Origin: Thermoproteota archaeon
GTDB lineage: Archaea > Korarchaeota > Korarchaeia > Korarchaeales > Korarchaeaceae
Assembly: GCA_027491435.1 (NCBI GenBank)
Contig: JAOZFG010000037.1
Span: forward strand, 1 to 55,070
DNA length: 55,070 nucleotides
Direction of reading: 5' to 3'
Part shown: piece by piece, positions 1 to 55,070 of the stretch
How positions within the stretch are numbered: position 1 is the stretch's first letter
How the letters are laid out: every line of letters starts with the position of its first letter
Translations under genes and position numbers: made by a program
Notes under the pieces: model-generated
Told to the model about the DNA's origin: nothing
Seen by the model: only the letters and a program-made list of their open reading frames with translations
Databases searched by the model: none

Positions 1-255
1 CTCATACAGTCTTTGGCAATCTCTCGTATGGCTGTTTCAGTAAACCATTCCGGTAATCTCCTCACTATGTTGATGATATGCTCGGCATCATCCACTTTCT
101 TAGGCCTGATATACATTCCTTACAACCCCATTAAAAGCTACCTCGCCGTAAACTGTGGAGTTAATAGCGAATTTAGAGTTGTCTTCTAGGACTTCTCTGG
201 CACTGTCATCGCCTAGTAAGTAGCGAATGATAATGCTACTATCAAGGAACACCAC
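1..255 (-). pseudogene. VapC-like PIN-domain toxin, 3' truncated by window edge, apparent frameshift
   Basis: The N-terminus (MVFLDSSIII) carries the first conserved Asp of PIN ribonucleases, and a conserved Glu follows in the YGEVAFNG segment. The frame from 255 stops at about 100. The next frame continues with a plausible PIN helix (RPKKVDDAEHIINIVRR) to the window edge, so a one-base shift near 105-112 seems to split the gene. I chose the GTG at 255 because it overlaps the antitoxin stop by 14 bases, as is usual for VapBC; an ATG at 276 is the alternative. It would be an RNase toxin paired with the gene at 242-463. The PIN family call is fairly sure; the break could be a sequencing error because the gene runs off the window. 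Confidence 0.6.
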
Positions 256-463
256 CCCTTTCTGAGACGTGCTCATAGAAATCCTCTTCCCAGATGATAT
301 CATCCCACTTCTTGGTCTTAATTATACCAAAGAATCGTTCTACACCTCTCTCACTTACTTGCTCCTTCACTTCCACAATAAGTTCATCGCCTTCACTAAA
401 CCCTAGAGGCTCAAGCGGCTTTAGAACACCATCCTCGTATCTGACCCTTATCACTTTAGACAT
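242..463 (-). CDS. AF2212/DUF104-type antitoxin (VapB-like)
   Basis: This 73-residue protein starts MSKVIRVRYEDGVLKPLEP and continues with a G-F-SEGDELIVEV segment, the typical form of the AF2212 (DUF104) antitoxin family of archaea, a small beta-rich DNA-binding fold. It lies directly upstream of and overlaps the PIN gene on the same strand, the usual antitoxin-toxin order, so it most likely neutralises that toxin and autoregulates the pair. The C-terminus (about residues 36-73), which would hold the toxin, is acidic. The partner appears broken, so this may be an orphan antitoxin. Confidence 0.75.
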   Translation of the reverse strand: MSKVIRVRYEDGVLKPLEPLGFSEGDELIVEVKEQVSERGVERFFGIIKTKKWDDIIWEEDFYEHVSERGGVP

Positions 464-527
464 GCTCTACACCTAGGTAAATTAGCTAGCAGACCATTTA
501 GCTTTTCTCCAACTACATGTTTCCAGG

Positions 528-1190
528 GGTGCTGTCAACTTAAGGCCACCTCCACGCTTTAACGCCAGCGTGAGCATCCTCAGCCATCAGGTTGGTAAAG
601 GTATGGCCCCTCTAGACATGTGGCTGACGAAGTTCAGGACGTGAACCCGTGAAGCTTTCCTAGCAATGGGCAGGTAAAGCTTGCTGAATAGACGTCGAAA
701 CCCCTTAGCCTGTCCTAAGTCTCTACGGCCTGACGTGGCTCTCTCGTCTCCGCTCACCACGTGTTTAGTAAGTAGGCGTAGCGCCTGTACGCTCCATCCG
801 TGATGATCGCTGAGCCCCTATCCTTGACCTCCTTAAGAGTTTCTGGCATCTCCCCAGCTCCTACCTTAAGTGAGCCCAAGCCAGATCAAGCTAGCTTAGG
901 GTCCAGCGCCACCCCGGTAAACAGCTCACAGCGAAGCGCCGCTGTCTCGTCCACGACGTTAACCCCGCTTTTAACAGCTAAGCTACTCATCCTGTCCAAA
1001 CCTGTATCACCCTTACCCTCATGGCTCCCTCCAACGCCTGGCAAACCAAGCTAGCTGACGCGCCTAAGGCCCGAAGGTGAGAACGGGGCGTAGGCTAACC
1101 AGCAGGTCCGTTCTCTAAAGAGTTGGAGGTTCTCTTTCTCTACATGCATCAGCGACCTCCTGCTTAAACAAGCCTTAGTTGACAGCAACC
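528..1190 (-). mobile_element. Decayed insertion sequence with terminal inverted repeats
   Basis: Both ends carry nearly the same terminal sequence: GGTGCTGTCAACTTAAGGC at 528 reading inward and, on the other strand, GGTTGCTGTCAACTAAGGC from 1190 inward, giving an element of about 663 bp. The minus strand reads as a DDE transposase broken by stops and frameshifts, with pieces such as VKSGVNVVDE, a TDGAYRR-like segment and AVETDLGQAKGF. The size and the VDE...TDGAY pattern suggest an IS6/ISC735-like element, but the family is uncertain. A second copy of its start lies in the opposite orientation at 54944-55070, and a terminal piece lies at 52191. Confidence 0.75.
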
Positions 1191-1578
1191 TTCCTGCCAA
1201 AGTACTCTCCATTATTTCGCCTACTAATGTCTCACTTCTAATCATTAGTTGGCTGGTATCTCCTTACCGTAAGTACAATGAATGGATTAAGAACCTAATG
1301 ACGACGTAGTAGAGCTCTAACGTTTAATTCACAAGAGCATCACGTAACTATTAAGGGCATGGGACGATGGCCGCAGTTACCTCATCATGTCTGCTAGATA
1401 GCCCCCATCTAATTAGCGGTCAGCCAAGGGAGTGTATTATCTAAACAAGCGGTAGAGTGAGCGCAATAGACATGAACTCACTCACCGTCACAATAGGCGC
1501 TCCAAGCCTCCTACGATAAGCCAACCACCTGATTGAATCAAATAACAATAGTTTTATTATTCACCTGTTTATGAGCTT
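1191..1578. other. Intergenic stretch, promoter of the cysteine desulfurase at its right end
   Basis: I see no gene in this stretch. Short open pieces, such as a 15-codon frame beginning near 1471, have no recognisable product. The last 40 bases are A/T rich, with a TATA-like stretch around 1545-1560 about 25 bases before the ATG at 1579, as expected for a leaderless archaeal transcript. Confidence 0.4.
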
Positions 1579-2730
1579 ATGAGCGGCAGGGTCAGGGAAC
1601 TCCTCAAGTCGCACGGGACCCCACCCAGGGAAGTTTACCTGGATAACGAGAACTCGGGATGGGTTCCCCCGGAAGTGGTCGAAGCCACGCTCCCCTACTT
1701 TAACGTTAAGGGGTATGGACATCCATCGATTACCAACAAGCCCGGATGGGAGGCCCTGGAGCTAATATTGGAGTTCAAGGAGCTGTTGAGCTCTGTGATA
1801 AATGGGGAGCCGGAGAACGTGCACATAACCCATAGCGGCACAGAGGCCAACAACTTAGCTATCCTGGGGGTGAAGAGGAGGGGTAAGGTCATAGTGTCTG
1901 ACGTGGAGCACTACAGCGTCCTCCTGCCTGCCCTAACCTTGGACGCCGTAAGGGCTCCTGTGGATGAGCAAGGATTCATTGACTTGGACGTGCTCTCCCA
2001 GCTTGTCGACTCGGAGACAGTGCTGGTAAGCGTTCAGGCGGTTAATCACGAGATAGGCACGATACAACCCGTGAAGGAGGTCTACGAAGTGGTGAAAGAT
2101 CGCAACCCCGATGCCTTGGTGCACGTGGACGCCTGTGATGCTTTGGGCAGGGTTGAACTCAACTCAGACTACGCTGACCTCATGACGTTCAGCTCCCACA
2201 AGGTGCTTGGCCCCAAGGGGGCGGGCGCCCTCTACACTAAGGTGAAGTTGGAGCCTCCTCTCAAAGGGGCTTTAAGCACAGAAACCCTCTGGCCAGGTGT
2301 TGAGAACGTTCCAGCCGTAGCCGGGTTTAAGAAGGCGTTGGAACTTTATCTAGAGGACGACTTAGAAGAACTGAGAAGGAAGAGGGATAAACTCATAAAG
2401 GGGCTCCTCTCCATCCCAGACACCCTGCTTAACGGTCCTAGAGATAGGAGGGCGCCGGACAACGTTAACGTGAGCTTTCTCAGGGTGGAGGGGGAGGCAA
2501 TAACTGTGGAGCTCAGCATGAGGGGCATCTACGTTTCCAGCGGAAGCGCCTGCACCAGCAGGCTATTAGAGCCAAGTCACGTGATGCTAGCTATAGGAAG
2601 GAGTTATGAGGAAGCCCATGGAAGTGTAATGTTCAAACTCACTAGATACTTAACCTGGGAAGACGTCGACTACGTGCTCGAGCAGGTTCCAGAGGCCATC
2701 GAGAGGCTCAGGAACATAAGTCCACTTTAA
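1579..2730 (+). CDS. iscS: Cysteine desulfurase (NifS/IscS/SufS family)
   Basis: A pyridoxal-phosphate enzyme of 383 residues that removes sulfur from cysteine and passes it as a persulfide to Fe-S assembly and tRNA thiolation. Visible marks are the GTEANN substrate/PLP segment (88-93), His111 in VEHYS, the PLP lysine in SSHKVLGPKG (Lys208) and the persulfide cysteine in SSGSACTS (Cys325) followed by the EPSHV motif. The length is normal for the family. The IscU-like scaffold gene starts 34 bases downstream and a TusA-like carrier follows, so the three form a sulfur-transfer operon. The upstream A/T-rich stretch without a Shine-Dalgarno motif suggests leaderless translation. The family is certain; the assignment to the Isc type is inferred from the neighbour. 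Confidence 0.93.
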   Translation: MSGRVRELLKSHGTPPREVYLDNENSGWVPPEVVEATLPYFNVKGYGHPSITNKPGWEALELILEFKELLSSVINGEPENVHITHSGTEANNLAILGVKRRGKVIVSDVEHYSVLLPALTLDAVRAPVDEQGFIDLDVLSQLVDSETVLVSVQAVNHEIGTIQPVKEVYEVVKDRNPDALVHVDACDALGRVELNSDYADLMTFSSHKVLGPKGAGALYTKVKLEPPLKGALSTETLWPGVENVPAVAGFKKALELYLEDDLEELRRKRDKLIKGLLSIPDTLLNGPRDRRAPDNVNVSFLRVEGEAITVELSMRGIYVSSGSACTSRLLEPSHVMLAIGRSYEEAHGSVMFKLTRYLTWEDVDYVLEQVPEAIERLRNISPL

Positions 2731-2764
2731 CAATAGTTAATTTAATATTGCGTTCCTACGTTAT

Positions 2765-3259
2765 ATGCTGATGAGCACCAGGGTTCCGCTTCCCTACACG
2801 CCCAAGGTCTTGGAGCTTTTTAGGAACCCCAGGAACTTGGGAAAGATGGAAAGTCCTGACGTCGTTTCCCAGGCAGGAAGTCCAGCTTGCGGGGACGTGA
2901 TCACCATTTACCTTAAGATTAGGTGCGGCATTGTAGTAGAAGCGAAATTCGAGAGCTACGGGTGCGCCGCCAACATAGCGGCTGCCAGCGCCCTCACTGA
3001 GATGATAAAGGGTAAGAAGGTGGAAGAGGCCTGGAGCGTTGAGTGGAAGGATGTGGCTGACGAGCTGGGCGGGCTACCGGCAATTAAGAGACACTGCAGC
3101 ATACTGGCCGTAGGAGCCTTAAGGAGAGCCATCAGGTCCTACTACAAAGATGAGAAGCCTGAATGGCTTCCCTCCGAGCTAACTTTAGCGGAGAGGCAGG
3201 CTTTAGAGGAGGAAGAGCTTATAGATAGGCTGTACGGTGGTAGGGTTGCCAGAACTTGA
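2765..3259 (+). CDS. iscU: IscU/SufU-type Fe-S cluster scaffold protein
   Basis: The 164-residue protein has the three conserved scaffold cysteines: Cys42 with Asp44 in SPACGD, Cys67 in SYGCAAN and Cys111 preceded by His110 in KRHCS. It would receive sulfur from the desulfurase encoded 34 bases upstream and assemble 2Fe-2S or 4Fe-4S clusters in the cytosol. An acidic helical tail of about 40 residues after the core is longer than in bacterial IscU. ATG codons at 2765 and 2771 are both possible starts. The third gene of the operon overlaps its 3' end. The family assignment is secure. Confidence 0.9.
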   Translation: MLMSTRVPLPYTPKVLELFRNPRNLGKMESPDVVSQAGSPACGDVITIYLKIRCGIVVEAKFESYGCAANIAAASALTEMIKGKKVEEAWSVEWKDVADELGGLPAIKRHCSILAVGALRRAIRSYYKDEKPEWLPSELTLAERQALEEEELIDRLYGGRVART

Positions 3260-3470
3260 ACTCGTCAGGAGGGCCAGGGGGTGCGTAGAGTCCCCCGTGG
3301 CGGCCCTGATAAGGGAGCTCAACTCCCTAGACGAGGGGGAGGAGTTAATCCTCAAAGTGGACCCATCTTATTACCCCGTGAAGGCCATCAAGATGCTAGT
3401 GGAGAAGAGGGGGTTCAAGTTCCAAGTGCTGGAAGAGGGGGAAGTTGTGAAGTGCTCGGTCACGAGGTGA
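3237..3470 (+). CDS. Divergent TusA-like sulfur carrier protein
   Basis: A 77-residue protein with the TusA layout: a conserved cysteine early (Cys16) before a helix (CVESPVAALIRELN), then strand, helix, strand (GEELILKVDP, PVKAIKMLVEKRG, VVKCSV). TusA normally has Cys-Pro-x-Pro; here it is Cys-Val-Glu-Ser-Pro, so the first proline is lost but the second is kept. The GTG start at 3237 lies 23 bases inside the iscU gene, so translation is coupled. The position after iscS and iscU supports a sulfur-relay role. The canonical TusA of this window is at 14952. The identification rests on pattern and context, not on a close match. Confidence 0.6.
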   Translation: MVGLPELELVRRARGCVESPVAALIRELNSLDEGEELILKVDPSYYPVKAIKMLVEKRGFKFQVLEEGEVVKCSVTR

Positions 3471-4122
3471 GCCATCTGTACAGCTCCCTCGCCAGGGATC
3501 GATCCTCCACTCCTTTTTTGACGGCGGGCACGATCAGGTCGGGCCTATCCGTTATGACTGCATCTACTCCCAGCGATTGGAGGTGAATGGCCTGATCTAC
3601 ATCGTTCACCGTCCAGACGAAGACGAGCCCTCCAGCCTTGTGGACCTCCTGAACGAGTTCCTCATCCACGTAGCTCAACTCCACAGAAAGCCCATCGGCG
3701 AGAGCTGCCCTCATCACAGAGGAGGGGCTGACCGGCCTCTCCTGTATGGAGGCGAGCGTGGGTACCTTGAATCCGCTCTCCTTCAGGCGCCTTATCACCG
3801 GGTGGAACTTAGAGCTCACCATTACCCCCTGACCCTTGCCCAGGAAGGCGTTGAAGAACTTCTCGTATCCCTTAGGAGTCTTTATGTCAATTACCACTGG
3901 AATGTGGTTGTTCATTATCTCGCTTATCATGCTATCAGCGCTGGAGGTGGGCTCCGTGAGGACCCTCCTAAGTATTGCCTCCTTCAGGGTAGCTGGCTTA
4001 ATAGAGCTCGAACCGTGTCCTACTCCGGAGGAGGTGAGATCAAGCTCGATGGCGTCTACTCCGTGCACTACGTAGTTCCTAAGCTTTATCACGTTGTTCG
4101 CCCTGTGGCCTATCACGAGCAT
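3460..4122 (-). CDS. Glycerophosphodiester phosphodiesterase family protein
   Basis: A 220-residue TIM-barrel enzyme that would hydrolyse glycerophosphodiesters to sn-glycerol phosphate and an alcohol. Visible marks are the N-terminal IGHRANN with catalytic His-Arg, the AIELDLT metal-binding Glu/Asp pair, a second acidic pair in VVIDIKT, and the C-terminal VFVWTVND and GVDAVITDRPD blocks typical of GDPD enzymes. The second catalytic histidine normally found shortly after the E-x-D motif may be the one in GVGHGSS. The gene is convergent with the TusA-like gene and overlaps its stop by 11 bases. Its start is 34 bases from the divergent ATPase gene, so the promoters overlap. Confidence 0.85.
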   Translation of the reverse strand: MLVIGHRANNVIKLRNYVVHGVDAIELDLTSSGVGHGSSSIKPATLKEAILRRVLTEPTSSADSMISEIMNNHIPVVIDIKTPKGYEKFFNAFLGKGQGVMVSSKFHPVIRRLKESGFKVPTLASIQERPVSPSSVMRAALADGLSVELSYVDEELVQEVHKAGGLVFVWTVNDVDQAIHLQSLGVDAVITDRPDLIVPAVKKGVEDRSLARELYRWLTS

Positions 4123-4136
4123 ACGGGTTCAAACCC

Positions 4137-4155
4137 TGAAACCATATAAGGTGAT
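4137..4155. promoter_or_regulatory. Shared TATA region and GGTGAT ribosome site between divergent genes
   Basis: On the minus strand CTTATATGG at about 4150-4142 lies 20-25 bases before the phosphodiesterase ATG, fitting a leaderless TATA box. On the plus strand AAGGTGAT ends a few bases before the ATPase ATG at 4156 and is its Shine-Dalgarno site. The phosphodiesterase leader also holds the short palindrome GGGTTTGAACCC at about 4126-4137. Confidence 0.45.
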
Positions 4156-5970
4156 ATGATGACCCTTGGAAAAGGTCGATTAACGGAAAAGAGCTTCTGG
4201 ATAGCCCTTACAGGGGTTGGCATCTTCTCCTGGATTTTACACGCGCTGTGGGAAGTCGACGAGAAGCTCCTCCTTGTCATGGTTGCTATGGTAGCGGGTC
4301 ACACCCTGCAGGAGATCATAGAGGAGAGGCCAGGTATGGAACACGTTATATCGACCCTGATGTCTTTGGTAGGCCTGATAACTTACATGACAGGCCTTCA
4401 CTTTGAAGGGGTTATGCTCCTCACGTTTTACGGGTTAGCTGAGATCCTGGAATCTTATTCAATGGAGAGGGCTGAGTCTGACATTAAGGAGCTAGTGGAA
4501 TACATGCCCAGAAAGGCCAGGGTGAAGAGGGATAAGGTGGAGGAGGTGCCCTACTCTGAGATAAGGGAAGGTGACCTCGTTATAGTCCCCTCAGGCGAAA
4601 GAGTTCCTGTCGACGGGCTGGTGATTCAAGGCGACGGCCTTGTAGATCAATCTGTCGTCACAGGCGAACCCTTGCCGGTGAAAGTCTCTCGGGGGGACTT
4701 CGTCTACTCCGGCTCTCTGCTGATTGAAGGCTCCATAACTGTAAAGGCGGTAAACGTGGGGGAGAAGAGCTTCATCTCTAGGGTCTTGAAGATGGTAGAG
4801 GAGTTCAGGGGTAGGAAGTCCAGAAGAGAGAGGAGAATACACACCTTCTCTAAGTACTACCTTCCGGCCATGCTGCTTGCGGTTATACCTGTCTACCTAT
4901 CCCTAGGCTTGAAACCCGCTCTAGTGCTCCTAGCTACCGCTTGCCCCAGTGCCTTCCTAATAGCGGCCTCATCCACTAATTTAGCTGCCCTTTCCAGAGC
5001 TACTAAGAAGGGCGTGTTGTTCAAAGGCTCTCCTCCCTTAGAAGTGGCGCCCCGCGTTAAGTTCGTGGCCTTGGACAAGACGGGCACCCTAACCCTGGGG
5101 AGGCTCAAGGTTAGGGAGGCCAACTTGGATGATGAGGTCCTTTCCCTTTTAGCCTCGATAGAGCTGGCCTCTAGGCACCCCATAGCCGAGGCGGTAGTCA
5201 GGGAGGCTAGGAACAGAGGGCTCAACCTTAGGATACCTGAGTACGTAAAGGAAGTACCCGGTTCAGGTATATCAGGAGTTGTAGACGGTCACACCGTGGT
5301 AGCGGGCAAGCCAGCCTTTCTAGGAGTTGACGGGGCTGAGGGAAGGGTGTACGTGAAGGTAGACGGTCAAATAAAGGGTTATTTAGAGTTTGAGGAGGAG
5401 GTTGACCCTAGCGCCGAGGAAGTAGTTAAGAAATTACAAGAATTAGGGTTAGAAGTCATGATAATATCGGGTGACAAGGAGGAGAGGGTGAAAAGGATAG
5501 CTAAAGAACTGAATGTTAAGGGTTACCACGAGCTCAAGCCAGAGGACAAGGTCAAAATTGTGGAGGAGCTCAGGAGGAAAGGGCCCGTTGCTATGGTAGG
5601 GGACGGGATAAACGATGCCCCAGCCCTAGCCGCTTCAGATCTAGGCGTGGCTGTCGGCGGGTTGGAGGCCTCGATGGAAGCTGGGGACGTAGCCTTGATC
5701 TCGGGTATAAGGAACCTGCCCTGGGTTTTCGAGGCAGGAAGGTTGGTTAAAGATGTGTTCTGGCAGAACGTGGCCTTAATAGCTTTATCTAAGCTGATAG
5801 CCATAGCCTTAGGGGTAGTGGGCTACATACCATTATGGGCCGCTGTTGCCGTGGGGGATGACGGGGGACTCATAATGGTGGCCTTAAATATAGCAAAAAT
5901 GTTGAGGAGGATGGGTCACTCTACCTCCACGTCCTTGAAGGATTCCCAGAGGCCGTGGAGGTTGCAATAG
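4156..5970 (+). CDS. P1B-type heavy-metal transporting ATPase
   Basis: A 604-residue pump that would export a transition metal using ATP. In order: about four N-terminal membrane segments, the actuator TGEP (169-172), a membrane CPS motif (Cys263-Pro-Ser), the phosphorylated Asp307 in DKTGT, the SRHP nucleotide-site motif, GDGINDAP, and a last membrane segment with GDDGGLIMVALN. The DxG in the last segment resembles Zn/Cd/Pb exporters (P1B-2), but those have CPC, so the metal is uncertain. No N-terminal metal-binding domain is present. GGTGAT precedes the ATG; a second ATG follows at once. Its 3' end overlaps the convergent superoxide reductase gene by 55 bases. Confidence 0.9.
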   Translation: MMTLGKGRLTEKSFWIALTGVGIFSWILHALWEVDEKLLLVMVAMVAGHTLQEIIEERPGMEHVISTLMSLVGLITYMTGLHFEGVMLLTFYGLAEILESYSMERAESDIKELVEYMPRKARVKRDKVEEVPYSEIREGDLVIVPSGERVPVDGLVIQGDGLVDQSVVTGEPLPVKVSRGDFVYSGSLLIEGSITVKAVNVGEKSFISRVLKMVEEFRGRKSRRERRIHTFSKYYLPAMLLAVIPVYLSLGLKPALVLLATACPSAFLIAASSTNLAALSRATKKGVLFKGSPPLEVAPRVKFVALDKTGTLTLGRLKVREANLDDEVLSLLASIELASRHPIAEAVVREARNRGLNLRIPEYVKEVPGSGISGVVDGHTVVAGKPAFLGVDGAEGRVYVKVDGQIKGYLEFEEEVDPSAEEVVKKLQELGLEVMIISGDKEERVKRIAKELNVKGYHELKPEDKVKIVEELRRKGPVAMVGDGINDAPALAASDLGVAVGGLEASMEAGDVALISGIRNLPWVFEAGRLVKDVFWQNVALIALSKLIAIALGVVGYIPLWAAVAVGDDGGLIMVALNIAKMLRRMGHSTSTSLKDSQRPWRLQ

Positions 5971-6290
5971 GAGATGGCCCATATCCTGGACTTCTTGTTC
6001 AACTTCATCTTAAAGGTGACGACTGGCTCTCCGTAGGTGGGGCCCATGTCGAAGGTGCCTACGTGTATAGGATTGTAAGCCCTGCCTTCCTCCTCTACGA
6101 AAACCTGAATCCACTTTATGTGGTGCTCCCATGTGTTGGGATGTTTTATCTCCTTTCCCACCACCACGGTGACTGTGAACTCCTCGCCCGCCTTGACCTT
6201 GTCGGGGGCCTCTATAATGGGAGTGTGCTTCTCAACGGTGTTCTTCTCCTCGAAGGAGGAGGTCCTTATAAGGTCACCGAACCTGGGCAT
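5916..6290 (-). CDS. sor: Superoxide reductase (neelaredoxin / class II SOR)
   Basis: The 124-residue protein has all iron-centre ligands in the expected order: Glu20 and His22 in EKHTP, His50 in HPNTWEHH, His56 or His57, Cys109 and His112 in CNLHG. It reduces superoxide to peroxide in the cytosol with electrons from rubredoxin-like donors, an oxygen defence typical of anaerobic or microaerophilic thermophiles. It lacks the N-terminal desulforedoxin domain of two-iron forms. The ATG at 6290 has a GGGGTGAT site just upstream. It is divergent from a Fur/PerR-like regulator 94 bases away, which probably controls it. The assignment is secure. Confidence 0.95.
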   Translation of the reverse strand: MPRFGDLIRTSSFEEKNTVEKHTPIIEAPDKVKAGEEFTVTVVVGKEIKHPNTWEHHIKWIQVFVEEEGRAYNPIHVGTFDMGPTYGEPVVTFKMKLNKKSRIWAISYCNLHGLWESFKDVEVE

Positions 6291-6315
6291 GACATCACCC
6301 CTTGTATAAGTAAGA

Positions 6316-6345
6316 CGTGCGTTATAAATTCGAACAAACAGAAAT
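6316..6345. promoter_or_regulatory. Divergent promoter between SOR and Fur/PerR genes
   Basis: The 94-base gap between the divergent starts contains GTTATAAATTCG at about 6321-6332, which reads as a TATA-like AATTTATAAC on the minus strand. One A/T block could therefore serve both genes, or hold the regulator's operator. The inference rests on position only. Confidence 0.45.
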
Positions 6346-6384
6346 CATTATTAGGTACAAATGGTTTCAGGGATGGGGTAGAGG

Positions 6385-6783
6385 TTGGAGCTGGAGAGCG
6401 TGCTGGATGAGCTGAGGGCTAAGGGGTACAAGCTAACCCCCCAGAGGATAGAGATAGTCAAAGCCCTCGTTGAGGAGAGGTACGAGCACCCTTCCCTAAA
6501 CAGGCTCCTGGAGAGGGTTAGGGAGAAGGCCCCAACGATCAGCTTCTCCACCCTGTACACCACCTTGAAGATGCTGGAGGAGCTGGGCTACGTGAGGCTC
6601 TTCTACCTGAAGGGAGAGACTAGAGTTGAGGTGAACCTCGACCCCCACATTAACGTGGTCAACCTGAGGACGGGAGATGTGGAGGATCTAGTGGACGAAG
6701 AGGCAATGGAAGCCCTAAGAAGGGCCCTGGAGAGGGCCGGGATAAGGGGAAGGCCCACGATAGTCAACGTCATGGTTGAGTGA
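6385..6783 (+). CDS. Fur/PerR-family transcriptional regulator
   Basis: A 132-residue protein with the Fur winged helix in the N-terminal half (RAKGYKLTPQRIEIVKAL and the ISFSTLYTTLKMLEELGYV recognition region) and a shorter dimerisation half with LDPHINVVN. The CxxC pairs that bind structural zinc in bacterial Fur are absent, so it is a reduced archaeal form. The start is TTG at 6385, because the frame opens only after a stop and a purine-rich GGGTAGAGG precedes it. Divergence from superoxide reductase suggests a peroxide or iron response like PerR. It overlaps the convergent hydrolase gene by 14 bases. Confidence 0.82.
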   Translation: MELESVLDELRAKGYKLTPQRIEIVKALVEERYEHPSLNRLLERVREKAPTISFSTLYTTLKMLEELGYVRLFYLKGETRVEVNLDPHINVVNLRTGDVEDLVDEEAMEALRRALERAGIRGRPTIVNVMVE

Positions 6784-8146
6784 GCTGTCTAAATTTCTTG
6801 AGGGTTTCATAGTCCGGCCTGTCGCAGGTCCTGTTGTAGGGCCAGTTCACCACTTGGTATGGGGAGGAATCCATCAGCGGAAGCCTTCCTAGGGTTAAGG
6901 CCTCCACGTAGAACACCATGAACTTGGAAAGGTTTACCTTGAGCTCGGCCACGTAGTGATCGCCTTCAGGCCTCATGGGCACGGCCGCCCACCTTTCATC
7001 CCCATCGTTCCAAGCCGGGTTAGAGCTGGTCCCCACCACCAGTCTAACCTCCTGGGCTCCCTTCACCCAAGCTTGGACCTTCAAGTTTCCGTCCTTCAAC
7101 TCATGGGTGACTTTGAGCACTTTAGGCCACCTGTCCAACAAATCATTGTAGTAGAGGGCAGCTATCAGGAGGGAGGCCTCGTTAACCCTCCAGCCGGGCC
7201 TCTTCCTGACGTACCTGAACTCAACCCCCTTCCTCTCCAACTCGCTCAGGAAGTTATTCTCCGCCAGCAGTGGAAAGTACTTGGCATCGTGCCATTCAGA
7301 CAAGTCCACCTCCCCCAAAATAAGCAGAAATTTGGCCCTCAACCTGTCCAGCTCGGACATCACGTCCCTGATCCTGGTAGTTGAGTTCAAGGCCATCAGG
7401 ACGTCGGGGTGAGGGTAGTAGCTCGCTAGAGCCCATTGCTTGTGAGGGTTCTTGCAGCCCCACTCCCTTATAGCCTCCGCTAGGAAGTCCTGAAAGCTCT
7501 CCATCCTGAAGTTCCCGGGAATTGCCACCTCAACCCTATCGTCGTGGAGGGCGGTCAGCCATGCGGCGTATCCCTCCTTAGACTTTCCTGCGACGCCTAC
7601 AGTGCCCACTTTGAGCCCCTCTCTGGAGGCTATTTCAAGTCCCAGGGTTATGGCCTTGCTCATGACCTCCCCCAGCCACTTGCCGAAATTGCCCCTGCCA
7701 GAAGTTGCCGTCAACAGGCTGAACCTCATGAGCTCGCCCCTGTCCCTGAAGCCCAAAGTCTTCCAGTCCGCTTCTTCCTCCCCGTAGAAAAGGAGGATAG
7801 TTGACGTGTCCTTGGCGACCTTAGCCAGCTCGTTTAATTTCAGGGATTTCACCACCCTCTCCGTGTGAGCAGCGTAAACCAGGAGCTTCTTCGCCCCCTT
7901 AGGGACTATCACCCTAACCAGGTACTTGGTCTTGAGGTCGTAGGGTTTAGCGGTACCGTTCTCAAGCCTGTAACCCCTGTAAACTCCCGGGCTCCACTCC
8001 AGCTCGTACACCTTAACGTCTCCGTACAACCTAACGTCTTGTCTTAGCACTTCCCCCTTAGGCCTAACGGCCTGAAGGGCTTGCCACATGACAACTGCTA
8101 AAATTAGTACGGTGGCGGTGGCCAGGACTAACTTCACCCACCTCAA
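6770..8146 (-). CDS. PqaA-like membrane-anchored alpha/beta hydrolase
   Basis: A 458-residue protein with a single N-terminal membrane segment (residues 5-25) and an outward-facing alpha/beta hydrolase domain. The order of features (VRVIVP, the W-GEVMSKAITLGLE helix, the VAGKSKEGYAAWL nucleophile elbow with Ser189, LLILGEVD) and the C-terminal beta domain match the PhoPQ-activated pathogenicity-related protein family (PF10142), known mainly from enterobacteria and Dictyostelium. No substrate is established for that family. The start is TTG at 8146. It lies convergent to the Fur gene and alone on its strand. The family assignment is moderately sure and the function unknown. Confidence 0.65.
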   Translation of the reverse strand: MRWVKLVLATATVLILAVVMWQALQAVRPKGEVLRQDVRLYGDVKVYELEWSPGVYRGYRLENGTAKPYDLKTKYLVRVIVPKGAKKLLVYAAHTERVVKSLKLNELAKVAKDTSTILLFYGEEEADWKTLGFRDRGELMRFSLLTATSGRGNFGKWLGEVMSKAITLGLEIASREGLKVGTVGVAGKSKEGYAAWLTALHDDRVEVAIPGNFRMESFQDFLAEAIREWGCKNPHKQWALASYYPHPDVLMALNSTTRIRDVMSELDRLRAKFLLILGEVDLSEWHDAKYFPLLAENNFLSELERKGVEFRYVRKRPGWRVNEASLLIAALYYNDLLDRWPKVLKVTHELKDGNLKVQAWVKGAQEVRLVVGTSSNPAWNDGDERWAAVPMRPEGDHYVAELKVNLSKFMVFYVEALTLGRLPLMDSSPYQVVNWPYNRTCDRPDYETLKKFRQLTQP

Positions 8147-8192
8147 GGGAGCACCCGGGGATGGACCAGCCAGAGCTTTAATTACTGCTAAC

Positions 8193-8231
8193 CTTTATAT
8201 ATGCATGATATGTATTACATAGGTGATTTGT
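8193..8231 (+). promoter_or_regulatory. TATA box, possible operator and GGTGAT site of the RHH gene
   Basis: CTTTATATATGC at about 8193-8204 is a strong TATA box 29 bases before the ATG at 8232. Just downstream ATGCATGATATGTATTACAT (8201-8220) has imperfect dyad symmetry and could be the regulator's own operator. AGGTGAT at 8221-8227 is the ribosome site that selects the ATG at 8232. Confidence 0.45.
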
Positions 8232-8708
8232 ATGACAGAAGTGAAGGAGGTTGCTGAAGGCAAGAAGGACGTCACCATAAGGGGGTTAGACTCCGAACTT
8301 TACAGAAGAGCCAGCGAGATAGCTAAGAGGATGGGGGTGAGCGTTGGAGAGGTGTTCAACGAGGCCTTGAGGACTTTCATAGCTATCGTGGATGGAGTTA
8401 CATCTGCCTTCGAGCCCATAGCTCAAGGAATTGGCGGGGGGATAAGTAGGGTGATATCCAGGGAAACTGTGCCCATAGCAGGGCTCGACGAGTTGGAGGT
8501 TAACGATAGGGACTTTGAGGAACTAGGCAAAAAAGTGATATTCAGCGACATAGGTAGGCTGACCCTGAACGTGAGCAAGGAGAACTTCGAGAGGTACGTG
8601 GTCCTGATAAAGGAGTGCGAGGAGGTGGTAATTCCCCAGACGATCCCCAAGCTACTGGTCCTTTCTAGGGCCCGGGGGGTGAAGAGGCTCGTCCAGATGA
8701 ACAGGTGA
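8232..8708 (+). CDS. Ribbon-helix-helix regulator with C-terminal domain of unknown function
   Basis: The N-terminus (DVTIRGLDSELYRRASEIAKRMGVSVGEVFNEAL) is a ribbon-helix-helix DNA-binding domain over about residues 12-50. A glycine-rich linker follows, then a roughly 75-residue C-terminal domain (DELEVNDRDFEELGKKVIFSDI...) that I do not recognise; it lacks the NikR ACT-domain metal ligands. I prefer the ATG at 8232 over the in-frame GTG at 8223 because GGTGAT sits just before it. The promoter region has a weak dyad, suggesting autoregulation. It lies alone next to a decayed region, so its target genes may have been lost. Confidence 0.7.
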   Translation: MTEVKEVAEGKKDVTIRGLDSELYRRASEIAKRMGVSVGEVFNEALRTFIAIVDGVTSAFEPIAQGIGGGISRVISRETVPIAGLDELEVNDRDFEELGKKVIFSDIGRLTLNVSKENFERYVVLIKECEEVVIPQTIPKLLVLSRARGVKRLVQMNR

Positions 8709-8928
8709 TTTCTCGCGATCAATGAGCAATATTTGGCTAATGGGCCTTCCTTAAGCTCCTAAGAGCGAACCTATGAAGGTCCAGCTTGCTAGCAGGTAGC
8801 GCTGCTGAACGGGCTCATAAAAGTGAACACAGGCTGGGGAACACATCAATGGACCCGCGTTTGAAGATATACAATGCCTCCGGGAGCGACTAGAGGAGGC
8901 ATTTATGTTGGTAGGTGAAGGATAACCT
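8709..8928. other. Intergenic stretch between the RHH gene and the broken membrane gene
   Basis: No gene is seen. GCATTTATGTTGG near 8900 is weakly TATA-like and may have been the promoter of the broken gene downstream. Confidence 0.3.
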
Positions 8929-9726
8929 GTGAGGGCGTTCAAGGGATCTAGGAAGGGCTACGTTGCTGTCATTATAACTCTAAGTGTTTGTTCATATATA
9001 AGGGGAAAATATGTAGAGTTCAGGGCCTTCCTCTACTACTCGACCATCTTCACCTCCACATATGGATTGATCTTGATCTTAAAGCCGTTAGAGGGTTCAT
9101 CTCCAGGAGCTACTTCGGGGTTCTTTATGTCAATCTGATGTTGTCCTTCATCGCCGTTTTGCTGGCTTTACTGGATAAGACCTTTAAACGTCTAGCCTCA
9201 GTTAGGACCGAGTTAAGCGGCTTTGTGCTGCCCTCAACCATGATTACTGCTTTCAACCTCTCAGCTATCCTCTACACCACTGGCTGAAAGGAGTACCCCC
9301 TAGAAGTCATCTTCTCCAGGATAGGGAGCTCACCTTCAACATGAGGGTTCCCTGGTTCGGGGATGTGCCCGCCCCGTTACTGCCTCTGACAGCCATTGTA
9401 ATCTGGTCAATGAGCGGGCTCTTCTACTTCGCCTTGATACAGGCTTGAAATAAAGCCATGGGAAGGGAATTCCCTTAGTAATGTTGGTCACAGCCTGCTC
9501 TACAACGCCCCCTTAGTGACAGAGGAGTGGAAGCCAGATGACCTATGTTCCTGTGCTTCTATACCCGCTACTGGAAGACCAGAGACTAGCCGGGCTAGTG
9601 TGTAGCTACGTGATGATGTTCGAGCTCCCCGTGGCGGCAGCCTTCGCACAGGGCTATGGGGGAACAGGTTTTCTCACCATGAGCATTAGGCTACTAGTAG
9701 GGCTGACTTTCACCTTCACCCTGTAA
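8929..9726 (+). pseudogene. Remains of a multi-spanning membrane protein gene
   Basis: Hydrophobic pieces follow one another in different plus-strand frames: a piece with KGYVAVIITLSVCSYIRGK (from 8929), one with VNLMLSFIAVLLALLDKTFK ending near 9287, one with VPAPLLPLTAIVIWSMSGLF (about 9340-9446), and one with LAGLVCSYVMMFELPVAAAF ending at 9726. Each has the look of one or two membrane helices with short loops, and none makes a whole protein. The simplest reading is one ancestral membrane protein of perhaps 250 residues broken by several frameshifts. The family is not recognised; it stands next to the cytochrome b gene. Confidence 0.45.
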
Positions 9727-9739
9727 AAAAAGAAAGGAG

Positions 9740-10696
9740 TTATTCCTTTAAGGCTTCAGCCCAGCGGGGGTGTTCTTCCTCGATCCTCTTCAAGGGCAGC
9801 TTGCCAGTTATGAAGGTCAAGTCCATCGGGAACACCTTAGGCCTGAAATGCGTGTAGGCCAGGTGGACCATTATTATGAAGGTGACCGCCAACACCGCCT
9901 CCTTCACGTGCATTAGCCAGAGGACCCCTCCCATGAAGGCGTTCCCGTACAGCAGGATGAGCAGGCCCGGTATGCCGAGGACGGCCATTCCCCAGTAGAT
10001 GCCCCAGTACTCGAAGAGCTGCTCCGGATCGTACTTCCCGTGAGGCTCAGGTTTCACCTTTGAGCTGACAGTCCTGAGCAGGTCCTTGAAGAACGTCTTG
10101 AAGTACCTGAAGCTGTAGAACTCGAGCATCGGGTACCTCTCCCTGAGGCTTTTCCCGGACGCCAGGGTGAGGAGGCCCTCCACCAAGTACTGGAAGAAGT
10201 GTATTATCACGAGCACCCCCATGGCCAGCCCCGAGTAGACGTGGGCCGTTACGAAGGTTACCCTGTCGACGGGGAGGTTTAACTGCAGGGCGAAGCCCGT
10301 AATCGCGCACAAGGCGAAGGTTATCATGACCCACATGTGCTGTATCCTGTGCCACAGCCCCAGCTTCTGAATCCAGCGATCCCCCTTACCTTCCTCACTT
10401 CTGTAGTAGGCGCTCCACTTCCCGGCCTCTGACGCCTCTAGGGCGAAGTGACCGAGGACCCACCAGCTACCTATCACAGCTATTATCAGTATCAGGACGT
10501 CAAACGCTGGTCCCAGAAACTCCCTCCACCACTTCAGATCTGTTGGACTTGGGGAGCTGAGGGCTTTTATCAAGTGATCCCATCCTCCTGCTGAGAGGGG
10601 CTTAATTGCGAAGTGGTAGACCAATAGCCACCCTACAGCTACGGTAATTGCGGTGGCCACCAAGCTGCCTATCAAACGTCCGGTAGAGGCTCTCAA
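9740..10696 (-). CDS. Membrane cytochrome b (hydrogenase/formate dehydrogenase gamma-like)
   Basis: A 318-residue protein with about five or six membrane segments and histidines placed as in dihaem b-type cytochromes that connect periplasmic redox enzymes to quinone: WHRIQHMW, VTAHVYSG and VIIHFFQY in the middle segments, and LMHVKEAVL with VHLAYTHF near the C-terminus. The start is TTG at 10696, 9 bases after the upstream cytochrome c gene, with GGGATCT before it, so the two are co-transcribed. The pair probably moves electrons between the quinone pool and the outer-face cytochrome. The family is likely; exact haem number and partners are inferred. Confidence 0.8.
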   Translation of the reverse strand: MRASTGRLIGSLVATAITVAVGWLLVYHFAIKPLSAGGWDHLIKALSSPSPTDLKWWREFLGPAFDVLILIIAVIGSWWVLGHFALEASEAGKWSAYYRSEEGKGDRWIQKLGLWHRIQHMWVMITFALCAITGFALQLNLPVDRVTFVTAHVYSGLAMGVLVIIHFFQYLVEGLLTLASGKSLRERYPMLEFYSFRYFKTFFKDLLRTVSSKVKPEPHGKYDPEQLFEYWGIYWGMAVLGIPGLLILLYGNAFMGGVLWLMHVKEAVLAVTFIIMVHLAYTHFRPKVFPMDLTFITGKLPLKRIEEEHPRWAEALKE

Positions 10697-10705
10697 AGAG
10701 ATCCC

Positions 10706-11692
10706 CTAGCCCCTCTTCTTGGCATAAGACCAGAGCCCAGCTACCACGCCAATGGCCGCCGTGGCCCCAGCTCCACTCAGGACCAAGGAGTTATCGCCCT
10801 TTCCCTCTCCCTTTGAACCCAAAGTCACTATACTCGATGCGTGAGGCCTCATGTCCTTGTGGCAGCTCTCACAAACCATGAACCCCCTGGAGAACTGGCC
10901 TTCCTCGTAATTCTTGCCCTTGTAGTGGCACGTCCTGCACTCAGCAGTTGTGGGAGTCAAGGCGAACTTAAACGCCTCGTCCAACTTGCCCTTCAGGTCG
11001 GCGTTCAACAGCTCAACGGTCATGGCTGCCACATCTCCGGTAAGCCTTCCGCACCTCTCGGACCTCTCCTTGGATCCGCTAGCGTATCCTGAAGCTACAC
11101 ACCACCTGCTCACAGACACGTGACATAATACTGAATGGCTTACGCTCTTTGGGAGCACCTTGTCACTTTTGTACTTTTTCACCAGGAACTGGTGCTTAGA
11201 CGCAAGCTCATTGCTAATATCACTAGGAAACGGGAAGGTCTCATACCATCTGAACAGCCTTTGTCCCACTTTCTTGTAGTTATGAGTCACCATGTTTATG
11301 GCCAGGCCAGCCCCGTTCAGCGCCCCACAGAGGCTAGCCCAGCTAAAGGCTCCACCTCCACCGTATTTCATCATAACCAGAATTTCTTCTCCCTCTTCAA
11401 CGGCTTTCTTGACCTCATCAACAGAGGGCAAGGGAAGCAGGGTGTAAGGATAACCCACCTTCTCCTTTAGAGCTACCATTATGGCCCAGAAGGCACCTCC
11501 AGCGCATTCAAACGCGTAATATCCGAGATGACCTAACTTCCTGACGTATTCTGGGTCCAACTCCACGTAAGGCCAAGGTAGTTTCGGCACTTCTTCTTGA
11601 GCGGCCTTCACCTCTATTGGAGGGTTTAAGGCCGCCCCTACAGCTAAAAAAGCAAGTCCCTTAATGAAATCTCTCCTACTAAAATCCACCAT
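10706..11692 (-). CDS. Tat-exported split-Soret-like dihaem cytochrome c
   Basis: 328 residues: a twin-arginine signal (SRRDFIKGLAFLAVGAAL, 5-22), then a domain matching the C_GCAxxG/split-Soret cytochrome family (ECAGGAFWAIMVALKEKVGYPY, MMKYGGGGAFSWASLCGALNGA), a cysteine/histidine set LCHVSVSRWC (190-198) with Cys214, two CxxCH haem sites (252-256 and 274-278) and a C-terminal membrane anchor (303-324). It would be an outer-face electron carrier held on the membrane and coupled to the cytochrome b encoded 9 bases downstream. GGGGTGAT precedes the ATG. Split-Soret cytochromes are best known from Desulfovibrio, so this domain with a Tat signal and an anchor in an archaeon is unusual. Confidence 0.8.
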   Translation of the reverse strand: MVDFSRRDFIKGLAFLAVGAALNPPIEVKAAQEEVPKLPWPYVELDPEYVRKLGHLGYYAFECAGGAFWAIMVALKEKVGYPYTLLPLPSVDEVKKAVEEGEEILVMMKYGGGGAFSWASLCGALNGAGLAINMVTHNYKKVGQRLFRWYETFPFPSDISNELASKHQFLVKKYKSDKVLPKSVSHSVLCHVSVSRWCVASGYASGSKERSERCGRLTGDVAAMTVELLNADLKGKLDEAFKFALTPTTAECRTCHYKGKNYEEGQFSRGFMVCESCHKDMRPHASSIVTLGSKGEGKGDNSLVLSGAGATAAIGVVAGLWSYAKKRG

Positions 11693-12030
11693 GCCCTATC
11701 ATCACCCCATAGGCCCTCCCCGGGCCTCAATACTATTGTAATTAGAAAAAATATTTAAATGTTAAATTGATAAAATGACAGCTAGAATGGCCCCACGGGC
11801 CGCAAACCCAAACGACAGCTTTTAACTGTCGTTATATGAGGTCGAGCTTGGTTATCTCTTTACAGTAATAGTGAAAACACCTAATTAGCTGGTTTCAACC
11901 ACGAGAGTACACGGGTCATAAGCCTCCGTTATTCAAGTTATTCGTTTAACGTGAGTAATGATGCTAAATATTGCATTATAACTCGTGGGGTAGCGGTCCT
12001 CGGGACTACGCCAAAAAATGGAGGGGTACT
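11693..12030. other. Intergenic stretch with promoter of the cytochrome pair
   Basis: No gene is seen. The A/T-rich stretch 11740-11775 (minus-strand reading) probably holds the cytochrome promoter. The perfect hairpin at 11811-11833 is listed separately. Confidence 0.4.
11811..11833. promoter_or_regulatory. Perfect 8-bp inverted repeat AACGACAG...CTGTCGTT
   Basis: The arms AACGACAG and CTGTCGTT are separated by CTTTTAA. It lies about 120 bases upstream of the split-Soret cytochrome start. The arm core GACAGCT is repeated near 11777. It could be an operator of the cytochrome operon or a hairpin ending a transcript; no gene ends near it on the plus strand, which favours an operator. Confidence 0.4.
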
Positions 12031-12312
12031 TTACAGCAGTTGCTCAATTTCTTCCTTTCCCTTCTTGAGTTCTTCGACCTGTTCAGGGTCAACCCTTAAA
12101 AGCAGCTCTAGAAACTCGCCGACGTGGGTTTTCTCCTCCCTAGCTACGTCCAAAAATACCTCTTTAACATTTTCGTCCTCTACAGCGTTTGCTAGTTGGA
12201 CGTACAGGTTTATGGCATCTAATTCTGCTATGATTGCTAATCTAAGGGCTTGAGCAACCTCTAACTTGGATAACTTCTTGTCAGGTATGTTTAAGGGGTT
12301 CTCACTGAGCAT
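12031..12312 (-). CDS. Encapsulated-ferritin-like (EncFtn/rubrerythrin-like) protein
   Basis: A 93-residue helical protein with one ferritin-like half-bundle: AIIAELDAINLYVQLA carrying the metal Glu, and DVAREEKTHVGEFLELL carrying Glu-x-x-His, then the LRVDPEQVEELKKGKEEI tail seen in EncFtn-type proteins, which dimerise to form a diiron ferroxidase centre. Such proteins normally sit inside encapsulin shells; no encapsulin gene and no shell-targeting tail are visible here. AGGTGATCTC precedes the ATG. It probably oxidises and stores iron or handles peroxide, consistent with the superoxide reductase and Fur-like genes in the same window. Confidence 0.8.
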   Translation of the reverse strand: MLSENPLNIPDKKLSKLEVAQALRLAIIAELDAINLYVQLANAVEDENVKEVFLDVAREEKTHVGEFLELLLRVDPEQVEELKKGKEEIEQLL

Positions 12313-12546
12313 GAGATCACCTAGTTTGAGGGAAGGGCTAACTAATAACCCTCTCTACACGGAGTGACTTCACTAAAATGGACAGAATTTATTTCAAGAC
12401 GATATTTAAGCAACGAATGCCAGAACTTGAGTTTAGATAATCCCTGTATTAAATGAAGTTCTTGAGAAGACCTTGTTGAAGCTTGCAATCCTTTAATGAG
12501 TCCAACTGTGCAGAGACGTCCGCCCCCATAGCGTCAAGACTCAGGC
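12313..12546. other. Intergenic stretch between ferritin-like gene and decayed VapC
   Basis: It holds the ferritin-like gene's ribosome site at its left end (AGGTGATCTC read on the minus strand). I see no gene or clear repeat in the remainder. Confidence 0.35.
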
Positions 12547-13009
12547 TTAAGGCCTAACTTCAAGCCCTGGAACCCTCTTGAAGCCGCTGTCAAAGGTATA
12601 AACTGGTACGTTGAGCCTCAAAGCTACGGCAGCGAGTAACGCATCTGAAGTGAGGAGACCGTGCCTACATATCTCCACAGACCTCTTCCAGTCCTCCAAC
12701 GTGACCTGTTCGACCACCAACCCCTCATGTTCAGCACGTATTCCCTAAATCTATTTAAGACGCTTAAACACTCCTTCCTGAAGCGCTCGTCCCTGGAGAA
12801 CCTCCTCTTAAACCCCCAAAACTCGTCTCCCCTAACTCGCTTCCCTTAGCGAGCATTAACTTGAAGGCTACCTCCTCTAGGACGTGGGTCGTCACGTAAG
12901 CCTTTATAGCCCCGGTCTCAACGGAGCTTAGCAACGTTTCTGCCTCATCAGCCCTCTCCTCGTCGAACAACAGGTGTAAGAAGACAGATGAGTCGATAAG
13001 CAGGCTCAT
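12547..13009 (-). pseudogene. VapC PIN-domain toxin broken by two frameshifts
   Basis: Reading the minus strand from the ATG at 13009, MSLLIDSSVFLHLLFDE is a PIN N-terminus with its first Asp, and THVLEEVAFKLML carries the conserved Glu. Frame one is lost near 12830. A second frame continues with FWGFKRRFSRDERFRKE to about 12735, and a third resumes at about 12730 with VEQVTLEDWKRSVEICRHGLLTSDALLAAVAL and ends TFDSGFKRVPGLEVRP at 12547. The third part carries the C-terminal PIN aspartates (SDALLAA, TFDSGF). Together they make a complete PIN protein of about 150 residues, so the gene was whole recently. Confidence 0.75.
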
Positions 13010-13221
13010 CTGCCCACCTGGTACATCTCCTCCAATTCCTCCAGGCTCAACCTGGGCTTGATGATTCCCCTAACCTGTCTTGTCTCAAGACCTTCCTCAG
13101 AAAATGCCTTAGAGCTATTCTCACTAGCTCCGCTTTGCTGACTCCCAAGGATTTAGCCACCCTATCCAACTCCTTAGCCAACGAGTCGTCAAGCCTCACC
13201 AAAACTGGGATGACATCAATA
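13006..13221 (-). pseudogene. RHH antitoxin (VapB-like) with frameshift
   Basis: VIPVLVRLDDSLAKELDRVAKSLGVSKAELVRIAL is a ribbon-helix-helix domain typical of VapB antitoxins. The first frame ends in a foreign tail. The neighbouring frame gives a convincing antitoxin tail, VRGIIKPRLSLEELEEMYQVGR, whose TGA overlaps the toxin ATG (13006-13009), the usual coupling. A single-base shift near 13075 thus separates domain and tail. The start is unclear: no ATG is in frame, but an ATG at 13217 in another frame is well placed, which hints at a further shift at the N-terminus. Both partners of this pair are decayed. Confidence 0.65.
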
Positions 13222-13258
13222 ACTGATATCGCTATGTAATAAAAAAGATCAGGAGGGG

Positions 13259-13684
13259 TCAGCCCTTGCACTCCTCCGCGCACTGGCCTATTACCTTCAG
13301 GGAGTTGAACACTATAGCTAAGCCCCTCTGGACGTCTGGATCCCTTAGCCTGCTCAGCATACCCGTGAGGGTCACCCTATCCTCCTTTTCTATGGCGTCA
13401 GCCAGCTTCTCTAGGCATTCGGGGGCTCCCAGAAATGAAGCTGACCCTATAAGCTCGGCTATGGCTTTGACAGTTTCCTCCTTAACGAAGCCACGCTGCA
13501 AGGCCATCAAAGTGAACAGTAGGCCATAGAGGTCGTCAAGCATACCAGCCTCTGTGAAGAGCTCCAGCCTAGACAAGAGCTTGTCCATCTTGTTTAGGAA
13601 CTCCTCAAGCCTGTCGGCGTTATCCAGGAGCTTCTCCAACCTCTCAACCTTCTTGGGATCGGACAGAAGGTCTTCCAACTTCAT
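13259..13684 (-). CDS. DUF1641 family protein
   Basis: A 141-residue, mostly helical protein: LEDLLSDPKKVERLEKLLDNADRLEEFLNKMDKLLSRL, then GLLFTLMALQRGFVKEETVKAIAELIGSA and a Cys-containing C-terminus (QCAEECKG). It matches the DUF1641 proteins that occur beside sulfide:quinone oxidoreductase or formate dehydrogenase genes. Here it begins 12 bases after the SQR gene with AGGTGATCTT before its ATG, so it belongs to the same operon. It may be a small partner of the SQR at the membrane. No biochemical role is established that I can name. Confidence 0.8.
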   Translation of the reverse strand: MKLEDLLSDPKKVERLEKLLDNADRLEEFLNKMDKLLSRLELFTEAGMLDDLYGLLFTLMALQRGFVKEETVKAIAELIGSASFLGAPECLEKLADAIEKEDRVTLTGMLSRLRDPDVQRGLAIVFNSLKVIGQCAEECKG

Positions 13685-13696
13685 AAGATCACCTCC

Positions 13697-14836
13697 TCAA
13701 ATCATGCCCGTCAGGATGCATTTCCAGTACATCTTGTTCATGGCCAGCTTCATGGCGTGAAGCAGCCAGTTGGGTATCAGGCCGGGGGCCGTGCTGTTGT
13801 AGTAGTTAGATACCTGGGCTGAGGCCTTCCCGAAGCCAGTCTCTATGACGCAGAAGCTCTGTCCATCGAACATTTCCCTTATCCCTTCGCCGGTTATCTC
13901 CACCGCCAAATTGTTTGCTAGGGTTGCGGCCTGGAAGTGCGCTATAACTCCCGTCTTGGGGGTGGGCAACGCCGTGGCATCGCCTATGGCGAAGGCGTCG
14001 TCGTAACCCTGGACGTTTAGGAAGTGCTTGTCCACGGAAACCCAACCTTCATCGTCGCCTATACCTGACCTGAAGATCACGTCAGCCCCCTTCTGAGGCG
14101 GGGTTAGCACTAATATATCATACTCCAGGGAGTCGCCCTCCAGTGAGTTAACGACCTTTTTCTCGGCGTCTACGTAATCCACTGAGAAGAAGGTCACGGG
14201 CTCTATTCCCCTCCTCTTCATCTCCTCCTCAATCACCTCGTTCAGCAACTTAGGTCCATAAGGCCTGTCTATTGGGGAGATGTACTTCATCTCTATTCTG
14301 TCCCTAACTCCTCTCCTCCTGAAGAGCTCGTCTGCCAAGAAGGCCACTTCTAATGGGGCTACAGGGCATTTGTAAGCTAGACCGCCAATTCCCACTACGA
14401 CTTTGCCCTCCTTTATGCTGAACAGCTTCTCCCTCAACTTCATGGCAGCCTCAAAAGTCCAGATGTGGTCTGCTCCCTCCTTATACCCTGGAATTTCCTC
14501 ATAATTTATTGTAGAGCCGGTGGCTATCACCAAGTAGTCGTACCCCTTCTTGCTACCATCTTTGAGTGTCACCTCCCTGTTGTCCAGGTCTATCCTCTCC
14601 ACCTCAGCCTTGGTGAACTTCACGCCTTTCCTCAAAGTTGAGGGCCTCTTCCTAGAAATGTCCCCGGCTTCAGCCTCTCCAACGGCGACGAAAAGGTAGC
14701 CGGGTTGATACCAGTGAACGTCGCTCTTATCTATAACTTCTACCTCTACTTGATTAGCCGGGAGTTTCTTCACCAACCTGTTGGCAAGTATAGTACCCCC
14801 GTCCCCTCCTCCTACTATAAGCACCTTCCTAGGCAT
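13697..14836 (-). CDS. sqr: Sulfide:quinone oxidoreductase-like flavoprotein
   Basis: 379 residues: N-terminal FAD site VLIVGGGDGGTILANRL, the second dinucleotide block VVVGIGGLAYKCPVAPLE, the FAD-closing YDDAFAIGDATALPTPKT, and a C-terminal helical region (LLHAMKLAMNKMYWKC) suited to membrane contact. Two of the usual three SQR cysteines are visible, in YKCPVAPLE (about 167) and QSFCVIETG (about 340). The third, which follows the ATGS motif in classical enzymes, is absent, so this is a divergent SQR type or a relative acting on another sulfur species. It would oxidise sulfide and reduce quinone. It lies with dsrE, tusA and DUF1641 genes. Confidence 0.82.
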   Translation of the reverse strand: MPRKVLIVGGGDGGTILANRLVKKLPANQVEVEVIDKSDVHWYQPGYLFVAVGEAEAGDISRKRPSTLRKGVKFTKAEVERIDLDNREVTLKDGSKKGYDYLVIATGSTINYEEIPGYKEGADHIWTFEAAMKLREKLFSIKEGKVVVGIGGLAYKCPVAPLEVAFLADELFRRRGVRDRIEMKYISPIDRPYGPKLLNEVIEEEMKRRGIEPVTFFSVDYVDAEKKVVNSLEGDSLEYDILVLTPPQKGADVIFRSGIGDDEGWVSVDKHFLNVQGYDDAFAIGDATALPTPKTGVIAHFQAATLANNLAVEITGEGIREMFDGQSFCVIETGFGKASAQVSNYYNSTAPGLIPNWLLHAMKLAMNKMYWKCILTGMI

Positions 14837-14951
14837 GAGAACACCCCTTGGGTCTCGGCTCTTACTATCGTTTTACTTAAAAACAAACTTACTTTGACAT
14901 GAACGAATGGGTATATTTCAATATTACATGCGTCAAAAATAGAGGAAAGGA

Positions 14952-15194
14952 TTACCTGGCTGTAACCTTGATAAGGGCCCTAATCACGTCACCCTCCTCG
15001 GTCAGGCTTATTAGCTCGTTGCCGGTCCTCTTAACCCAGGCCTCAACGTCTGCCTTGAAGCCTGGATCCGTGGCTAGAACCTCTATTACATCCCCGTTTT
15101 TGGCCTTTCTGTAGGCCTTAATTAGGCTAGTAAGGGGTCCGGGGCAAGCTACGCCCCTGGCGTCAACGGTTATGGTGGGCTTAACCTCGGACAT
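14952..15194 (-). CDS. tusA: TusA sulfur carrier protein
   Basis: The 80-residue protein has the canonical TusA motif ACPGPLTSLIKAY with the active cysteine at about 18, followed by GDVIEVLATDPGFKADVEAWVKRTGNELIS and a final strand. TusA carries sulfane sulfur as a persulfide in the cytosol. A GGTGAT site precedes its ATG. It lies 12 bases after the DsrE-like gene and 115 bases before the SQR gene; the gap has an A/T-rich stretch that could be an extra promoter for SQR. Together with DsrE it probably takes sulfur formed by sulfide oxidation. The assignment is secure. Confidence 0.93.
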   Translation of the reverse strand: MSEVKPTITVDARGVACPGPLTSLIKAYRKAKNGDVIEVLATDPGFKADVEAWVKRTGNELISLTEEGDVIRALIKVTAR

Positions 15195-15206
15195 GATATC
15201 ACCCGT

Positions 15207-15614
15207 TCAAACGAATATCACTTCAAAGTCGGCCATCTCTGCTAAAAAGGTTGCGGCCCCTACCACTTTATCAACTATCGGGTCCACCTGATCCTCTGAG
15301 TAGCCCAAGGCTTCCATGGTCATGGAGCAGACCATTATCTTTACGTCTCCTAGCTCCTTGGCTTCCTTCAGCATGTCATACCAGGATTTGGCGCCCATCT
15401 TAGCCATTCCCTCGAACATCTTCTGTCCCCACTCCTTAAACTCCTCTGGAACCTTAGGTTCGGGCTTCTCCTTCATGAAGTAGGGAGTAGCAAAGCTCGT
15501 CACAAATATCCTGACGGGCATGTCGAAGTTGGCTGCTGTCTGGGCTAAGACCCCAGCTAGAACCAGGGTGTCGGCCCTCCCGGAGTAGAGGACTATGCCT
15601 AAACCCTTAGACAT
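15207..15614 (-). CDS. DsrE/DsrF-like sulfur-transfer family protein
   Basis: A 135-residue protein from the ATG at 15614, chosen because AGGTGATCTT directly precedes it. GLGIVLYSGRADTLVLAGVLAQTAANFDMPVRIFVTSFATPYFM is the Rossmann-like DsrE fold start, and IMVCSMTMEALGY holds the conserved Cys (about 104) of DsrE2/DsrE3-type sulfurtransferases. The C-terminus (DKVVGAATFLAEMADFEVIFV) is typical of the family. It is the first gene of the dsrE-tusA-SQR-DUF1641 operon. It would pass sulfur to or from TusA in the cytosol. Confidence 0.88.
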   Translation of the reverse strand: MSKGLGIVLYSGRADTLVLAGVLAQTAANFDMPVRIFVTSFATPYFMKEKPEPKVPEEFKEWGQKMFEGMAKMGAKSWYDMLKEAKELGDVKIMVCSMTMEALGYSEDQVDPIVDKVVGAATFLAEMADFEVIFV

Positions 15615-15717
15615 AAGATCACCTGTGTACTCATCTAACAAAAGGATTTTAACTTTACGATGTTAATTAATGGGGACTGGGAGCTTCCCTAGGCTAGAAA
15701 AGGTCGGAGCTCTCAGA

Positions 15718-16194
15718 TCACGTGCAGAGCTTGGCCCCGCATATCACGTAGAAGTCTTCCTCCTCCCTGATGTCTATAGCCAGGAAGTAGAGGTCGAAGA
15801 GGGAGAAAATTTCATCCATGCTCTTGGCCACCCTTTCGGGTCCGTGGGGGTTGTACCTGGAGTTGGGAGTCCAGTCCATTATCACTATCCTCCCCCTACA
15901 CTTGAGGACCCTTCTGAACTCCTGCAAGGCCTTCTCTACGTCATCAACGTGGTGCATGGTGGTGGCAGTGGCTAGCAGGTCGAAGGACTCGTCCCTGAAG
16001 GGCAAGCTCTCCGCAACACCCTGGACGAAGTGGGCTCCCTCTACCTTAATGGGCTCCGGGTCCAGGGTGACTATGAACGCCTCCCTAAAGGCCCTCTTCA
16101 GGAGCTCCAGGTTGTGGCCGAAGCCGGTCCCCACTTCCAGTACGGAGTTCTCATATCTTCTCATGTAAACTTCCAGCAGAACCTCGTCCCACAT
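15718..16194 (-). CDS. SAM-dependent class I methyltransferase
   Basis: 158 residues with the SAM-binding order SVLEVGTGFGHNLELLKRAF (motif I), VTLDPEP (acidic end of strand 2), ESLPFRDESFDLLATATTMHHVDD (motifs II-III) and EFRRVLKCRGRIVIMDW. It is a short Methyltransf_11 protein; the substrate is unknown. The frame opens inside the 3' end of the DNA ligase gene on the same strand with a 44-base overlap, so it is probably translated with the ligase. The beginning lacks a substrate-binding N-terminal helix, so the start could lie elsewhere; an ATG at 16194 is the most upstream in frame. Confidence 0.82.
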   Translation of the reverse strand: MWDEVLLEVYMRRYENSVLEVGTGFGHNLELLKRAFREAFIVTLDPEPIKVEGAHFVQGVAESLPFRDESFDLLATATTMHHVDDVEKALQEFRRVLKCRGRIVIMDWTPNSRYNPHGPERVAKSMDEIFSLFDLYFLAIDIREEEDFYVICGAKLCT

Positions 16195-17788
16195 ACCCCT
16201 TCATCCCGTACATCTCTTTTAACCTATCTATGGTGTCCGCCTCCTCCGGCGACTTGTCCTCCCTGATCCTGACGATCCTAGCGAACCTCAGGGCGAAGCC
16301 GCTCTTGTACTTGGGGCTCCTCTGTATCTCGTTGAAGGCCACCTCCACCACTATCTCCGGCTTAACCCTGATTAACTTCCCCCTTCGCTCCAAGGCCAGC
16401 TCCTCAAGCCTCTTGGTCATCCACTCGAACTCCTTGTCCGTCAGGCCTTTAAAGGTCTTTCCTACCACCAGGAACTCGCCGTCCTGCGTTCTAGCGGCTA
16501 AGTAGTAGTCACTGTACCACTTGTGCCTCCTTCCGTAGCCCCGCTCAGCCGCGACTATTACTAGATCCAGGGTGTGAACCTCCTTCACCTTCAGCCAGTG
16601 CCTCCCCCTCACCCCAGGCACGTAGGGGGAGTTGAGCCTCTTCACCATAACGCCCTCATGCCCCTTAGCCAAGGCCTCCTTCATGAACCTCCTAGCCTCC
16701 TCAAGATCATCTGTTACCAGGGAGGGTACGATCTGCACGGACGGTCTCACTAAACCCTCTAGGGTCTCTCTTCTCTTGAGATAGGGCTCATCCAGGTAGC
16801 TCCTCCCATAGTAGAGGAGGTCGAATAGGTACAATTTTAGAGGTATCTGCTCCACGAGCTCTTGAGAGAAGTTAACCCTTCTGAACCTCCTCATGAGGAC
16901 CTGAAAGGGGAGAGGTCTCCCTTCCCTCTCAGCTATTATCTCCCCCTCCAGAATGGCCTCCTTTAAGTTCAGGGACTTTAAGGCCTCAACAACCTCGGAC
17001 ACGCTGCCAGTTACCTCGCTCAACCTCCTGCTGAAGAGCCTAACCCTGTCCCCAGAGACGTGAACTTGGACCCTCACTCCATCCAACTTGTACTCCACAG
17101 CAGCCCTGCCGAACTCTTTAAGCGCTTCCTCCACGCTATTAGCTGTTTGGGCCAGCATGGGACGGAGGGGCCTGAAGACCCTGGGGGTTAGGTCAACCCC
17201 CTCCCTGACCACGTGGTATGGGCTGCCCATCACCATGGACGCCCTCTCCACAACCTCCCTGCTTAACCCAAAGGCCTTTGCTATGGCGTCAATTAAGAGG
17301 CCCTCGCTCAGCCCTAGCCGGGTCTCCCTGACTATAGCGTTGGCCAAGAGCCAGGCCTCGATTGGCTCAGCCCTAGAGAAGAGGGACCTCAGCACCGACT
17401 CCCTCTTAGCCCTAGAACCCTGCCCCGTAGCTTCAGCTAACGCCTCTAGGTGAGAGTATACCTCCTCCACGGTGAGAGGCCTCTCTAGTAGGGTGGTCTG
17501 TCTCCTCTTCCTCCTGGCCAAGGCGTTCTCCACGACTTCACCCACATCAACGCCCTTCCACTCCACATCCGCCAGCTCGCTTATGACTTTTAGAAGGGTG
17601 TTCCAGGAGACGTTCAGTTCCCTGGGGTCTGATGGAGGGAATACCCTGCCAGTAAGTATGAGGAGGACCTTGTAGGCCTCTTCCCTGGGAAGGGACCTTA
17701 TCAGCTTGGCCACTAACTCCACTTTCTTCAGCCTTGAAGAAGTTGAAGCTATCTCTTTGGCCAGGGCGGCCAGCTCCTTAAAGAGCAT
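16151..17788 (-). CDS. lig: ATP-dependent DNA ligase
   Basis: From the ATG at 17788 (GGTGATAGG lies just before it) the protein has 545 residues, slightly shorter than most archaeal ligases of about 600. An N-terminal DNA-binding helical domain is followed by the adenylation motif EYKLDGVRVQVH with Lys234, LFSRRLSEVTGS, LEGEIIAE, LYLFDLLYYGRSY, EGVMVKRLNSPY and WLKVK, then the OB-fold domain. It seals nicks in replication and repair, using ATP. The C-terminus (KEMYGMKGYVGRG) follows the usual RIREDKSPEEADTI end. It overlaps the downstream methyltransferase gene by 44 bases. The assignment is secure. Confidence 0.96.
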   Translation of the reverse strand: MLFKELAALAKEIASTSSRLKKVELVAKLIRSLPREEAYKVLLILTGRVFPPSDPRELNVSWNTLLKVISELADVEWKGVDVGEVVENALARRKRRQTTLLERPLTVEEVYSHLEALAEATGQGSRAKRESVLRSLFSRAEPIEAWLLANAIVRETRLGLSEGLLIDAIAKAFGLSREVVERASMVMGSPYHVVREGVDLTPRVFRPLRPMLAQTANSVEEALKEFGRAAVEYKLDGVRVQVHVSGDRVRLFSRRLSEVTGSVSEVVEALKSLNLKEAILEGEIIAEREGRPLPFQVLMRRFRRVNFSQELVEQIPLKLYLFDLLYYGRSYLDEPYLKRRETLEGLVRPSVQIVPSLVTDDLEEARRFMKEALAKGHEGVMVKRLNSPYVPGVRGRHWLKVKEVHTLDLVIVAAERGYGRRHKWYSDYYLAARTQDGEFLVVGKTFKGLTDKEFEWMTKRLEELALERRGKLIRVKPEIVVEVAFNEIQRSPKYKSGFALRFARIVRIREDKSPEEADTIDRLKEMYGMKGYVGRGSAGSLHEKI

Positions 17789-17860
17789 CCTATCACCGTC
17801 TGCTCCGACGCTACGTGAGGATGTCCTCAACTTTAAAGGCTCGCCACGCTTAATCCCACG

Positions 17861-19486
17861 ATGAGGGTAAAGTTACTCCTTGTCACGCTGTTGACAATCT
17901 CACTCCTCACGTTCAGCTCTTTGGCCCAGATAACGTTCGAGGTGACTCAGGAGAGGGTGATTCTTGAAATAGATAAGACGGGAGACGTTTACCTAGACTA
18001 CAACATAACCTTCAGGATACTATCGGGCGTCGTCTCCAAGTACGTGAGGGTTGGGATGCCCGTGGGAAGCTTCGAAGTCTTAGAGGTTAGGGAGGTCTAC
18101 CCAGATGGCAGAGTAGCTAATCCAAGCTTTAAGGAGGATAGGAACGAGGGCTACGCGGTGGTCATCACCCCCTCAACGCCTATAAGGGCTGGTGAGGAGA
18201 GGACCTACCTGGTCAGCGCCGTTATACACGATTTCATATATCCGGACGACCAGAACCCGGGAAATGTGGGGCTGATGTTCATCCCCACCTGGTTCGGCAG
18301 CAAGACTAGGAGGTTGGAGGTTTTCGTGATCTTCCCGCCCGGGGTTAAACCTGAACACGTTAGGAACGCCCCTGATTACGACAACAAGGGGTTCACTGAG
18401 GATGGGAGGCTCTACTACTATTGGGTGAGGGAGGGGCTACCGCCAAACTACAAGTTCAAGGTTGGGGTCTCCTTCCCCAGGGAGTACGTTGAGAGGGTGG
18501 CTCAACCTGTTCAACCAGGCTCCAACTTTCTGGGGGCCCTTCTCCTCCTAGCCATCGTGTTGGGTGTCTTTCTTACCATCTACTTGGCTTACAGGTACTT
18601 CAAGCAGAAGATCATCTACGAAGGACCTAAACTTATGGTGGAGAGCCTTGGGGTGAACCAGAACCTCAGCCCAGTTGAGGTAGCTTACTTGAAGAAGTTG
18701 GTAGGCAAAGACATCTCATACGGCAGGATAATAGCTGTGCTAATAGCCTCCCTCTCCAAGAAGGGCGTCTTAGAGGTGGAGAGCCTTGACCCCCTCAGGA
18801 TTAAGGTAAGGAAGGGCTATAGGGTGAGGCTGAAGTCCTTCGAGAAAAGGTTCCTAGAATGCATTGACAGGGAGATAGACCAGGACTGCCTTGTCTCCGT
18901 CATAAAAACCCTCCACAGGAGGGTGGAGTGGGCCCTGGAGGGATACTCAAGGGGGCTAACTCTGAACCACTACGAGGAAAAAGTTAAAAGGTTATGGGAG
19001 TCTATAGAGAAGGCCTCCCCCCATAAAAAGAGAGGACTTATTAGGGAGAACCTGGACTGGCTGCTCACAGATGAGAAATTTTACGAACGCTTGAGGAGAG
19101 CGCTCAGGGGAGGAATAGCCCTAGACAGGAGGGAGGGAGACGTCTGGGTCTGGGTGTGGACTCCTTACCCATCTTACCCTTACCCTAGCACGTCCCACCT
19201 CCCCTCCCCGGCCCCTCCTGCTGAAAGCCCTGAGATACCGGTGGTGACTGACATAGAGAAGGTGGCCGATTCTATAGCTAGGTCTGTCGAGGAGGTGTCT
19301 TCTCAGGTCGTCAGGAACGTTGAGGACTTCGCAGACAAGGTAGCTAGAGTGATAGTTCCCAGCAGGCCCAGGTCGAGGAGAAGGACCAGGAGAGCTCCCT
19401 CAGTAAGTTGTGCATGTGTTAGCTGCGCCTGTGCCTGTGCTTGCGTCAGCTGCGCCTGTGCTTGCGCTGGAGGTGGTCTGGGTTGA
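17861..19486 (+). CDS. DUF2207-like membrane protein ending in a nine-cysteine (Cys-Ala) tail
   Basis: 541 residues: signal peptide (1-22), extracytoplasmic beta domain of DUF2207 type (23-215), one membrane helix (222-246), a cytosolic helical domain (about 255-420), a Pro-rich linker (about 430-460) and a basic stretch (RPRSRRRTRRAP) before the tail. The last 30 residues hold nine cysteines at 517, 519, 522, 524, 526, 528, 531, 533 and 535, in the pattern SCACVSCACACACVSCACACA, then GGGLG. The tail would be on the cytosolic side. The stop overlaps the TTG start of a radical SAM gene. I infer that the tail is a substrate of that enzyme; the rest may present or respond to the modified end. 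No function is known to me. Confidence 0.75.
   Translation: MRVKLLLVTLLTISLLTFSSLAQITFEVTQERVILEIDKTGDVYLDYNITFRILSGVVSKYVRVGMPVGSFEVLEVREVYPDGRVANPSFKEDRNEGYAVVITPSTPIRAGEERTYLVSAVIHDFIYPDDQNPGNVGLMFIPTWFGSKTRRLEVFVIFPPGVKPEHVRNAPDYDNKGFTEDGRLYYYWVREGLPPNYKFKVGVSFPREYVERVAQPVQPGSNFLGALLLLAIVLGVFLTIYLAYRYFKQKIIYEGPKLMVESLGVNQNLSPVEVAYLKKLVGKDISYGRIIAVLIASLSKKGVLEVESLDPLRIKVRKGYRVRLKSFEKRFLECIDREIDQDCLVSVIKTLHRRVEWALEGYSRGLTLNHYEEKVKRLWESIEKASPHKKRGLIRENLDWLLTDEKFYERLRRALRGGIALDRREGDVWVWVWTPYPSYPYPSTSHLPSPAPPAESPEIPVVTDIEKVADSIARSVEEVSSQVVRNVEDFADKVARVIVPSRPRSRRRTRRAPSVSCACVSCACACACVSCACACAGGGLG
19409..19483 (+). other. Cysteine-rich tail, candidate modification substrate (core-peptide-like)
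   Basis: Residues 517-541 of the preceding gene: VSC and CAC units repeated three times, each alternating Cys with a small residue, closing in GGGLG. Small spacers between cysteines and a glycine-rich end are the features of radical-SAM-modified peptides such as sactipeptides and ranthipeptides. Alternatively the cysteines bind metal. Confidence 0.55.
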
Positions 19487-20802
19487 AGGATGGGAGAAAG
19501 AGGAAGAAGTTATCATACCAGTACAGGGGGCACAGGGTTCAGCTGATATACGGGCCCCAACTGGGAACCCTGGTCGTGGACGCCAGCAGGATCGCTTACC
19601 TCAACCTGGAAGCCATCTACTTCGCTAGAGCCCTTCTAGAGGGTTGGGATGAGAGGAAGCTACTAAAGGAGGTCAAGAGGACGTTCAGGGGGGTCAGCAA
19701 GGAGAGGGTGCTTAGGGACTTCGTAGAGGTTAAGGAGAAGCTGGAGAGGTTCATAACCGATTACGTGGACCCAGTCACAGACCTAGGGTTCTCCAGCACC
19801 CTGCCGAGGCCAGAACTGCTTACCGCACCCTTCAGAGTTGATTTGGCCCTGACATACAGGTGTAACAACGAGTGCGTCCACTGCTACTCCTTCTCTCCTA
19901 GGGAAAAGGAGGAGTTAAGCACTGAACAGTGGAAGTTTATCTTGAGAAAGCTTGACGACGTCGGCGTACCCCAGGTAACTTTTACAGGCGGGGAACCAAC
20001 CCTCAGGAAGGACTTAGTGGAGCTAGTGGCCGAGGCTCAGAGGCTGGGCATGGTCTCAGGTATAGTGACTAATGGAAGGCTCCTCAAGGACAAGAAGTTA
20101 GTGAATGACCTGGTTAAAGCGGGCCTGGACTACGCCCAGGTGACCTTAGAGTCAGCTGATCCCTCGATTCACGACTCCATCACCAGGGTTAAGGGAAGCT
20201 GGGAGGAGACTGTACAAGGAATAAAGAACCTGTTGGAGCATGACATATTCGTGGACGTTAACGCTACAGTCCTCACCTCCAACTACCGGGGGATTGATAA
20301 GCTAGTGGAGTTCGTTGCCTCCCTGGGGGTTGACGGGTTCTCCCTTAACAGGCTCATATATAGCGGTAGGGGTAGGTCTCCAGGCTTGGAACCACCCCTA
20401 GAAGAGGTTAGGGAAGTTGTCGAGTTGGCTAAGGATTTGGCGGAGGAGCACGAGCTCAAATTCACCTGGTACGGGGTAACCAGGTACTGTGAGCTTAATC
20501 CCCTGGACCTGGAGCTCGGCCCAAAGTTCTGCTCGGCCTGTAGCATCTCCTTAGCTATAGAACCCAACGGTGACGTCATCCCATGCCAAAGCCATTATAA
20601 AGTAGTTGGCAACATTTTAAGGGATCCCTGGGATAAGATCTGGTACAGCGATTACTGTAAGTGGTTAAGAGAGGGTGGTTACGCTGGCGAGGTGTGCAGG
20701 AGTTGTCCGGTCTTCAACATATGTAGAGGGGGCTGTCCCCTGGAAGCCGAGGTAAAGCCCTTCCCGACGGTGGTCGATTATGGGAGAATCAGAGGTTTAT
20801 GA
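19483..20802 (+). CDS. Radical SAM/SPASM enzyme with PqqD-like (RRE) N-terminal domain
   Basis: From the TTG at 19483 (GGAGGTGG lies upstream and the start overlaps the previous stop as TTGA) the protein has 439 residues. Residues about 15-92 (LVVDASRIAYLNLEAIYFARALLEGW...VSKERVLRDFVEVKEKL) look like the PqqD/RiPP-recognition winged helix that binds leader or substrate peptides. The radical SAM cluster is C127-x3-C131-x2-C134, with FTGGEPTL as the SAM motif. The C-terminal SPASM region (about 345-425) has cysteines in FCSACSI, DVIPCQSH and CRSCPVFNICRGGCPL for extra Fe-S clusters. It probably modifies the Cys tail of the protein encoded just upstream. Confidence 0.85.
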   Translation: MKDGRKRKKLSYQYRGHRVQLIYGPQLGTLVVDASRIAYLNLEAIYFARALLEGWDERKLLKEVKRTFRGVSKERVLRDFVEVKEKLERFITDYVDPVTDLGFSSTLPRPELLTAPFRVDLALTYRCNNECVHCYSFSPREKEELSTEQWKFILRKLDDVGVPQVTFTGGEPTLRKDLVELVAEAQRLGMVSGIVTNGRLLKDKKLVNDLVKAGLDYAQVTLESADPSIHDSITRVKGSWEETVQGIKNLLEHDIFVDVNATVLTSNYRGIDKLVEFVASLGVDGFSLNRLIYSGRGRSPGLEPPLEEVREVVELAKDLAEEHELKFTWYGVTRYCELNPLDLELGPKFCSACSISLAIEPNGDVIPCQSHYKVVGNILRDPWDKIWYSDYCKWLREGGYAGEVCRSCPVFNICRGGCPLEAEVKPFPTVVDYGRIRGL

Positions 20803-21562
20803 GGACTTCCACGATATCCCCGAGAATGACGCTTACGAGGAGGCCTCCAAGTTGATAAAGAACCATAAAGGGAAGGTAATAGCCTTCACCGGTTCAGGCA
20901 TATCCGCTGAGGCGGGAATACCAACCTTCAGGGGAAAGGACGGGCTCTGGAACAAGTACAAGCCAGAGGAGCTGGCCACCCCAGAGGCCTTCAGGAGGGA
21001 TCCCAGGAAGGTCTGGGAGTGGTACAAGTGGAGGATGAAGAAGATAGCGAAAGCTGAGCCCACCCTAGCTCATAAAGTGTTGGCTAAGTGGGAGGAGAGG
21101 GGCATTATCCTGGGTATCGTTACCCAGAACGTGGATGGCCTCCACCAGAGGGCGGGATCAAAGGAGGTGGTAGAACTTCACGGTTCAATATGGAGAGTTA
21201 GGTGCACCAGGTGTGGCAAGGAGTACAACCTGGGCTTCGGAAACGTTCCGGAGGAAGATCTGCCCAAGTGCAAGGAGTGCGGAGGGCTTCTTAGACCTGC
21301 GGTGGTCTGGTTTCATGAGCCCCTCCCCGCCAGAAATTGGATGATGGCTGAAAGCCTGTTCAACGAAGCTGAAGTTATCCTGGTAGTTGGGACCAGCGGC
21401 CTAGTTTACCCCGCCGCTTCGCTTCCAGTTAACGCTGCGGTGCAAGGCAAGGCACTGATAGAGATAAACCCAGAAGACACCCCTCTGACCAGCCTTTCCA
21501 GGGTCAAGATAAAGGCTAAGGCCAGTGAGGCCTTCAAGAAGCTGGAGGAAATGGTGAGCTGA
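20780..21562 (+). CDS. Sir2-family NAD-dependent protein deacylase
   Basis: 260 residues with the sirtuin marks: FTGSGISAEAGIPTFRG (NAD loop, 36-52), TQNVDGLHQRAG (115-126), catalytic His134 in ELHGS, four zinc cysteines 142, 145, 164 and 167, and VVGTSGLVYPAASLP. It removes acyl groups from lysines, forming O-acyl-ADP-ribose; in Sulfolobus the Sir2 protein acts on the chromatin protein Alba. The start overlaps the radical SAM gene by 23 bases and the stop abuts the GNAT gene, so the three are one transcription unit. The first 20 residues are extra relative to short archaeal Sir2. The assignment is secure; the target is unknown. Confidence 0.94.
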   Translation: MGESEVYEDFHDIPENDAYEEASKLIKNHKGKVIAFTGSGISAEAGIPTFRGKDGLWNKYKPEELATPEAFRRDPRKVWEWYKWRMKKIAKAEPTLAHKVLAKWEERGIILGIVTQNVDGLHQRAGSKEVVELHGSIWRVRCTRCGKEYNLGFGNVPEEDLPKCKECGGLLRPAVVWFHEPLPARNWMMAESLFNEAEVILVVGTSGLVYPAASLPVNAAVQGKALIEINPEDTPLTSLSRVKIKAKASEAFKKLEEMVS

Positions 21563-22435
21563 ATGGAAATAGTTAGGCTGACCTCCGAGTATTACGAGGA
21601 GGTCGTGGGCCTCCACTGCCCCAAGTGGAGGGAACTTTCCCTGGAGGATAGGCTCACGTCCTGCGGCTACTGGGGAGACCCGGGGGTTTTCTCCTGGTAC
21701 TTGGACTCCCTGATCAGGGCTGGGGGACAGGCTCTAGTAGCTTTGGAGGACGGCAAGGTGCTGGGCGAGGCCGAACTCGTTCCGGAGAGGTTCTCAACTC
21801 CAGTGGGAACTCATACCTACCTGCAGATGGTTTGGGTGAGGAAGGAGGCGAGGAAAAAGGGGGTTGGAAGGGCCCTGGTGAAGGAGTGCTCCCAACTGAG
21901 CAGGAAGATGAGGATATTCAACCTGGACACGATACCCAGGGATGAAGCCATACCCTTCTTCGAGAGGCTCGGTTTCAAGGAGGTGGATACCCAGATACTA
22001 ATGGAGGCCGAAACGAGACCAGCTCCTGAGGAGTTGAGGATTGAAGACGCTGACAGAGAGGAGTTCCCGGTTAGCGCCTTAATGGTAGCTGGTCAGACGA
22101 GGCCCAGCGCTCTCCTCTGGGAACTACTCTGGGAGAGGGAGAAGGTTGGCCTGCCAAGCCCCAGGGTGATAAAGGTAAGAGTAGGCATGTGGCAGTTCGT
22201 CATAGCCCTGACACAACCATTTCCTAAAGATGATTTCCTTTATGCCCTGGTCTGGGCGCCTCACAGGGCTGGCTTGGGCCAGATTTTCGATTCAATGGAG
22301 GCGGCGATATCTATAGCTTATGAAATGGGGTACGAAAGGGTGAGGACTCAGACCTGGTGCAGGTACAGGGCGGCCTTCGAGGGGGCTGGCTTCACCCCGA
22401 TGAAACGTTTCAAGTGGATGAGGAAAAGGCTATGA
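21563..22435 (+). CDS. GNAT-family acetyltransferase, two-domain
   Basis: 290 residues. The N-terminal half is a complete GNAT domain with QMVWVRKEARKKGVGRALVKECS as the acetyl-CoA loop (about 90-112) and IPRDEAIPFFERLGFKEVD as motif B. The C-terminal half (about 150-290) looks like a second, degenerate GNAT repeat ending AISIAYEMGYERVRTQTWCRYRAAFEGAGF. The ATG follows the Sir2 stop with no gap, GGTGAG lying just before. It transfers acetyl groups to an unknown acceptor; coupling with Sir2 suggests the two may act on the same lysines. A metabolite-acetylating role is equally possible. Confidence 0.82.
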   Translation: MEIVRLTSEYYEEVVGLHCPKWRELSLEDRLTSCGYWGDPGVFSWYLDSLIRAGGQALVALEDGKVLGEAELVPERFSTPVGTHTYLQMVWVRKEARKKGVGRALVKECSQLSRKMRIFNLDTIPRDEAIPFFERLGFKEVDTQILMEAETRPAPEELRIEDADREEFPVSALMVAGQTRPSALLWELLWEREKVGLPSPRVIKVRVGMWQFVIALTQPFPKDDFLYALVWAPHRAGLGQIFDSMEAAISIAYEMGYERVRTQTWCRYRAAFEGAGFTPMKRFKWMRKRL

Positions 22436-22503
22436 AGAGGGCGTCCGCGAACGTCCACCGTCCGGACGATGTCCTTATAGTCCCGAAGGAATAAGGAGAC
22501 CCG

Positions 22504-23352
22504 ATGAAAATGAGGTTCGAGGTAGCTTTAGCACTCCTCCTGTTGGTACCTGCCTCCCTGCTATCCACGTCAGCCCTCAGCCAGGAGGCCGTCTCCTACT
22601 TGCTAGGCCAGTATCACCAGACCAGAGAAGAAATACTAGAGATGTCCTTTTACCTTAATCAGATCAATTCAACAGCAGGAGTTTGCGGGGCAGCCCTAAG
22701 GTCTCTAAACGGGACCTTGGAGAGGGCCAGCGAGCTAGCTTCACAAGCCGAGTTCTACATAAAAAGCGATTTGGTTAAGGCTTCAGTTCTGGCTTTAAGG
22801 GCCTTAAACACACTCACCCCTCTCTATTTGAAGCTGAGCAAATGTATCTCCCTGACTCTGACGAGCGCCCCCATCCTAAACGCCACTGTGAATAGAACTA
22901 CGAACAGGACTATGACGATGAACGCCACCGTGAGCTGTGCTCGGGGGATTAGCCCATACGCCTTCGTCAAGAGGGCTGAAGTCCTCTTGAATAGGCTTGA
23001 GAGGGCTCTTAAGAGGGCTGAGGCCGTAGGGCTCAACACTTCGGAGTTTAGTTATAAGATCAGCGAACTAATGGCGGAAATAAATTCAATAAATTCAACG
23101 AATTCGTGTGAAATGATAAGATTAATAAATAAAATAAAGGAGGAACTGAATTCCTTGGTGGAGGAGTACAAATCGTTCCATCCCCATGAAAGGCACGGAC
23201 ATTTAAACCAAACTCACCTAAACCAGACGACAGGCTACCGCTCTCACGAACACGGTCACGGCAAGACTACAACCTCCAAGGCTCAAACCACCACCTCCAG
23301 AGGGCATGGCGGACACTCGGGTGGAAGCCACCGCGATAGGGGAAAACACTAA
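22504..23352 (+). CDS. Secreted coiled-coil protein with histidine-rich C-terminus
   Basis: 282 residues, not recognised. There is a signal peptide (1-26, MKMRFEVALALLLLVPASLL), a helical body of about 180 residues with coiled-coil spacing (YHQTREEILEMSFYLNQ; RAEVLLNRLERALKRAE), several N-x-S/T sites in the centre, and a 55-residue tail rich in His, Gly, Ser and Thr (HPHERHGH, HEHGHG, RGHGGHSGGSH). The tail may bind divalent metal at the cell surface. The next gene, 27 bases downstream, encodes a membrane-anchored regulator, which suggests an operon. The function is unknown. Confidence 0.7.
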   Translation: MKMRFEVALALLLLVPASLLSTSALSQEAVSYLLGQYHQTREEILEMSFYLNQINSTAGVCGAALRSLNGTLERASELASQAEFYIKSDLVKASVLALRALNTLTPLYLKLSKCISLTLTSAPILNATVNRTTNRTMTMNATVSCARGISPYAFVKRAEVLLNRLERALKRAEAVGLNTSEFSYKISELMAEINSINSTNSCEMIRLINKIKEELNSLVEEYKSFHPHERHGHLNQTHLNQTTGYRSHEHGHGKTTTSKAQTTTSRGHGGHSGGSHRDRGKH

Positions 23353-23379
23353 GCCCCTATTTTTTAAGGAGGCGTCCGT

Positions 23380-24312
23380 ATGAGGGCTAAGATTGCGCCC
23401 CTCATCCTCCTCTTCCTTGCGCCACTCCCAGTCTTCGCTTATAAGCAAACAATCACTGCAAAACTCACGGTATTCCCAGACGGATGGGTAGACGTTGTCG
23501 TTGAGGTTCATAATCCACCTGACAGGCTTATGATAACGTTACAGGGCGAGTTAAATTACCTGACAGTGATTGATGAGAAGGGGTTAGCTCTCCCCTACGA
23601 GGCCCAGGGGAGCAGGCTTTTAGTAGATGCTCAGGGAGCTGAAGTTGTTGAGATATCTTACCAAACTCCAGACCTAACTAGCAAGGAGGCAGGCGTTTGG
23701 AACCTGTCCGTATCCTTGCCTGTCTCTTCCCTTGAGGTAAGGTTCCCGAAGAATTCCAGGATAATAGGACTATCGGAGGTCCCTGAGGAGATAGCTGAGG
23801 AAAATGGTTGGCTGATCTTGACCTTCTCCACTGGTAGAGTCAAAATCTCCTATAGGATGGGAAGGTTGACCCTGCCCTTAAGGACGGGACAACCTGCGCC
23901 GGAGTCCAGCGAGCCTTACACAACTACTGAGAGGCGGGAGGACACGGGAATTAGACAGGTTGAGCAGTCTGCTGAACATGAAGGTGTTGAGGGGGTCCGA
24001 AAAAACGAGGGCGTGCTCCAGCCCTTGGCAATCTACCTGACCCCCGTGGTTTTGATACTGCTCCTGACGGTTCTTCTCCTGAAGAGAAGGTCCCCAACCA
24101 AAATAATTGCCCCTGATACCTTAACTGAGGACGTGCTCGCCAACCTGAGGGAGGCGGGAGGGGAGATGAGACAGGCCGATTTGATAAGGCAACTAGGACT
24201 TCCTAGGACCACCGTCTGGAGGAGGCTTAGAAGGTTGGAGGAGCAGGGCTTACTTAAAATAGAAAGAAGGGGCAGGGACACCATAATCAGGCTAGTAAAC
24301 GATCTCGAATGA
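23380..24312 (+). CDS. Membrane-anchored one-component regulator with C-terminal winged helix
   Basis: 310 residues: signal/anchor (1-20), an extracytoplasmic beta-rich domain (about 22-175, KLTVFPDGWVDVVVEVHNPPD), a Thr/Glu-rich linker, one membrane helix (LAIYLTPVVLILLLTVLLL, about 217-237), and a cytosolic winged helix (EMRQADLIRQLGLPRTTVWRRLRRLEEQGLL, about 262-293). This layout, a surface sensor and DNA-binding domain in one chain, occurs in several archaeal families. It likely senses an outside signal and controls nearby surface-protein genes. It overlaps the convergent acylphosphatase gene by 21 bases. The ligand and target are unknown. Confidence 0.78.
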   Translation: MRAKIAPLILLFLAPLPVFAYKQTITAKLTVFPDGWVDVVVEVHNPPDRLMITLQGELNYLTVIDEKGLALPYEAQGSRLLVDAQGAEVVEISYQTPDLTSKEAGVWNLSVSLPVSSLEVRFPKNSRIIGLSEVPEEIAEENGWLILTFSTGRVKISYRMGRLTLPLRTGQPAPESSEPYTTTERREDTGIRQVEQSAEHEGVEGVRKNEGVLQPLAIYLTPVVLILLLTVLLLKRRSPTKIIAPDTLTEDVLANLREAGGEMRQADLIRQLGLPRTTVWRRLRRLEEQGLLKIERRGRDTIIRLVNDLE

Positions 24313-24564
24313 GTCGAACTCTCCCTTGTAGTCCTCCCACTGCACGTCAACCTTAGTGACCCTCGCTAGGGGAGGCCCCACCCTAGCCCAGTCTATCAGC
24401 CTCTCCACCTTATCTCTAGGTCCCTCAACTAGGATCTCCACGGTCCCGTCCGGGACGTTCCTCACCCACCCACTTAAGCCCAGCTCTAAAGCCTTCTTTC
24501 TGGTGTTATACCTGAAAAAGACCCCTTGAACCCTGCCATAAACCCTTACCCTGGCCCTCACCAT
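24292..24564 (-). CDS. acyP: Acylphosphatase
   Basis: A 90-residue protein with the signature GRVQGVFFRYNTRKKALELGLSGWVRN, including the catalytic Arg in FFR and Asn in VRN, then GTVEILVEGP. It hydrolyses carboxyl-phosphate bonds such as acetyl phosphate. I took the ATG at 24564; a GTG two codons upstream (24570) is also possible, and GGGGTGATCCC lies just before. It is the second gene after the Usp-like gene on the same strand with a short gap. The assignment is secure. Confidence 0.95.
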   Translation of the reverse strand: MVRARVRVYGRVQGVFFRYNTRKKALELGLSGWVRNVPDGTVEILVEGPRDKVERLIDWARVGPPLARVTKVDVQWEDYKGEFDSFEIVY

Positions 24565-24574
24565 GTCCACGGGA

Positions 24575-24967
24575 TCACCCCCTCAACTTGACCGTGACCA
24601 CCGGCCTCCTGCTTAAGGACATCACCTTCCCGGATATGCCAGGCCTTATCTTGGGGAACCACTTCCTCTTCCTCCTGAACATTAGGATCAGGTCGTACTT
24701 GTTCTCTTCGGCCTCCTCCACTATACCCTCAACGACGCCCCTGGCCTCTACAACCTTGACCTCAACCCTGTACCCCCTAGACCTAAGCTCGTCAGCCAGC
24801 CTGGTCATCCACTCGGGGGGCTCAACTTCCACCTCCAGGGGGGCGGTCATGGGGATGGACACCACGTGCAATAAGGTGACCTGTATATCCTCGCCCAACT
24901 CGACCAAGGCTGAAACGAGCTCATCCACGGGCACCTGCCATCCCAGCGGCACCAAGACTCTCCTCAT
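24575..24967 (-). CDS. Universal stress protein (UspA-like)
   Basis: 130 residues with a Usp-type alpha/beta fold: RRVLVPLGWQVPVDELVSALVELG at the N-terminus, VTLLHVVSIP, VEARGVVEGIVEEAEENKYDLILMFRRKRKW and a final SGKVMSLSRRPVVTVKL strand. The ATP-binding G-x2-G-x9-G-S/T motif is reduced to a single GISGKVMSLS, so ATP binding is uncertain. The frame starts at an ATG that follows a purine-rich stretch, and the gene leads a two-gene unit with acylphosphatase. The role is probably stress-related and undefined. Confidence 0.75.
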   Translation of the reverse strand: MRRVLVPLGWQVPVDELVSALVELGEDIQVTLLHVVSIPMTAPLEVEVEPPEWMTRLADELRSRGYRVEVKVVEARGVVEGIVEEAEENKYDLILMFRRKRKWFPKIRPGISGKVMSLSRRPVVTVKLRG

Positions 24968-25030
24968 AGGAACCCCCTGGTAAGGAGAGCTAAGCTTATA
25001 TAGAATTTCGGTTTTTGGAACTTCGGGACC

Positions 25031-25369
25031 ATGAAGGGAGAGGGCGATCCCCTGAAATCCTTTATAAGAGGAGGCTACCGTCTTCTGATCTTAGCCCTCC
25101 TGGAGAAGTCGGTAATGCATGGCTACGAACTACTGAAATCTTTGGAGAGGATAACGGGGGAGAGGCCTAAGATAAGCACGCTCTACACGATACTCAAGGA
25201 GATGGAGGAGTCGGGCCTCTTAGAGTCCAGGAAGGTGGACAGGAAGAGGTTATACAGAATCTCTGAGAGGGGGAAGAAGAAGTTACAGGAGTTCAGGGAG
25301 AACGTCTCCATGGGGGCGCTTAAGATGATTGAGGTCATACTTAGCACCAACTTAAAGGTGAGGAGTTAA
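25031..25369 (+). CDS. PadR-family transcriptional regulator
   Basis: A 112-residue protein with the PadR winged helix: RLLILALLEKSVMHGYELLKSLERITGERPKISTLYTILKEMEESGLL followed by RKVDRKRLYRISERGKKKLQEFRE. The short C-terminal helix serves dimerisation. A TATA-like TATATAGAAT stretch lies about 25 bases before the ATG at 25031, so it is probably leaderless. It is convergent with the UbiE-like methyltransferase gene, overlapping its stop by four bases, and divergent from the Usp gene, which is a possible target. Confidence 0.9.
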   Translation: MKGEGDPLKSFIRGGYRLLILALLEKSVMHGYELLKSLERITGERPKISTLYTILKEMEESGLLESRKVDRKRLYRISERGKKKLQEFRENVSMGALKMIEVILSTNLKVRS

Positions 25370-26064
25370 ACCCTTCTAGCCCTAACTATTGTGAAGACCC
25401 CTCCAAGCCAAGTTATTCTCTCCTCAACCTCAAAGTACCTTCCAACCAGTTTGGCTAGCTCCTTAGAGGTTATCATGTACTTGTAGGTTTTGTAGAGAGT
25501 TCTCCAAGGGGTATCCCACCTTCTTATAAGTAGAGCTGAAACTACAGGCACGAGAAACCTTATATATCCTCCTATTATAGCCGAGAAAGCCTTGTTATCG
25601 GGCTTCGCCAAGTCCAGGATCATGAGCCTTCCGCCGGGCTTGAGGACCCTCTTGAACTCTTGAAGGGCTTTTTCCTTGTCAAAGGCATCTCTGAATGAAT
25701 AGGAGGCCATGATAACATCTACAGTTCCATCTTCCAGGGGTATGTCTTCGAAGACCCCCTTCAAAAGCTTCACCCTGTTTCCTAGCCTTATTGCAGCTTC
25801 CCTAAGCATCTCAGGGAGAGGGTCCATGCAGATGACCCTACAGCCTTCACACTTGCTTAACAATAGTTTAGAGAGCTCCCCAGGACCACAACCTGCGTCT
25901 AACACCACGGAGCCAGGAGGTATCTCTGTGTCCAGGAAGAGCTTCCTCATTCTACCGGATAGGCCGAAGGTTATAACGGAGTTAACTCTCTCGTAATGGG
26001 GAATCGTCTCCCTCAGCGACTCCTCCACTTCCACCCAGGTCCTTTCGTCTAACCGTTTACTCAT
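25366..26064 (-). CDS. UbiE/MenG-like quinone methyltransferase
   Basis: From the ATG at 26064, which has GAGGTGACTGG before it, the protein has 232 residues. It matches UbiE/COQ5 methyltransferases: HYERVNSVITFGLSGRMRKLF at the N-terminus, motif I VVLDAGCGPGELSKLLL, VICMDPLPEML, DVIMASYSFRDAFDKEKALQEFKRVLKPGGRLMILDLAKPD, and the C-terminal TWLGGVFTIVRARR. It would methylate a quinone ring in menaquinone-type biosynthesis, in line with the SQR and cytochrome b genes that use quinone. Other substrates of the broad family cannot be ruled out. The longer frame from 26184 overlaps the divergent gene and is not used. Confidence 0.85.
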   Translation of the reverse strand: MSKRLDERTWVEVEESLRETIPHYERVNSVITFGLSGRMRKLFLDTEIPPGSVVLDAGCGPGELSKLLLSKCEGCRVICMDPLPEMLREAAIRLGNRVKLLKGVFEDIPLEDGTVDVIMASYSFRDAFDKEKALQEFKRVLKPGGRLMILDLAKPDNKAFSAIIGGYIRFLVPVVSALLIRRWDTPWRTLYKTYKYMITSKELAKLVGRYFEVEERITWLGGVFTIVRARRV

Positions 26065-26115
26065 GCCAGTCACCTCGTGGCTAACCATATTTAATAAGTT
26101 CTTCCCAGTAACCCG

Positions 26116-27492
26116 ATGAGGTCGCTCACGATACCCTTGCTTGTTATACTGCTCATACCCCTCCTCCCTGTAAAAGCTCAGCAATGGGATTTGGAGCTGG
26201 AGAGGGTCACCACCTTGCCAATAGATGCTAAGGTACAGCAGGGACAGGCTCTAACCATATCGGCTCAGATAAGGAATAGGGGCGACTCCCCCTTCAGCGG
26301 CCAAGTCAGGTTGGAAGTTTACGTGGACGACCACCCCGTCATAGTGGAGATATGGTCTTTAGGCGAGACCCCAGTACCGGTCGGCGGGCTGGCGGCCATA
26401 ACCAGGAAGCTGAACACCTCTGACTTATCCATAGGGGTTCACGAGCTTAAGGTCGAGGTGCTCCCCACCACCTTCACGGACCCCGACCTGAAGAACAACA
26501 TATATACGCTAACCTTCGTGGTCACGGAGAGGGCCAAGGCCTACATAGAGATTGAGGAGCTCCTCCAAGGGGTTGAGAGCACCGTTTACGTGAGCATAGA
26601 TAACCCCACCTCAGAGTCCCTAAACCTGAGGGTGAGGCTCCTGGTCAACGGCACCGAGGTAGGTGTTGACGAGGTCTTAGCCCCCCCATCTACCGTCTCC
26701 CTGGCGGTCTTCAAGTACAAACCTGAGAAACCAGGCGTGGTTAAGCTGAAGGCCCTGGTGATGAAGGGTTCAGCTCTATTCGCCGAGACCAGCTACATGG
26801 CTGAGGTTAGGCCTACCTGCGACGTTGGGGTGGACGAGGTTATCGTCCCTAAGGTTATCTACGTGGGGGAAGAGGTCGAGGCCACAATTTACCTGATTAA
26901 CAACGGTTCAACGACTCCTAGAAGCGTTTTCAGGGTTAAGCTAGACGATGAGGTTGTACATGAGGAGGAAGTCGAGGAGTACGGGAAGGTGAAGCTCACC
27001 CTGCCCACCGCTGACCTGGCTATGGGAGAGCACGGCCTACAGGTGACTTTAGAGCCTATAGACGTGGTCGACTTGAACGAGGAGAACAACAAGCTCTACG
27101 TCTCTTTCAAGGTTAAACCCGTTCCCGTTCTGATGTACGCCAATGCTAGGGATGGGAGAATTGCGGTCAACCTCACCAACGCTGGGGAGATGGTTGCTGA
27201 TTTCAGGGTAGCTGTCTCCAACAATGGCAGCGAAGTGGACTCCATGCTGGTAACCCTCTCGCCAGACGAGAGCAAGCTCCTCACCTTCGAGCTAGAGCCG
27301 GGGAACTACACCGTCACGGTTTATCAGGGAAGCTACAAGATAGTTGAGACCCAAGTGAAGCTGGAAGGCCCTAGAAGTATGGAAAGCGGGGGAATAGATC
27401 CTCTTCCCGTAATTATAGCGGTGCTAATAGCGACCATCGCCGGCTTCGTGGCTTACAAGAAACTCAGGAGGAGGAAGTGGCCTGCCGAATAA
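26116..27492 (+). CDS. Secreted CARDB-domain surface protein with C-terminal anchor
   Basis: 458 residues: signal peptide (1-21), then about four CARDB/Ig-like beta domains with repeated spacing (for example QGQALTISAQIRNRGDSPF, GVESTVYVSIDNPTSESL, VGEEVEATIYLINNGSTT, DGRIAVNLTNAGEMVADF), each ending in an N-N-x-Y-style strand, and a C-terminal membrane helix (PLPVIIAVLIATIAGFVAY) with a basic end (KKLRRRKW). N-x-S/T sites are frequent. It would stand at the cell surface, perhaps as an adhesion or scaffold protein. The gene is followed by an operon of small membrane proteins on the same strand. A TATA-like run lies 25-30 bases before the ATG. Confidence 0.8.
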   Translation: MRSLTIPLLVILLIPLLPVKAQQWDLELERVTTLPIDAKVQQGQALTISAQIRNRGDSPFSGQVRLEVYVDDHPVIVEIWSLGETPVPVGGLAAITRKLNTSDLSIGVHELKVEVLPTTFTDPDLKNNIYTLTFVVTERAKAYIEIEELLQGVESTVYVSIDNPTSESLNLRVRLLVNGTEVGVDEVLAPPSTVSLAVFKYKPEKPGVVKLKALVMKGSALFAETSYMAEVRPTCDVGVDEVIVPKVIYVGEEVEATIYLINNGSTTPRSVFRVKLDDEVVHEEEVEEYGKVKLTLPTADLAMGEHGLQVTLEPIDVVDLNEENNKLYVSFKVKPVPVLMYANARDGRIAVNLTNAGEMVADFRVAVSNNGSEVDSMLVTLSPDESKLLTFELEPGNYTVTVYQGSYKIVETQVKLEGPRSMESGGIDPLPVIIAVLIATIAGFVAYKKLRRRKWPAE

Positions 27493-27551
27493 CTTTCCCC
27501 TAACTACCGTGATTTAATCCCCCCTTTATTCTCCCGACGGGCCCATTACTG

Positions 27552-27683
27552 ATGAGGGTTAGAAGGCTGGTCTACCTGGTGGCTTCCCTGTCCATTCCCC
27601 TGTTGGCGCTTGCGTTTTACCCGCAAGCTTACCCAGCAGCTGCAGCGCTGGCCTACTCACTTGCTTGGAGGTGTTTACGCTGA
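27552..27683 (+). CDS. Small hydrophobic protein, first gene of a packed membrane-protein operon
   Basis: 43 residues, too short for ordinary gene calling: MRVRRLVYLVASLSIPLL then a second hydrophobic stretch rich in Ala/Tyr, one or two membrane segments, and a basic N-terminus. The stop at 27683 overlaps the next start (27665 or 27671), as with the other genes in the cluster. Not recognised. The coupling, reasonable codon use and leader-like hydrophobicity support it as real; I cannot exclude that it is untranslated. Confidence 0.45.
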   Translation: MRVRRLVYLVASLSIPLLALAFYPQAYPAAAALAYSLAWRCLR

Positions 27684-28066
27684 AGTTGAGCATTGAGACC
27701 TCCCTGCTCACGCTGACGGGATTTGCGATGGTCTACTTGGCCATCACAGGGCCGCTCACAGAAGCCATGCTCGTCTTGGAAGGGGCTAAAAGGGAGGAGT
27801 GCGCTTACAAAACTTTGAGGGCCATTGACCTGGCTATCTCAGCGGCCGTGGGTGGAGGATCTTCAAGCAGCATCGTGAACATACCATGTGAAGTGAAGAT
27901 TAGCGGCTCCGGTAGTTCAATAACCGTCTCCTCTGAAGATAAGGTTTTCACGCTAAACTACCCCTTTAAGGTTCAGGCTTCAGGCGTGTTGAGCGGGAGC
28001 GCTACAGTCGAGGCTAGGTTCGTCAACGGAACGGTTTACGTGGAGGTCCACCCTAATGGAGGCTAG
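27665..28066 (+). CDS. Pilin-like exported protein of the small-protein operon
   Basis: A 133-residue protein starting TTG at 27665 or GTG at 27671. An N-terminal hydrophobic helix (SLLTLTGFAMVYLAITGPLTEAMLVLEG) is followed by a Ser/Gly-rich beta domain (GGGSSSSIVNI, VKISGSGSSITVSSEDK, VSLSG-type repeats). That layout resembles archaeal pseudopilins, although no class III signal with a KGQ-type cleavage site is visible. It has two cysteines (about 44 and 77) that could pair outside the cell. The stop overlaps the next ATG by 11 bases. The function is unknown. Confidence 0.6.
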   Translation: MEVFTLKLSIETSLLTLTGFAMVYLAITGPLTEAMLVLEGAKREECAYKTLRAIDLAISAAVGGGSSSSIVNIPCEVKISGSGSSITVSSEDKVFTLNYPFKVQASGVLSGSATVEARFVNGTVYVEVHPNGG

Positions 28067-28271
28067 CCTCTCCTCCTTACTGAACGCCCAGATCTTCTGG
28101 CTGGCCTTTCTAATCCTGACTTTGACCCTGGCGTTCACTTTGGAGGGGCTCTACACGAACCTCGATAGGGTGAAGGAGGCCAAGGTTATGCAAATTAAGG
28201 AGCTCGGATCCAGGCTGGAGCTTGATGTAGAGAAAGTTGTGGAGGAGATAAAAGATGATGGAGCTCCTTGA
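28056..28271 (+). CDS. Small single-span membrane protein with charged tail
   Basis: 71 residues: an N-terminal membrane helix (NAQIFWLAFLILTLTLAFTLEGLY) and a charged helical tail (DRVKEAKVMQIKELGSRLELDVEKVVEEI). It is the third gene of the overlapping series, starting inside the previous gene's end, and its own end overlaps the start of a 29-residue protein at 28255-28258. The tail may form a coiled coil with a partner. Not recognised. Confidence 0.6.
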   Translation: MEASLSSLLNAQIFWLAFLILTLTLAFTLEGLYTNLDRVKEAKVMQIKELGSRLELDVEKVVEEIKDDGAP

Positions 28272-28344
28272 GGGCTACTTGGCCGTGCTCACCTTGGCGA
28301 CCCTCCTGACTCTAGTGGCCCTAGTCGGGTGGTTCTTCTCGTGA
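28255..28344 (+). CDS. Twenty-nine-residue single-helix membrane miniprotein
   Basis: Reading from the ATG-ATG pair at 28255/28258: MMELLEGYLAVLTLATLLT continuing through VALVGWFFS to the TGA at 28342-28344. Nearly the whole chain is one membrane helix. Both ends overlap neighbours (the previous stop at 28271, the next start GTG at 28341), which is the strongest sign that it is translated. Too short for family assignment. Confidence 0.45.
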   Translation: MMELLEGYLAVLTLATLLTLVALVGWFFS

Positions 28345-28607
28345 AATACCTACTGGTTATCCTTATAGTCGCACTAGCCCTGCAGGTGGTTCTAACTAAA
28401 ACCAGGTACCTGCAACCTTCCTGGCAGAGGGTCATGAAGGAAAAAGCGTGCACCGTGGTGATAAGTCATGTTAAGGCGTCGATCCTCTGGGAGGAGCCTT
28501 ATTCCAGCGAGTGCTTTGTAGGCCTAACTTGTCCCGCCAGGGGGCCGGCCTACTGCCTCAGGATACCCCTCCCAGGAGAGGACGTAACGTTGGGGGTGAG
28601 ATGCTGA
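28341..28607 (+). CDS. Small secreted cysteine-containing protein
   Basis: From the GTG at 28341 (its GTGA overlaps the preceding stop) the protein has 88 residues: a signal/anchor helix (KYLLVILIVALALQVVL), then a short domain with five cysteines (KACTVV, SSECFVGLTCPARGPAYC, GVRC) that could form disulfides outside the cell. The stop overlaps the following ATG (28601) by seven bases. I do not recognise the family. Confidence 0.6.
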   Translation: MKYLLVILIVALALQVVLTKTRYLQPSWQRVMKEKACTVVISHVKASILWEEPYSSECFVGLTCPARGPAYCLRIPLPGEDVTLGVRC

Positions 28608-29398
28608 AGGAGTGGGTGACCCTGCTAATGCTCGCGTCCCTGCTACTGGCTGCGGCCTCGATACCCGACCTAGACAGGCCGGACTGGGTTTACAACAGGG
28701 CAGAGTTGAGGGCCTACCAGATCTTCGCCGAGCTCGAGACCATGGGTCCCAGGGCCATGGTCTACTCCAGGGCTTACCTAGACTCCTGGCTTAAAGAGGT
28801 TAACGGCAGTGAATGCTTCGAGGTGCCGCCTGACGTGCCGGAGCTTGAGTTCATGAAAGATATAAGGGAAGGGCTTGAGGAGAAGGGGTTGTCCGGTGGC
28901 GTCGTGGTCCACTTCACTGTGTTGAGGGGGAGGGAGGGCGATGAATCCGACCCCAGCTTCTCAGGCCTTTGCAGGGAGGGTAGCATACTTGTGAAGGCGG
29001 ACCTGTACTCGAGCGTGTCTGACCCCATGACCGGGGTCAAGGGAGAGAGGGAGCTAACAGTTCAGGGCTGTCAACCAACTGCTTACTTCTTCATGAGGGA
29101 TTACCTGAATAACCTCTCCAAGAAGCTGGGTCAGCTGGTGAAAAGGGCCGTTGAGGAAAACCTATCCCTTGAGGAGCTCCTAGAGCTAATAAAGCTGAAC
29201 TTGACCCTAGAGGTCGCTGACATGCCGGCCGGGTTTACCGCATATTGGACTGTCTACAGCTTTCCCGGGTTAATCAGGGTTGTGTTCCGCATCAAGGATG
29301 GGTTAGCTGAATTTTATCACGGGGGCGAGCTTCACAAGGGGTTTTACTGTAGGAGGGTCTACGAGCTGGAGCTGCCTGAAAGTTTTAGAGGAGATTGA
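28601..29398 (+). CDS. Secreted protein of unknown function with disulfide-type cysteines
   Basis: 265 residues from the ATG at 28601, which has GGGGGTGAG before it. An N-terminal signal/anchor (VTLLMLASLLLAAASI) is followed by a mixed alpha/beta domain with YQIFAELETMGPRAMVYSRAYL, LSGGVVVHFTVLRG and a pair of central helices (DYLNNLSKKLGQLVKRAVEENLSLEELLELIKLN). Four cysteines (in GSECFEV, GLCREG, QGCQP, FYCRR) may pair outside the cell. It is the largest member of the overlapping operon and overlaps the next gene's TTG option by four bases. Not recognised. Confidence 0.65.
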   Translation: MLKEWVTLLMLASLLLAAASIPDLDRPDWVYNRAELRAYQIFAELETMGPRAMVYSRAYLDSWLKEVNGSECFEVPPDVPELEFMKDIREGLEEKGLSGGVVVHFTVLRGREGDESDPSFSGLCREGSILVKADLYSSVSDPMTGVKGERELTVQGCQPTAYFFMRDYLNNLSKKLGQLVKRAVEENLSLEELLELIKLNLTLEVADMPAGFTAYWTVYSFPGLIRVVFRIKDGLAEFYHGGELHKGFYCRRVYELELPESFRGD

Positions 29399-29439
29399 GA
29401 AAGGTGGTAAGGGTTAAATCTTGCTTGGAACTTCTTGTG

Positions 29440-29742
29440 ATGAGGACCAAAGCCTTAGCCCTAGTCGCCCTGATCCTGATGACCTTGTCCTACTCTACTG
29501 TGAGAGTAAGCGCTTCCAACTTCCTGGATAGGTTCAACGACATGGTGGAGGACATAACCCAGAGCATCGTGGACTTCATAAACATGCTTAAGGCCTCGGC
29601 CATTACCATAGGCAGGGTCCTATCCGGAGCTTTAATAGCTATAGGCGTTGTCCTTTGGGCTAGCGACGTGTTCTCCTACAGGGGCCGGAAGCTCATAATA
29701 AGTGGCGTGATACTCATGCTCCTGATCGAACTTGTAAGTTAA
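29440..29742 (+). CDS. Small membrane protein, TrbC/VirB2-like layout
   Basis: From the ATG at 29440 the protein has 100 residues: a signal peptide (MRTKALALVALILMTLSYST), a short amphipathic stretch (FLDRFNDMVEDITQSIVDFINMLK) and two close membrane helices (ASAITIGRVLSGALIAIGVVLWASDVF and KLIISGVILMLLIELVS). A signal sequence followed by two helices with a short polar loop is the layout of VirB2/TrbC pilins and of crenarchaeal DNA-import pilins, though the sequence match is weak. A TTG at 29395 would add 15 residues and overlap the preceding stop. It ends the operon. Confidence 0.5.
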   Translation: MRTKALALVALILMTLSYSTVRVSASNFLDRFNDMVEDITQSIVDFINMLKASAITIGRVLSGALIAIGVVLWASDVFSYRGRKLIISGVILMLLIELVS

Positions 29743-29773
29743 AAGCGGTGCCCTGTCCGAAACAGGGGGTACT

Positions 29774-30571
29774 ATGAAGAGGGTAGGGTTCGTCCAGAAC
29801 AACCCCGTGTTCGGCGAGGTTGAGAGGAACGTCAACAGGGCTTTGGAGCTGGCCAGCACCGTGGAAGCTGATCTCCTAGTTTTTCCCGAGCTCTTCAACA
29901 CTGGGTACCTCTTTCTATCTAAAGAGGAGGCCTACAAGCTCTCAGAGACTCTCGAGGGCCCCACGGTGAGGAAGCTCCAGAGGTTCAGTGAAGAGACATC
30001 GACGGCCGTGGTGGCCGGCTTCGCTGAAAGGGTTGGAGAAAAGGTGTACAACTCTGCTGTAGTCATCGACGTGGACGGCTCTGTGAAGGGGGTGTACAGG
30101 AAGACCCACCTGTTCTATGAAGAGAAGCTCTTCTTTGAGCCCGGGGATACGGGCTTCAAGGTGTTTGAGGTGGCTGGCATGAGAGTGGGCGTGATGATAT
30201 GCTACGACTGGCGGTTCCCAGAGTCCGCTAGAACTCTAGCGCTTAAGGGGGCTCAGGTGATAGCCCACCCGTCCAACCTGGTCTTGCCCCACGCGCCCAC
30301 AGCAGACCTGGCCAGGGCTGTGGAGAACAGGGTCTTCCTGATCCTGGCAGACAGGAGCGGCGCTGACGTGAGGGGGGAGAGGAGGTTGGATTTCGAGGGC
30401 AAGAGCATGGTCGTGGATCCCGACATGAACGTCTTGGTCAAGGCCCCAAGGGAGGGGGAACATGCAATGGTTGCAGAGATAGACCCCAAGGTCGCCGACG
30501 TCAAGAACATCAACCCGTTGAATCACATTTTAAAGGACAGGAGGCCCCATCTCTACGAAGGTCTATGCTGA
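29774..30571 (+). CDS. Carbon-nitrogen hydrolase (nitrilase superfamily)
   Basis: 265 residues with the catalytic triad in place: Glu39 in VFPELFNTGY, Lys110 in YRKTHLF and Cys143 in MICYDWRFPESAR, plus RAVENRVFLILADRSG. It is a cytosolic amidase or omega-amidase-type enzyme that hydrolyses a non-peptide C-N bond, with no substrate evident. The ATG lies 31 bases after the last small membrane gene; the surface protein gene overlaps its stop by seven bases. The family assignment is secure. Confidence 0.9.
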   Translation: MKRVGFVQNNPVFGEVERNVNRALELASTVEADLLVFPELFNTGYLFLSKEEAYKLSETLEGPTVRKLQRFSEETSTAVVAGFAERVGEKVYNSAVVIDVDGSVKGVYRKTHLFYEEKLFFEPGDTGFKVFEVAGMRVGVMICYDWRFPESARTLALKGAQVIAHPSNLVLPHAPTADLARAVENRVFLILADRSGADVRGERRLDFEGKSMVVDPDMNVLVKAPREGEHAMVAEIDPKVADVKNINPLNHILKDRRPHLYEGLC

Positions 30572-32130
30572 GTAAAAGGTCCCTCCTATCAATTTTATTG
30601 GTGATTTCTTTCACCTTAGTTTACGCTGATGTCAATACATTTAAACCTCTATCCGACGTTGGGATAAGCAGTTATGACCCAACCCAGTCTATACACGGAG
30701 TTGACCAAGTGAACGTCAGCTGGTCCCCCTCGGGCGAAGTCCGCTACCTGGTGGGCTTCAGCTTCAGCCCTATACCGAGGTACTCAGTAGTGGAGTCAGC
30801 CAACCTGACGCTTAACCTGGCCAACAATAGTGTACCATTATACCTGGAGCTCTGGGAGGTATCGGGAAGGCCCAACGTTATCTGCACGTCTTGGACCATG
30901 GTCACGTGCTCCGACAAGTGGTCCAACGAAGGGGGAGACTTGATAAGGCTCGTGGACGAGGCGGTGGTCGACCGCAGGGGAGGGGAGGTAAACTTCAACG
31001 TAACCTCCTTTGTACAGAAGCTACTGACTAACGGGGACGAGGGCTGGCTCCTAGTCAAGGTCAAGGACAACGAGACCGGGTGGGGCCTCGTAAACACGGA
31101 GATATCTTCTTCGCCCCCCACAATAACGGTTGTCTACAGGAAGCCCGTCCTGGTCGCTCATTCCAAGGTGAAGGAGGTCAGGATTGCCCAGGGGGAAGAG
31201 GTCAAGTTTAGGGTCACGGTTGATGGAGCACTTCCCGTACCGGTCAAGCTTGAGCTAGAGTCTCCCATCGAGCTTAACTACTCCTTCGATCCTCCTGAGG
31301 CCCTACCGCCGTTTAACTCTTCCCTATCGATAAGGGTCCCTGAGACCACGCCGGCTGGCAGGTACGAGCTCAGGATCATAGCTAAGGGCCCTACTCCCGA
31401 GCTCAGCTCAAACTTCACGGTGAACCTAACGGTAGTAGAATCCGTTGGCTTAACGGTGAAGGTCCCTAGGGAGCTAAGCCTTCACGGAGGGCAGGAGAAG
31501 GCATTAACGATCCAGGTGCTGCCCAAAGGCGGCTACGAGGACAAGGTGTTCGTGACGATAAAGGAGGCGCCGGACTGGCTCTTCATCTTCCTAGAGCCTA
31601 ACCTGGGGAAGCCCCCCTTCAACTGCACCCTCAAGCTCAGGCCCCTTCCAGGAGCTAACGGCACCGGAACTATTGTGTTGCAGTTCTCCGGACAGGGAGT
31701 TCTGAGAACAGTTGAACTCAACGTCAGCACGACCCCTAGGATGGTTGCCGTCTACTCCAACTCGATAGACTGGAGCCTAACCAAGGAAGCCCTGATCTCA
31801 GCTTCAAACGAGACTGGCGTCCTGCTACACAGGTTAAAAGAGCCAGAATTCGAGGGCTACGACCTGGTTATACTGATGGGAGGGCCCCTAGCTCCAGAGG
31901 ACGACTGGATGCCCACGAACGTAGTGAGGAGGTTGCTACCTCAGGAGAAGGTTGAAGAGCTGATTAAGGTCGGGTGGGTCGTCTACTGGACGGAGTATCA
32001 GGGCGTCAAGGCAGTTGTGGTCGCGGGCAAGGACAGATACATGACCTCTAAGGTCCTAACTATGGACCTGGACGGGGACGGGACTCCCTTGGTGGAGGAG
32101 CTGATAAAGGGTACAGCCAGACCCGGTTAG
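30565..32130 (+). CDS. Large secreted surface protein with DNRLRE/CBM96-like and Ig-like domains
   Basis: 521 residues: signal peptide (1-21), an N-terminal beta-sandwich with the marks of DNRLRE/CBM96 domains (YLVGFSFSPIPRYSVVESANLTLNLANN, then NFNVTSFVQKLLTNGDEGWLLVKVKDNE), two or more Ig-like segments (about 205-400), and a C-terminal segment (VILMGGPLAPEDDWMPTNVV...MTMDLDGDGTP-like) that resembles the dinuclear cell-wall or S-layer-associated domains of archaea. About a dozen N-x-S/T sites suggest heavy glycosylation. It lacks an obvious C-terminal anchor. It overlaps the nitrilase gene by seven bases and is convergent with herA. Confidence 0.7.
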   Translation: MLSKRSLLSILLVISFTLVYADVNTFKPLSDVGISSYDPTQSIHGVDQVNVSWSPSGEVRYLVGFSFSPIPRYSVVESANLTLNLANNSVPLYLELWEVSGRPNVICTSWTMVTCSDKWSNEGGDLIRLVDEAVVDRRGGEVNFNVTSFVQKLLTNGDEGWLLVKVKDNETGWGLVNTEISSSPPTITVVYRKPVLVAHSKVKEVRIAQGEEVKFRVTVDGALPVPVKLELESPIELNYSFDPPEALPPFNSSLSIRVPETTPAGRYELRIIAKGPTPELSSNFTVNLTVVESVGLTVKVPRELSLHGGQEKALTIQVLPKGGYEDKVFVTIKEAPDWLFIFLEPNLGKPPFNCTLKLRPLPGANGTGTIVLQFSGQGVLRTVELNVSTTPRMVAVYSNSIDWSLTKEALISASNETGVLLHRLKEPEFEGYDLVILMGGPLAPEDDWMPTNVVRRLLPQEKVEELIKVGWVVYWTEYQGVKAVVVAGKDRYMTSKVLTMDLDGDGTPLVEELIKGTARPG

Positions 32131-34649
32131 CCCATCTTTTTCCAGGCCTCCTCCGGCCTGTTTTTCGCCTTGGATGGGAATGAGACCACCTCAGTTTCCA
32201 CGACCACTGGGAACTGAATTGGGCTGGCCATCCCCCATATCAGGGCCTCATGATCAGCCAACCCTGGCAGGAACTCTCTCACACCCTCGACCTCCGTGTA
32301 CCTCTCTACAGCCTCCTGATCATTTCCATTCCTTAACCTAAAAGCCACAACGGTGTTGGCCTGGCTGATTACGTTCTTGGCCACGTAAGCAGGCCTCTGG
32401 GTGACTATCACGAACCCCAGGTTATAGCCACCCGCTTGACTGACGGCCTCTATTATGGCCTGAGCCGCCCCGACCTCGTAGGGATCGCCTACCAAGTTGT
32501 AGCCCCTTTCAGGGATCAGGTACTGGGCCTCCTCAACCACCACTATTAGGGCGAAGTCCCCGTGGCTTCTCCTCTCAACGGCGTAGTTAGTTAACCTCCT
32601 CACCACGTCCCTCACAACTCTGAACTGGTCGTCGTACCTGGCGTCTGTGCTGAAGTCCACGATGGTTAGGGGGTTCTCCCTGACCACCTCGACCACGTCA
32701 AGCCCCCCGCCCTTCCTGCCAAGGGAGGCCCTCCTTAACCTAGCTTCCAAGTCGGATAGCACTGAAGGCTTTACCCTCAGCTCCCTAGCAGTTCTCCTGA
32801 CGGCCCTGATCATACCCTCCCTATCTAGCTCATCCCCCCTCTCAAACATGTCGTTCAGAGCTGAGGTAAGCAGTAGGTAAGCTGTGGAGTTGGGCTTCAA
32901 CCCCAGCCTAGTGGCCACGTCGTGAGGGCTAACGTAGCCCTCAGCTGGTATGAAGGAAGAGTAGTCGAAGACTCTCCCCCTGCCGTTAACGTACTCCCCC
33001 CTCCTGTCGAAGACCAGGAAGTGGGGCCTGGGATTGAGCTGGGAGGCCTTGCTGAGCAGGGTGCTGACGAAGCTGCTGTTATGTACGAAGACTCCGTTGG
33101 CCAAGAAGTTCTCGTCCATGTCCACTGAGAGGTCGTAGACGTACTTACCAGCGTATGGGACCTCCTCAACGCTCACAACCCTCTCCAGTATGACGTTGTC
33201 CATCACTATCAGGTCCTTGTCCCTCAGGCTACTTCCCGCAGATCCCCTGTAGTACCTGGAGACCACTCTGCCGTCTTCACGGTAACTCCTCATGACGCTC
33301 AGCTCGAAGCTCACCGGGTCTATCCAGACGACGTTCTCCCCAACTCCAGTCACTATGATTCCCAGTAAGTTTAGGAGCATTATCAACCTGTTCACGTCGT
33401 TGTAAAAGACGGCTTTCTCCCCCAACTCGCCCCATACCGGCGGGGAAGTCCTGTAGAAGAACTCCATCAAGGCCACTTTCCTCGGCTGAAGGTCTATGCC
33501 GGTGAAGTGAACGTAAGACGTTGGGAGGTGAAAGAAGGCGTTAAGCCCCTCCAACATGAGCTGGGTGAGCTCCTCTGACCTGACAGCCAGCAAGTTCTTG
33601 TTCTCAACCCTGTAGTCGAGGCCTGCTTCTTCAGCGGCGTATATGGCCTCTCCTACAGAATCCTCGAATATGTAAACCCATGGATACCTGGGGGACGAGA
33701 TCCCGTTGGCTAGGGAAATGCCAAGCAGCCTAGCTATGTAAGGATTGACCTCACCCTTAGGCTCCGGAAGTTGAACGTTCCAGGGTGATATCAGGTACTT
33801 CCTCTTCATTAGTAAGAGGTCTTTAGGGGTGACGGCCGAGACGCTGCTTCCGTCTATCGTAACCAGGAGGCTATGATCCTCCGTCACCTTCACGCTCTTT
33901 CCAGAAGCTGTGGTCACCTTGTAAATCCTCTTGTCAGCCCTGTGCCTTATCACCCTCTTTATCTTGGACCACCTGGGCTTGAGGTGGGCGTCCAGGGACA
34001 GGGTGTACAGCCCCCTCCCAGTTACGTCCTTAACTCCCTCTTCTCCGTTGGAGAAGAAGCCGTCCACGAAGGAGCCTATTGGAGTTATCCTAATCCTTCC
34101 CTCCTTGGAGTCGTAGAGCACTATCAAGGTATCTCTGGTCACGCTCTTACCGCTCCTAGTCATTCCTGTGACGAACATGTGTCCTGTAGAGATGGCGGAT
34201 ATGTCCAGGGAGAAGGGAACCCTGGTCCCCTTAACCCTGCCTATAGTAACGGGAAGGCCTAACTTCTTGGCGCTGGAGAAGAAGCGGGCTACGTCAGAGT
34301 CGGTTGGGGTCATTACAGGGGAAAGAGTGGAGGGAGGTGCCTCTAGGAACCTCATGTTTCCCATATCATCCCTATACCCGAGGACCTCACATACCACAAC
34401 TAAGTACTCAAGCTCGGCAGTGTAATCAGCTAGCAAACCAGAGGAGCTCGCTATTAACGCAGACCCGCCGACGTCAAGCTCCTCATTTACAGTGACTACA
34501 TCTACGGCCCTGAGGAAGACCATCACTTTCTTCCAGGGGTGCTTGACCACGTAGTAACTGCCAACTCCAACTCTGGCGCCCTTGACTGCCACGAAGGTTA
34601 TCCTTCTGGGGTTGGATTTTGACATGACGTAGCCTACGATCTCCCTCAA
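32127..34649 (-). CDS. herA: HerA bipolar DNA helicase/translocase, interrupted by an intein
   Basis: 840 residues, of which 356 are an intein; the mature protein would be about 484 residues, normal for HerA. The N-terminal HAS-barrel region is followed by HMFVTGMTRSGK, where the Walker A motif is cut, and resumes SSFVSTLLSKASQL after the intein. FALIVVVEEAQYLIP is Walker B, and VIVTQRPAYVAKNVISQANT and AVERYTEVEG follow as the motor's later motifs. HerA works with NurA in end resection of DNA breaks. The TTG start overlaps the nurA stop (TTGA). Unlike the usual archaeal cluster, no mre11 or rad50 gene lies in the window. Confidence 0.93.
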   Translation of the reverse strand: MREIVGYVMSKSNPRRITFVAVKGARVGVGSYYVVKHPWKKVMVFLRAVDVVTVNEELDVGGSALIASSSGLLADYTAELEYLVVVCEVLGYRDDMGNMRFLEAPPSTLSPVMTPTDSDVARFFSSAKKLGLPVTIGRVKGTRVPFSLDISAISTGHMFVTGMTRSGKSVTRDTLIVLYDSKEGRIRITPIGSFVDGFFSNGEEGVKDVTGRGLYTLSLDAHLKPRWSKIKRVIRHRADKRIYKVTTASGKSVKVTEDHSLLVTIDGSSVSAVTPKDLLLMKRKYLISPWNVQLPEPKGEVNPYIARLLGISLANGISSPRYPWVYIFEDSVGEAIYAAEEAGLDYRVENKNLLAVRSEELTQLMLEGLNAFFHLPTSYVHFTGIDLQPRKVALMEFFYRTSPPVWGELGEKAVFYNDVNRLIMLLNLLGIIVTGVGENVVWIDPVSFELSVMRSYREDGRVVSRYYRGSAGSSLRDKDLIVMDNVILERVVSVEEVPYAGKYVYDLSVDMDENFLANGVFVHNSSFVSTLLSKASQLNPRPHFLVFDRRGEYVNGRGRVFDYSSFIPAEGYVSPHDVATRLGLKPNSTAYLLLTSALNDMFERGDELDREGMIRAVRRTARELRVKPSVLSDLEARLRRASLGRKGGGLDVVEVVRENPLTIVDFSTDARYDDQFRVVRDVVRRLTNYAVERRSHGDFALIVVVEEAQYLIPERGYNLVGDPYEVGAAQAIIEAVSQAGGYNLGFVIVTQRPAYVAKNVISQANTVVAFRLRNGNDQEAVERYTEVEGVREFLPGLADHEALIWGMASPIQFPVVVETEVVSFPSKAKNRPEEAWKKMG
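33078..34145 (-). other. Intein in HerA Walker A, with decayed LAGLIDADG endonuclease
   Basis: Residues 169-524 of HerA. The first residue is Ser169 after the Lys of the P-loop (SGK|S), and the last is His-Asn524 (NGVFVHN) before Ser525. Block A is VTRDTLIVLYD; block B is VTEDHSLLVT with Thr-x-x-His; block F is YDLSVDMDENFLANGVFV. The endonuclease region has only one recognisable dodecapeptide-like segment, LLGISLANG, where the catalytic Asp is Asn, so homing activity is probably lost although splicing residues are intact. Splicing restores GMTRSGKSSF. Confidence 0.9.
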
Positions 34650-35719
34650 CCCTCCTCCCCTCTTTGAAGCGAGAATATGGCGAGCTCCTCTATCTCCTCA
34701 GGCGACATGTTCTTCCTGAGCTCAGATATCATGAGCTTGTAGAGGAGGGAGACGTGCCTCTCGGTAACCTTGGATATCCTGTCCACTGCCACTATCTGTA
34801 TAGGTATCCCCGTCCTGGGATCTGCTGTGGAGTAGAGCAGGTTCGCTATAGTCTCGGCGGAGGGGAGAGCGTATCTGGGCAGGTCAATCCTGAAGGGCTT
34901 CCTCCTCCTCACGAAGATAGACCAGGGATCATAGCCCTCATTGTCCCCCAGCCAGATTAGGACATCCTCCCACTTGGAGTTTAGGGGAACCGGCCCGACT
35001 GCTTGGCCCTCCTCGGCTAGGACGTTAACCAACAAGTTATCTGGGATCCTCCCGAGCCCGAGCCTGGAAGAAATGGAGGTGCTCCTCACCCTCTTAACCA
35101 CTCCAATGACGGGTTTGTCCTCCTCCTTGCCTCTCCTCAAGAGCTCGGCCAGGCTCTTGTAGGTCTTCTCGTAAACTAGGTGATAGGCGGGGCTGTGGGC
35201 CCTCCCCCTGGGACTGTAGTAGTTCTTAGGAGGATAGAGGGGTCCATCAAGGAGGACCACGTCTACATCCTTTAGCAGGTTAAGGGCTAGCCTGTACTGC
35301 AGGTAGTAACCGACTAGCGTGGAGTACTTGGCGCCCTCCTCATCGTCGAAGTAACCCTTGAGGGGCTTTATCGTGGCCACTGTAGGAGGTGAGGCCTTTC
35401 TAGAGCCCACGAACTTCATCCCCACGGCGATGGTCACCGGCTGGTAGCCGAAGAGGAGGTCCTTCCCGTTGGCCCCAGCGTCGGTTGCTGCCACCTTGAC
35501 TAGGGAGTAGTCGACCTTCCTCAACTTAAGCTTGGGAATTAGGGCCTCCAGCTCCTCCTTTATCTCCTGAACCTCTTTAGCCAACTCTGCAAGATTTTTA
35601 GCGTGATTCTTGGCTATTTGAGCCAGTATCTCGTTTAACCTGTCAGTCCTAGCAATTACGACGTCCAGACCTTCTTCCTCCGAGAGCCTGTACTTGGACC
35701 TCGAGCCCCTCTTTACCAT
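34646..35719 (-). CDS. nurA: NurA 5'-3' nuclease
   Basis: From the ATG at 35719, which has GAGGAGG before it, the protein has 357 residues. NurA marks are ATDAGANGK with the first metal Asp, VVLLDGPLYPP with the second Asp, a central region with GVVKRVRS and the C-terminal IVAVDRISKVTERH with the last metal Asp. The N-terminal about 80 residues form a coiled coil (LAQIAKNHAKNLAELAKEVQEIKEELEAL). It resects DNA ends with HerA. The gene is directly upstream of herA and overlaps it by four bases. A TATA-like TTTATATTAA lies 25-30 bases before the start. The assignment is secure. Confidence 0.93.
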   Translation of the reverse strand: MVKRGSRSKYRLSEEEGLDVVIARTDRLNEILAQIAKNHAKNLAELAKEVQEIKEELEALIPKLKLRKVDYSLVKVAATDAGANGKDLLFGYQPVTIAVGMKFVGSRKASPPTVATIKPLKGYFDDEEGAKYSTLVGYYLQYRLALNLLKDVDVVLLDGPLYPPKNYYSPRGRAHSPAYHLVYEKTYKSLAELLRRGKEEDKPVIGVVKRVRSTSISSRLGLGRIPDNLLVNVLAEEGQAVGPVPLNSKWEDVLIWLGDNEGYDPWSIFVRRRKPFRIDLPRYALPSAETIANLLYSTADPRTGIPIQIVAVDRISKVTERHVSLLYKLMISELRKNMSPEEIEELAIFSLQRGEEG

Positions 35720-35919
35720 CCTCCTCGATACTTTTCCGAATGTTTTTAATATAAAATGGTGATCTCCCTTCAATACCTTAATTTCTACTCGGAGTAAAGA
35801 TAAATTTTGATAGAGATAATACAGTTTTATTATATAAAATGGGTTTGAAAGTAGAAATCAAATGGAGTACCCAAAAAGATTAAATGTAGTCAAAATGAAT
35901 TTTGAAGCGGAGTGGAAGG
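35720..35919. promoter_or_regulatory. Divergent promoter region of nurA-herA and the wHTH-protease pair
   Basis: The gap holds TTTATATTAA (minus strand, about 35745-35755) for nurA and GTTTTATTATATAAAATGGG (plus, about 35824-35843) for the divergent gene, each about 25-90 bases from its start. The region is strongly A/T-rich. No clear operator palindrome is seen. Confidence 0.5.
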
Positions 35920-36675
35920 ATGCTCAGGGCCTACAGGACGGACGCCACAACAGAGAAAAAAGGATACTTAGAAAGCGAGTTACCGAAAGAGGATTTTCAG
36001 CTAGTGGTCCCATCATACATAAACTTTAAGGAATTATACCTGGCGATGGGTAGGGGGTACACCAAGATAAAGAAGGTGATCTTCCTGGACGCGGGCACCA
36101 TAGGTGAGTGGTTCAACGAGTTCTTAGAGGGCGTTGAGAGGAACTTCGGAACTGTGGAATCCCTGGTGGTCGGAACCGACCTAATTTACGGTTTGGGAGA
36201 GGTCCTTGAGTCGATGGAGAGCGTGTTCGTCTGTGAAGGGGAGCTATCAGTCCCCCTGTTCATGGCCTCTCTCATATTCAAGGGGACCGCCCTGATAAAG
36301 CTGGACAGGTACACCACCTTCCTCTCCTATCCAATATGGGAGCTTAAGGAGACGGATCTAGCGATACTCATGGTCCTTGAGAGGTCAGACGAGCCCATGT
36401 CGGCCTCAGAAATAGCTAAAATGATAAACGTGAAGAGGAAGTCTAGGAAGAAGTCCAACGACTCTGACCTAGACAGGTCAAAGGTTCAGAACGTCCTCTA
36501 CTACCTGGAGAAGCACCTGGTCAAGGAGGGACTCGTGGAGAAGGTTAAGGTGGAGGGCAAGAGGGGAGGTCACTACAGGGTCACCACGAAGGGGAAGGAG
36601 GTGGCGAGGCTGGCGCCGGTCCTGCTTAGGGTTAGGGGCAGGGATCTAGGAGAGCTCCTTAGGGTGGTGGAATGA
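35920..36675 (+). CDS. Winged-helix protein with unrecognised N-terminal Rossmann-like domain
   Basis: 251 residues from the ATG at 35920 (GGAGTGGAAGG before it; a TTG at 35902 would add six). The N-terminal part (about 25-150; KKVIFLDAGTIGEWFNEFLEGVERNFGTVESLVVGTDLIYG) looks like an alpha/beta ligand-binding domain and might be CARF-like, but no CRISPR is near. The C-terminal part is a winged helix (LAILMVLERSDEPMSASEIAKMINVKRKS, then LYYLEKHLVKEGLVEKVKVEGKRGGHYRVT). It overlaps the protease gene by four bases. It probably regulates nurA-herA or its own operon; both are guesses from position. Confidence 0.6.
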   Translation: MLRAYRTDATTEKKGYLESELPKEDFQLVVPSYINFKELYLAMGRGYTKIKKVIFLDAGTIGEWFNEFLEGVERNFGTVESLVVGTDLIYGLGEVLESMESVFVCEGELSVPLFMASLIFKGTALIKLDRYTTFLSYPIWELKETDLAILMVLERSDEPMSASEIAKMINVKRKSRKKSNDSDLDRSKVQNVLYYLEKHLVKEGLVEKVKVEGKRGGHYRVTTKGKEVARLAPVLLRVRGRDLGELLRVVE

Positions 36676-37385
36676 AGGCTGTCCTGAAGGAGGTGGCCTT
36701 CGCCCTAGGGCTTGTGATGGTAATAGGCACCATTCACCTATTTATCGGAGATTTCCTGCTCTTTCAGGTTGTGGCCGCCTCCCTGACTTTACCTCTAATG
36801 TTTATAGCCTGTAAGCTAGATGACGTTGACTGCTGGCTGGGAGGGATTGAGGGAGCCCTTACAGGCCTTCTGTTGGGGTTTGCCCTCACCCTACCCTTCG
36901 CCCTGATCTCAGAGGTCAAGTATGAGGGCTCCCTGACTTGGAGGCCTTTAGCCATTTACCTTCTAGTCGCCCTCTGGGAAGAAGCCGTGTTCAGAGGGTA
37001 CCCCCTGGCCAGGGGCTCCCCATACAGTTTGCTAGCCACTTCTCTTCTCTTTTCCCTGGTACACGCTGGAAACCCGGGCTTCACCCCGCTGGCTTTCCTG
37101 GGGATCTTCGCCGCTGCTCTCATGTTAGGGGCTGTGAGAATTTATAGGGGCTTCCTATCAGCTGCAGCCCTTCACTTCTCCTGGAACTTCTTTGAAGGTT
37201 CGTTCTGGGGATTTACGGTGAGTGGCATTCGCCTGGGAAGCCTGTTCAGGTCTAGAATTAATGGGCCTGCCCTCATAACCGGCGGCGACTTCGGGCCCGA
37301 GGCTTCTATAATAGCCACGCTGCTGTTTACGTTGGTATTCTTGCTTGTATGGAGGCTTCGAAACCCCAACTTTTTATCTGACTAA
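36672..37385 (+). CDS. CPBP-family (CAAX-like) intramembrane protease
   Basis: 237 residues with about seven membrane segments. The catalytic motifs are present: EEAVFRG (Glu-Glu-x3-Arg), LLFSLVHAG with His, and HFSWNFFEG with His and Asn. Proteins of this superfamily cleave in the membrane or are involved in bacteriocin-type processing, and the natural substrate here is unknown. The ATG overlaps the previous gene's stop (ATGA), so the two are translationally coupled, which suggests the winged-helix protein and protease work in one response. Confidence 0.85.
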   Translation: MKAVLKEVAFALGLVMVIGTIHLFIGDFLLFQVVAASLTLPLMFIACKLDDVDCWLGGIEGALTGLLLGFALTLPFALISEVKYEGSLTWRPLAIYLLVALWEEAVFRGYPLARGSPYSLLATSLLFSLVHAGNPGFTPLAFLGIFAAALMLGAVRIYRGFLSAAALHFSWNFFEGSFWGFTVSGIRLGSLFRSRINGPALITGGDFGPEASIIATLLFTLVFLLVWRLRNPNFLSD

Positions 37386-37399
37386 CTCCCAGAATACCG

Positions 37400-37738
37400 A
37401 TGTTTCCAATAATTATAGAGATGCAGAGCCCGGAGCCCTGGAGGGAGTCCATCCTGACCTTCACCAGAAAGCTTAAGTCGATGTTTGGCGAGAGGTTGGT
37501 CAGGGTAATAGCTCTACCAAGTCCAGACGAGCAGGAGTACGAGTCCAACGTCCTGGTCGTCCTCAAGAAGGTGAGTCTGGAGGACGTAAGGGCAGTGGTC
37601 AGGGCGGCGGTCGAGTCTGGAGAGAATATAAACCCTCTAGTGGTCAAGGAGGGAGATCCTGCTGTAAGGGTATTTATGGCCGCTGGTGGTATGAATGTCG
37701 AAATTGATCAAGTCAGAGGTGCTCCTAAAAGAGGCTAA
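37400..37738 (+). CDS. MNT-like nucleotidyltransferase fold protein (degenerate antitoxin partner)
   Basis: 112 residues. VRVIALPSPDEQEYESNVLVVLKKVSLEDV aligns with the start of MNT-type nucleotidyltransferases, but the GS and D-x-D catalytic residues are replaced (PS and N-V-L), so the enzyme is probably inactive. The second half (INPLVVKEGDPAVRVF, GGMNVEIDQVRG) completes the small fold. It lies directly before a HEPN gene that starts inside its 3' end, the standard arrangement of MNT/HEPN toxin-antitoxin pairs. The identification is by context and partial motif. Confidence 0.6.
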   Translation: MFPIIIEMQSPEPWRESILTFTRKLKSMFGERLVRVIALPSPDEQEYESNVLVVLKKVSLEDVRAVVRAAVESGENINPLVVKEGDPAVRVFMAAGGMNVEIDQVRGAPKRG

Positions 37739-38060
37739 AAAAGACCTCGAACACGGTTCACCTAACAAGGCCGTATCCGCTTCATATTTCGCCGTGAGGC
37801 TTTTTGTAGAGCATGTGATACCAGATCTACTCACCTCTAAGGACGATAAGATAGCCAACGCCTTATACAGGGAGGTCAAGAGGAGAGCTAACGAAGAGGT
37901 CGCCAAGAGGTTAAAGGATGTCTACATGACCCTATACACTTACAGGAAGATGGCCGATCACAGGGAAACGCTGTTCGAATTGGAGGAGTCTAAAGAAATA
38001 GTGAAAATGGCGGAGTCGCTGATACTGGAGATAAAAAGGATATGGGGGCTTGACCTTTAG
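37695..38060 (+). CDS. HEPN-domain protein
   Basis: A 121-residue all-helical protein with HEPN marks: AKKDLEHGSPNKAVSASYFAVRLFVEHV and the C-terminal YRKMADHRET, where Arg84-x4-His89 is the RX4-6H RNase motif. It is probably an RNase toxin or a nucleotidylation target of the MNT partner encoded upstream, which it overlaps by 44 bases. The archaeal version with an intact RX4H is typical. Its stop is followed within 10 bases by the convergent DUF998 gene. Confidence 0.82.
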   Translation: MSKLIKSEVLLKEAKKDLEHGSPNKAVSASYFAVRLFVEHVIPDLLTSKDDKIANALYREVKRRANEEVAKRLKDVYMTLYTYRKMADHRETLFELEESKEIVKMAESLILEIKRIWGLDL

Positions 38061-38068
38061 GTATACGC

Positions 38069-38620
38069 TTATACGCTCCTATAGTAAAGGGTAGCTGAAA
38101 GAATGGATAAACCTATTATCAGGATGCCAGCGGACTCTGCCACAGCAGCTGAGGGCCATTTTAGGGTAAGTTCCACCCCAATAGCCACTAAAGGGGCTAA
38201 AGCAGAGGGTATAGCGGTGAGAAGCCCTAAACGACTGCCCTTCCTGTATATGGCAATTCCTAAGGCGGTAAAGCCCATGAAAGCTTGAAGGAAGAACCAG
38301 GTGGAGACGAAGACGTGAGGTCTAGTGCCCCCTGGGAAAACCCCTATTAAGGCTAGAAATATGGAGGCAGTGAAGAGGAGCCCGCTGGCGAAGGCCTCTC
38401 CCTTACTGCTGGAGGCCCTGTAGACGGCTAAGGAGTAAAGGGAGAACCAGAGGGCAGAGGTTATAAGCCCCCAGTTGTAGAGCCAGGGGCATGCCCCCTT
38501 AACCCCGAAGTCGCTGAAGGCGTCCTCCCAAAAGACGAACCAGGGGTTGAGGTACCAGCAAACCCCTATTACAGCCAGAGCCCAGGTTAGGGCCAAGATC
38601 CCCGTGTAGATCAGCTTCAC
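38069..38620 (-). CDS. DUF998 family membrane protein
   Basis: 183 residues with about six membrane helices. The start, WALAVIGVCWYLNPWFVFWEDAFSDFGVKGACPWLYNWGLI, and the G-VFPGGTRPHVFVSTWFFLQAF segment match DUF998 proteins of archaea. The GTG start at 38620 touches the stop of the preceding epimerase gene, so it is co-transcribed with it. The function of the family is not established; an association with cell-surface or lipid metabolism has been guessed for relatives. Confidence 0.8.
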   Translation of the reverse strand: MKLIYTGILALTWALAVIGVCWYLNPWFVFWEDAFSDFGVKGACPWLYNWGLITSALWFSLYSLAVYRASSSKGEAFASGLLFTASIFLALIGVFPGGTRPHVFVSTWFFLQAFMGFTALGIAIYRKGSRLGLLTAIPSALAPLVAIGVELTLKWPSAAVAESAGILIIGLSILSATLYYRSV

Positions 38621-39741
38621 TAGAAGGAGGTCACCTCCCCCTCTCTCTCAACAGTGAACACGTGCTCTAACTTCTCCTCCTTCACTTTGAGGTTACCCAG
38701 CCCCGGCCCCTCAGGTAGGGTTCTGTAACCGTCCTTCAATCCCGCCCCTCCCTCTACGAAGTCCTCCTTCAGTGAGATGTCCGAGTCCAAGTCTGTGGTT
38801 ACCACGTTTCTGGTGGCTGCGGCGAAGTGAACGCCAGCGGTTATGCTCACCCCGCCCTCCATCATGCAGCCTATCATGTTGGGCACCCCGGCAGCCTCGC
38901 TTATGGCGGCAATCCTCCTGGCCTTGAGGAGGCCCCCTGCCTTGGTTAACTTTATGTTTATGTAGTCCGCAGCCCTCATCTTGACGACTTTCAGGGCATC
39001 TTCAGGAGTGTGAACGCTCTCATCGGCCATTATGGGGATGGGGCTCATCCTGGTGAGCAAGGCCATGCCCTCCAGGTCATCCCACCTAACGGGTTGTTCG
39101 GCCAGCTCCACGTCATACCTGTCCATCTGGTTTAAGGCCTTCAACGCCTGTTTGACTGTCCACCCTTGGTTAGCGTCCACCCTTATCTTTATGGCAGGGC
39201 CCACGACGTCCCTGACCGCCTTAACCCTCTCTACGTCCTTCTCCACGTCCACCCCGACCTTAAGCTTGATAGCCTTAAAGCCCTGCTCAACTATCCTCTC
39301 CGCCTCCCTGGCCATCTCCTCAGGCGATTTTATCCCTATGGTAAAGTCCGTCTCCACCCTATCCCTGTAACCTCCCAGAAGGTCCCTAACCTTAACTCCC
39401 AGGATTTTACCTTTAAGGTCGAAGGAGGCTATCTCCAAAGCCAGTTTAGCTGACGTGTTGCCCAGTATGACCCTGTCCATCCTCTCCTCTATGGCCTCTA
39501 CGTCCAGGGGATTCATCCCGACAACTGCCGGGGCTAGGGCCCTGAGGGCTGCCACTATGGTGTCCTCACTCTCTCCAATTATCCTCTTGGCTGGAGACGC
39601 TTCACCCCAGCCCACCCTTCCCTCGTCATCCTCCAGCCTGACCACCACGTCCACGCTGTAGTCGGAAGTTCCCAAGGCGATGGTAAAGGGCTGCCTGTAG
39701 GGCAGCCTGACCTTAAATACGTCAACCCTCTTGATCCGCAT
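38620..39741 (-). CDS. Dipeptide epimerase-like enzyme of the enolase superfamily
   Basis: 373 residues, the muconate-lactonising/L-Ala-D/L-Glu epimerase subgroup: a K-x-K pair (Lys159 and Lys161 in FKAIKLKVGV), metal ligands Asp189 (RVDANQGW), Glu215 (LAEQPV) and Asp240 (IMADES), and the opposite Lys264 in NIKLTKAGG, plus the characteristic CMMEGGVSITAGVHFAAA and DLDSDI segments of dipeptide epimerases. It would epimerise a dipeptide stereocentre in the cytosol. An N-terminal capping domain is present. The assignment to subgroup is good; the dipeptide is unknown. Confidence 0.85.
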   Translation of the reverse strand: MRIKRVDVFKVRLPYRQPFTIALGTSDYSVDVVVRLEDDEGRVGWGEASPAKRIIGESEDTIVAALRALAPAVVGMNPLDVEAIEERMDRVILGNTSAKLALEIASFDLKGKILGVKVRDLLGGYRDRVETDFTIGIKSPEEMAREAERIVEQGFKAIKLKVGVDVEKDVERVKAVRDVVGPAIKIRVDANQGWTVKQALKALNQMDRYDVELAEQPVRWDDLEGMALLTRMSPIPIMADESVHTPEDALKVVKMRAADYINIKLTKAGGLLKARRIAAISEAAGVPNMIGCMMEGGVSITAGVHFAAATRNVVTTDLDSDISLKEDFVEGGAGLKDGYRTLPEGPGLGNLKVKEEKLEHVFTVEREGEVTSF

Positions 39742-40382
39742 CTCCCCTAAAGGAGGGTGTTAGCTAAAAACTCTGGGTTTGTCGTTCAAGCCCGCACTTA
39801 ACAATCCTTCGGAAGTGATGAGCTAGTTGCCAATTTAAAATCTCAGCAATGGCTGTAGAAGTTATAAGGAGATCTCATCTCCTTAAATCCCCCTGTGCAC
39901 CGCTGTAGAGGTCACAGTGGGTTGAATCACCCAGTTATCAGGGGGTTAGAAGGCCTCCCCAAGGGAGCCCCTGCTTCCTATTCTTCGAAATGTCCTTCAA
40001 GAGCCCCATAAAGGCGCTAAAAGTAGAATCCCTCCAAATCTTTTTCTTATAGCCCTCAGCGTCCGTGTCCATGAGCGTCGAGCGACAAACCTCTTAGACT
40101 CTCCATGGATTTACTTCTCCGAGGCGCGGCAATTCCCCAGCCTGTTGAAAGACCTCCTCCTAAGACATCTCCTCAGCTAACTTACCGAGAAAAATTCGCT
40201 CCCTCATCATCTTCCAGCCCCCTAGCTTCTCCTTTAAAATTACTAATTACCGGGATGCCCAACTTCTTCATAATCACAGTTGTTGAACAATAACAGCTGA
40301 TGAGCCCCTTTCCGCTAAGAAAACATCTAGTCCCCTCCTGAAGTCACTAAGCTAGCGGTGCTCCGCTAGAGAGGTTGAGCCA
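39742..40382. other. Long gap with unresolved minus-strand coding remnants
   Basis: No intact known gene is seen. On the minus strand a 44-residue frame runs from an ATG at 40072 to 39938 (MDTDAEGYKKKIWRDSTFS...), and upstream of it broken pieces such as MKKLGIPVISNFKGEARG lie in other frames. They may be the remains of one gene; no family is recognised. The epimerase promoter lies at the left end. Confidence 0.35.
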
Positions 40383-40814
40383 TCAGATGGACTCCTCAGG
40401 GACCATCGTTATCTTGTAGTACTTTGTGCCGGAGAGCTTCTCCCTCAGCCTGTGGTCTAAGGTGTAGAAGTAGACCTTCAACCTCTCCGCCAGGGCCAGG
40501 TAGGCCGCATCGTACACGGAGATGTTAACCCTCCTGGCTATCTGAAAGGCTCTGGCCTTAACCTCCTTGAACTCCCTCACCTGAAAGGTCCTGTATATAA
40601 GGGAGTCGGCCATCTCCCTGGCCCGATCTAACTCCTTCTCACTAAGCTCTCCCAGCCGAAACTTTCTGAGGAGGGCGTTATATACTTCATAGGGGGTTAT
40701 GTCCAGGACGTAAACGTCAAGGAGCTCCCTCACAAGCTTATCTGCCCAATCGCTTTCATCGTCAGGTATCAACAGGGCCAGAACCACCGTTGAATCCAGG
40801 ACACCATCATTCAT
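40383..40814 (-). CDS. vapC: VapC PIN-domain toxin
   Basis: 143 residues with the PIN acidic residues intact: Asp7 in VLDSTVVLALL, Glu in TPYEVYNALLRKF, Asp in SVYDAAYLALAERL and Asp in FYTLDHRLREKL. It is an RNase that cleaves specific RNA when free of its antitoxin. The upstream RHH antitoxin gene overlaps it by eight bases. Unlike the two other VapC copies of the window this pair is whole. The assignment is secure. Confidence 0.9.
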   Translation of the reverse strand: MNDGVLDSTVVLALLIPDDESDWADKLVRELLDVYVLDITPYEVYNALLRKFRLGELSEKELDRAREMADSLIYRTFQVREFKEVKARAFQIARRVNISVYDAAYLALAERLKVYFYTLDHRLREKLSGTKYYKITMVPEESI

Positions 40815-41025
40815 CCCTATCTACCCTGATGAGTTCGGCGGCCGGAGTCCCCTTCCTCCCAATGCTGTCCCTGAGCTCCTTGGCCTTCTCCAGGACCTTT
40901 TCCCTCCTCTTCCTTCTGACCAGCTCGTAGAGAAACTGCCTCACCTCCTCCCTCCAGTCCTCGTCCAGCTTCTCCAGCTCCCTCTTGAGCTCCTCGGGGA
41001 CCCTTATACTTATCACCGAGCTCAT
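40807..41025 (-). CDS. vapB: RHH-type antitoxin (VapB)
   Basis: From the ATG at 41025 the protein has 72 residues: SVISIRVPEELKRELEKLDEDWREEVRQFLYELVRRKRREKVLEKA. The ribbon-helix-helix over residues 3-45 binds the operator; the charged C-terminus (KELRDSIGRKGTPAAELIRVDRD) would wrap the toxin. I chose this start because GAAGTG precedes it and a TATA-like AATATATACG lies about 30 bases upstream. The upstream extension in the frame to 41115 runs through the promoter and is not coding. It overlaps vapC. Confidence 0.85.
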   Translation of the reverse strand: MSSVISIRVPEELKRELEKLDEDWREEVRQFLYELVRRKRREKVLEKAKELRDSIGRKGTPAAELIRVDRDE

Positions 41026-41352
41026 CACTTCTGTATACCTATAGTGCGTATATATTGTTTTCTCATAGTTTACATAGGCTACTGATATTTGTAGACAATC
41101 ATTTAATGGAGACAACGGATCTTCTCGTTATATTCAGTAAGAAAAGCTCCTTAAATTGAGAAAAGATGGGAGAGCTCACCTCCTAACGCTTCTTCCCATA
41201 GAGTAGCTGACAACCAACTCAGATCTCTGATCGCCAAAATAAACACAAATAAAATAGCCAGGAGATGTTCTCTCAAGAATTAACTTTAACGAGAATCCCG
41301 ATTTTATTCCTAAATCTGTTATTAACTTCTGATATTACTAGCTTGACGCAGC
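41026..41352. other. Intergenic stretch with vapBC promoter
   Basis: The minus-strand TATA box of vapBC (AATATATACG) lies near 41048-41060, within GTATACCTATAGTGCGTATA, which has partial dyad symmetry and is the likely VapB operator. I see no gene in the rest. Confidence 0.45.
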
Positions 41353-41400
41353 AAAAGGCTTAAAAGTTTCCTGTACCGGTTATCTTAGCTAAAGGAGGTG
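41353..41400 (+). promoter_or_regulatory. Promoter and Shine-Dalgarno of the sugar ABC operon
   Basis: AAAAGGCTTAAAAGT (about 41353-41367) has the BRE and TATA look, and AAAGGAGGTG (41391-41400) is a strong ribosome site 7 bases before the TTG at 41408, which it selects. A transcript leader of about 20 bases is implied. Confidence 0.55.
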
Positions 41401-41407
41401 AAAAATT

Positions 41408-42916
41408 TTGAGGAGGGGAGCTTCCCGGACAGTTGTGATACTCGTCTCCCTCGTCGTTGGGATCCTGATCGGCGCTTCTCTCGGCTATATGCTGGCTCCT
41501 AAACCTCAACCAGCGCCAGCCACCCCAACCACTGAGCTAGATAAGTTAAAGGCGGAGAATGAGCAGTTAAAGGCAAAAATAGAGGAGTTGAAGAAGAAGT
41601 TAGAGGCCACCGGCGAGAAGGAGATAACCCTTAAGATCTGGACCATAGGGCCGGATCCTCCCAGCGAGTACAGGTTGAAGAACTTTGAGATAGCCGCTAG
41701 CATGCTCAACAAGTGGTTAGCTGCTCTAGGCTCCAAAGTCAGGGTGAAGGTCGAGGGAGAGTTCTTCGTCAGGCCCGTCGAGTGGGGAGAGTACAAGAAC
41801 AAGTTCTACTTGGCCTACAAGGCTGGAAAGGCCCCTGACATCTACCTGACAGGCCATGAGGACGTTGGGTTCTTGGCTGCAAACGGTTACATAATTCCTC
41901 TAGACGACTACATAAAAGAGTACTGGGACGAGGTCTACTACGACGTGATCCCCACGCTCTGGGAGGCCGTTAAGTACCAGGGCAAGATTTGGGGAATACC
42001 TCAGGACACCGAAGCCAGGCCCATGTACTTCAGGAAGGACGTGTTAAGGGCCCTGGGATGGACTGAAGAGCAGATAAACGAGCTGCCGGAGAAGGTGAGG
42101 AGGGGAGAGTTCACCCTAGACGATCTGCTGGAGCTGGCTAAAGAGGCTAAGGATAAGGGGTTGGTGGAGAGGGGAATACTGCACAGGGTGAAGGAGGGCT
42201 ACGACTACTTCCAGTTCTACCTGGCTTACGGGGGCAGGCTCTGGGACGCCAAGCAGGGCAAGATGGTCTTCACCAAGAGCGCCTGGAAGAAGACCTTGGA
42301 GTGGTTCTACAAGGCCGTCTGGGAGTACAAGGTGATAAGCCCGACTCAGTTCTCTGGAGACTGGGACAAAGACTTCCACGAGCCCTTCACCAAGGGCAAG
42401 GCCCTGTTCCTGTCCGGAGGGACCTGGCACAAGGGAGAGTGGATAAGCAAGGGCCTGCTCACCGAAGAGTCCTTCAACGAGAACGTGGGCTACATGTTAC
42501 ACCCAGCAGGCGAGCCAGGTAAAAAACCTGTAACCTTAAGCCACCCGCTCATCTACACGATAACTAAGCAGGCCCAGGAGAGGGGAGTTGCCGACGTCGC
42601 CTTCGTGTTAATAACCATGGTGACCGATCCTCACCTGAACTCGCTTCACGCCATAAAGAGCAGCCACCTGGCCATACTATACAGCGAGATAAGCGATAGC
42701 AGGTACACTAAGGACCCGTTCCTAGCCGACGTCGCTTACATGCTCGACTACACGACCTTCATACCCAACCACCCGAAGTGGGGAGACTACAGCAGAATAG
42801 TCTTCAACATACTTAGAGGGGTTGAGAGTGGTGATCTGAAGCCTGATCAGGCCTTTAATGAGCTGTTAAGGCAGATACAAGGTTTAGGAAGTGATGCTGT
42901 CATCATAGAGGACTAA
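41408..42916 (+). CDS. ABC transporter sugar-binding protein
   Basis: 502 residues starting TTG at 41408. An N-terminal membrane anchor (RTVVILVSLVVGILIGASLGYML) and a 30-residue coiled coil stalk (LDKLKAENEQLKAKIEELKKKLE) lift the binding domain (residues about 72-500: ITLKIWTIGPDPPSEY, YKAGKAPDIYLTGHEDVGFLAANGYIIPLDDY, GGRLWDAKQGKMVF). This is a family-1 (CUT1-type) solute-binding protein for sugars or oligosaccharides on the outer face. The two permease genes follow at once. The sugar cannot be told from sequence. The coiled coil stalk is a known archaeal arrangement. Confidence 0.88.
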   Translation: MRRGASRTVVILVSLVVGILIGASLGYMLAPKPQPAPATPTTELDKLKAENEQLKAKIEELKKKLEATGEKEITLKIWTIGPDPPSEYRLKNFEIAASMLNKWLAALGSKVRVKVEGEFFVRPVEWGEYKNKFYLAYKAGKAPDIYLTGHEDVGFLAANGYIIPLDDYIKEYWDEVYYDVIPTLWEAVKYQGKIWGIPQDTEARPMYFRKDVLRALGWTEEQINELPEKVRRGEFTLDDLLELAKEAKDKGLVERGILHRVKEGYDYFQFYLAYGGRLWDAKQGKMVFTKSAWKKTLEWFYKAVWEYKVISPTQFSGDWDKDFHEPFTKGKALFLSGGTWHKGEWISKGLLTEESFNENVGYMLHPAGEPGKKPVTLSHPLIYTITKQAQERGVADVAFVLITMVTDPHLNSLHAIKSSHLAILYSEISDSRYTKDPFLADVAYMLDYTTFIPNHPKWGDYSRIVFNILRGVESGDLKPDQAFNELLRQIQGLGSDAVIIED

Positions 42917-42935
42917 CCACCTCTCAGGTGATCCA

Positions 42936-43832
42936 ATGAAGCACAAGTACCTTCTCTTTTTTCTTGCCCCAAGCTTCCTGCTCATCCTGGTGTTCTTCCT
43001 AATACCCGTCGTGATAACCCTGTTGATCAGCCTAACTGATATGGATTACAGCTTCCAATGGAACTGGGTTGGTTTGAAAAACTACGAGGAGATGTTAAGG
43101 GATCCAATAGCCTACAAGGTGTTCCAGAACACCCTGCTCTACGTGTTCACTACCCTTTCCCTGTTCAACGTCGGGCTCGCCCTGGTGATCTCCTTAATAA
43201 CCGTCCACATACCGGAGAGGGTGGGGAGCGGCTTTAGGGCCCTATGGCTCCTCCCCAGGATAACCCCTTCCACGGTTTACGCCCTTCTATGGTTGTGGGC
43301 CGCCAGACAAGATGAATCCGCCCTATTCAACTGGATTCTAGGATTTTTTGGCTTCGAACCCGTTAACTGGATCCACAGACACCCGTGGCTCATCGTAATA
43401 CTCGTTAACGGATTCGTCGGCACCTCCTTCGGGATGATAATTTTTACTGCAGCGCTGAAGAGCATCCCCAGCGATTACCTTAGGGCTGCAAGGGTTGACG
43501 GGGCCAACACTTTCCAGGTGATAAGGTACGTGGAGCTCCCCCTGATAAAGTGGCCCCTGATGTTCGTCACCGCCTACCAGACCCTCTCCCTCCTGACCTC
43601 CTACGAGTACATCCTGCTAGTTACTAACGGCGGCCCAGGGTACTACACCACAGAGGTCTGGGCCTTATACAGCTACCACCTGGCCTTCGCCCAGTACGGT
43701 GGGATTGTGAAGTTCGGCTACGGCGCGGCCCTAGCCACTGTTCTCGTGGTGCTCGGCCTTATAATGTCGGTGATTTACTGGAGGGTCTTCAGGCTCAAGG
43801 AGATGATGTTGGAGCCCAAGATAGAGGTGTGA
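42936..43832 (+). CDS. CUT1 sugar ABC transporter permease (MalF/UgpA-like)
   Basis: 298 residues with six membrane helices and the EAA loop RAARVDGANTFQVIRYVELPLIKWPL (about 185-211) that contacts the ATPase. The N-terminal helix MKHKYLLFFLAPSFLLILVFFLIP is typical of the MalF/UgpA group. An A/T-poor spacer with CAGGTGATCC lies before its ATG. It forms the pore with the next gene's product and passes sugar delivered by the binding protein. It overlaps the next gene by four bases. Confidence 0.92.
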   Translation: MKHKYLLFFLAPSFLLILVFFLIPVVITLLISLTDMDYSFQWNWVGLKNYEEMLRDPIAYKVFQNTLLYVFTTLSLFNVGLALVISLITVHIPERVGSGFRALWLLPRITPSTVYALLWLWAARQDESALFNWILGFFGFEPVNWIHRHPWLIVILVNGFVGTSFGMIIFTAALKSIPSDYLRAARVDGANTFQVIRYVELPLIKWPLMFVTAYQTLSLLTSYEYILLVTNGGPGYYTTEVWALYSYHLAFAQYGGIVKFGYGAALATVLVVLGLIMSVIYWRVFRLKEMMLEPKIEV

Positions 43833-44680
43833 ACATGAGGTTCAAGGAAGTTCCCTGGTACGCCTTCCTGCTGGCCATAACCTTGCCTATAGTGGCTTTG
43901 TACGCCCTCCTTTTCGTACAGAGCATCTCAGATGAAGTCGTGGGGTTAATCCCTGTCAACCTAACGCTAGATAACTGGGAGTTCCTGAAGGACGGGAACA
44001 TAAAGGTGCCCGGGACCACCTTCCAGCACTACCCTAACCTCTACCTGGTGGCGGGGAACACCTTCCTTCTGGCCGTCACGGTGGCAGCTTTAGAAGTGGT
44101 CTTCTCCTCCCTAGCCGGCTACGCCATATCAAGGTACAAGTTCAGGGGTAGGAGCAGTCTCCTAGCCCTTGCTCTTATCCTTCACTCCTTTCCAGGAATA
44201 ACCCTGCTAATAGCTCTCTTCTACATACTGAACCTGTTAGGGCTTTACGATACCCTGCTGGGAGTCATCATAATAAAGGTGGCCTTGGACATGCCCCTGG
44301 ACATCTGGATAATGAAGGGCTTCTTCGACGGGGTGAGCTGGGACATGGAAATGAGCGCCTTAGTGGACGGGTGCAGCAGATTGCAGGCCTGGTGGAAGGT
44401 TATACTCCCGAACGTGAGGAACGGGCTAATGACCGTCATAATATTCGGGTTCCTGTCCGGGTGGAGCGAGTTCATATATGTGCTGACCTTCATCTCGAGC
44501 CAGGACTACTGGACCTTCTCAATGCTGGTTTACGCCCTGACCACCGGGGAGTACTCCTACATAGATCCCGGCGTGACCTCGGCCGTAGCCATAATTTACA
44601 TGGTGCCTGTGGTGCTCTTCTTCCTGTTCGCCCAGCAATACCTGCTCAGAATCCAGATAGCTGGGAAAGGGGTCTCCTAG
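43829..44680 (+). CDS. CUT1 sugar ABC transporter permease (MalG/UgpE-like)
   Basis: 283 residues (GTG at 43829, or ATG at 43835 two codons on) with six membrane helices and the EAA loop MSALVDGCSRLQAWWKVILPNVRNGL (about 180-205). It is the second pore subunit; the start overlaps the previous stop. The matching ATPase is not in this operon but at 50549-51601 in the opposite orientation, separated by a helicase and an AAA ATPase. Confidence 0.92.
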   Translation: MNMRFKEVPWYAFLLAITLPIVALYALLFVQSISDEVVGLIPVNLTLDNWEFLKDGNIKVPGTTFQHYPNLYLVAGNTFLLAVTVAALEVVFSSLAGYAISRYKFRGRSSLLALALILHSFPGITLLIALFYILNLLGLYDTLLGVIIIKVALDMPLDIWIMKGFFDGVSWDMEMSALVDGCSRLQAWWKVILPNVRNGLMTVIIFGFLSGWSEFIYVLTFISSQDYWTFSMLVYALTTGEYSYIDPGVTSAVAIIYMVPVVLFFLFAQQYLLRIQIAGKGVS

Positions 44681-44981
44681 CCCTTAATTTTTGAGTGAAA
44701 GGGCCCCATGATGAGCTGGAGAACCTGACGAGTTAGCTGGGGAGCCTAGGCGAGGAGACCCCTTCAGTCGACCATCGAAGGCGATGTGTTAGCGTGCAAT
44801 CTGGTGGTTATTTACCCCAACTGAAGGGATTGAGCGACTCTTAAACTTGAGCGGCCCATCGTGGAGCGATCAGCGGGCCTAACCCCGCTCGCAACTACTG
44901 ACTCCATTCTTCCCTCTAGTCGGTAACACTAAGAAATTTTTGGTAAAATTGTATATAAGTGAGCGGAGAGTCTAGAGGTCG
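44681..44981. other. Intergenic stretch with helicase promoter at the right end
   Basis: No gene is seen. At the right end AATTGTATATAAGTG (about 44946-44960) is a strong TATA box about 30 bases before the helicase start. The middle is GC-rich with short stem-forming pieces but no recognised RNA. Confidence 0.45.
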
Positions 44982-47900
44982 GTGATGGCCTTCAGGGAAA
45001 AAGATGTGGAGATTAGAGAGGATCTCGATGAAATTCTCCGCGAGTTGCTTGAAAGGCTTTCTGCAAAGGGGTTCGTGATCATTAGGGTTAGCTCCCTGAA
45101 AGGGGGAGCCAAGTCCTTCCTTGAGCTACTCCAAGCTGCAAAAATTGTGGATATTGGGGGAAACATAGTATGGATTAACGAGAGGGGTAGGGAGATCCTG
45201 GAGGCTGGAAGGAAGGAGGAGAGAGGGGAACTTATCCTTAAGTTCCTCTCAGAGGTTCAAAACGTTTCACAGCTCCTGAATAAGCTAGAGAGGGGCGAGT
45301 CCCTCAACCTAAATTACCTCTCTAGTCTTGAGAGGATGGCCCTTTACCTTCTGAGGTCCTACGGGTACGTGTCCATCGAGGGATCGACTGCTACCTATAA
45401 CAAATCTGCTGGCAAAAGGATATCCCTTCACGACCTCACAGAGGATTTACAGGGCTATTTGAACTTCCTGAAGAGCCCTCAGTATGAGGAGATGAGAAAG
45501 AGAGTGGATGACCTTCTGAAGCTCATTAAGGAGCTTAAAAGGAGCCTGAACGACGACAGGTCCTTCAAAAGGCTTCTAAAGAAGTTATTCAGGAACTCCC
45601 TATCCCTGGAGGGCCTAACAGATGACATCTCCAAGAAGCTCTTGGAGGACCTTCTGAAGAGATCGGAGCCCCTGAGGAGGACCCTAGTAAAGCTTGTAAG
45701 AGACTGGTATAAGGTGAATAGGAGGGAGAAGGCTGCCTCCCTTCTTCAGTTAATGCAGGGACTGTTGTCTCCCCTGGCCACTGAGCTGCTCACTCTGCTG
45801 GACCCTTTCATGTTCAGCATATACGATGAGCGCGTTAACCGCCTTCTGACTGGGGACGGCAGATTAGAATTTAAGATCTTTAACAGGCAAGCCCCTGAAG
45901 TGTACGACTTACCCACCGACTACTACGTAGAGTACTGCAAATACACGGTGAGGCTCAGGCGACGCCTGGAGGAGGTCGTGGGGAGGAGGTTGGACAACCT
46001 GGAGGTCTACATCTTCCTGAGGTTCTTATCAGATAGCGAGTGGGAAGGGGCACCGTCCGAGGCAGTCTGGTCCGAGGCAGTCTGCACGGAGGAAGTGCTT
46101 AGGAGACTTCAAGTGAGCTATGAGGTCTACAGGGAGAGAGGAAGCAGGCCTAAGCTTTCTAACAAGAGGTTCCTCGACGTCTTTCCCTGGGCTCCGAAGA
46201 ACCTCCTTGAAAGCTATCTATACGAGCACCAGCTCGAGGCCCATGAGGCTTTGGATAGGGGAGAGAACCTCATCCTGATATCCGGCACTGGAAGCGGGAA
46301 GACGGAAGCTTGGGCTTTCCACGCGTTAAGTCGGGGGAAGAGGGTTTTAGCCCTCTACCCAACCCTGGCCCTGTCGGACGACCAGTTAAAGAGGCTCCGA
46401 TCATATTTTGGCGATGACAAGGTGCTTAAAGTGGAGTCAGGGGTCGTGTCCTCACTCAGAGGCGCTAAAGGCAGGAGGATCCTAAGGAAGAGGGTGATGC
46501 TCTCACAAGTAGTGGTGACCAACCCCGCCTTCCTGATGGCCGACGTTAAGAGGATACCAGCGGGCTTAAGCTACCTAGCTGACTTCCTAGAGGAGGTAGA
46601 TCTCATAGTCATAGATGAGCTCGATTATTACGGCTCTCATGGGGCTAGCCTTCTAGTTGGCGTGCTATCCTTCCTGATTGAGGTCCTGAACGTCAACCCT
46701 CAAATTGTCGTTTTAACGGCTACCTTAGGCAATCCGGAGGAGCTAGCTGGTGCTCTCACTAGAGTAAACGAGAGGGAGACCTCAGTGGTTAGGGGGAACC
46801 CATTCAAGGCTGAAAACGTGACCTTCCTGATCAAGGATAAGAGGTCAGAGGTGAAGCTCCCCGAGCTGCTCGCCGAGCTAGTTAGAGACGATGGGGTAAC
46901 CCTCGTCTTTACCAGGACTGTCGATGAGGCCGACAGGTTGGCCGCTAAAGTAAGGGAAAGGTTGCCTAAGCGCCTGGTCAAGCTAGTGGAGAGCCACCAT
47001 CACCTGGTGCCCAGGGCCAAGAGGAGAGATATAGAGAAGAGGGCCAGAAAGGGCGAAGTTAAGGTGATAATAACGCCTAGAACGCTAATTCAGGGAATAG
47101 ACATCGGGACTGTAAAGAGGGCGGTCCACTACGGGCTGCCCTTTGACGTCAGGGAGTTCAAGCAGAGGGAAGGGAGGAAGGGAAGAAGGGAGGGCATGGT
47201 CAGCGAGACCGTGATAGTGCCGATAAGCAAGTGGGACTACGAGCTCCTAGGTTCAAAAGATCTGCTGAGGAGGTGGATGGGACTTCCCAACGAGAGCGTG
47301 CTGGTCAACCCAGGTAACAAGTACGTGAAGCTGTTCTCAGCCCTATTCAAGCTTAAGTCCCCCAAGCACTTCCTGAAGCTGAGCGATGAGGAAATAAAGC
47401 TCCTGAAGGAGCTTGAACTGGTTGAAGAGGTCGATAAGGAGAGGGTTCCGGACGTCAACGATAGGGGGGAGAAGGTCTGGAGGAGCTTAAACTTCTTCAA
47501 TTACGGACCTCCTTACGGTTATAGGAGACAGGACGTTTACGGCAACCTGCTATCCGAGGAGGAGTTGGCCCTATCAGACGTCGTGGAGAAGTTCCAGCCC
47601 GGTTGCATAGATAGGTCCACCTATATGATTGTGGTGGACTGGAGGATAAAGGAGAGAACGGTTCTGGAGGCGCCCCCAGACAGGTTGTGGAGTCCTGTAA
47701 AGAAGGAGGTGGATAAGGCCGTCGAAAAGTACGAGAGGTTCAAGTTAAGCCTTAAGGAGAAGCCTAACTTCAGGAAGGACTTTTACTCTGGTAAGGTAAC
47801 TTCATACGTCAGCCTAAAGGTCGTGCCCCCTAAAGGTTTCGGCTTACTTCAGAAAATCCCGACGGAAGTTAGGTGGGTGGTGGAGGGGGACACCCCCGTG

Positions 47901-48893
47901 CAAGCTGCCAAGGACGGGGTAGTTAAGTTCGTCTACCCGGTGAAGAGCATAAAGCTGAACGTGCCTGTCAAATCCAAGGGCCTCATTTACACGTACGCTA
48001 AGGTAGTCCAACTTCCCCCTTCCTACGATGAGATGAAGGTCAGGGCCGGTATGGCTTACCTGTTATCCCTCATGAAATTGGGGCTAAACTTGTCCGCCCA
48101 TTTAATCAGGTACAACACGGCATTTTCCGGGACTTCGGGGCAGCTGATCCTCTGGGAGCCCAACCCCGTTGGGATCCTCGAGATGATAGGCCTCTGGAGA
48201 AGGCTCGAGGGGATCGTGAGGGAGCATGAGCCTGACGAGCTGACCTTCATGTACATGTGGGCCGTAGATAAGGAGGCCGCCCACTACGCATCGAAGTTTA
48301 GCAAGGAGGAGTTGAAGGAGGTGGCCCTCAGTATACTCAGGTTTTGGCTCCCTGGCAGAAGTTGTGAGTGCACAGGAGCGGCGGTGGCCTTCGACATAAT
48401 TGACCTCTCCCCCATAGTGGAGGAGGAGATGCAGGCAGTGGTTTACGATGGGGAGGAGCTCGACTACTTCAGGCTTCCCCTGATATACAAGGACCTCCCC
48501 GATGAAGAGGTAGCTAGGGTGAGGGCCCTGTTCCAGCTGCTGAAGCGATACGTGAGGAGAGGGTACGTGATAGTCCACTTCGACAAGGGAGTCTTGCTGG
48601 AGAGGATCAGCGAATTATCAGGCCCCTTGAGCAAGTTCGAGTACTATAAGTGGGTGTCTGAAGGTAAGGTAATTGACCTGCATGGTGAGCTTGAGAACCA
48701 CAAAGGCTGTTTGGCCTGGGAAGAGGTGGAGGGGCTCTTAAGGGAGGGGAGAAGGAAGGCGCTATTCGAGGACTTGCTTAGGGCCCGTTTCGAAGAGGGT
48801 GAGGTGGACGAAATGATCAGAGAGTATATGGAGGATAACGTCAAGGCCCTGTTGAGGCTTTACAGCTCTGAGCTTCGGGGAGAGAACATATAG
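44982..48893 (+). CDS. Large DEAD/DEAH-like helicase with novel N-terminal region
   Basis: 1303 residues (GTG at 44982 or ATG at 44985). Residues about 1-400 are an unrecognised, mainly helical region. The helicase core follows: Walker A ISGTGSGKTEAW (about 433-444), DELD (about 544) as the DExD box, LTATLG, TLVFTRTVDEADRLA, TPRTLIQGIDIG, and QREGRKGRR (about 727), features of SF2 Hel308/Lhr/MrfA-like helicases. About 500 C-terminal residues hold cysteines (RSCECTGAAVAFDI) but no clear zinc set. It is probably an ATP-driven DNA or RNA translocase, possibly in defence, given that it stands in accessory DNA. The family is not fixed. Confidence 0.8.
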   Translation: MMAFREKDVEIREDLDEILRELLERLSAKGFVIIRVSSLKGGAKSFLELLQAAKIVDIGGNIVWINERGREILEAGRKEERGELILKFLSEVQNVSQLLNKLERGESLNLNYLSSLERMALYLLRSYGYVSIEGSTATYNKSAGKRISLHDLTEDLQGYLNFLKSPQYEEMRKRVDDLLKLIKELKRSLNDDRSFKRLLKKLFRNSLSLEGLTDDISKKLLEDLLKRSEPLRRTLVKLVRDWYKVNRREKAASLLQLMQGLLSPLATELLTLLDPFMFSIYDERVNRLLTGDGRLEFKIFNRQAPEVYDLPTDYYVEYCKYTVRLRRRLEEVVGRRLDNLEVYIFLRFLSDSEWEGAPSEAVWSEAVCTEEVLRRLQVSYEVYRERGSRPKLSNKRFLDVFPWAPKNLLESYLYEHQLEAHEALDRGENLILISGTGSGKTEAWAFHALSRGKRVLALYPTLALSDDQLKRLRSYFGDDKVLKVESGVVSSLRGAKGRRILRKRVMLSQVVVTNPAFLMADVKRIPAGLSYLADFLEEVDLIVIDELDYYGSHGASLLVGVLSFLIEVLNVNPQIVVLTATLGNPEELAGALTRVNERETSVVRGNPFKAENVTFLIKDKRSEVKLPELLAELVRDDGVTLVFTRTVDEADRLAAKVRERLPKRLVKLVESHHHLVPRAKRRDIEKRARKGEVKVIITPRTLIQGIDIGTVKRAVHYGLPFDVREFKQREGRKGRREGMVSETVIVPISKWDYELLGSKDLLRRWMGLPNESVLVNPGNKYVKLFSALFKLKSPKHFLKLSDEEIKLLKELELVEEVDKERVPDVNDRGEKVWRSLNFFNYGPPYGYRRQDVYGNLLSEEELALSDVVEKFQPGCIDRSTYMIVVDWRIKERTVLEAPPDRLWSPVKKEVDKAVEKYERFKLSLKEKPNFRKDFYSGKVTSYVSLKVVPPKGFGLLQKIPTEVRWVVEGDTPVQAAKDGVVKFVYPVKSIKLNVPVKSKGLIYTYAKVVQLPPSYDEMKVRAGMAYLLSLMKLGLNLSAHLIRYNTAFSGTSGQLILWEPNPVGILEMIGLWRRLEGIVREHEPDELTFMYMWAVDKEAAHYASKFSKEELKEVALSILRFWLPGRSCECTGAAVAFDIIDLSPIVEEEMQAVVYDGEELDYFRLPLIYKDLPDEEVARVRALFQLLKRYVRRGYVIVHFDKGVLLERISELSGPLSKFEYYKWVSEGKVIDLHGELENHKGCLAWEEVEGLLREGRRKALFEDLLRARFEEGEVDEMIREYMEDNVKALLRLYSSELRGENI

Positions 48894-48935
48894 CACTTAC
48901 TCCACCTGGCAAGCTCAGGTTTTCAGACGCACATT

Positions 48936-48953
48936 TGGTCATCTCGTTGACCA
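48936..48953. promoter_or_regulatory. Operator-like palindrome TGGTCA...TGACCA upstream of the AAA ATPase TATA box
   Basis: TGGTCA (48936-48941) and TGACCA (48948-48953) are an inverted repeat with six bases between. It lies just before the TATA box at 48958-48967 and uses the same half site as the second palindrome at 48968-48989, so one regulator probably binds both. Confidence 0.65.
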
Positions 48954-48957
48954 TTTC

Positions 48958-48967
48958 TTTATATAAT
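48958..48967 (+). promoter_or_regulatory. TATA box of the AAA ATPase gene
   Basis: TTTATATAAT lies about 21-30 bases before the ATG at 48988, between the two palindromes. The spacing suggests a leaderless transcript beginning at or beside the start codon. Confidence 0.65.
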
Positions 48968-48989
48968 ATTGGTCATTCTAATGACCAAT
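48968..48989. promoter_or_regulatory. Perfect operator-like palindrome ATTGGTCAT-TCTA-ATGACCAAT over the start site
   Basis: Nine-base arms at 48968-48976 and 48981-48989 flank TCTA. The right arm overlaps the start codon (48988). Binding here would block both transcription start and translation, and with the upstream palindrome would trap the TATA box between two repressors. Half site TGGTCAT/ATGACCA is shared. Confidence 0.75.
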
Positions 48990-50343
48990 GGATGTGAGGT
49001 CCTTCCTCGACTCGTGGCTCATAAGAGCCCCGGCCGTGGCTAGGAGGCTATCCACCGACCGTAGGGGTAAGTCTTTACCTAGAAGATGGGCTTTCTACAG
49101 GTTAATGAAGTTAGCTAAATCCCATGTGAGGAGGAGAGAGGAGCCCAGAGTCATATTAATTCCTGGCCTGAGGGGGGTGGGTAAGACCACCCTTCTCTGT
49201 CAGGTCTTCTTGTCCCTTACGGAAGAGGGAATTAGAGCGTTCTACCTGCCTGTGGACAGGTTATACAGGTTCGTGGGTCCTGCCCTCCTGGAAGCGCTCG
49301 AGGAGATAAGCAATAAGCATGAGGGCCCTAAGGTAGTGCTGGTAGATGAGGTGACTCATCTAAAAGGGTGGGCGAGGGAGTTGAAGCTGGCCTACGACTA
49401 CGACCCGGACATGATGATAATAGCGGCTGGTTCCTCAGCCTTAGCCCTGAAGACGGATGTGGATCTATCAAGAAGGGCGTACTACGAGCCTTTATTCCCT
49501 TTAAGCCTATCTGAATACCTGCTCGTCAGAGGAAAGCTTGGAAAGATGAGGAGGGGATTGCTTAGGGACGTTCAAGGCGCCCTTTACAAGTCAGACGTTA
49601 GGAGGTTGATCGAGTTAGAAGAAGAGGTTAGGAGGGCCATGAGGGATCCCATAGCGGACACAGAGTCTTTCCTGGAGGTTGGCGGGCTACCGGCCACTTC
49701 TAGGGCTAGGAGCAGGGAGGCCGCCTCGGGGATAGTGATGGAAGTCCTCGATAGGGTGATCAGGTGGGACCTAATCGAGGTCGAGAACTTCGAGGCCAGC
49801 ACTTTGATGGAAGTTGAGAGGGTGTTGGCGGCGATCGCCGCGGAGAAGCCCGGTTCAATGAGCATGGAGAGCCTATCCAGGGACTTGGGAATCAGCAAGG
49901 GTGAGGTAATCAGGATAGTTGAGGCCCTAGAGAGGGCAGCCATCCTTTTCAGGGTTCCTCCCGTAGGCCCCAGCAGGAAGAAGGTGAGAAAGCCCTGGAA
50001 GGTTTATTTCTCAACCTCAACCCTGAGGTGGGGACAGGTGGCTCACTTGATTCCTATCCAGAGCGTTTTGCTTGAAGAAGCCGTTGCAGCCCGCCTGCAC
50101 AGGACGGTGAAGACGACGGGGGGATCCCTAGCCTACGGGTGGGAGGGCAGAGAGGTTGACTTCATAGTGGATTCCGGGAGAAGGATCGCCTTCGAGGTAG
50201 GGCTAGGAAAGAGATCTCCTCGGGGACAGTTAAGCTTGGCCAGGAAGTTGGGGGCTGAGATCACCTACTTAGTAACTCTTAAAGGCGGGGTCTCCGAGGA
50301 AGACGGGGTTATCAGGATACCGGCCTGGCTAATCCTGTTCTAA
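48988..50343 (+). CDS. Archaeal AAA ATPase with C-terminal nuclease-like (DUF4143-type) domain
   Basis: 451 residues: an N-terminal region, then Walker A LIPGLRGVGKTTLLCQVF (about 56-73), Walker B KVVLVDEVTHLKGW (about 114), sensor IIAAGSSALAL, a helical linker, a winged helix (SMSMESLSRDLGISKGEVIRIVEALERAAILFRV), and a C-terminal fold (WEGREVDFIVDSGRRIAFEVGLG) with the Asp/Glu-x-Lys-like pattern of restriction-type nucleases, though the final Lys is absent. These ATPases accompany mobile elements; a role as regulator is suggested by the paired palindromes on its own promoter. Confidence 0.82.
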   Translation: MDVRSFLDSWLIRAPAVARRLSTDRRGKSLPRRWAFYRLMKLAKSHVRRREEPRVILIPGLRGVGKTTLLCQVFLSLTEEGIRAFYLPVDRLYRFVGPALLEALEEISNKHEGPKVVLVDEVTHLKGWARELKLAYDYDPDMMIIAAGSSALALKTDVDLSRRAYYEPLFPLSLSEYLLVRGKLGKMRRGLLRDVQGALYKSDVRRLIELEEEVRRAMRDPIADTESFLEVGGLPATSRARSREAASGIVMEVLDRVIRWDLIEVENFEASTLMEVERVLAAIAAEKPGSMSMESLSRDLGISKGEVIRIVEALERAAILFRVPPVGPSRKKVRKPWKVYFSTSTLRWGQVAHLIPIQSVLLEEAVAARLHRTVKTTGGSLAYGWEGREVDFIVDSGRRIAFEVGLGKRSPRGQLSLARKLGAEITYLVTLKGGVSEEDGVIRIPAWLILF

Positions 50344-50548
50344 TTTAGGGTGGTTGGTACAAACGGGGTGAGAGCAGCTGAACGGAAGGGCATGCCTCTC
50401 CCAAGTAGGTACTGAACCGGGTCCAAGGCCTTCAGAAAGCTCGTGAGAAGGGATATATCAGCTCAGGCGTACTGCCAACCCCTTTAGTTAATCGTCAAAA
50501 CTTCAACACTTAAGGGTTGAATGGGAAAGAATCATCATACGAGAATAA

Positions 50549-51601
<1,053 letters not shown>

Positions 51602-52190
51602 TTTCCATCAGTATAGGGCACAACGCTTACTTTTAACTTTAAATCGGTGCTGTCCATTGAGGCACAAGCGAGGCTGCTAGGTTGGAAGGTATTTATTAAA
51701 CTCATGAGATAGCACCGGCTGTAGCTCGCCCTTACTTCCTGGGGTCAGCGAGGTTGAACAATTGGAGGACCATGAAGCTGCGGGAGTTTGGAGCTGGGAT
51801 GAGCCAACTGTGCTAGGAGGGCCTCGTGGACGAAATTGTGGTGAACTTCCCTGCGGGCCGTTTACTGTTGAGTTAGATTCAGTTAGGATCTCTCAGTAAG
51901 GGCAGTCAAGAAGGGTTTCAGGAATGTTAGGGGAGGGCGCTAAGCTTGCATATTAGCCTGCACAGTTGCTGAAGTCCATAGTGTGATCAGGGCTAAGGCT
52001 GCTAGAGAGGTTGAAAAGGAACGGGATTCTACAACAAGGGCCTACATTTTAGAAGATTTCGAATTCTGCTTCTAAACTAGCTGTCTCACGTCCTAGAGAG
52101 GTCCAGCGTTCGTTACTGCAGCCTGCTACTGAAAAATGCTGTTCTGACTACGCGGGGGTTGAGCTGACGACGCTTGAATGAGTGTAGTAC
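51602..52190. other. Decayed stretch without intact genes
   Basis: Stops are frequent in all frames. Weak pieces include a frame reading GLVDEIVVNFPAG near 51822-51878 and a short frame ending RAYILEDFEFCF near 52077. At 51646 GGTGCTGTC followed by a GAGGC-like end resembles the insertion-element terminus, but the match is short. I regard this as relic DNA. Confidence 0.35.
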
Positions 52191-52290
52191 GGTGCTGTCG
52201 ACTTAAGGCCACCTCCACTTGACCACCAGCACGAGCATTTTCAGCCATCAGACAGGTATCAGCCGTACTAGCTCCCTCTTGGACGTGTGG
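52191..52290 (-). mobile_element. Terminal fragment of the insertion element
   Basis: The sequence GGTGCTGTCGACTTAAGGC followed by CACCTCCAC, then GAGCATTTTCAGCCATCAG, matches the inner part of the left element (528-630) over about 80 bases with scattered differences. Only this end is present here; the transposase middle is gone. Same strand sense as the left copy. Confidence 0.7.
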
Positions 52291-52381
52291 TCTCCATATT
52301 TATAGGATCTCGATCAATTCAAGGATAATGGCCAATAAGCCAGTAATGAGGGTCAGTGGGGTCCTAAGACATGGTAGGGGG

Positions 52382-53561
52382 TTAAACCAAGGGGTTTTGG
52401 AGATATTCCCTACGGTATTTATACAGAAGGGTTAGGGATCTTTTATCATCTACCACCCCTTTCTTGCCAAGCAAATATTCCCTGATAGGTTCTCCTAATG
52501 ATAATAACATTCTCACCTTCTCCAACTCCTCGCGGATTCTCATTAAGTTCTCAACTTTAAATGAGATCCTCTTCATACCGCTGATGTCTCCATGCGCAGA
52601 GAATCCAGAGATATGAGCACCCTTTATATGAGACGTAGGTGTAGGTATCTGCCTGAAAGAGCATCAGCTTTGATTCCGATTTCACTTTATTGAGAACGCC
52701 CGGGGCGAGCATTGGCCTCCTATGATTCGGTCCCAGCACATCTACGCCTCCATATGGACACTACATTCTCTAGCTACTACCTCGTCGTATTTGGATGCCG
52801 CTCTACTGAATTTTATATTTACCCCGTAGATGATAGTATCTCCTCCCATCTGAGCTCTCAGTTCTCTGATCAACCTCAAGGCGAAATTGTGCAGATCGTG
52901 ACGAGAAATCGCGTTAGATCCCCCCATAATCAACGCATATAATGTTGTAGAGGCCATTATCTGCTTCATCGAGGAATTTGAGGAATGACACGATTAGTTG
53001 AACTCTAGCATTTCTAGAAACATATGGAATCGTTAAAGCGACTGGCTTTGTCATGGTAGATGAGGCATCCAAAAACCACTTAAAGACTTCCGAAGCGTAT
53101 CTTTCATTCATTCTGAAAAAGGTAGGAGTGCATAGCAAATCAACTTTAGGGGCAGCAATTAACTCTAATATGTAATGCCCCACCTACATAGGGGATAGAT
53201 CCTCCCAGCTTACATCCATTCCCCCTACTAGACACGGTATTGCAATAACCATATCAGAGGGTTTAACTCTTTTTAGATTCCTTAATATATCATTACGAAG
53301 CTTATCAGATGGGCGGATATCATTCATAGCGTCCCTCAAACTTCTGGAGTTGAATTCTCCGTATAGTTCTGTAATATGCGGGCCCTCTCCAACCATCTCT
53401 CGAAGACGTGCATTGACAGCCACGGTAGGGGTGCTAAGACTCCTCCAGAGGTGCCTTACTGTTATTGACTTAAATAGAAATTCGTCGGATAGTGAAGTAA
53501 GCTTCAGATCAATAACTTTCATCGCTGATGGAATACCATAAGCAGTTATAAAGTTCCTCAC
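52382..53561 (-). pseudogene. Broken gene for a possible TIM-barrel protein
   Basis: Five minus-strand pieces follow one another with one- or two-base shifts: from the GTG at 53561 (NFITAYGIPSAMKVIDLK...MDVSWEDLSPM), through VDLLCTPTFFRMNER and LIVSFLKFLDEADNGLYNIICVDYGG, SNAISRHDLHNFALRLIRELR...TIIYGVNIKFSRAA, and KVKSESKLMLFQADTYTYVSYKGC, to VENLMRIREELEKVRMLLSLGE ending at 52382. The order of beta strands with acidic ends (VDLLCTP, NIICVDYGG, TIIYGVN) suggests a TIM barrel, in the style of tRNA-guanine transglycosylase-like proteins, but I cannot assign it. The reading is a recent multi-frameshift pseudogene of about 390 codons. Confidence 0.5.
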
Positions 53562-53565
53562 CGCA

Positions 53566-54151
53566 TTGAGGTGGAGGGATCTTGACCGACATTTCGAAAA
53601 TACTGTCCATTACCGAACCAGACAGGATTGGATACTAGCCATACTCTACCTCTCTCCGGGAAAGAGAGTTCGGTCCAAGATACACCTTCAGAAGGCCCTC
53701 TTCATCGCTTCCCGGTATATTAATAGAGTCAGCCAGTCGTTCGAGTTTATACCCTATAAGTACGGACCTTGGAGCGATCAGGTAGTGGACGTGCTGGAGA
53801 TGTTAAGCGGTGCTGGAATGGTAAAGTTGGAAGAAGGCATAGGAATTAGGTTAGTGGATCTTGAGGCAGGTGAAAAAGCAGTTACTTCTCTCCAGAGGGG
53901 AGGTGCAGATTCTTAGGGAGATCATGTCACTAGTAGATGAGTTGGATGAGGAAGAGCTCCTTCTCTACATCTACGTCAACTTCGGATTTGTGGAGAAATC
54001 TGAGGCCTTAGATATCTTAGAAGAAGGGAGGAGGTTTAAGATTGCCGTTAGAATGCTTAGAAAAGGAGTTATTTCAACCGGAATGGCCGCTAAATTGGCA
54101 GGAATGCCGTACGAGGAGTTTCTTAAGAAGGTAAAAGAGGAGAGCTCCTGA
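53566..54151 (+). pseudogene. Panacea/DUF4065-like protein with UPF0175-type C-terminal segment, frameshifted
   Basis: The first frame has LSPGKRVRSKIHLQKALFIASRYINRV and FIPYKYGPWSDQVVDVLEMLSGAGMVK, a Panacea-like helical antitoxin core. It ends at 53916. A second frame entered near 53905 continues smoothly as GEVQILREIMSLVDELDEEELLLYIYVNFGFVEKSEAL, the usual tail of such archaeal proteins, then runs into AVRMLRKGVISTGMAAKLAGMPYEEFLKKV, a UPF0175-type antitoxin segment, stopping at 54151. So a one-base shift divides one gene of about 195 codons. It is followed by a PIN toxin gene. The start is uncertain because the divergent broken gene begins only four bases away. Confidence 0.6.
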
Positions 54152-54185
54152 GCTCGCCTGAGATAAGACCTAGAGAGGGAGATAC

Positions 54186-54705
54186 TTGTCCCATTTAGCC
54201 GGCAGGGAGCTGTACCTCATATTGGACACCTCCTGCCTAATTGCCCTTAACGAGTTAGGTATCTTGGAGTACTTGGCGAGACTGAAGGAAATGAGGATAA
54301 ATATCGTTATACCCAAGGCCGTAAAGGAAGAGCTGACTTCAGTACCTGGGCTGATTGAAGATTTCGAGTCAACTACTGCCCTCACAGGGAGGCTATCACC
54401 CTCTCTAGATCATCCAGAGGTTCTGCTTAGATTAGATCCTGGGGAAAGAGATGTGATACTTACTGCGCTCTCGCTTAGAGAGAGTGGTAGGTACGAGATA
54501 CGCGTAGTTATTGACGATAAAAGGGCTCGGAACGTTTGCAAGAAGCTCAGTATAAATTCATGGGAACAGCGGGCTTAATTGTCTTCATGAAGTTAGTGGG
54601 GTTAATAGGGAGGGAAGAAGCCCATAGGCTACTCGACTCCTTGTTGGAGACAGTTTGTTTATAACTGAGGATATAATTGAGCAGACAAAGGAGAAAGACT
54701 GTTGA
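54186..54705 (+). pseudogene. DUF3368-type PIN toxin, C-terminus frameshifted
   Basis: From the TTG at 54186: LYLILDTSCLIALNELGILEYL, INIVIPKAVKEELTSV and LRLDPGERDVILTALSLRESG...VVIDDKRARNVCKKL, which are the acidic sites of DUF3368 PIN proteins. After 54578 the frame is lost; one frame gives MGTAGLIVFMKLVGLIGREEAHRLLDSLLE and the next ITEDIIEQTKEKDC, ending at 54705. These are the expected C-terminal blocks of the family, so two shifts broke a protein of about 170 residues. Its antitoxin upstream is broken too. Confidence 0.65.
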
Positions 54706-54766
54706 ATAAGATAGTGTAGGAAGGGAAACCCTATCAAACTAGTCTGACGCCTCTTCACCCCAAATC

Positions 54767-54805
54767 GGTGCTGCCAACTTAAAGCCTACGCTTTGACCAC
54801 TTGAA
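54767..54805. mobile_element. Short insertion-element terminus remnant
   Basis: GGTGCTGCCAACTTAAAGCC at 54767 matches the element's terminal repeat with two differences, and ACGCTTTGACC resembles the next part of the left copy. Nothing else of the element is recognisable. Confidence 0.5.
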
Positions 54806-54943
54806 TTTCTTGAATTGTTCAGGTCATTAGGATAGACCTTCATCCGCTTACACATTACCTTTAGCCAACCTTATAATCGGGAGGTAAAAGTCTGAAGGGC
54901 GTTGTTATCAACCAATTCTCGAAAATCTCTCGCGTATCTCAAC

Positions 54944-55070
54944 GGTGCTGTCAACTTAAGGCTTGTTTAAGCAGGGTTGCTGATGTCATATGGAGAAAGA
55001 GGACCTTCAACTCTTTAGAGAGCGGACCCCCGCTGGTAGTAGGCTACGCCCTGCTTACTTTCGGGCCTGC
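54944..55070 (+). mobile_element. Insertion element, 5' part, cut by window edge
   Basis: From GGTGCTGTCAACTTAAGGC at 54944 the plus strand follows the minus strand of the left element (1190 to about 1060) base for base with about a dozen differences, including GTTTAAGCAGG, AGAAAGAG and CAACTCTTTAGAGA. It therefore runs in the opposite orientation to the left copy. The rest lies beyond the window, so I cannot say whether it is intact. Confidence 0.8.

Follow-up and report, generated by a model that had tools for sequence, protein, structure and literature searches.

The window, the whole stretch of 55,070 nucleotides that was analyzed, carries on its forward strand two overlapping genes, the first encoding a membrane protein that ends in a cysteine-alanine repeat and the second a radical SAM (rSAM) enzyme with an RRE and a SPASM domain. 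The features of the locus, with the basis of each in brackets, are the following.

17861..19486, + strand: Cys-Ala-tailed membrane protein, 541 aa (ORF; homologues aligned; modelled)
17933..18478, + strand: extracytoplasmic beta-sandwich domain, residues 25-206 (strands in model)
18521..18604, + strand: single transmembrane helix, residues 221-248 (model plus hydropathy and charge)
18671..19102, + strand: cytosolic helical/winged-helix-like domain, residues 271-414 (model and alignment)
19253..19360, + strand: amphipathic pre-tail helix, residues 465-500 (model, helix 465-498)
19409..19486, + strand: Cys-Ala repeat tail CACVSCACACACVSCACACAGGGLG plus stop, proposed substrate (ORF; conservation)
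19483..19486, + strand: TTGA overlap of tail-gene stop and rSAM start (sequence; shared by relatives)
19483..20802, + strand: RRE, radical SAM and SPASM enzyme, 439 aa (Radical_SAM 96 bits, SPASM 41 bits)
19504..19758, + strand: RRE (PqqD-like) domain, residues 8-92, beta-beta-beta-beta-alpha-alpha-alpha (model; PF05402 in orthologues)
19861..19884, + strand: CNNECVHC, the rSAM [4Fe-4S] motif with C127, C131 and C134 (invariant in relatives)
20530..20736, + strand: SPASM domain, C350..G..C368 and CRSCPVFNICRGGC with C405, C408, C414 and C418 (Pfam and alignment)
20780..21562, + strand: SIR2-family gene overlapping the rSAM gene (profile match; outside the core)

The model of the tail protein (mean pLDDT 79.8) comprises, in order, a signal helix, a beta ectodomain, one transmembrane (TM) helix, a cytosolic domain, a disordered linker, a helix and a disordered tail. 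The beta domain is similar to the one found at the N-terminus of M1 aminopeptidases and of OST ribophorin (E to 1.8e-10), and the linker is rich in Gly and Arg. The net positive charge after the TM helix indicates that the C-terminus is cytosolic, and by hydropathy and charge, a crude method, the tail is predicted to be cytosolic in nearly all homologues. The preliminary description of this DNA had likewise placed the tail on the cytosolic side of a large anchored protein, and the predicted topology agrees with it. The ORF ends in ..SCACVSCACACACVSCACACAGGGLG, equally given as ..VSCACVSCACACACVSCACACAGGGLG, and contains both the nine cysteines within the last 25 residues and the GGGLG terminus that had been reported. 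The protein had also been called DUF2207-like. This stands as a relationship, the DUF2207 membrane proteins (PF09972/PF20990) being the scaffold common to the tail proteins, but not as membership of the Pfam family, as DUF2207_C matches the window protein with 17.5 bits, under the gathering cut-off of 33. Searches of Pfam and NCBIfam with 10 diverse tail proteins returned no DUF2207, TIGR04222 or other family above cut-off. In bacterial homologues, such as those of Clostridia, the cytosolic domain is replaced or absent. The possibility that the tail is portable between unrelated scaffolds was rejected, as the bodies of all tested tail proteins proved homologous (E<=1e-19, with a profile built partly from some of the same proteins).

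The rSAM reading frame is open from 19441, and its start is most likely, as read from the sequence, the TTG at 19483-19485, which is the homologous start. The tail-gene TGA lies at 19484-19486, reproducing the overlap of stop and TTG noted in the preliminary description. The 15 genus members read all have a start-like codon at this position, either overlapping the tail-gene stop or directly next to it. The gene of the SIR2 family is found immediately 3' of the rSAM gene in most members of the genus.

The enzyme possesses the three elements of an RRE-rSAM/SPASM maturase, namely the rSAM motif and core fold, the SPASM cysteines and the N-terminal RRE, and its model (pLDDT 90.3) accordingly consists of a beta4-alpha3 N-terminal domain, an rSAM barrel and a SPASM end. 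The rSAM motif is invariant in 36 aligned enzymes and in 43 of 43 paired or sister enzymes. The cysteine-rich SPASM end claimed earlier is confirmed by Pfam (PF13186, 40.8 bits) and by the auxiliary-cluster groups Cx12Gx4C and CX2CX5CX3C, both of which are present in the window enzyme. Archaeal and Chloroflexota enzymes have the full set of SPASM cysteines, whereas those of Clostridia have mostly lost the CX2CX5CX3C group and lack most cysteines of the second auxiliary cluster. The N-terminal RRE was also upheld when the profile check was run. PF05402 (PqqD) scores above its curated cut-off at the N-terminus of orthologues (23.6-31.6 bits; G026, G027 and the genomes of L037, L078, L100 and L130) and in the sister-clade enzyme. 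A search of the window enzyme's own N-terminus with PF05402 gave no match reaching E=1, so its RRE assignment rests on the orthologues and the structure. Among PDB profiles the top match to the enzyme is SkfB (E 4.6e-38, positions 26-410, including the RRE region), followed by PqqE, SuiB and CteB. SkfB is also the best Foldseek match of the modelled enzyme (E 2.1e-19, over 400 columns). Against the NCBIfam maturase families (SkfB, PqqE, ACGX and others), the enzyme falls under every cut-off, the best score being 146 versus 381 bits.

The tail itself is under extreme constraint. Its mean identity between phyla is 81%, compared with 30% for the ectodomain, 19% for the TM helix and 32% for the cytosolic domain, and of the 13 columns that are invariant in an alignment of 30 tail proteins, 12 fall within it, part of this concentration being built in because the tail pattern served as the search key. 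The pattern was not used as the search key in the codon comparison within the window's genus, in which 1,099 synonymous and 40 replacement differences were counted over the last 20 codons, compared with 13,847 and 19,245, respectively, over the body of the protein. The tail pattern is present once in the 1.64-Mb genome. This single occurrence, together with the free variation of the tail codons, but not of the encoded residues, among relatives, indicates that the tail is not a product of chance.

The two genes constitute a discrete and widespread system in Archaea and Bacteria. A DNA scan of 84,980 species genomes that was blind to the enzyme found at least 118 stretches with the pattern TGYGCNTGYGCNTGYGCNGGNGG, and among the matches listed the reading frames distinguish at least 90 true tails (86 plus L033, L049, L134 and L147) from 29 chance matches. 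Linkage was counted for 78 assessable true tails, 12 further tails at the end of the fetched DNA being left out. The preliminary description had expected an rSAM gene next to each tail; among the matches listed, one adjoins the tail gene at 74 of the 78 loci and stands beside 0 of the 29 chance matches, but a small number of tails (L124, L126, L137, L139, G025 and the genome of L144) are not linked to the enzyme or have none. A strong enzyme homologue (E<=1.5e-45) is encoded in 14 of the 16 genomes searched in which the rSAM gene was unlinked or unassessable. In G025, whose assembly is fragmented, and in the genomes of L126 and L144 a tail is present but no clear enzyme orthologue was found. 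The search had also been framed for archaeal genomes, and while tails do occur there, the system proved wider and extends to Bacteria. Archaeal hosts among the matches listed are Heimdall/Hodarchaeota, Sigynarchaeota, Bathyarchaeia, Methanomassiliicoccales and Methanocella, with Asgard archaea thus represented. Bacterial hosts among the matches listed are Anaerolineae and other Chloroflexota, Lachnospiraceae, Oscillospiraceae and other Bacillota, Zixibacteria, Aminicenantes, Pirellulales and others, which we take to be anaerobic from what is known of these groups. The rSAM gene lies downstream in Archaea and most Chloroflexota and upstream in Clostridia, with adjacency retained. In the window's genus, every near-complete genome has both genes. 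Within the window's phylum, an orthologous enzyme is present in 21 of 22 tail-bearing genomes, and six genomes have neither tail nor orthologue (Fisher p ~1e-4). The enzyme lies at a contig end in G004, and the distance between tail gene and enzyme gene is 30 kb in G026 and 4.4 kb in G027.

The relationship between enzyme clade and tail type was compared across 120 genomes of one bacterial class (that of L034), with clade-1 enzymes defined by E<=1e-100 and clade-2 enzymes by E of 1e-61 to 1e-78. The Cys-Ala tail and the clade-1 enzyme occur together in 15 genomes, the enzyme without the tail in 2 and the tail without the enzyme in 0 (p=3e-17, uncorrected for shared ancestry). One of the two clade-1 enzymes without a tail, that of G436, sits at a contig end, and in G435 the enzyme and a methyltransferase have no tail beside them. 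The clade-2 enzyme adjoins a DUF2207 protein with a different tail, made up of ACHS repeats, and this sister protein passes the DUF2207 cut-off of Pfam (31.0 versus 24.4). In the tree, the ACHS-associated enzymes form a separate clade with full support. The ACHS tail and the clade-2 enzyme are found together in 15 genomes and each alone in 1 (pattern in 16 of the 120, enzyme in 15 of those 16; p=5e-17, shared ancestry again uncorrected). No crossing of tail types and enzyme clades was seen in the 120 genomes. Of all the observations, it is this co-variation that most strongly marks the tail as the substrate of the enzyme, which it very probably is.

Additional genes recur near the pair outside the window. 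A class I methyltransferase is encoded downstream at 19 loci, but because the window's lineage lacks it and has generic methyltransferases only, it was rejected there as a core part of the system. Loci of Chloroflexota contain a second rSAM-like protein with an RRE but without the cluster cysteines. With its CxxxCxxC and SPASM cysteines lost, it was rejected as the source of a second radical reaction.

Overall, it seems likely, with a probability of about 0.75, that the two genes encode an enzyme and its substrate and that the tail is modified in place on the membrane protein, which supports the RiPP-like modification of a membrane protein end put forward in the preliminary description. Once inserted, the membrane protein would have its beta domain outside, with the linker and Cys-Ala tail on the cytosolic side. 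The RRE of the enzyme would then dock on it, most likely at the amphipathic pre-tail helix, a candidate recognition ('leader') element. A similar helix pattern, as judged by eye, precedes the Cys-Ala and ACHS tails alike, and the identity of the pre-tail helix is only 26%. The rSAM/SPASM core would modify the repeated Cys-Ala units, and the likeliest chemistry, held with somewhat less than even confidence, may be oxidative thioether formation from the Cys sulfurs to neighboring residues, with a change of -2 Da per link. During this reaction, a substrate cysteine might be held by an auxiliary Fe-S cluster, as has been proposed for SkfB and CteB. Counting against the explanation as a whole, the Cys-X-Cys spacing in the tail is tighter than in the sactipeptides known to us. 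Weighing on the same side are the tails with no clear orthologue, the G435 locus with no adjoining tail, the contig-end enzyme of G436, the separated genes of G026 and G027, the missing PF05402 match of the window enzyme and the second-cluster cysteines lost in Clostridia. No conserved peptidase, protease or exporter occurs among the neighbor clusters of the loci, so the tail probably stays attached and the modified product would remain on the membrane protein. There it would probably act, in anaerobes, as a rigid terminus for redox reactions or metal handling.

It is unlikely, although the dense CxC motifs recall metallothioneins, that the tail is instead a metal-thiolate device (Fe-S, Zn or Cu) acting through unmodified cysteines, with the rSAM enzyme modifying few residues or loading or making the cofactor. 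The sister ACHS tail is rich in both Cys and His, and at 13 loci the tail gene is preceded by one for a membrane zinc-ribbon protein with EEPKW or EAPKW at its end, which would fit such a device. However, Ala follows Cys in 234 of 255 positions, about 110 of which are set by the search pattern, and plain metal binding would not need Ala. Moreover, RRE-bearing rSAM/SPASM enzymes are known as modifiers of peptides. Little probability is likewise assigned to an enzyme that inverts or alters every second residue without cross-links, by epimerization, conversion of Cys to formylglycine or a similar reaction, yielding for example an alternating D/L strand or beta-helix. The strict two-residue period of the Cys-Ala tail fits what rSAM epimerases such as PoyD produce, and anSME, a Cys-oxidizing SPASM enzyme, is among the structural matches of the enzyme. 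In contrast, the nearest profile and fold matches are maturases that form thioether or carbon links (SkfB and SuiB), and the period of the sister ACHS tail is four residues.

A conventional RiPP, in which the membrane protein is a precursor and the tail the core of a released peptide, is very improbable. Although a Cys-rich C-terminal core, an RRE enzyme and the methyltransferase at 19 loci would suit it, proteases and exporters are not conserved, the tail is on the cytosolic side, a large conserved ectodomain is retained, and the sequence is kept from Archaea to Bacteria, unlike that of typical antimicrobial RiPPs. Finally, an ordinary operon in which the rSAM enzyme acts on an unrelated metabolic substrate could accommodate the unlinked genes of G026 and G027 and the few genomes with a tail and no enzyme, but it is scarcely credible given that the genes are linked in two orders and in many phyla and that clade and tail match in 120 genomes.

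The proposed modification of an anchored tail sets the pair apart from known systems. It shares with the sactipeptide and ranthipeptide maturases SkfB, SuiB and CteB the order RRE, rSAM and SPASM and a Cys-rich partner sequence. In contrast to their small free precursors, the candidate substrate is the end of a 541-residue membrane protein. Neither a small leader-core precursor nor a dedicated exporter or protease accompanies the pair, which is conserved between domains of life. The ACGX system (TIGR04340) also has an rSAM/SPASM enzyme named for an Ala-Cys-containing repeat, but its target is a peptide, and TIGR04340 matches both enzymes of the present system weakly (88 and 100 bits; cut-off 400). 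No paper on ACGX was found in the open-licence literature.

The nearest published idea concerns the TIGR04222 membrane proteins, which have large extracytoplasmic domains and Cys-rich low-complexity C-termini and are proposed to be RiPP-type substrates of MNIO enzymes (Antoine et al., 2025; PMC12452194). They occur mostly in Actinomycetota, with a Cys region predicted to be periplasmic and with loose linkage to the enzyme (Antoine et al., 2025). In contrast, the present pair has an rSAM enzyme, archaeal and anaerobic bacterial hosts, a tail predicted to be cytosolic and tight linkage. The ACHS-tailed sister protein scores 38.3 bits against the TIGR04222 cut-off of 43 and the window protein has no match; the neighbor is an rSAM enzyme, and the neighbor clusters showed no MNIO family. 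The term 'rSAM' is absent from the text of PMC12452194. In the Asp-Cys repeat rSAM pathways, a Cys-bearing dipeptide repeat likewise lies by an rSAM/SPASM gene, but in small peptides (Kostenko et al., 2022; PMC9062424). The main text of that paper describes no Cys-Ala tail or membrane protein. In the open-licence literature, neither a DUF2207 protein with an rSAM partner nor a description of the tail, the pair or a membrane-anchored rSAM substrate of this kind was found, and no Pfam or NCBIfam family covers the pair.

The pair suggests that a protein end is chemically modified in many organisms, in a way that has so far gone unrecorded. On balance, with a little more confidence than doubt, it is proposed that Archaea and Bacteria share a maturation system in which RRE-rSAM-SPASM enzymes covalently modify the Cys-Ala or ACHS tails of DUF2207-like proteins, which would remain anchored and cytosolic at this end and serve a housekeeping metal or redox role, as an rSAM counterpart of the TIGR04222-MNIO proteins.

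To our knowledge, work on RRE-bearing radical SAM/SPASM enzymes has dealt almost exclusively with the production of small peptides. In this pair, what looks like the substrate is one end of a structural membrane protein and is probably never released. The near identity of the tail from Archaea to gut Clostridia suggests a cellular function and not an antibiotic. The pair would add a reaction on Cys-Ala and Cys-His-Ser-Ala repeats to those known for rSAM enzymes, and it would provide a first lead on the mechanism of the DUF2207-like proteins. The match between enzyme clade and tail type makes the question of the substrate directly testable, also in the cultured hosts Ornatilinea apprima and Gemmiger formicilis.

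The pair of tail gene and radical SAM enzyme is accompanied at 19 loci by a conserved class I methyltransferase, and all of these loci encode tails ending in GGGR. In a Sigynarchaeota genome (G394), the methyltransferase is still found with the enzyme while the tail gene is located elsewhere. Coordinates for loci from other genomes (L numbers) are their own.

L034:5292-6041; L116:3265-4017; L187:7055-7777; others: class I methyltransferase, beside the pair

In Clostridial loci (e.g., L051 and L086), a conserved AGCSxKDFYxTNLKL segment, possibly a follower or recognition element, extends the tail beyond GGGR. Chloroflexota loci encode an extra radical SAM-fold protein that has kept the RRE and lost both the CxxxCxxC motif and the SPASM cysteines; it is likely a non-catalytic partner.

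L034:4123-5313; L074:4275-5447; equivalents in other loci: extra radical SAM-fold protein, after the enzyme

The pair has other neighbors in the window.

20780-22435: SIR2-family gene, overlapping the radical SAM gene, then GNAT-like gene
14952-15641 (-): TusA-like and DsrE-like sulfur-relay pair, named by eye

The SIR2 adjacency is retained in most of the window's genus, and none was seen outside it. A few genes separate the sulfur-relay pair from the tail gene.

The ACHS-repeat tail is a second tail type with an operon of its own. About 50 residues long and near-identical among four DUF2207 proteins, it is followed in gene order by the sister RRE-radical SAM enzyme, a coiled-coil protein of ~390 aa and a membrane zinc-ribbon protein.

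L192:5093-6808 (-); L193:2310-4058 (+); L194:1886-3787 (+); L195:1-645 (+): ACHS-tailed DUF2207 proteins

Two relatives of the window's host (G017 and G021) lack the Cys-Ala tail and possess the sister enzyme. In G021, a truncated DUF2207-like gene also lies close to this enzyme.

L197:2372-3784 (-): sister radical SAM enzyme, G021
L197:3857-4786 (-): transmembrane protein of CPTGAK-like repeats, adjoining it

This repeat protein may represent a third substrate type.
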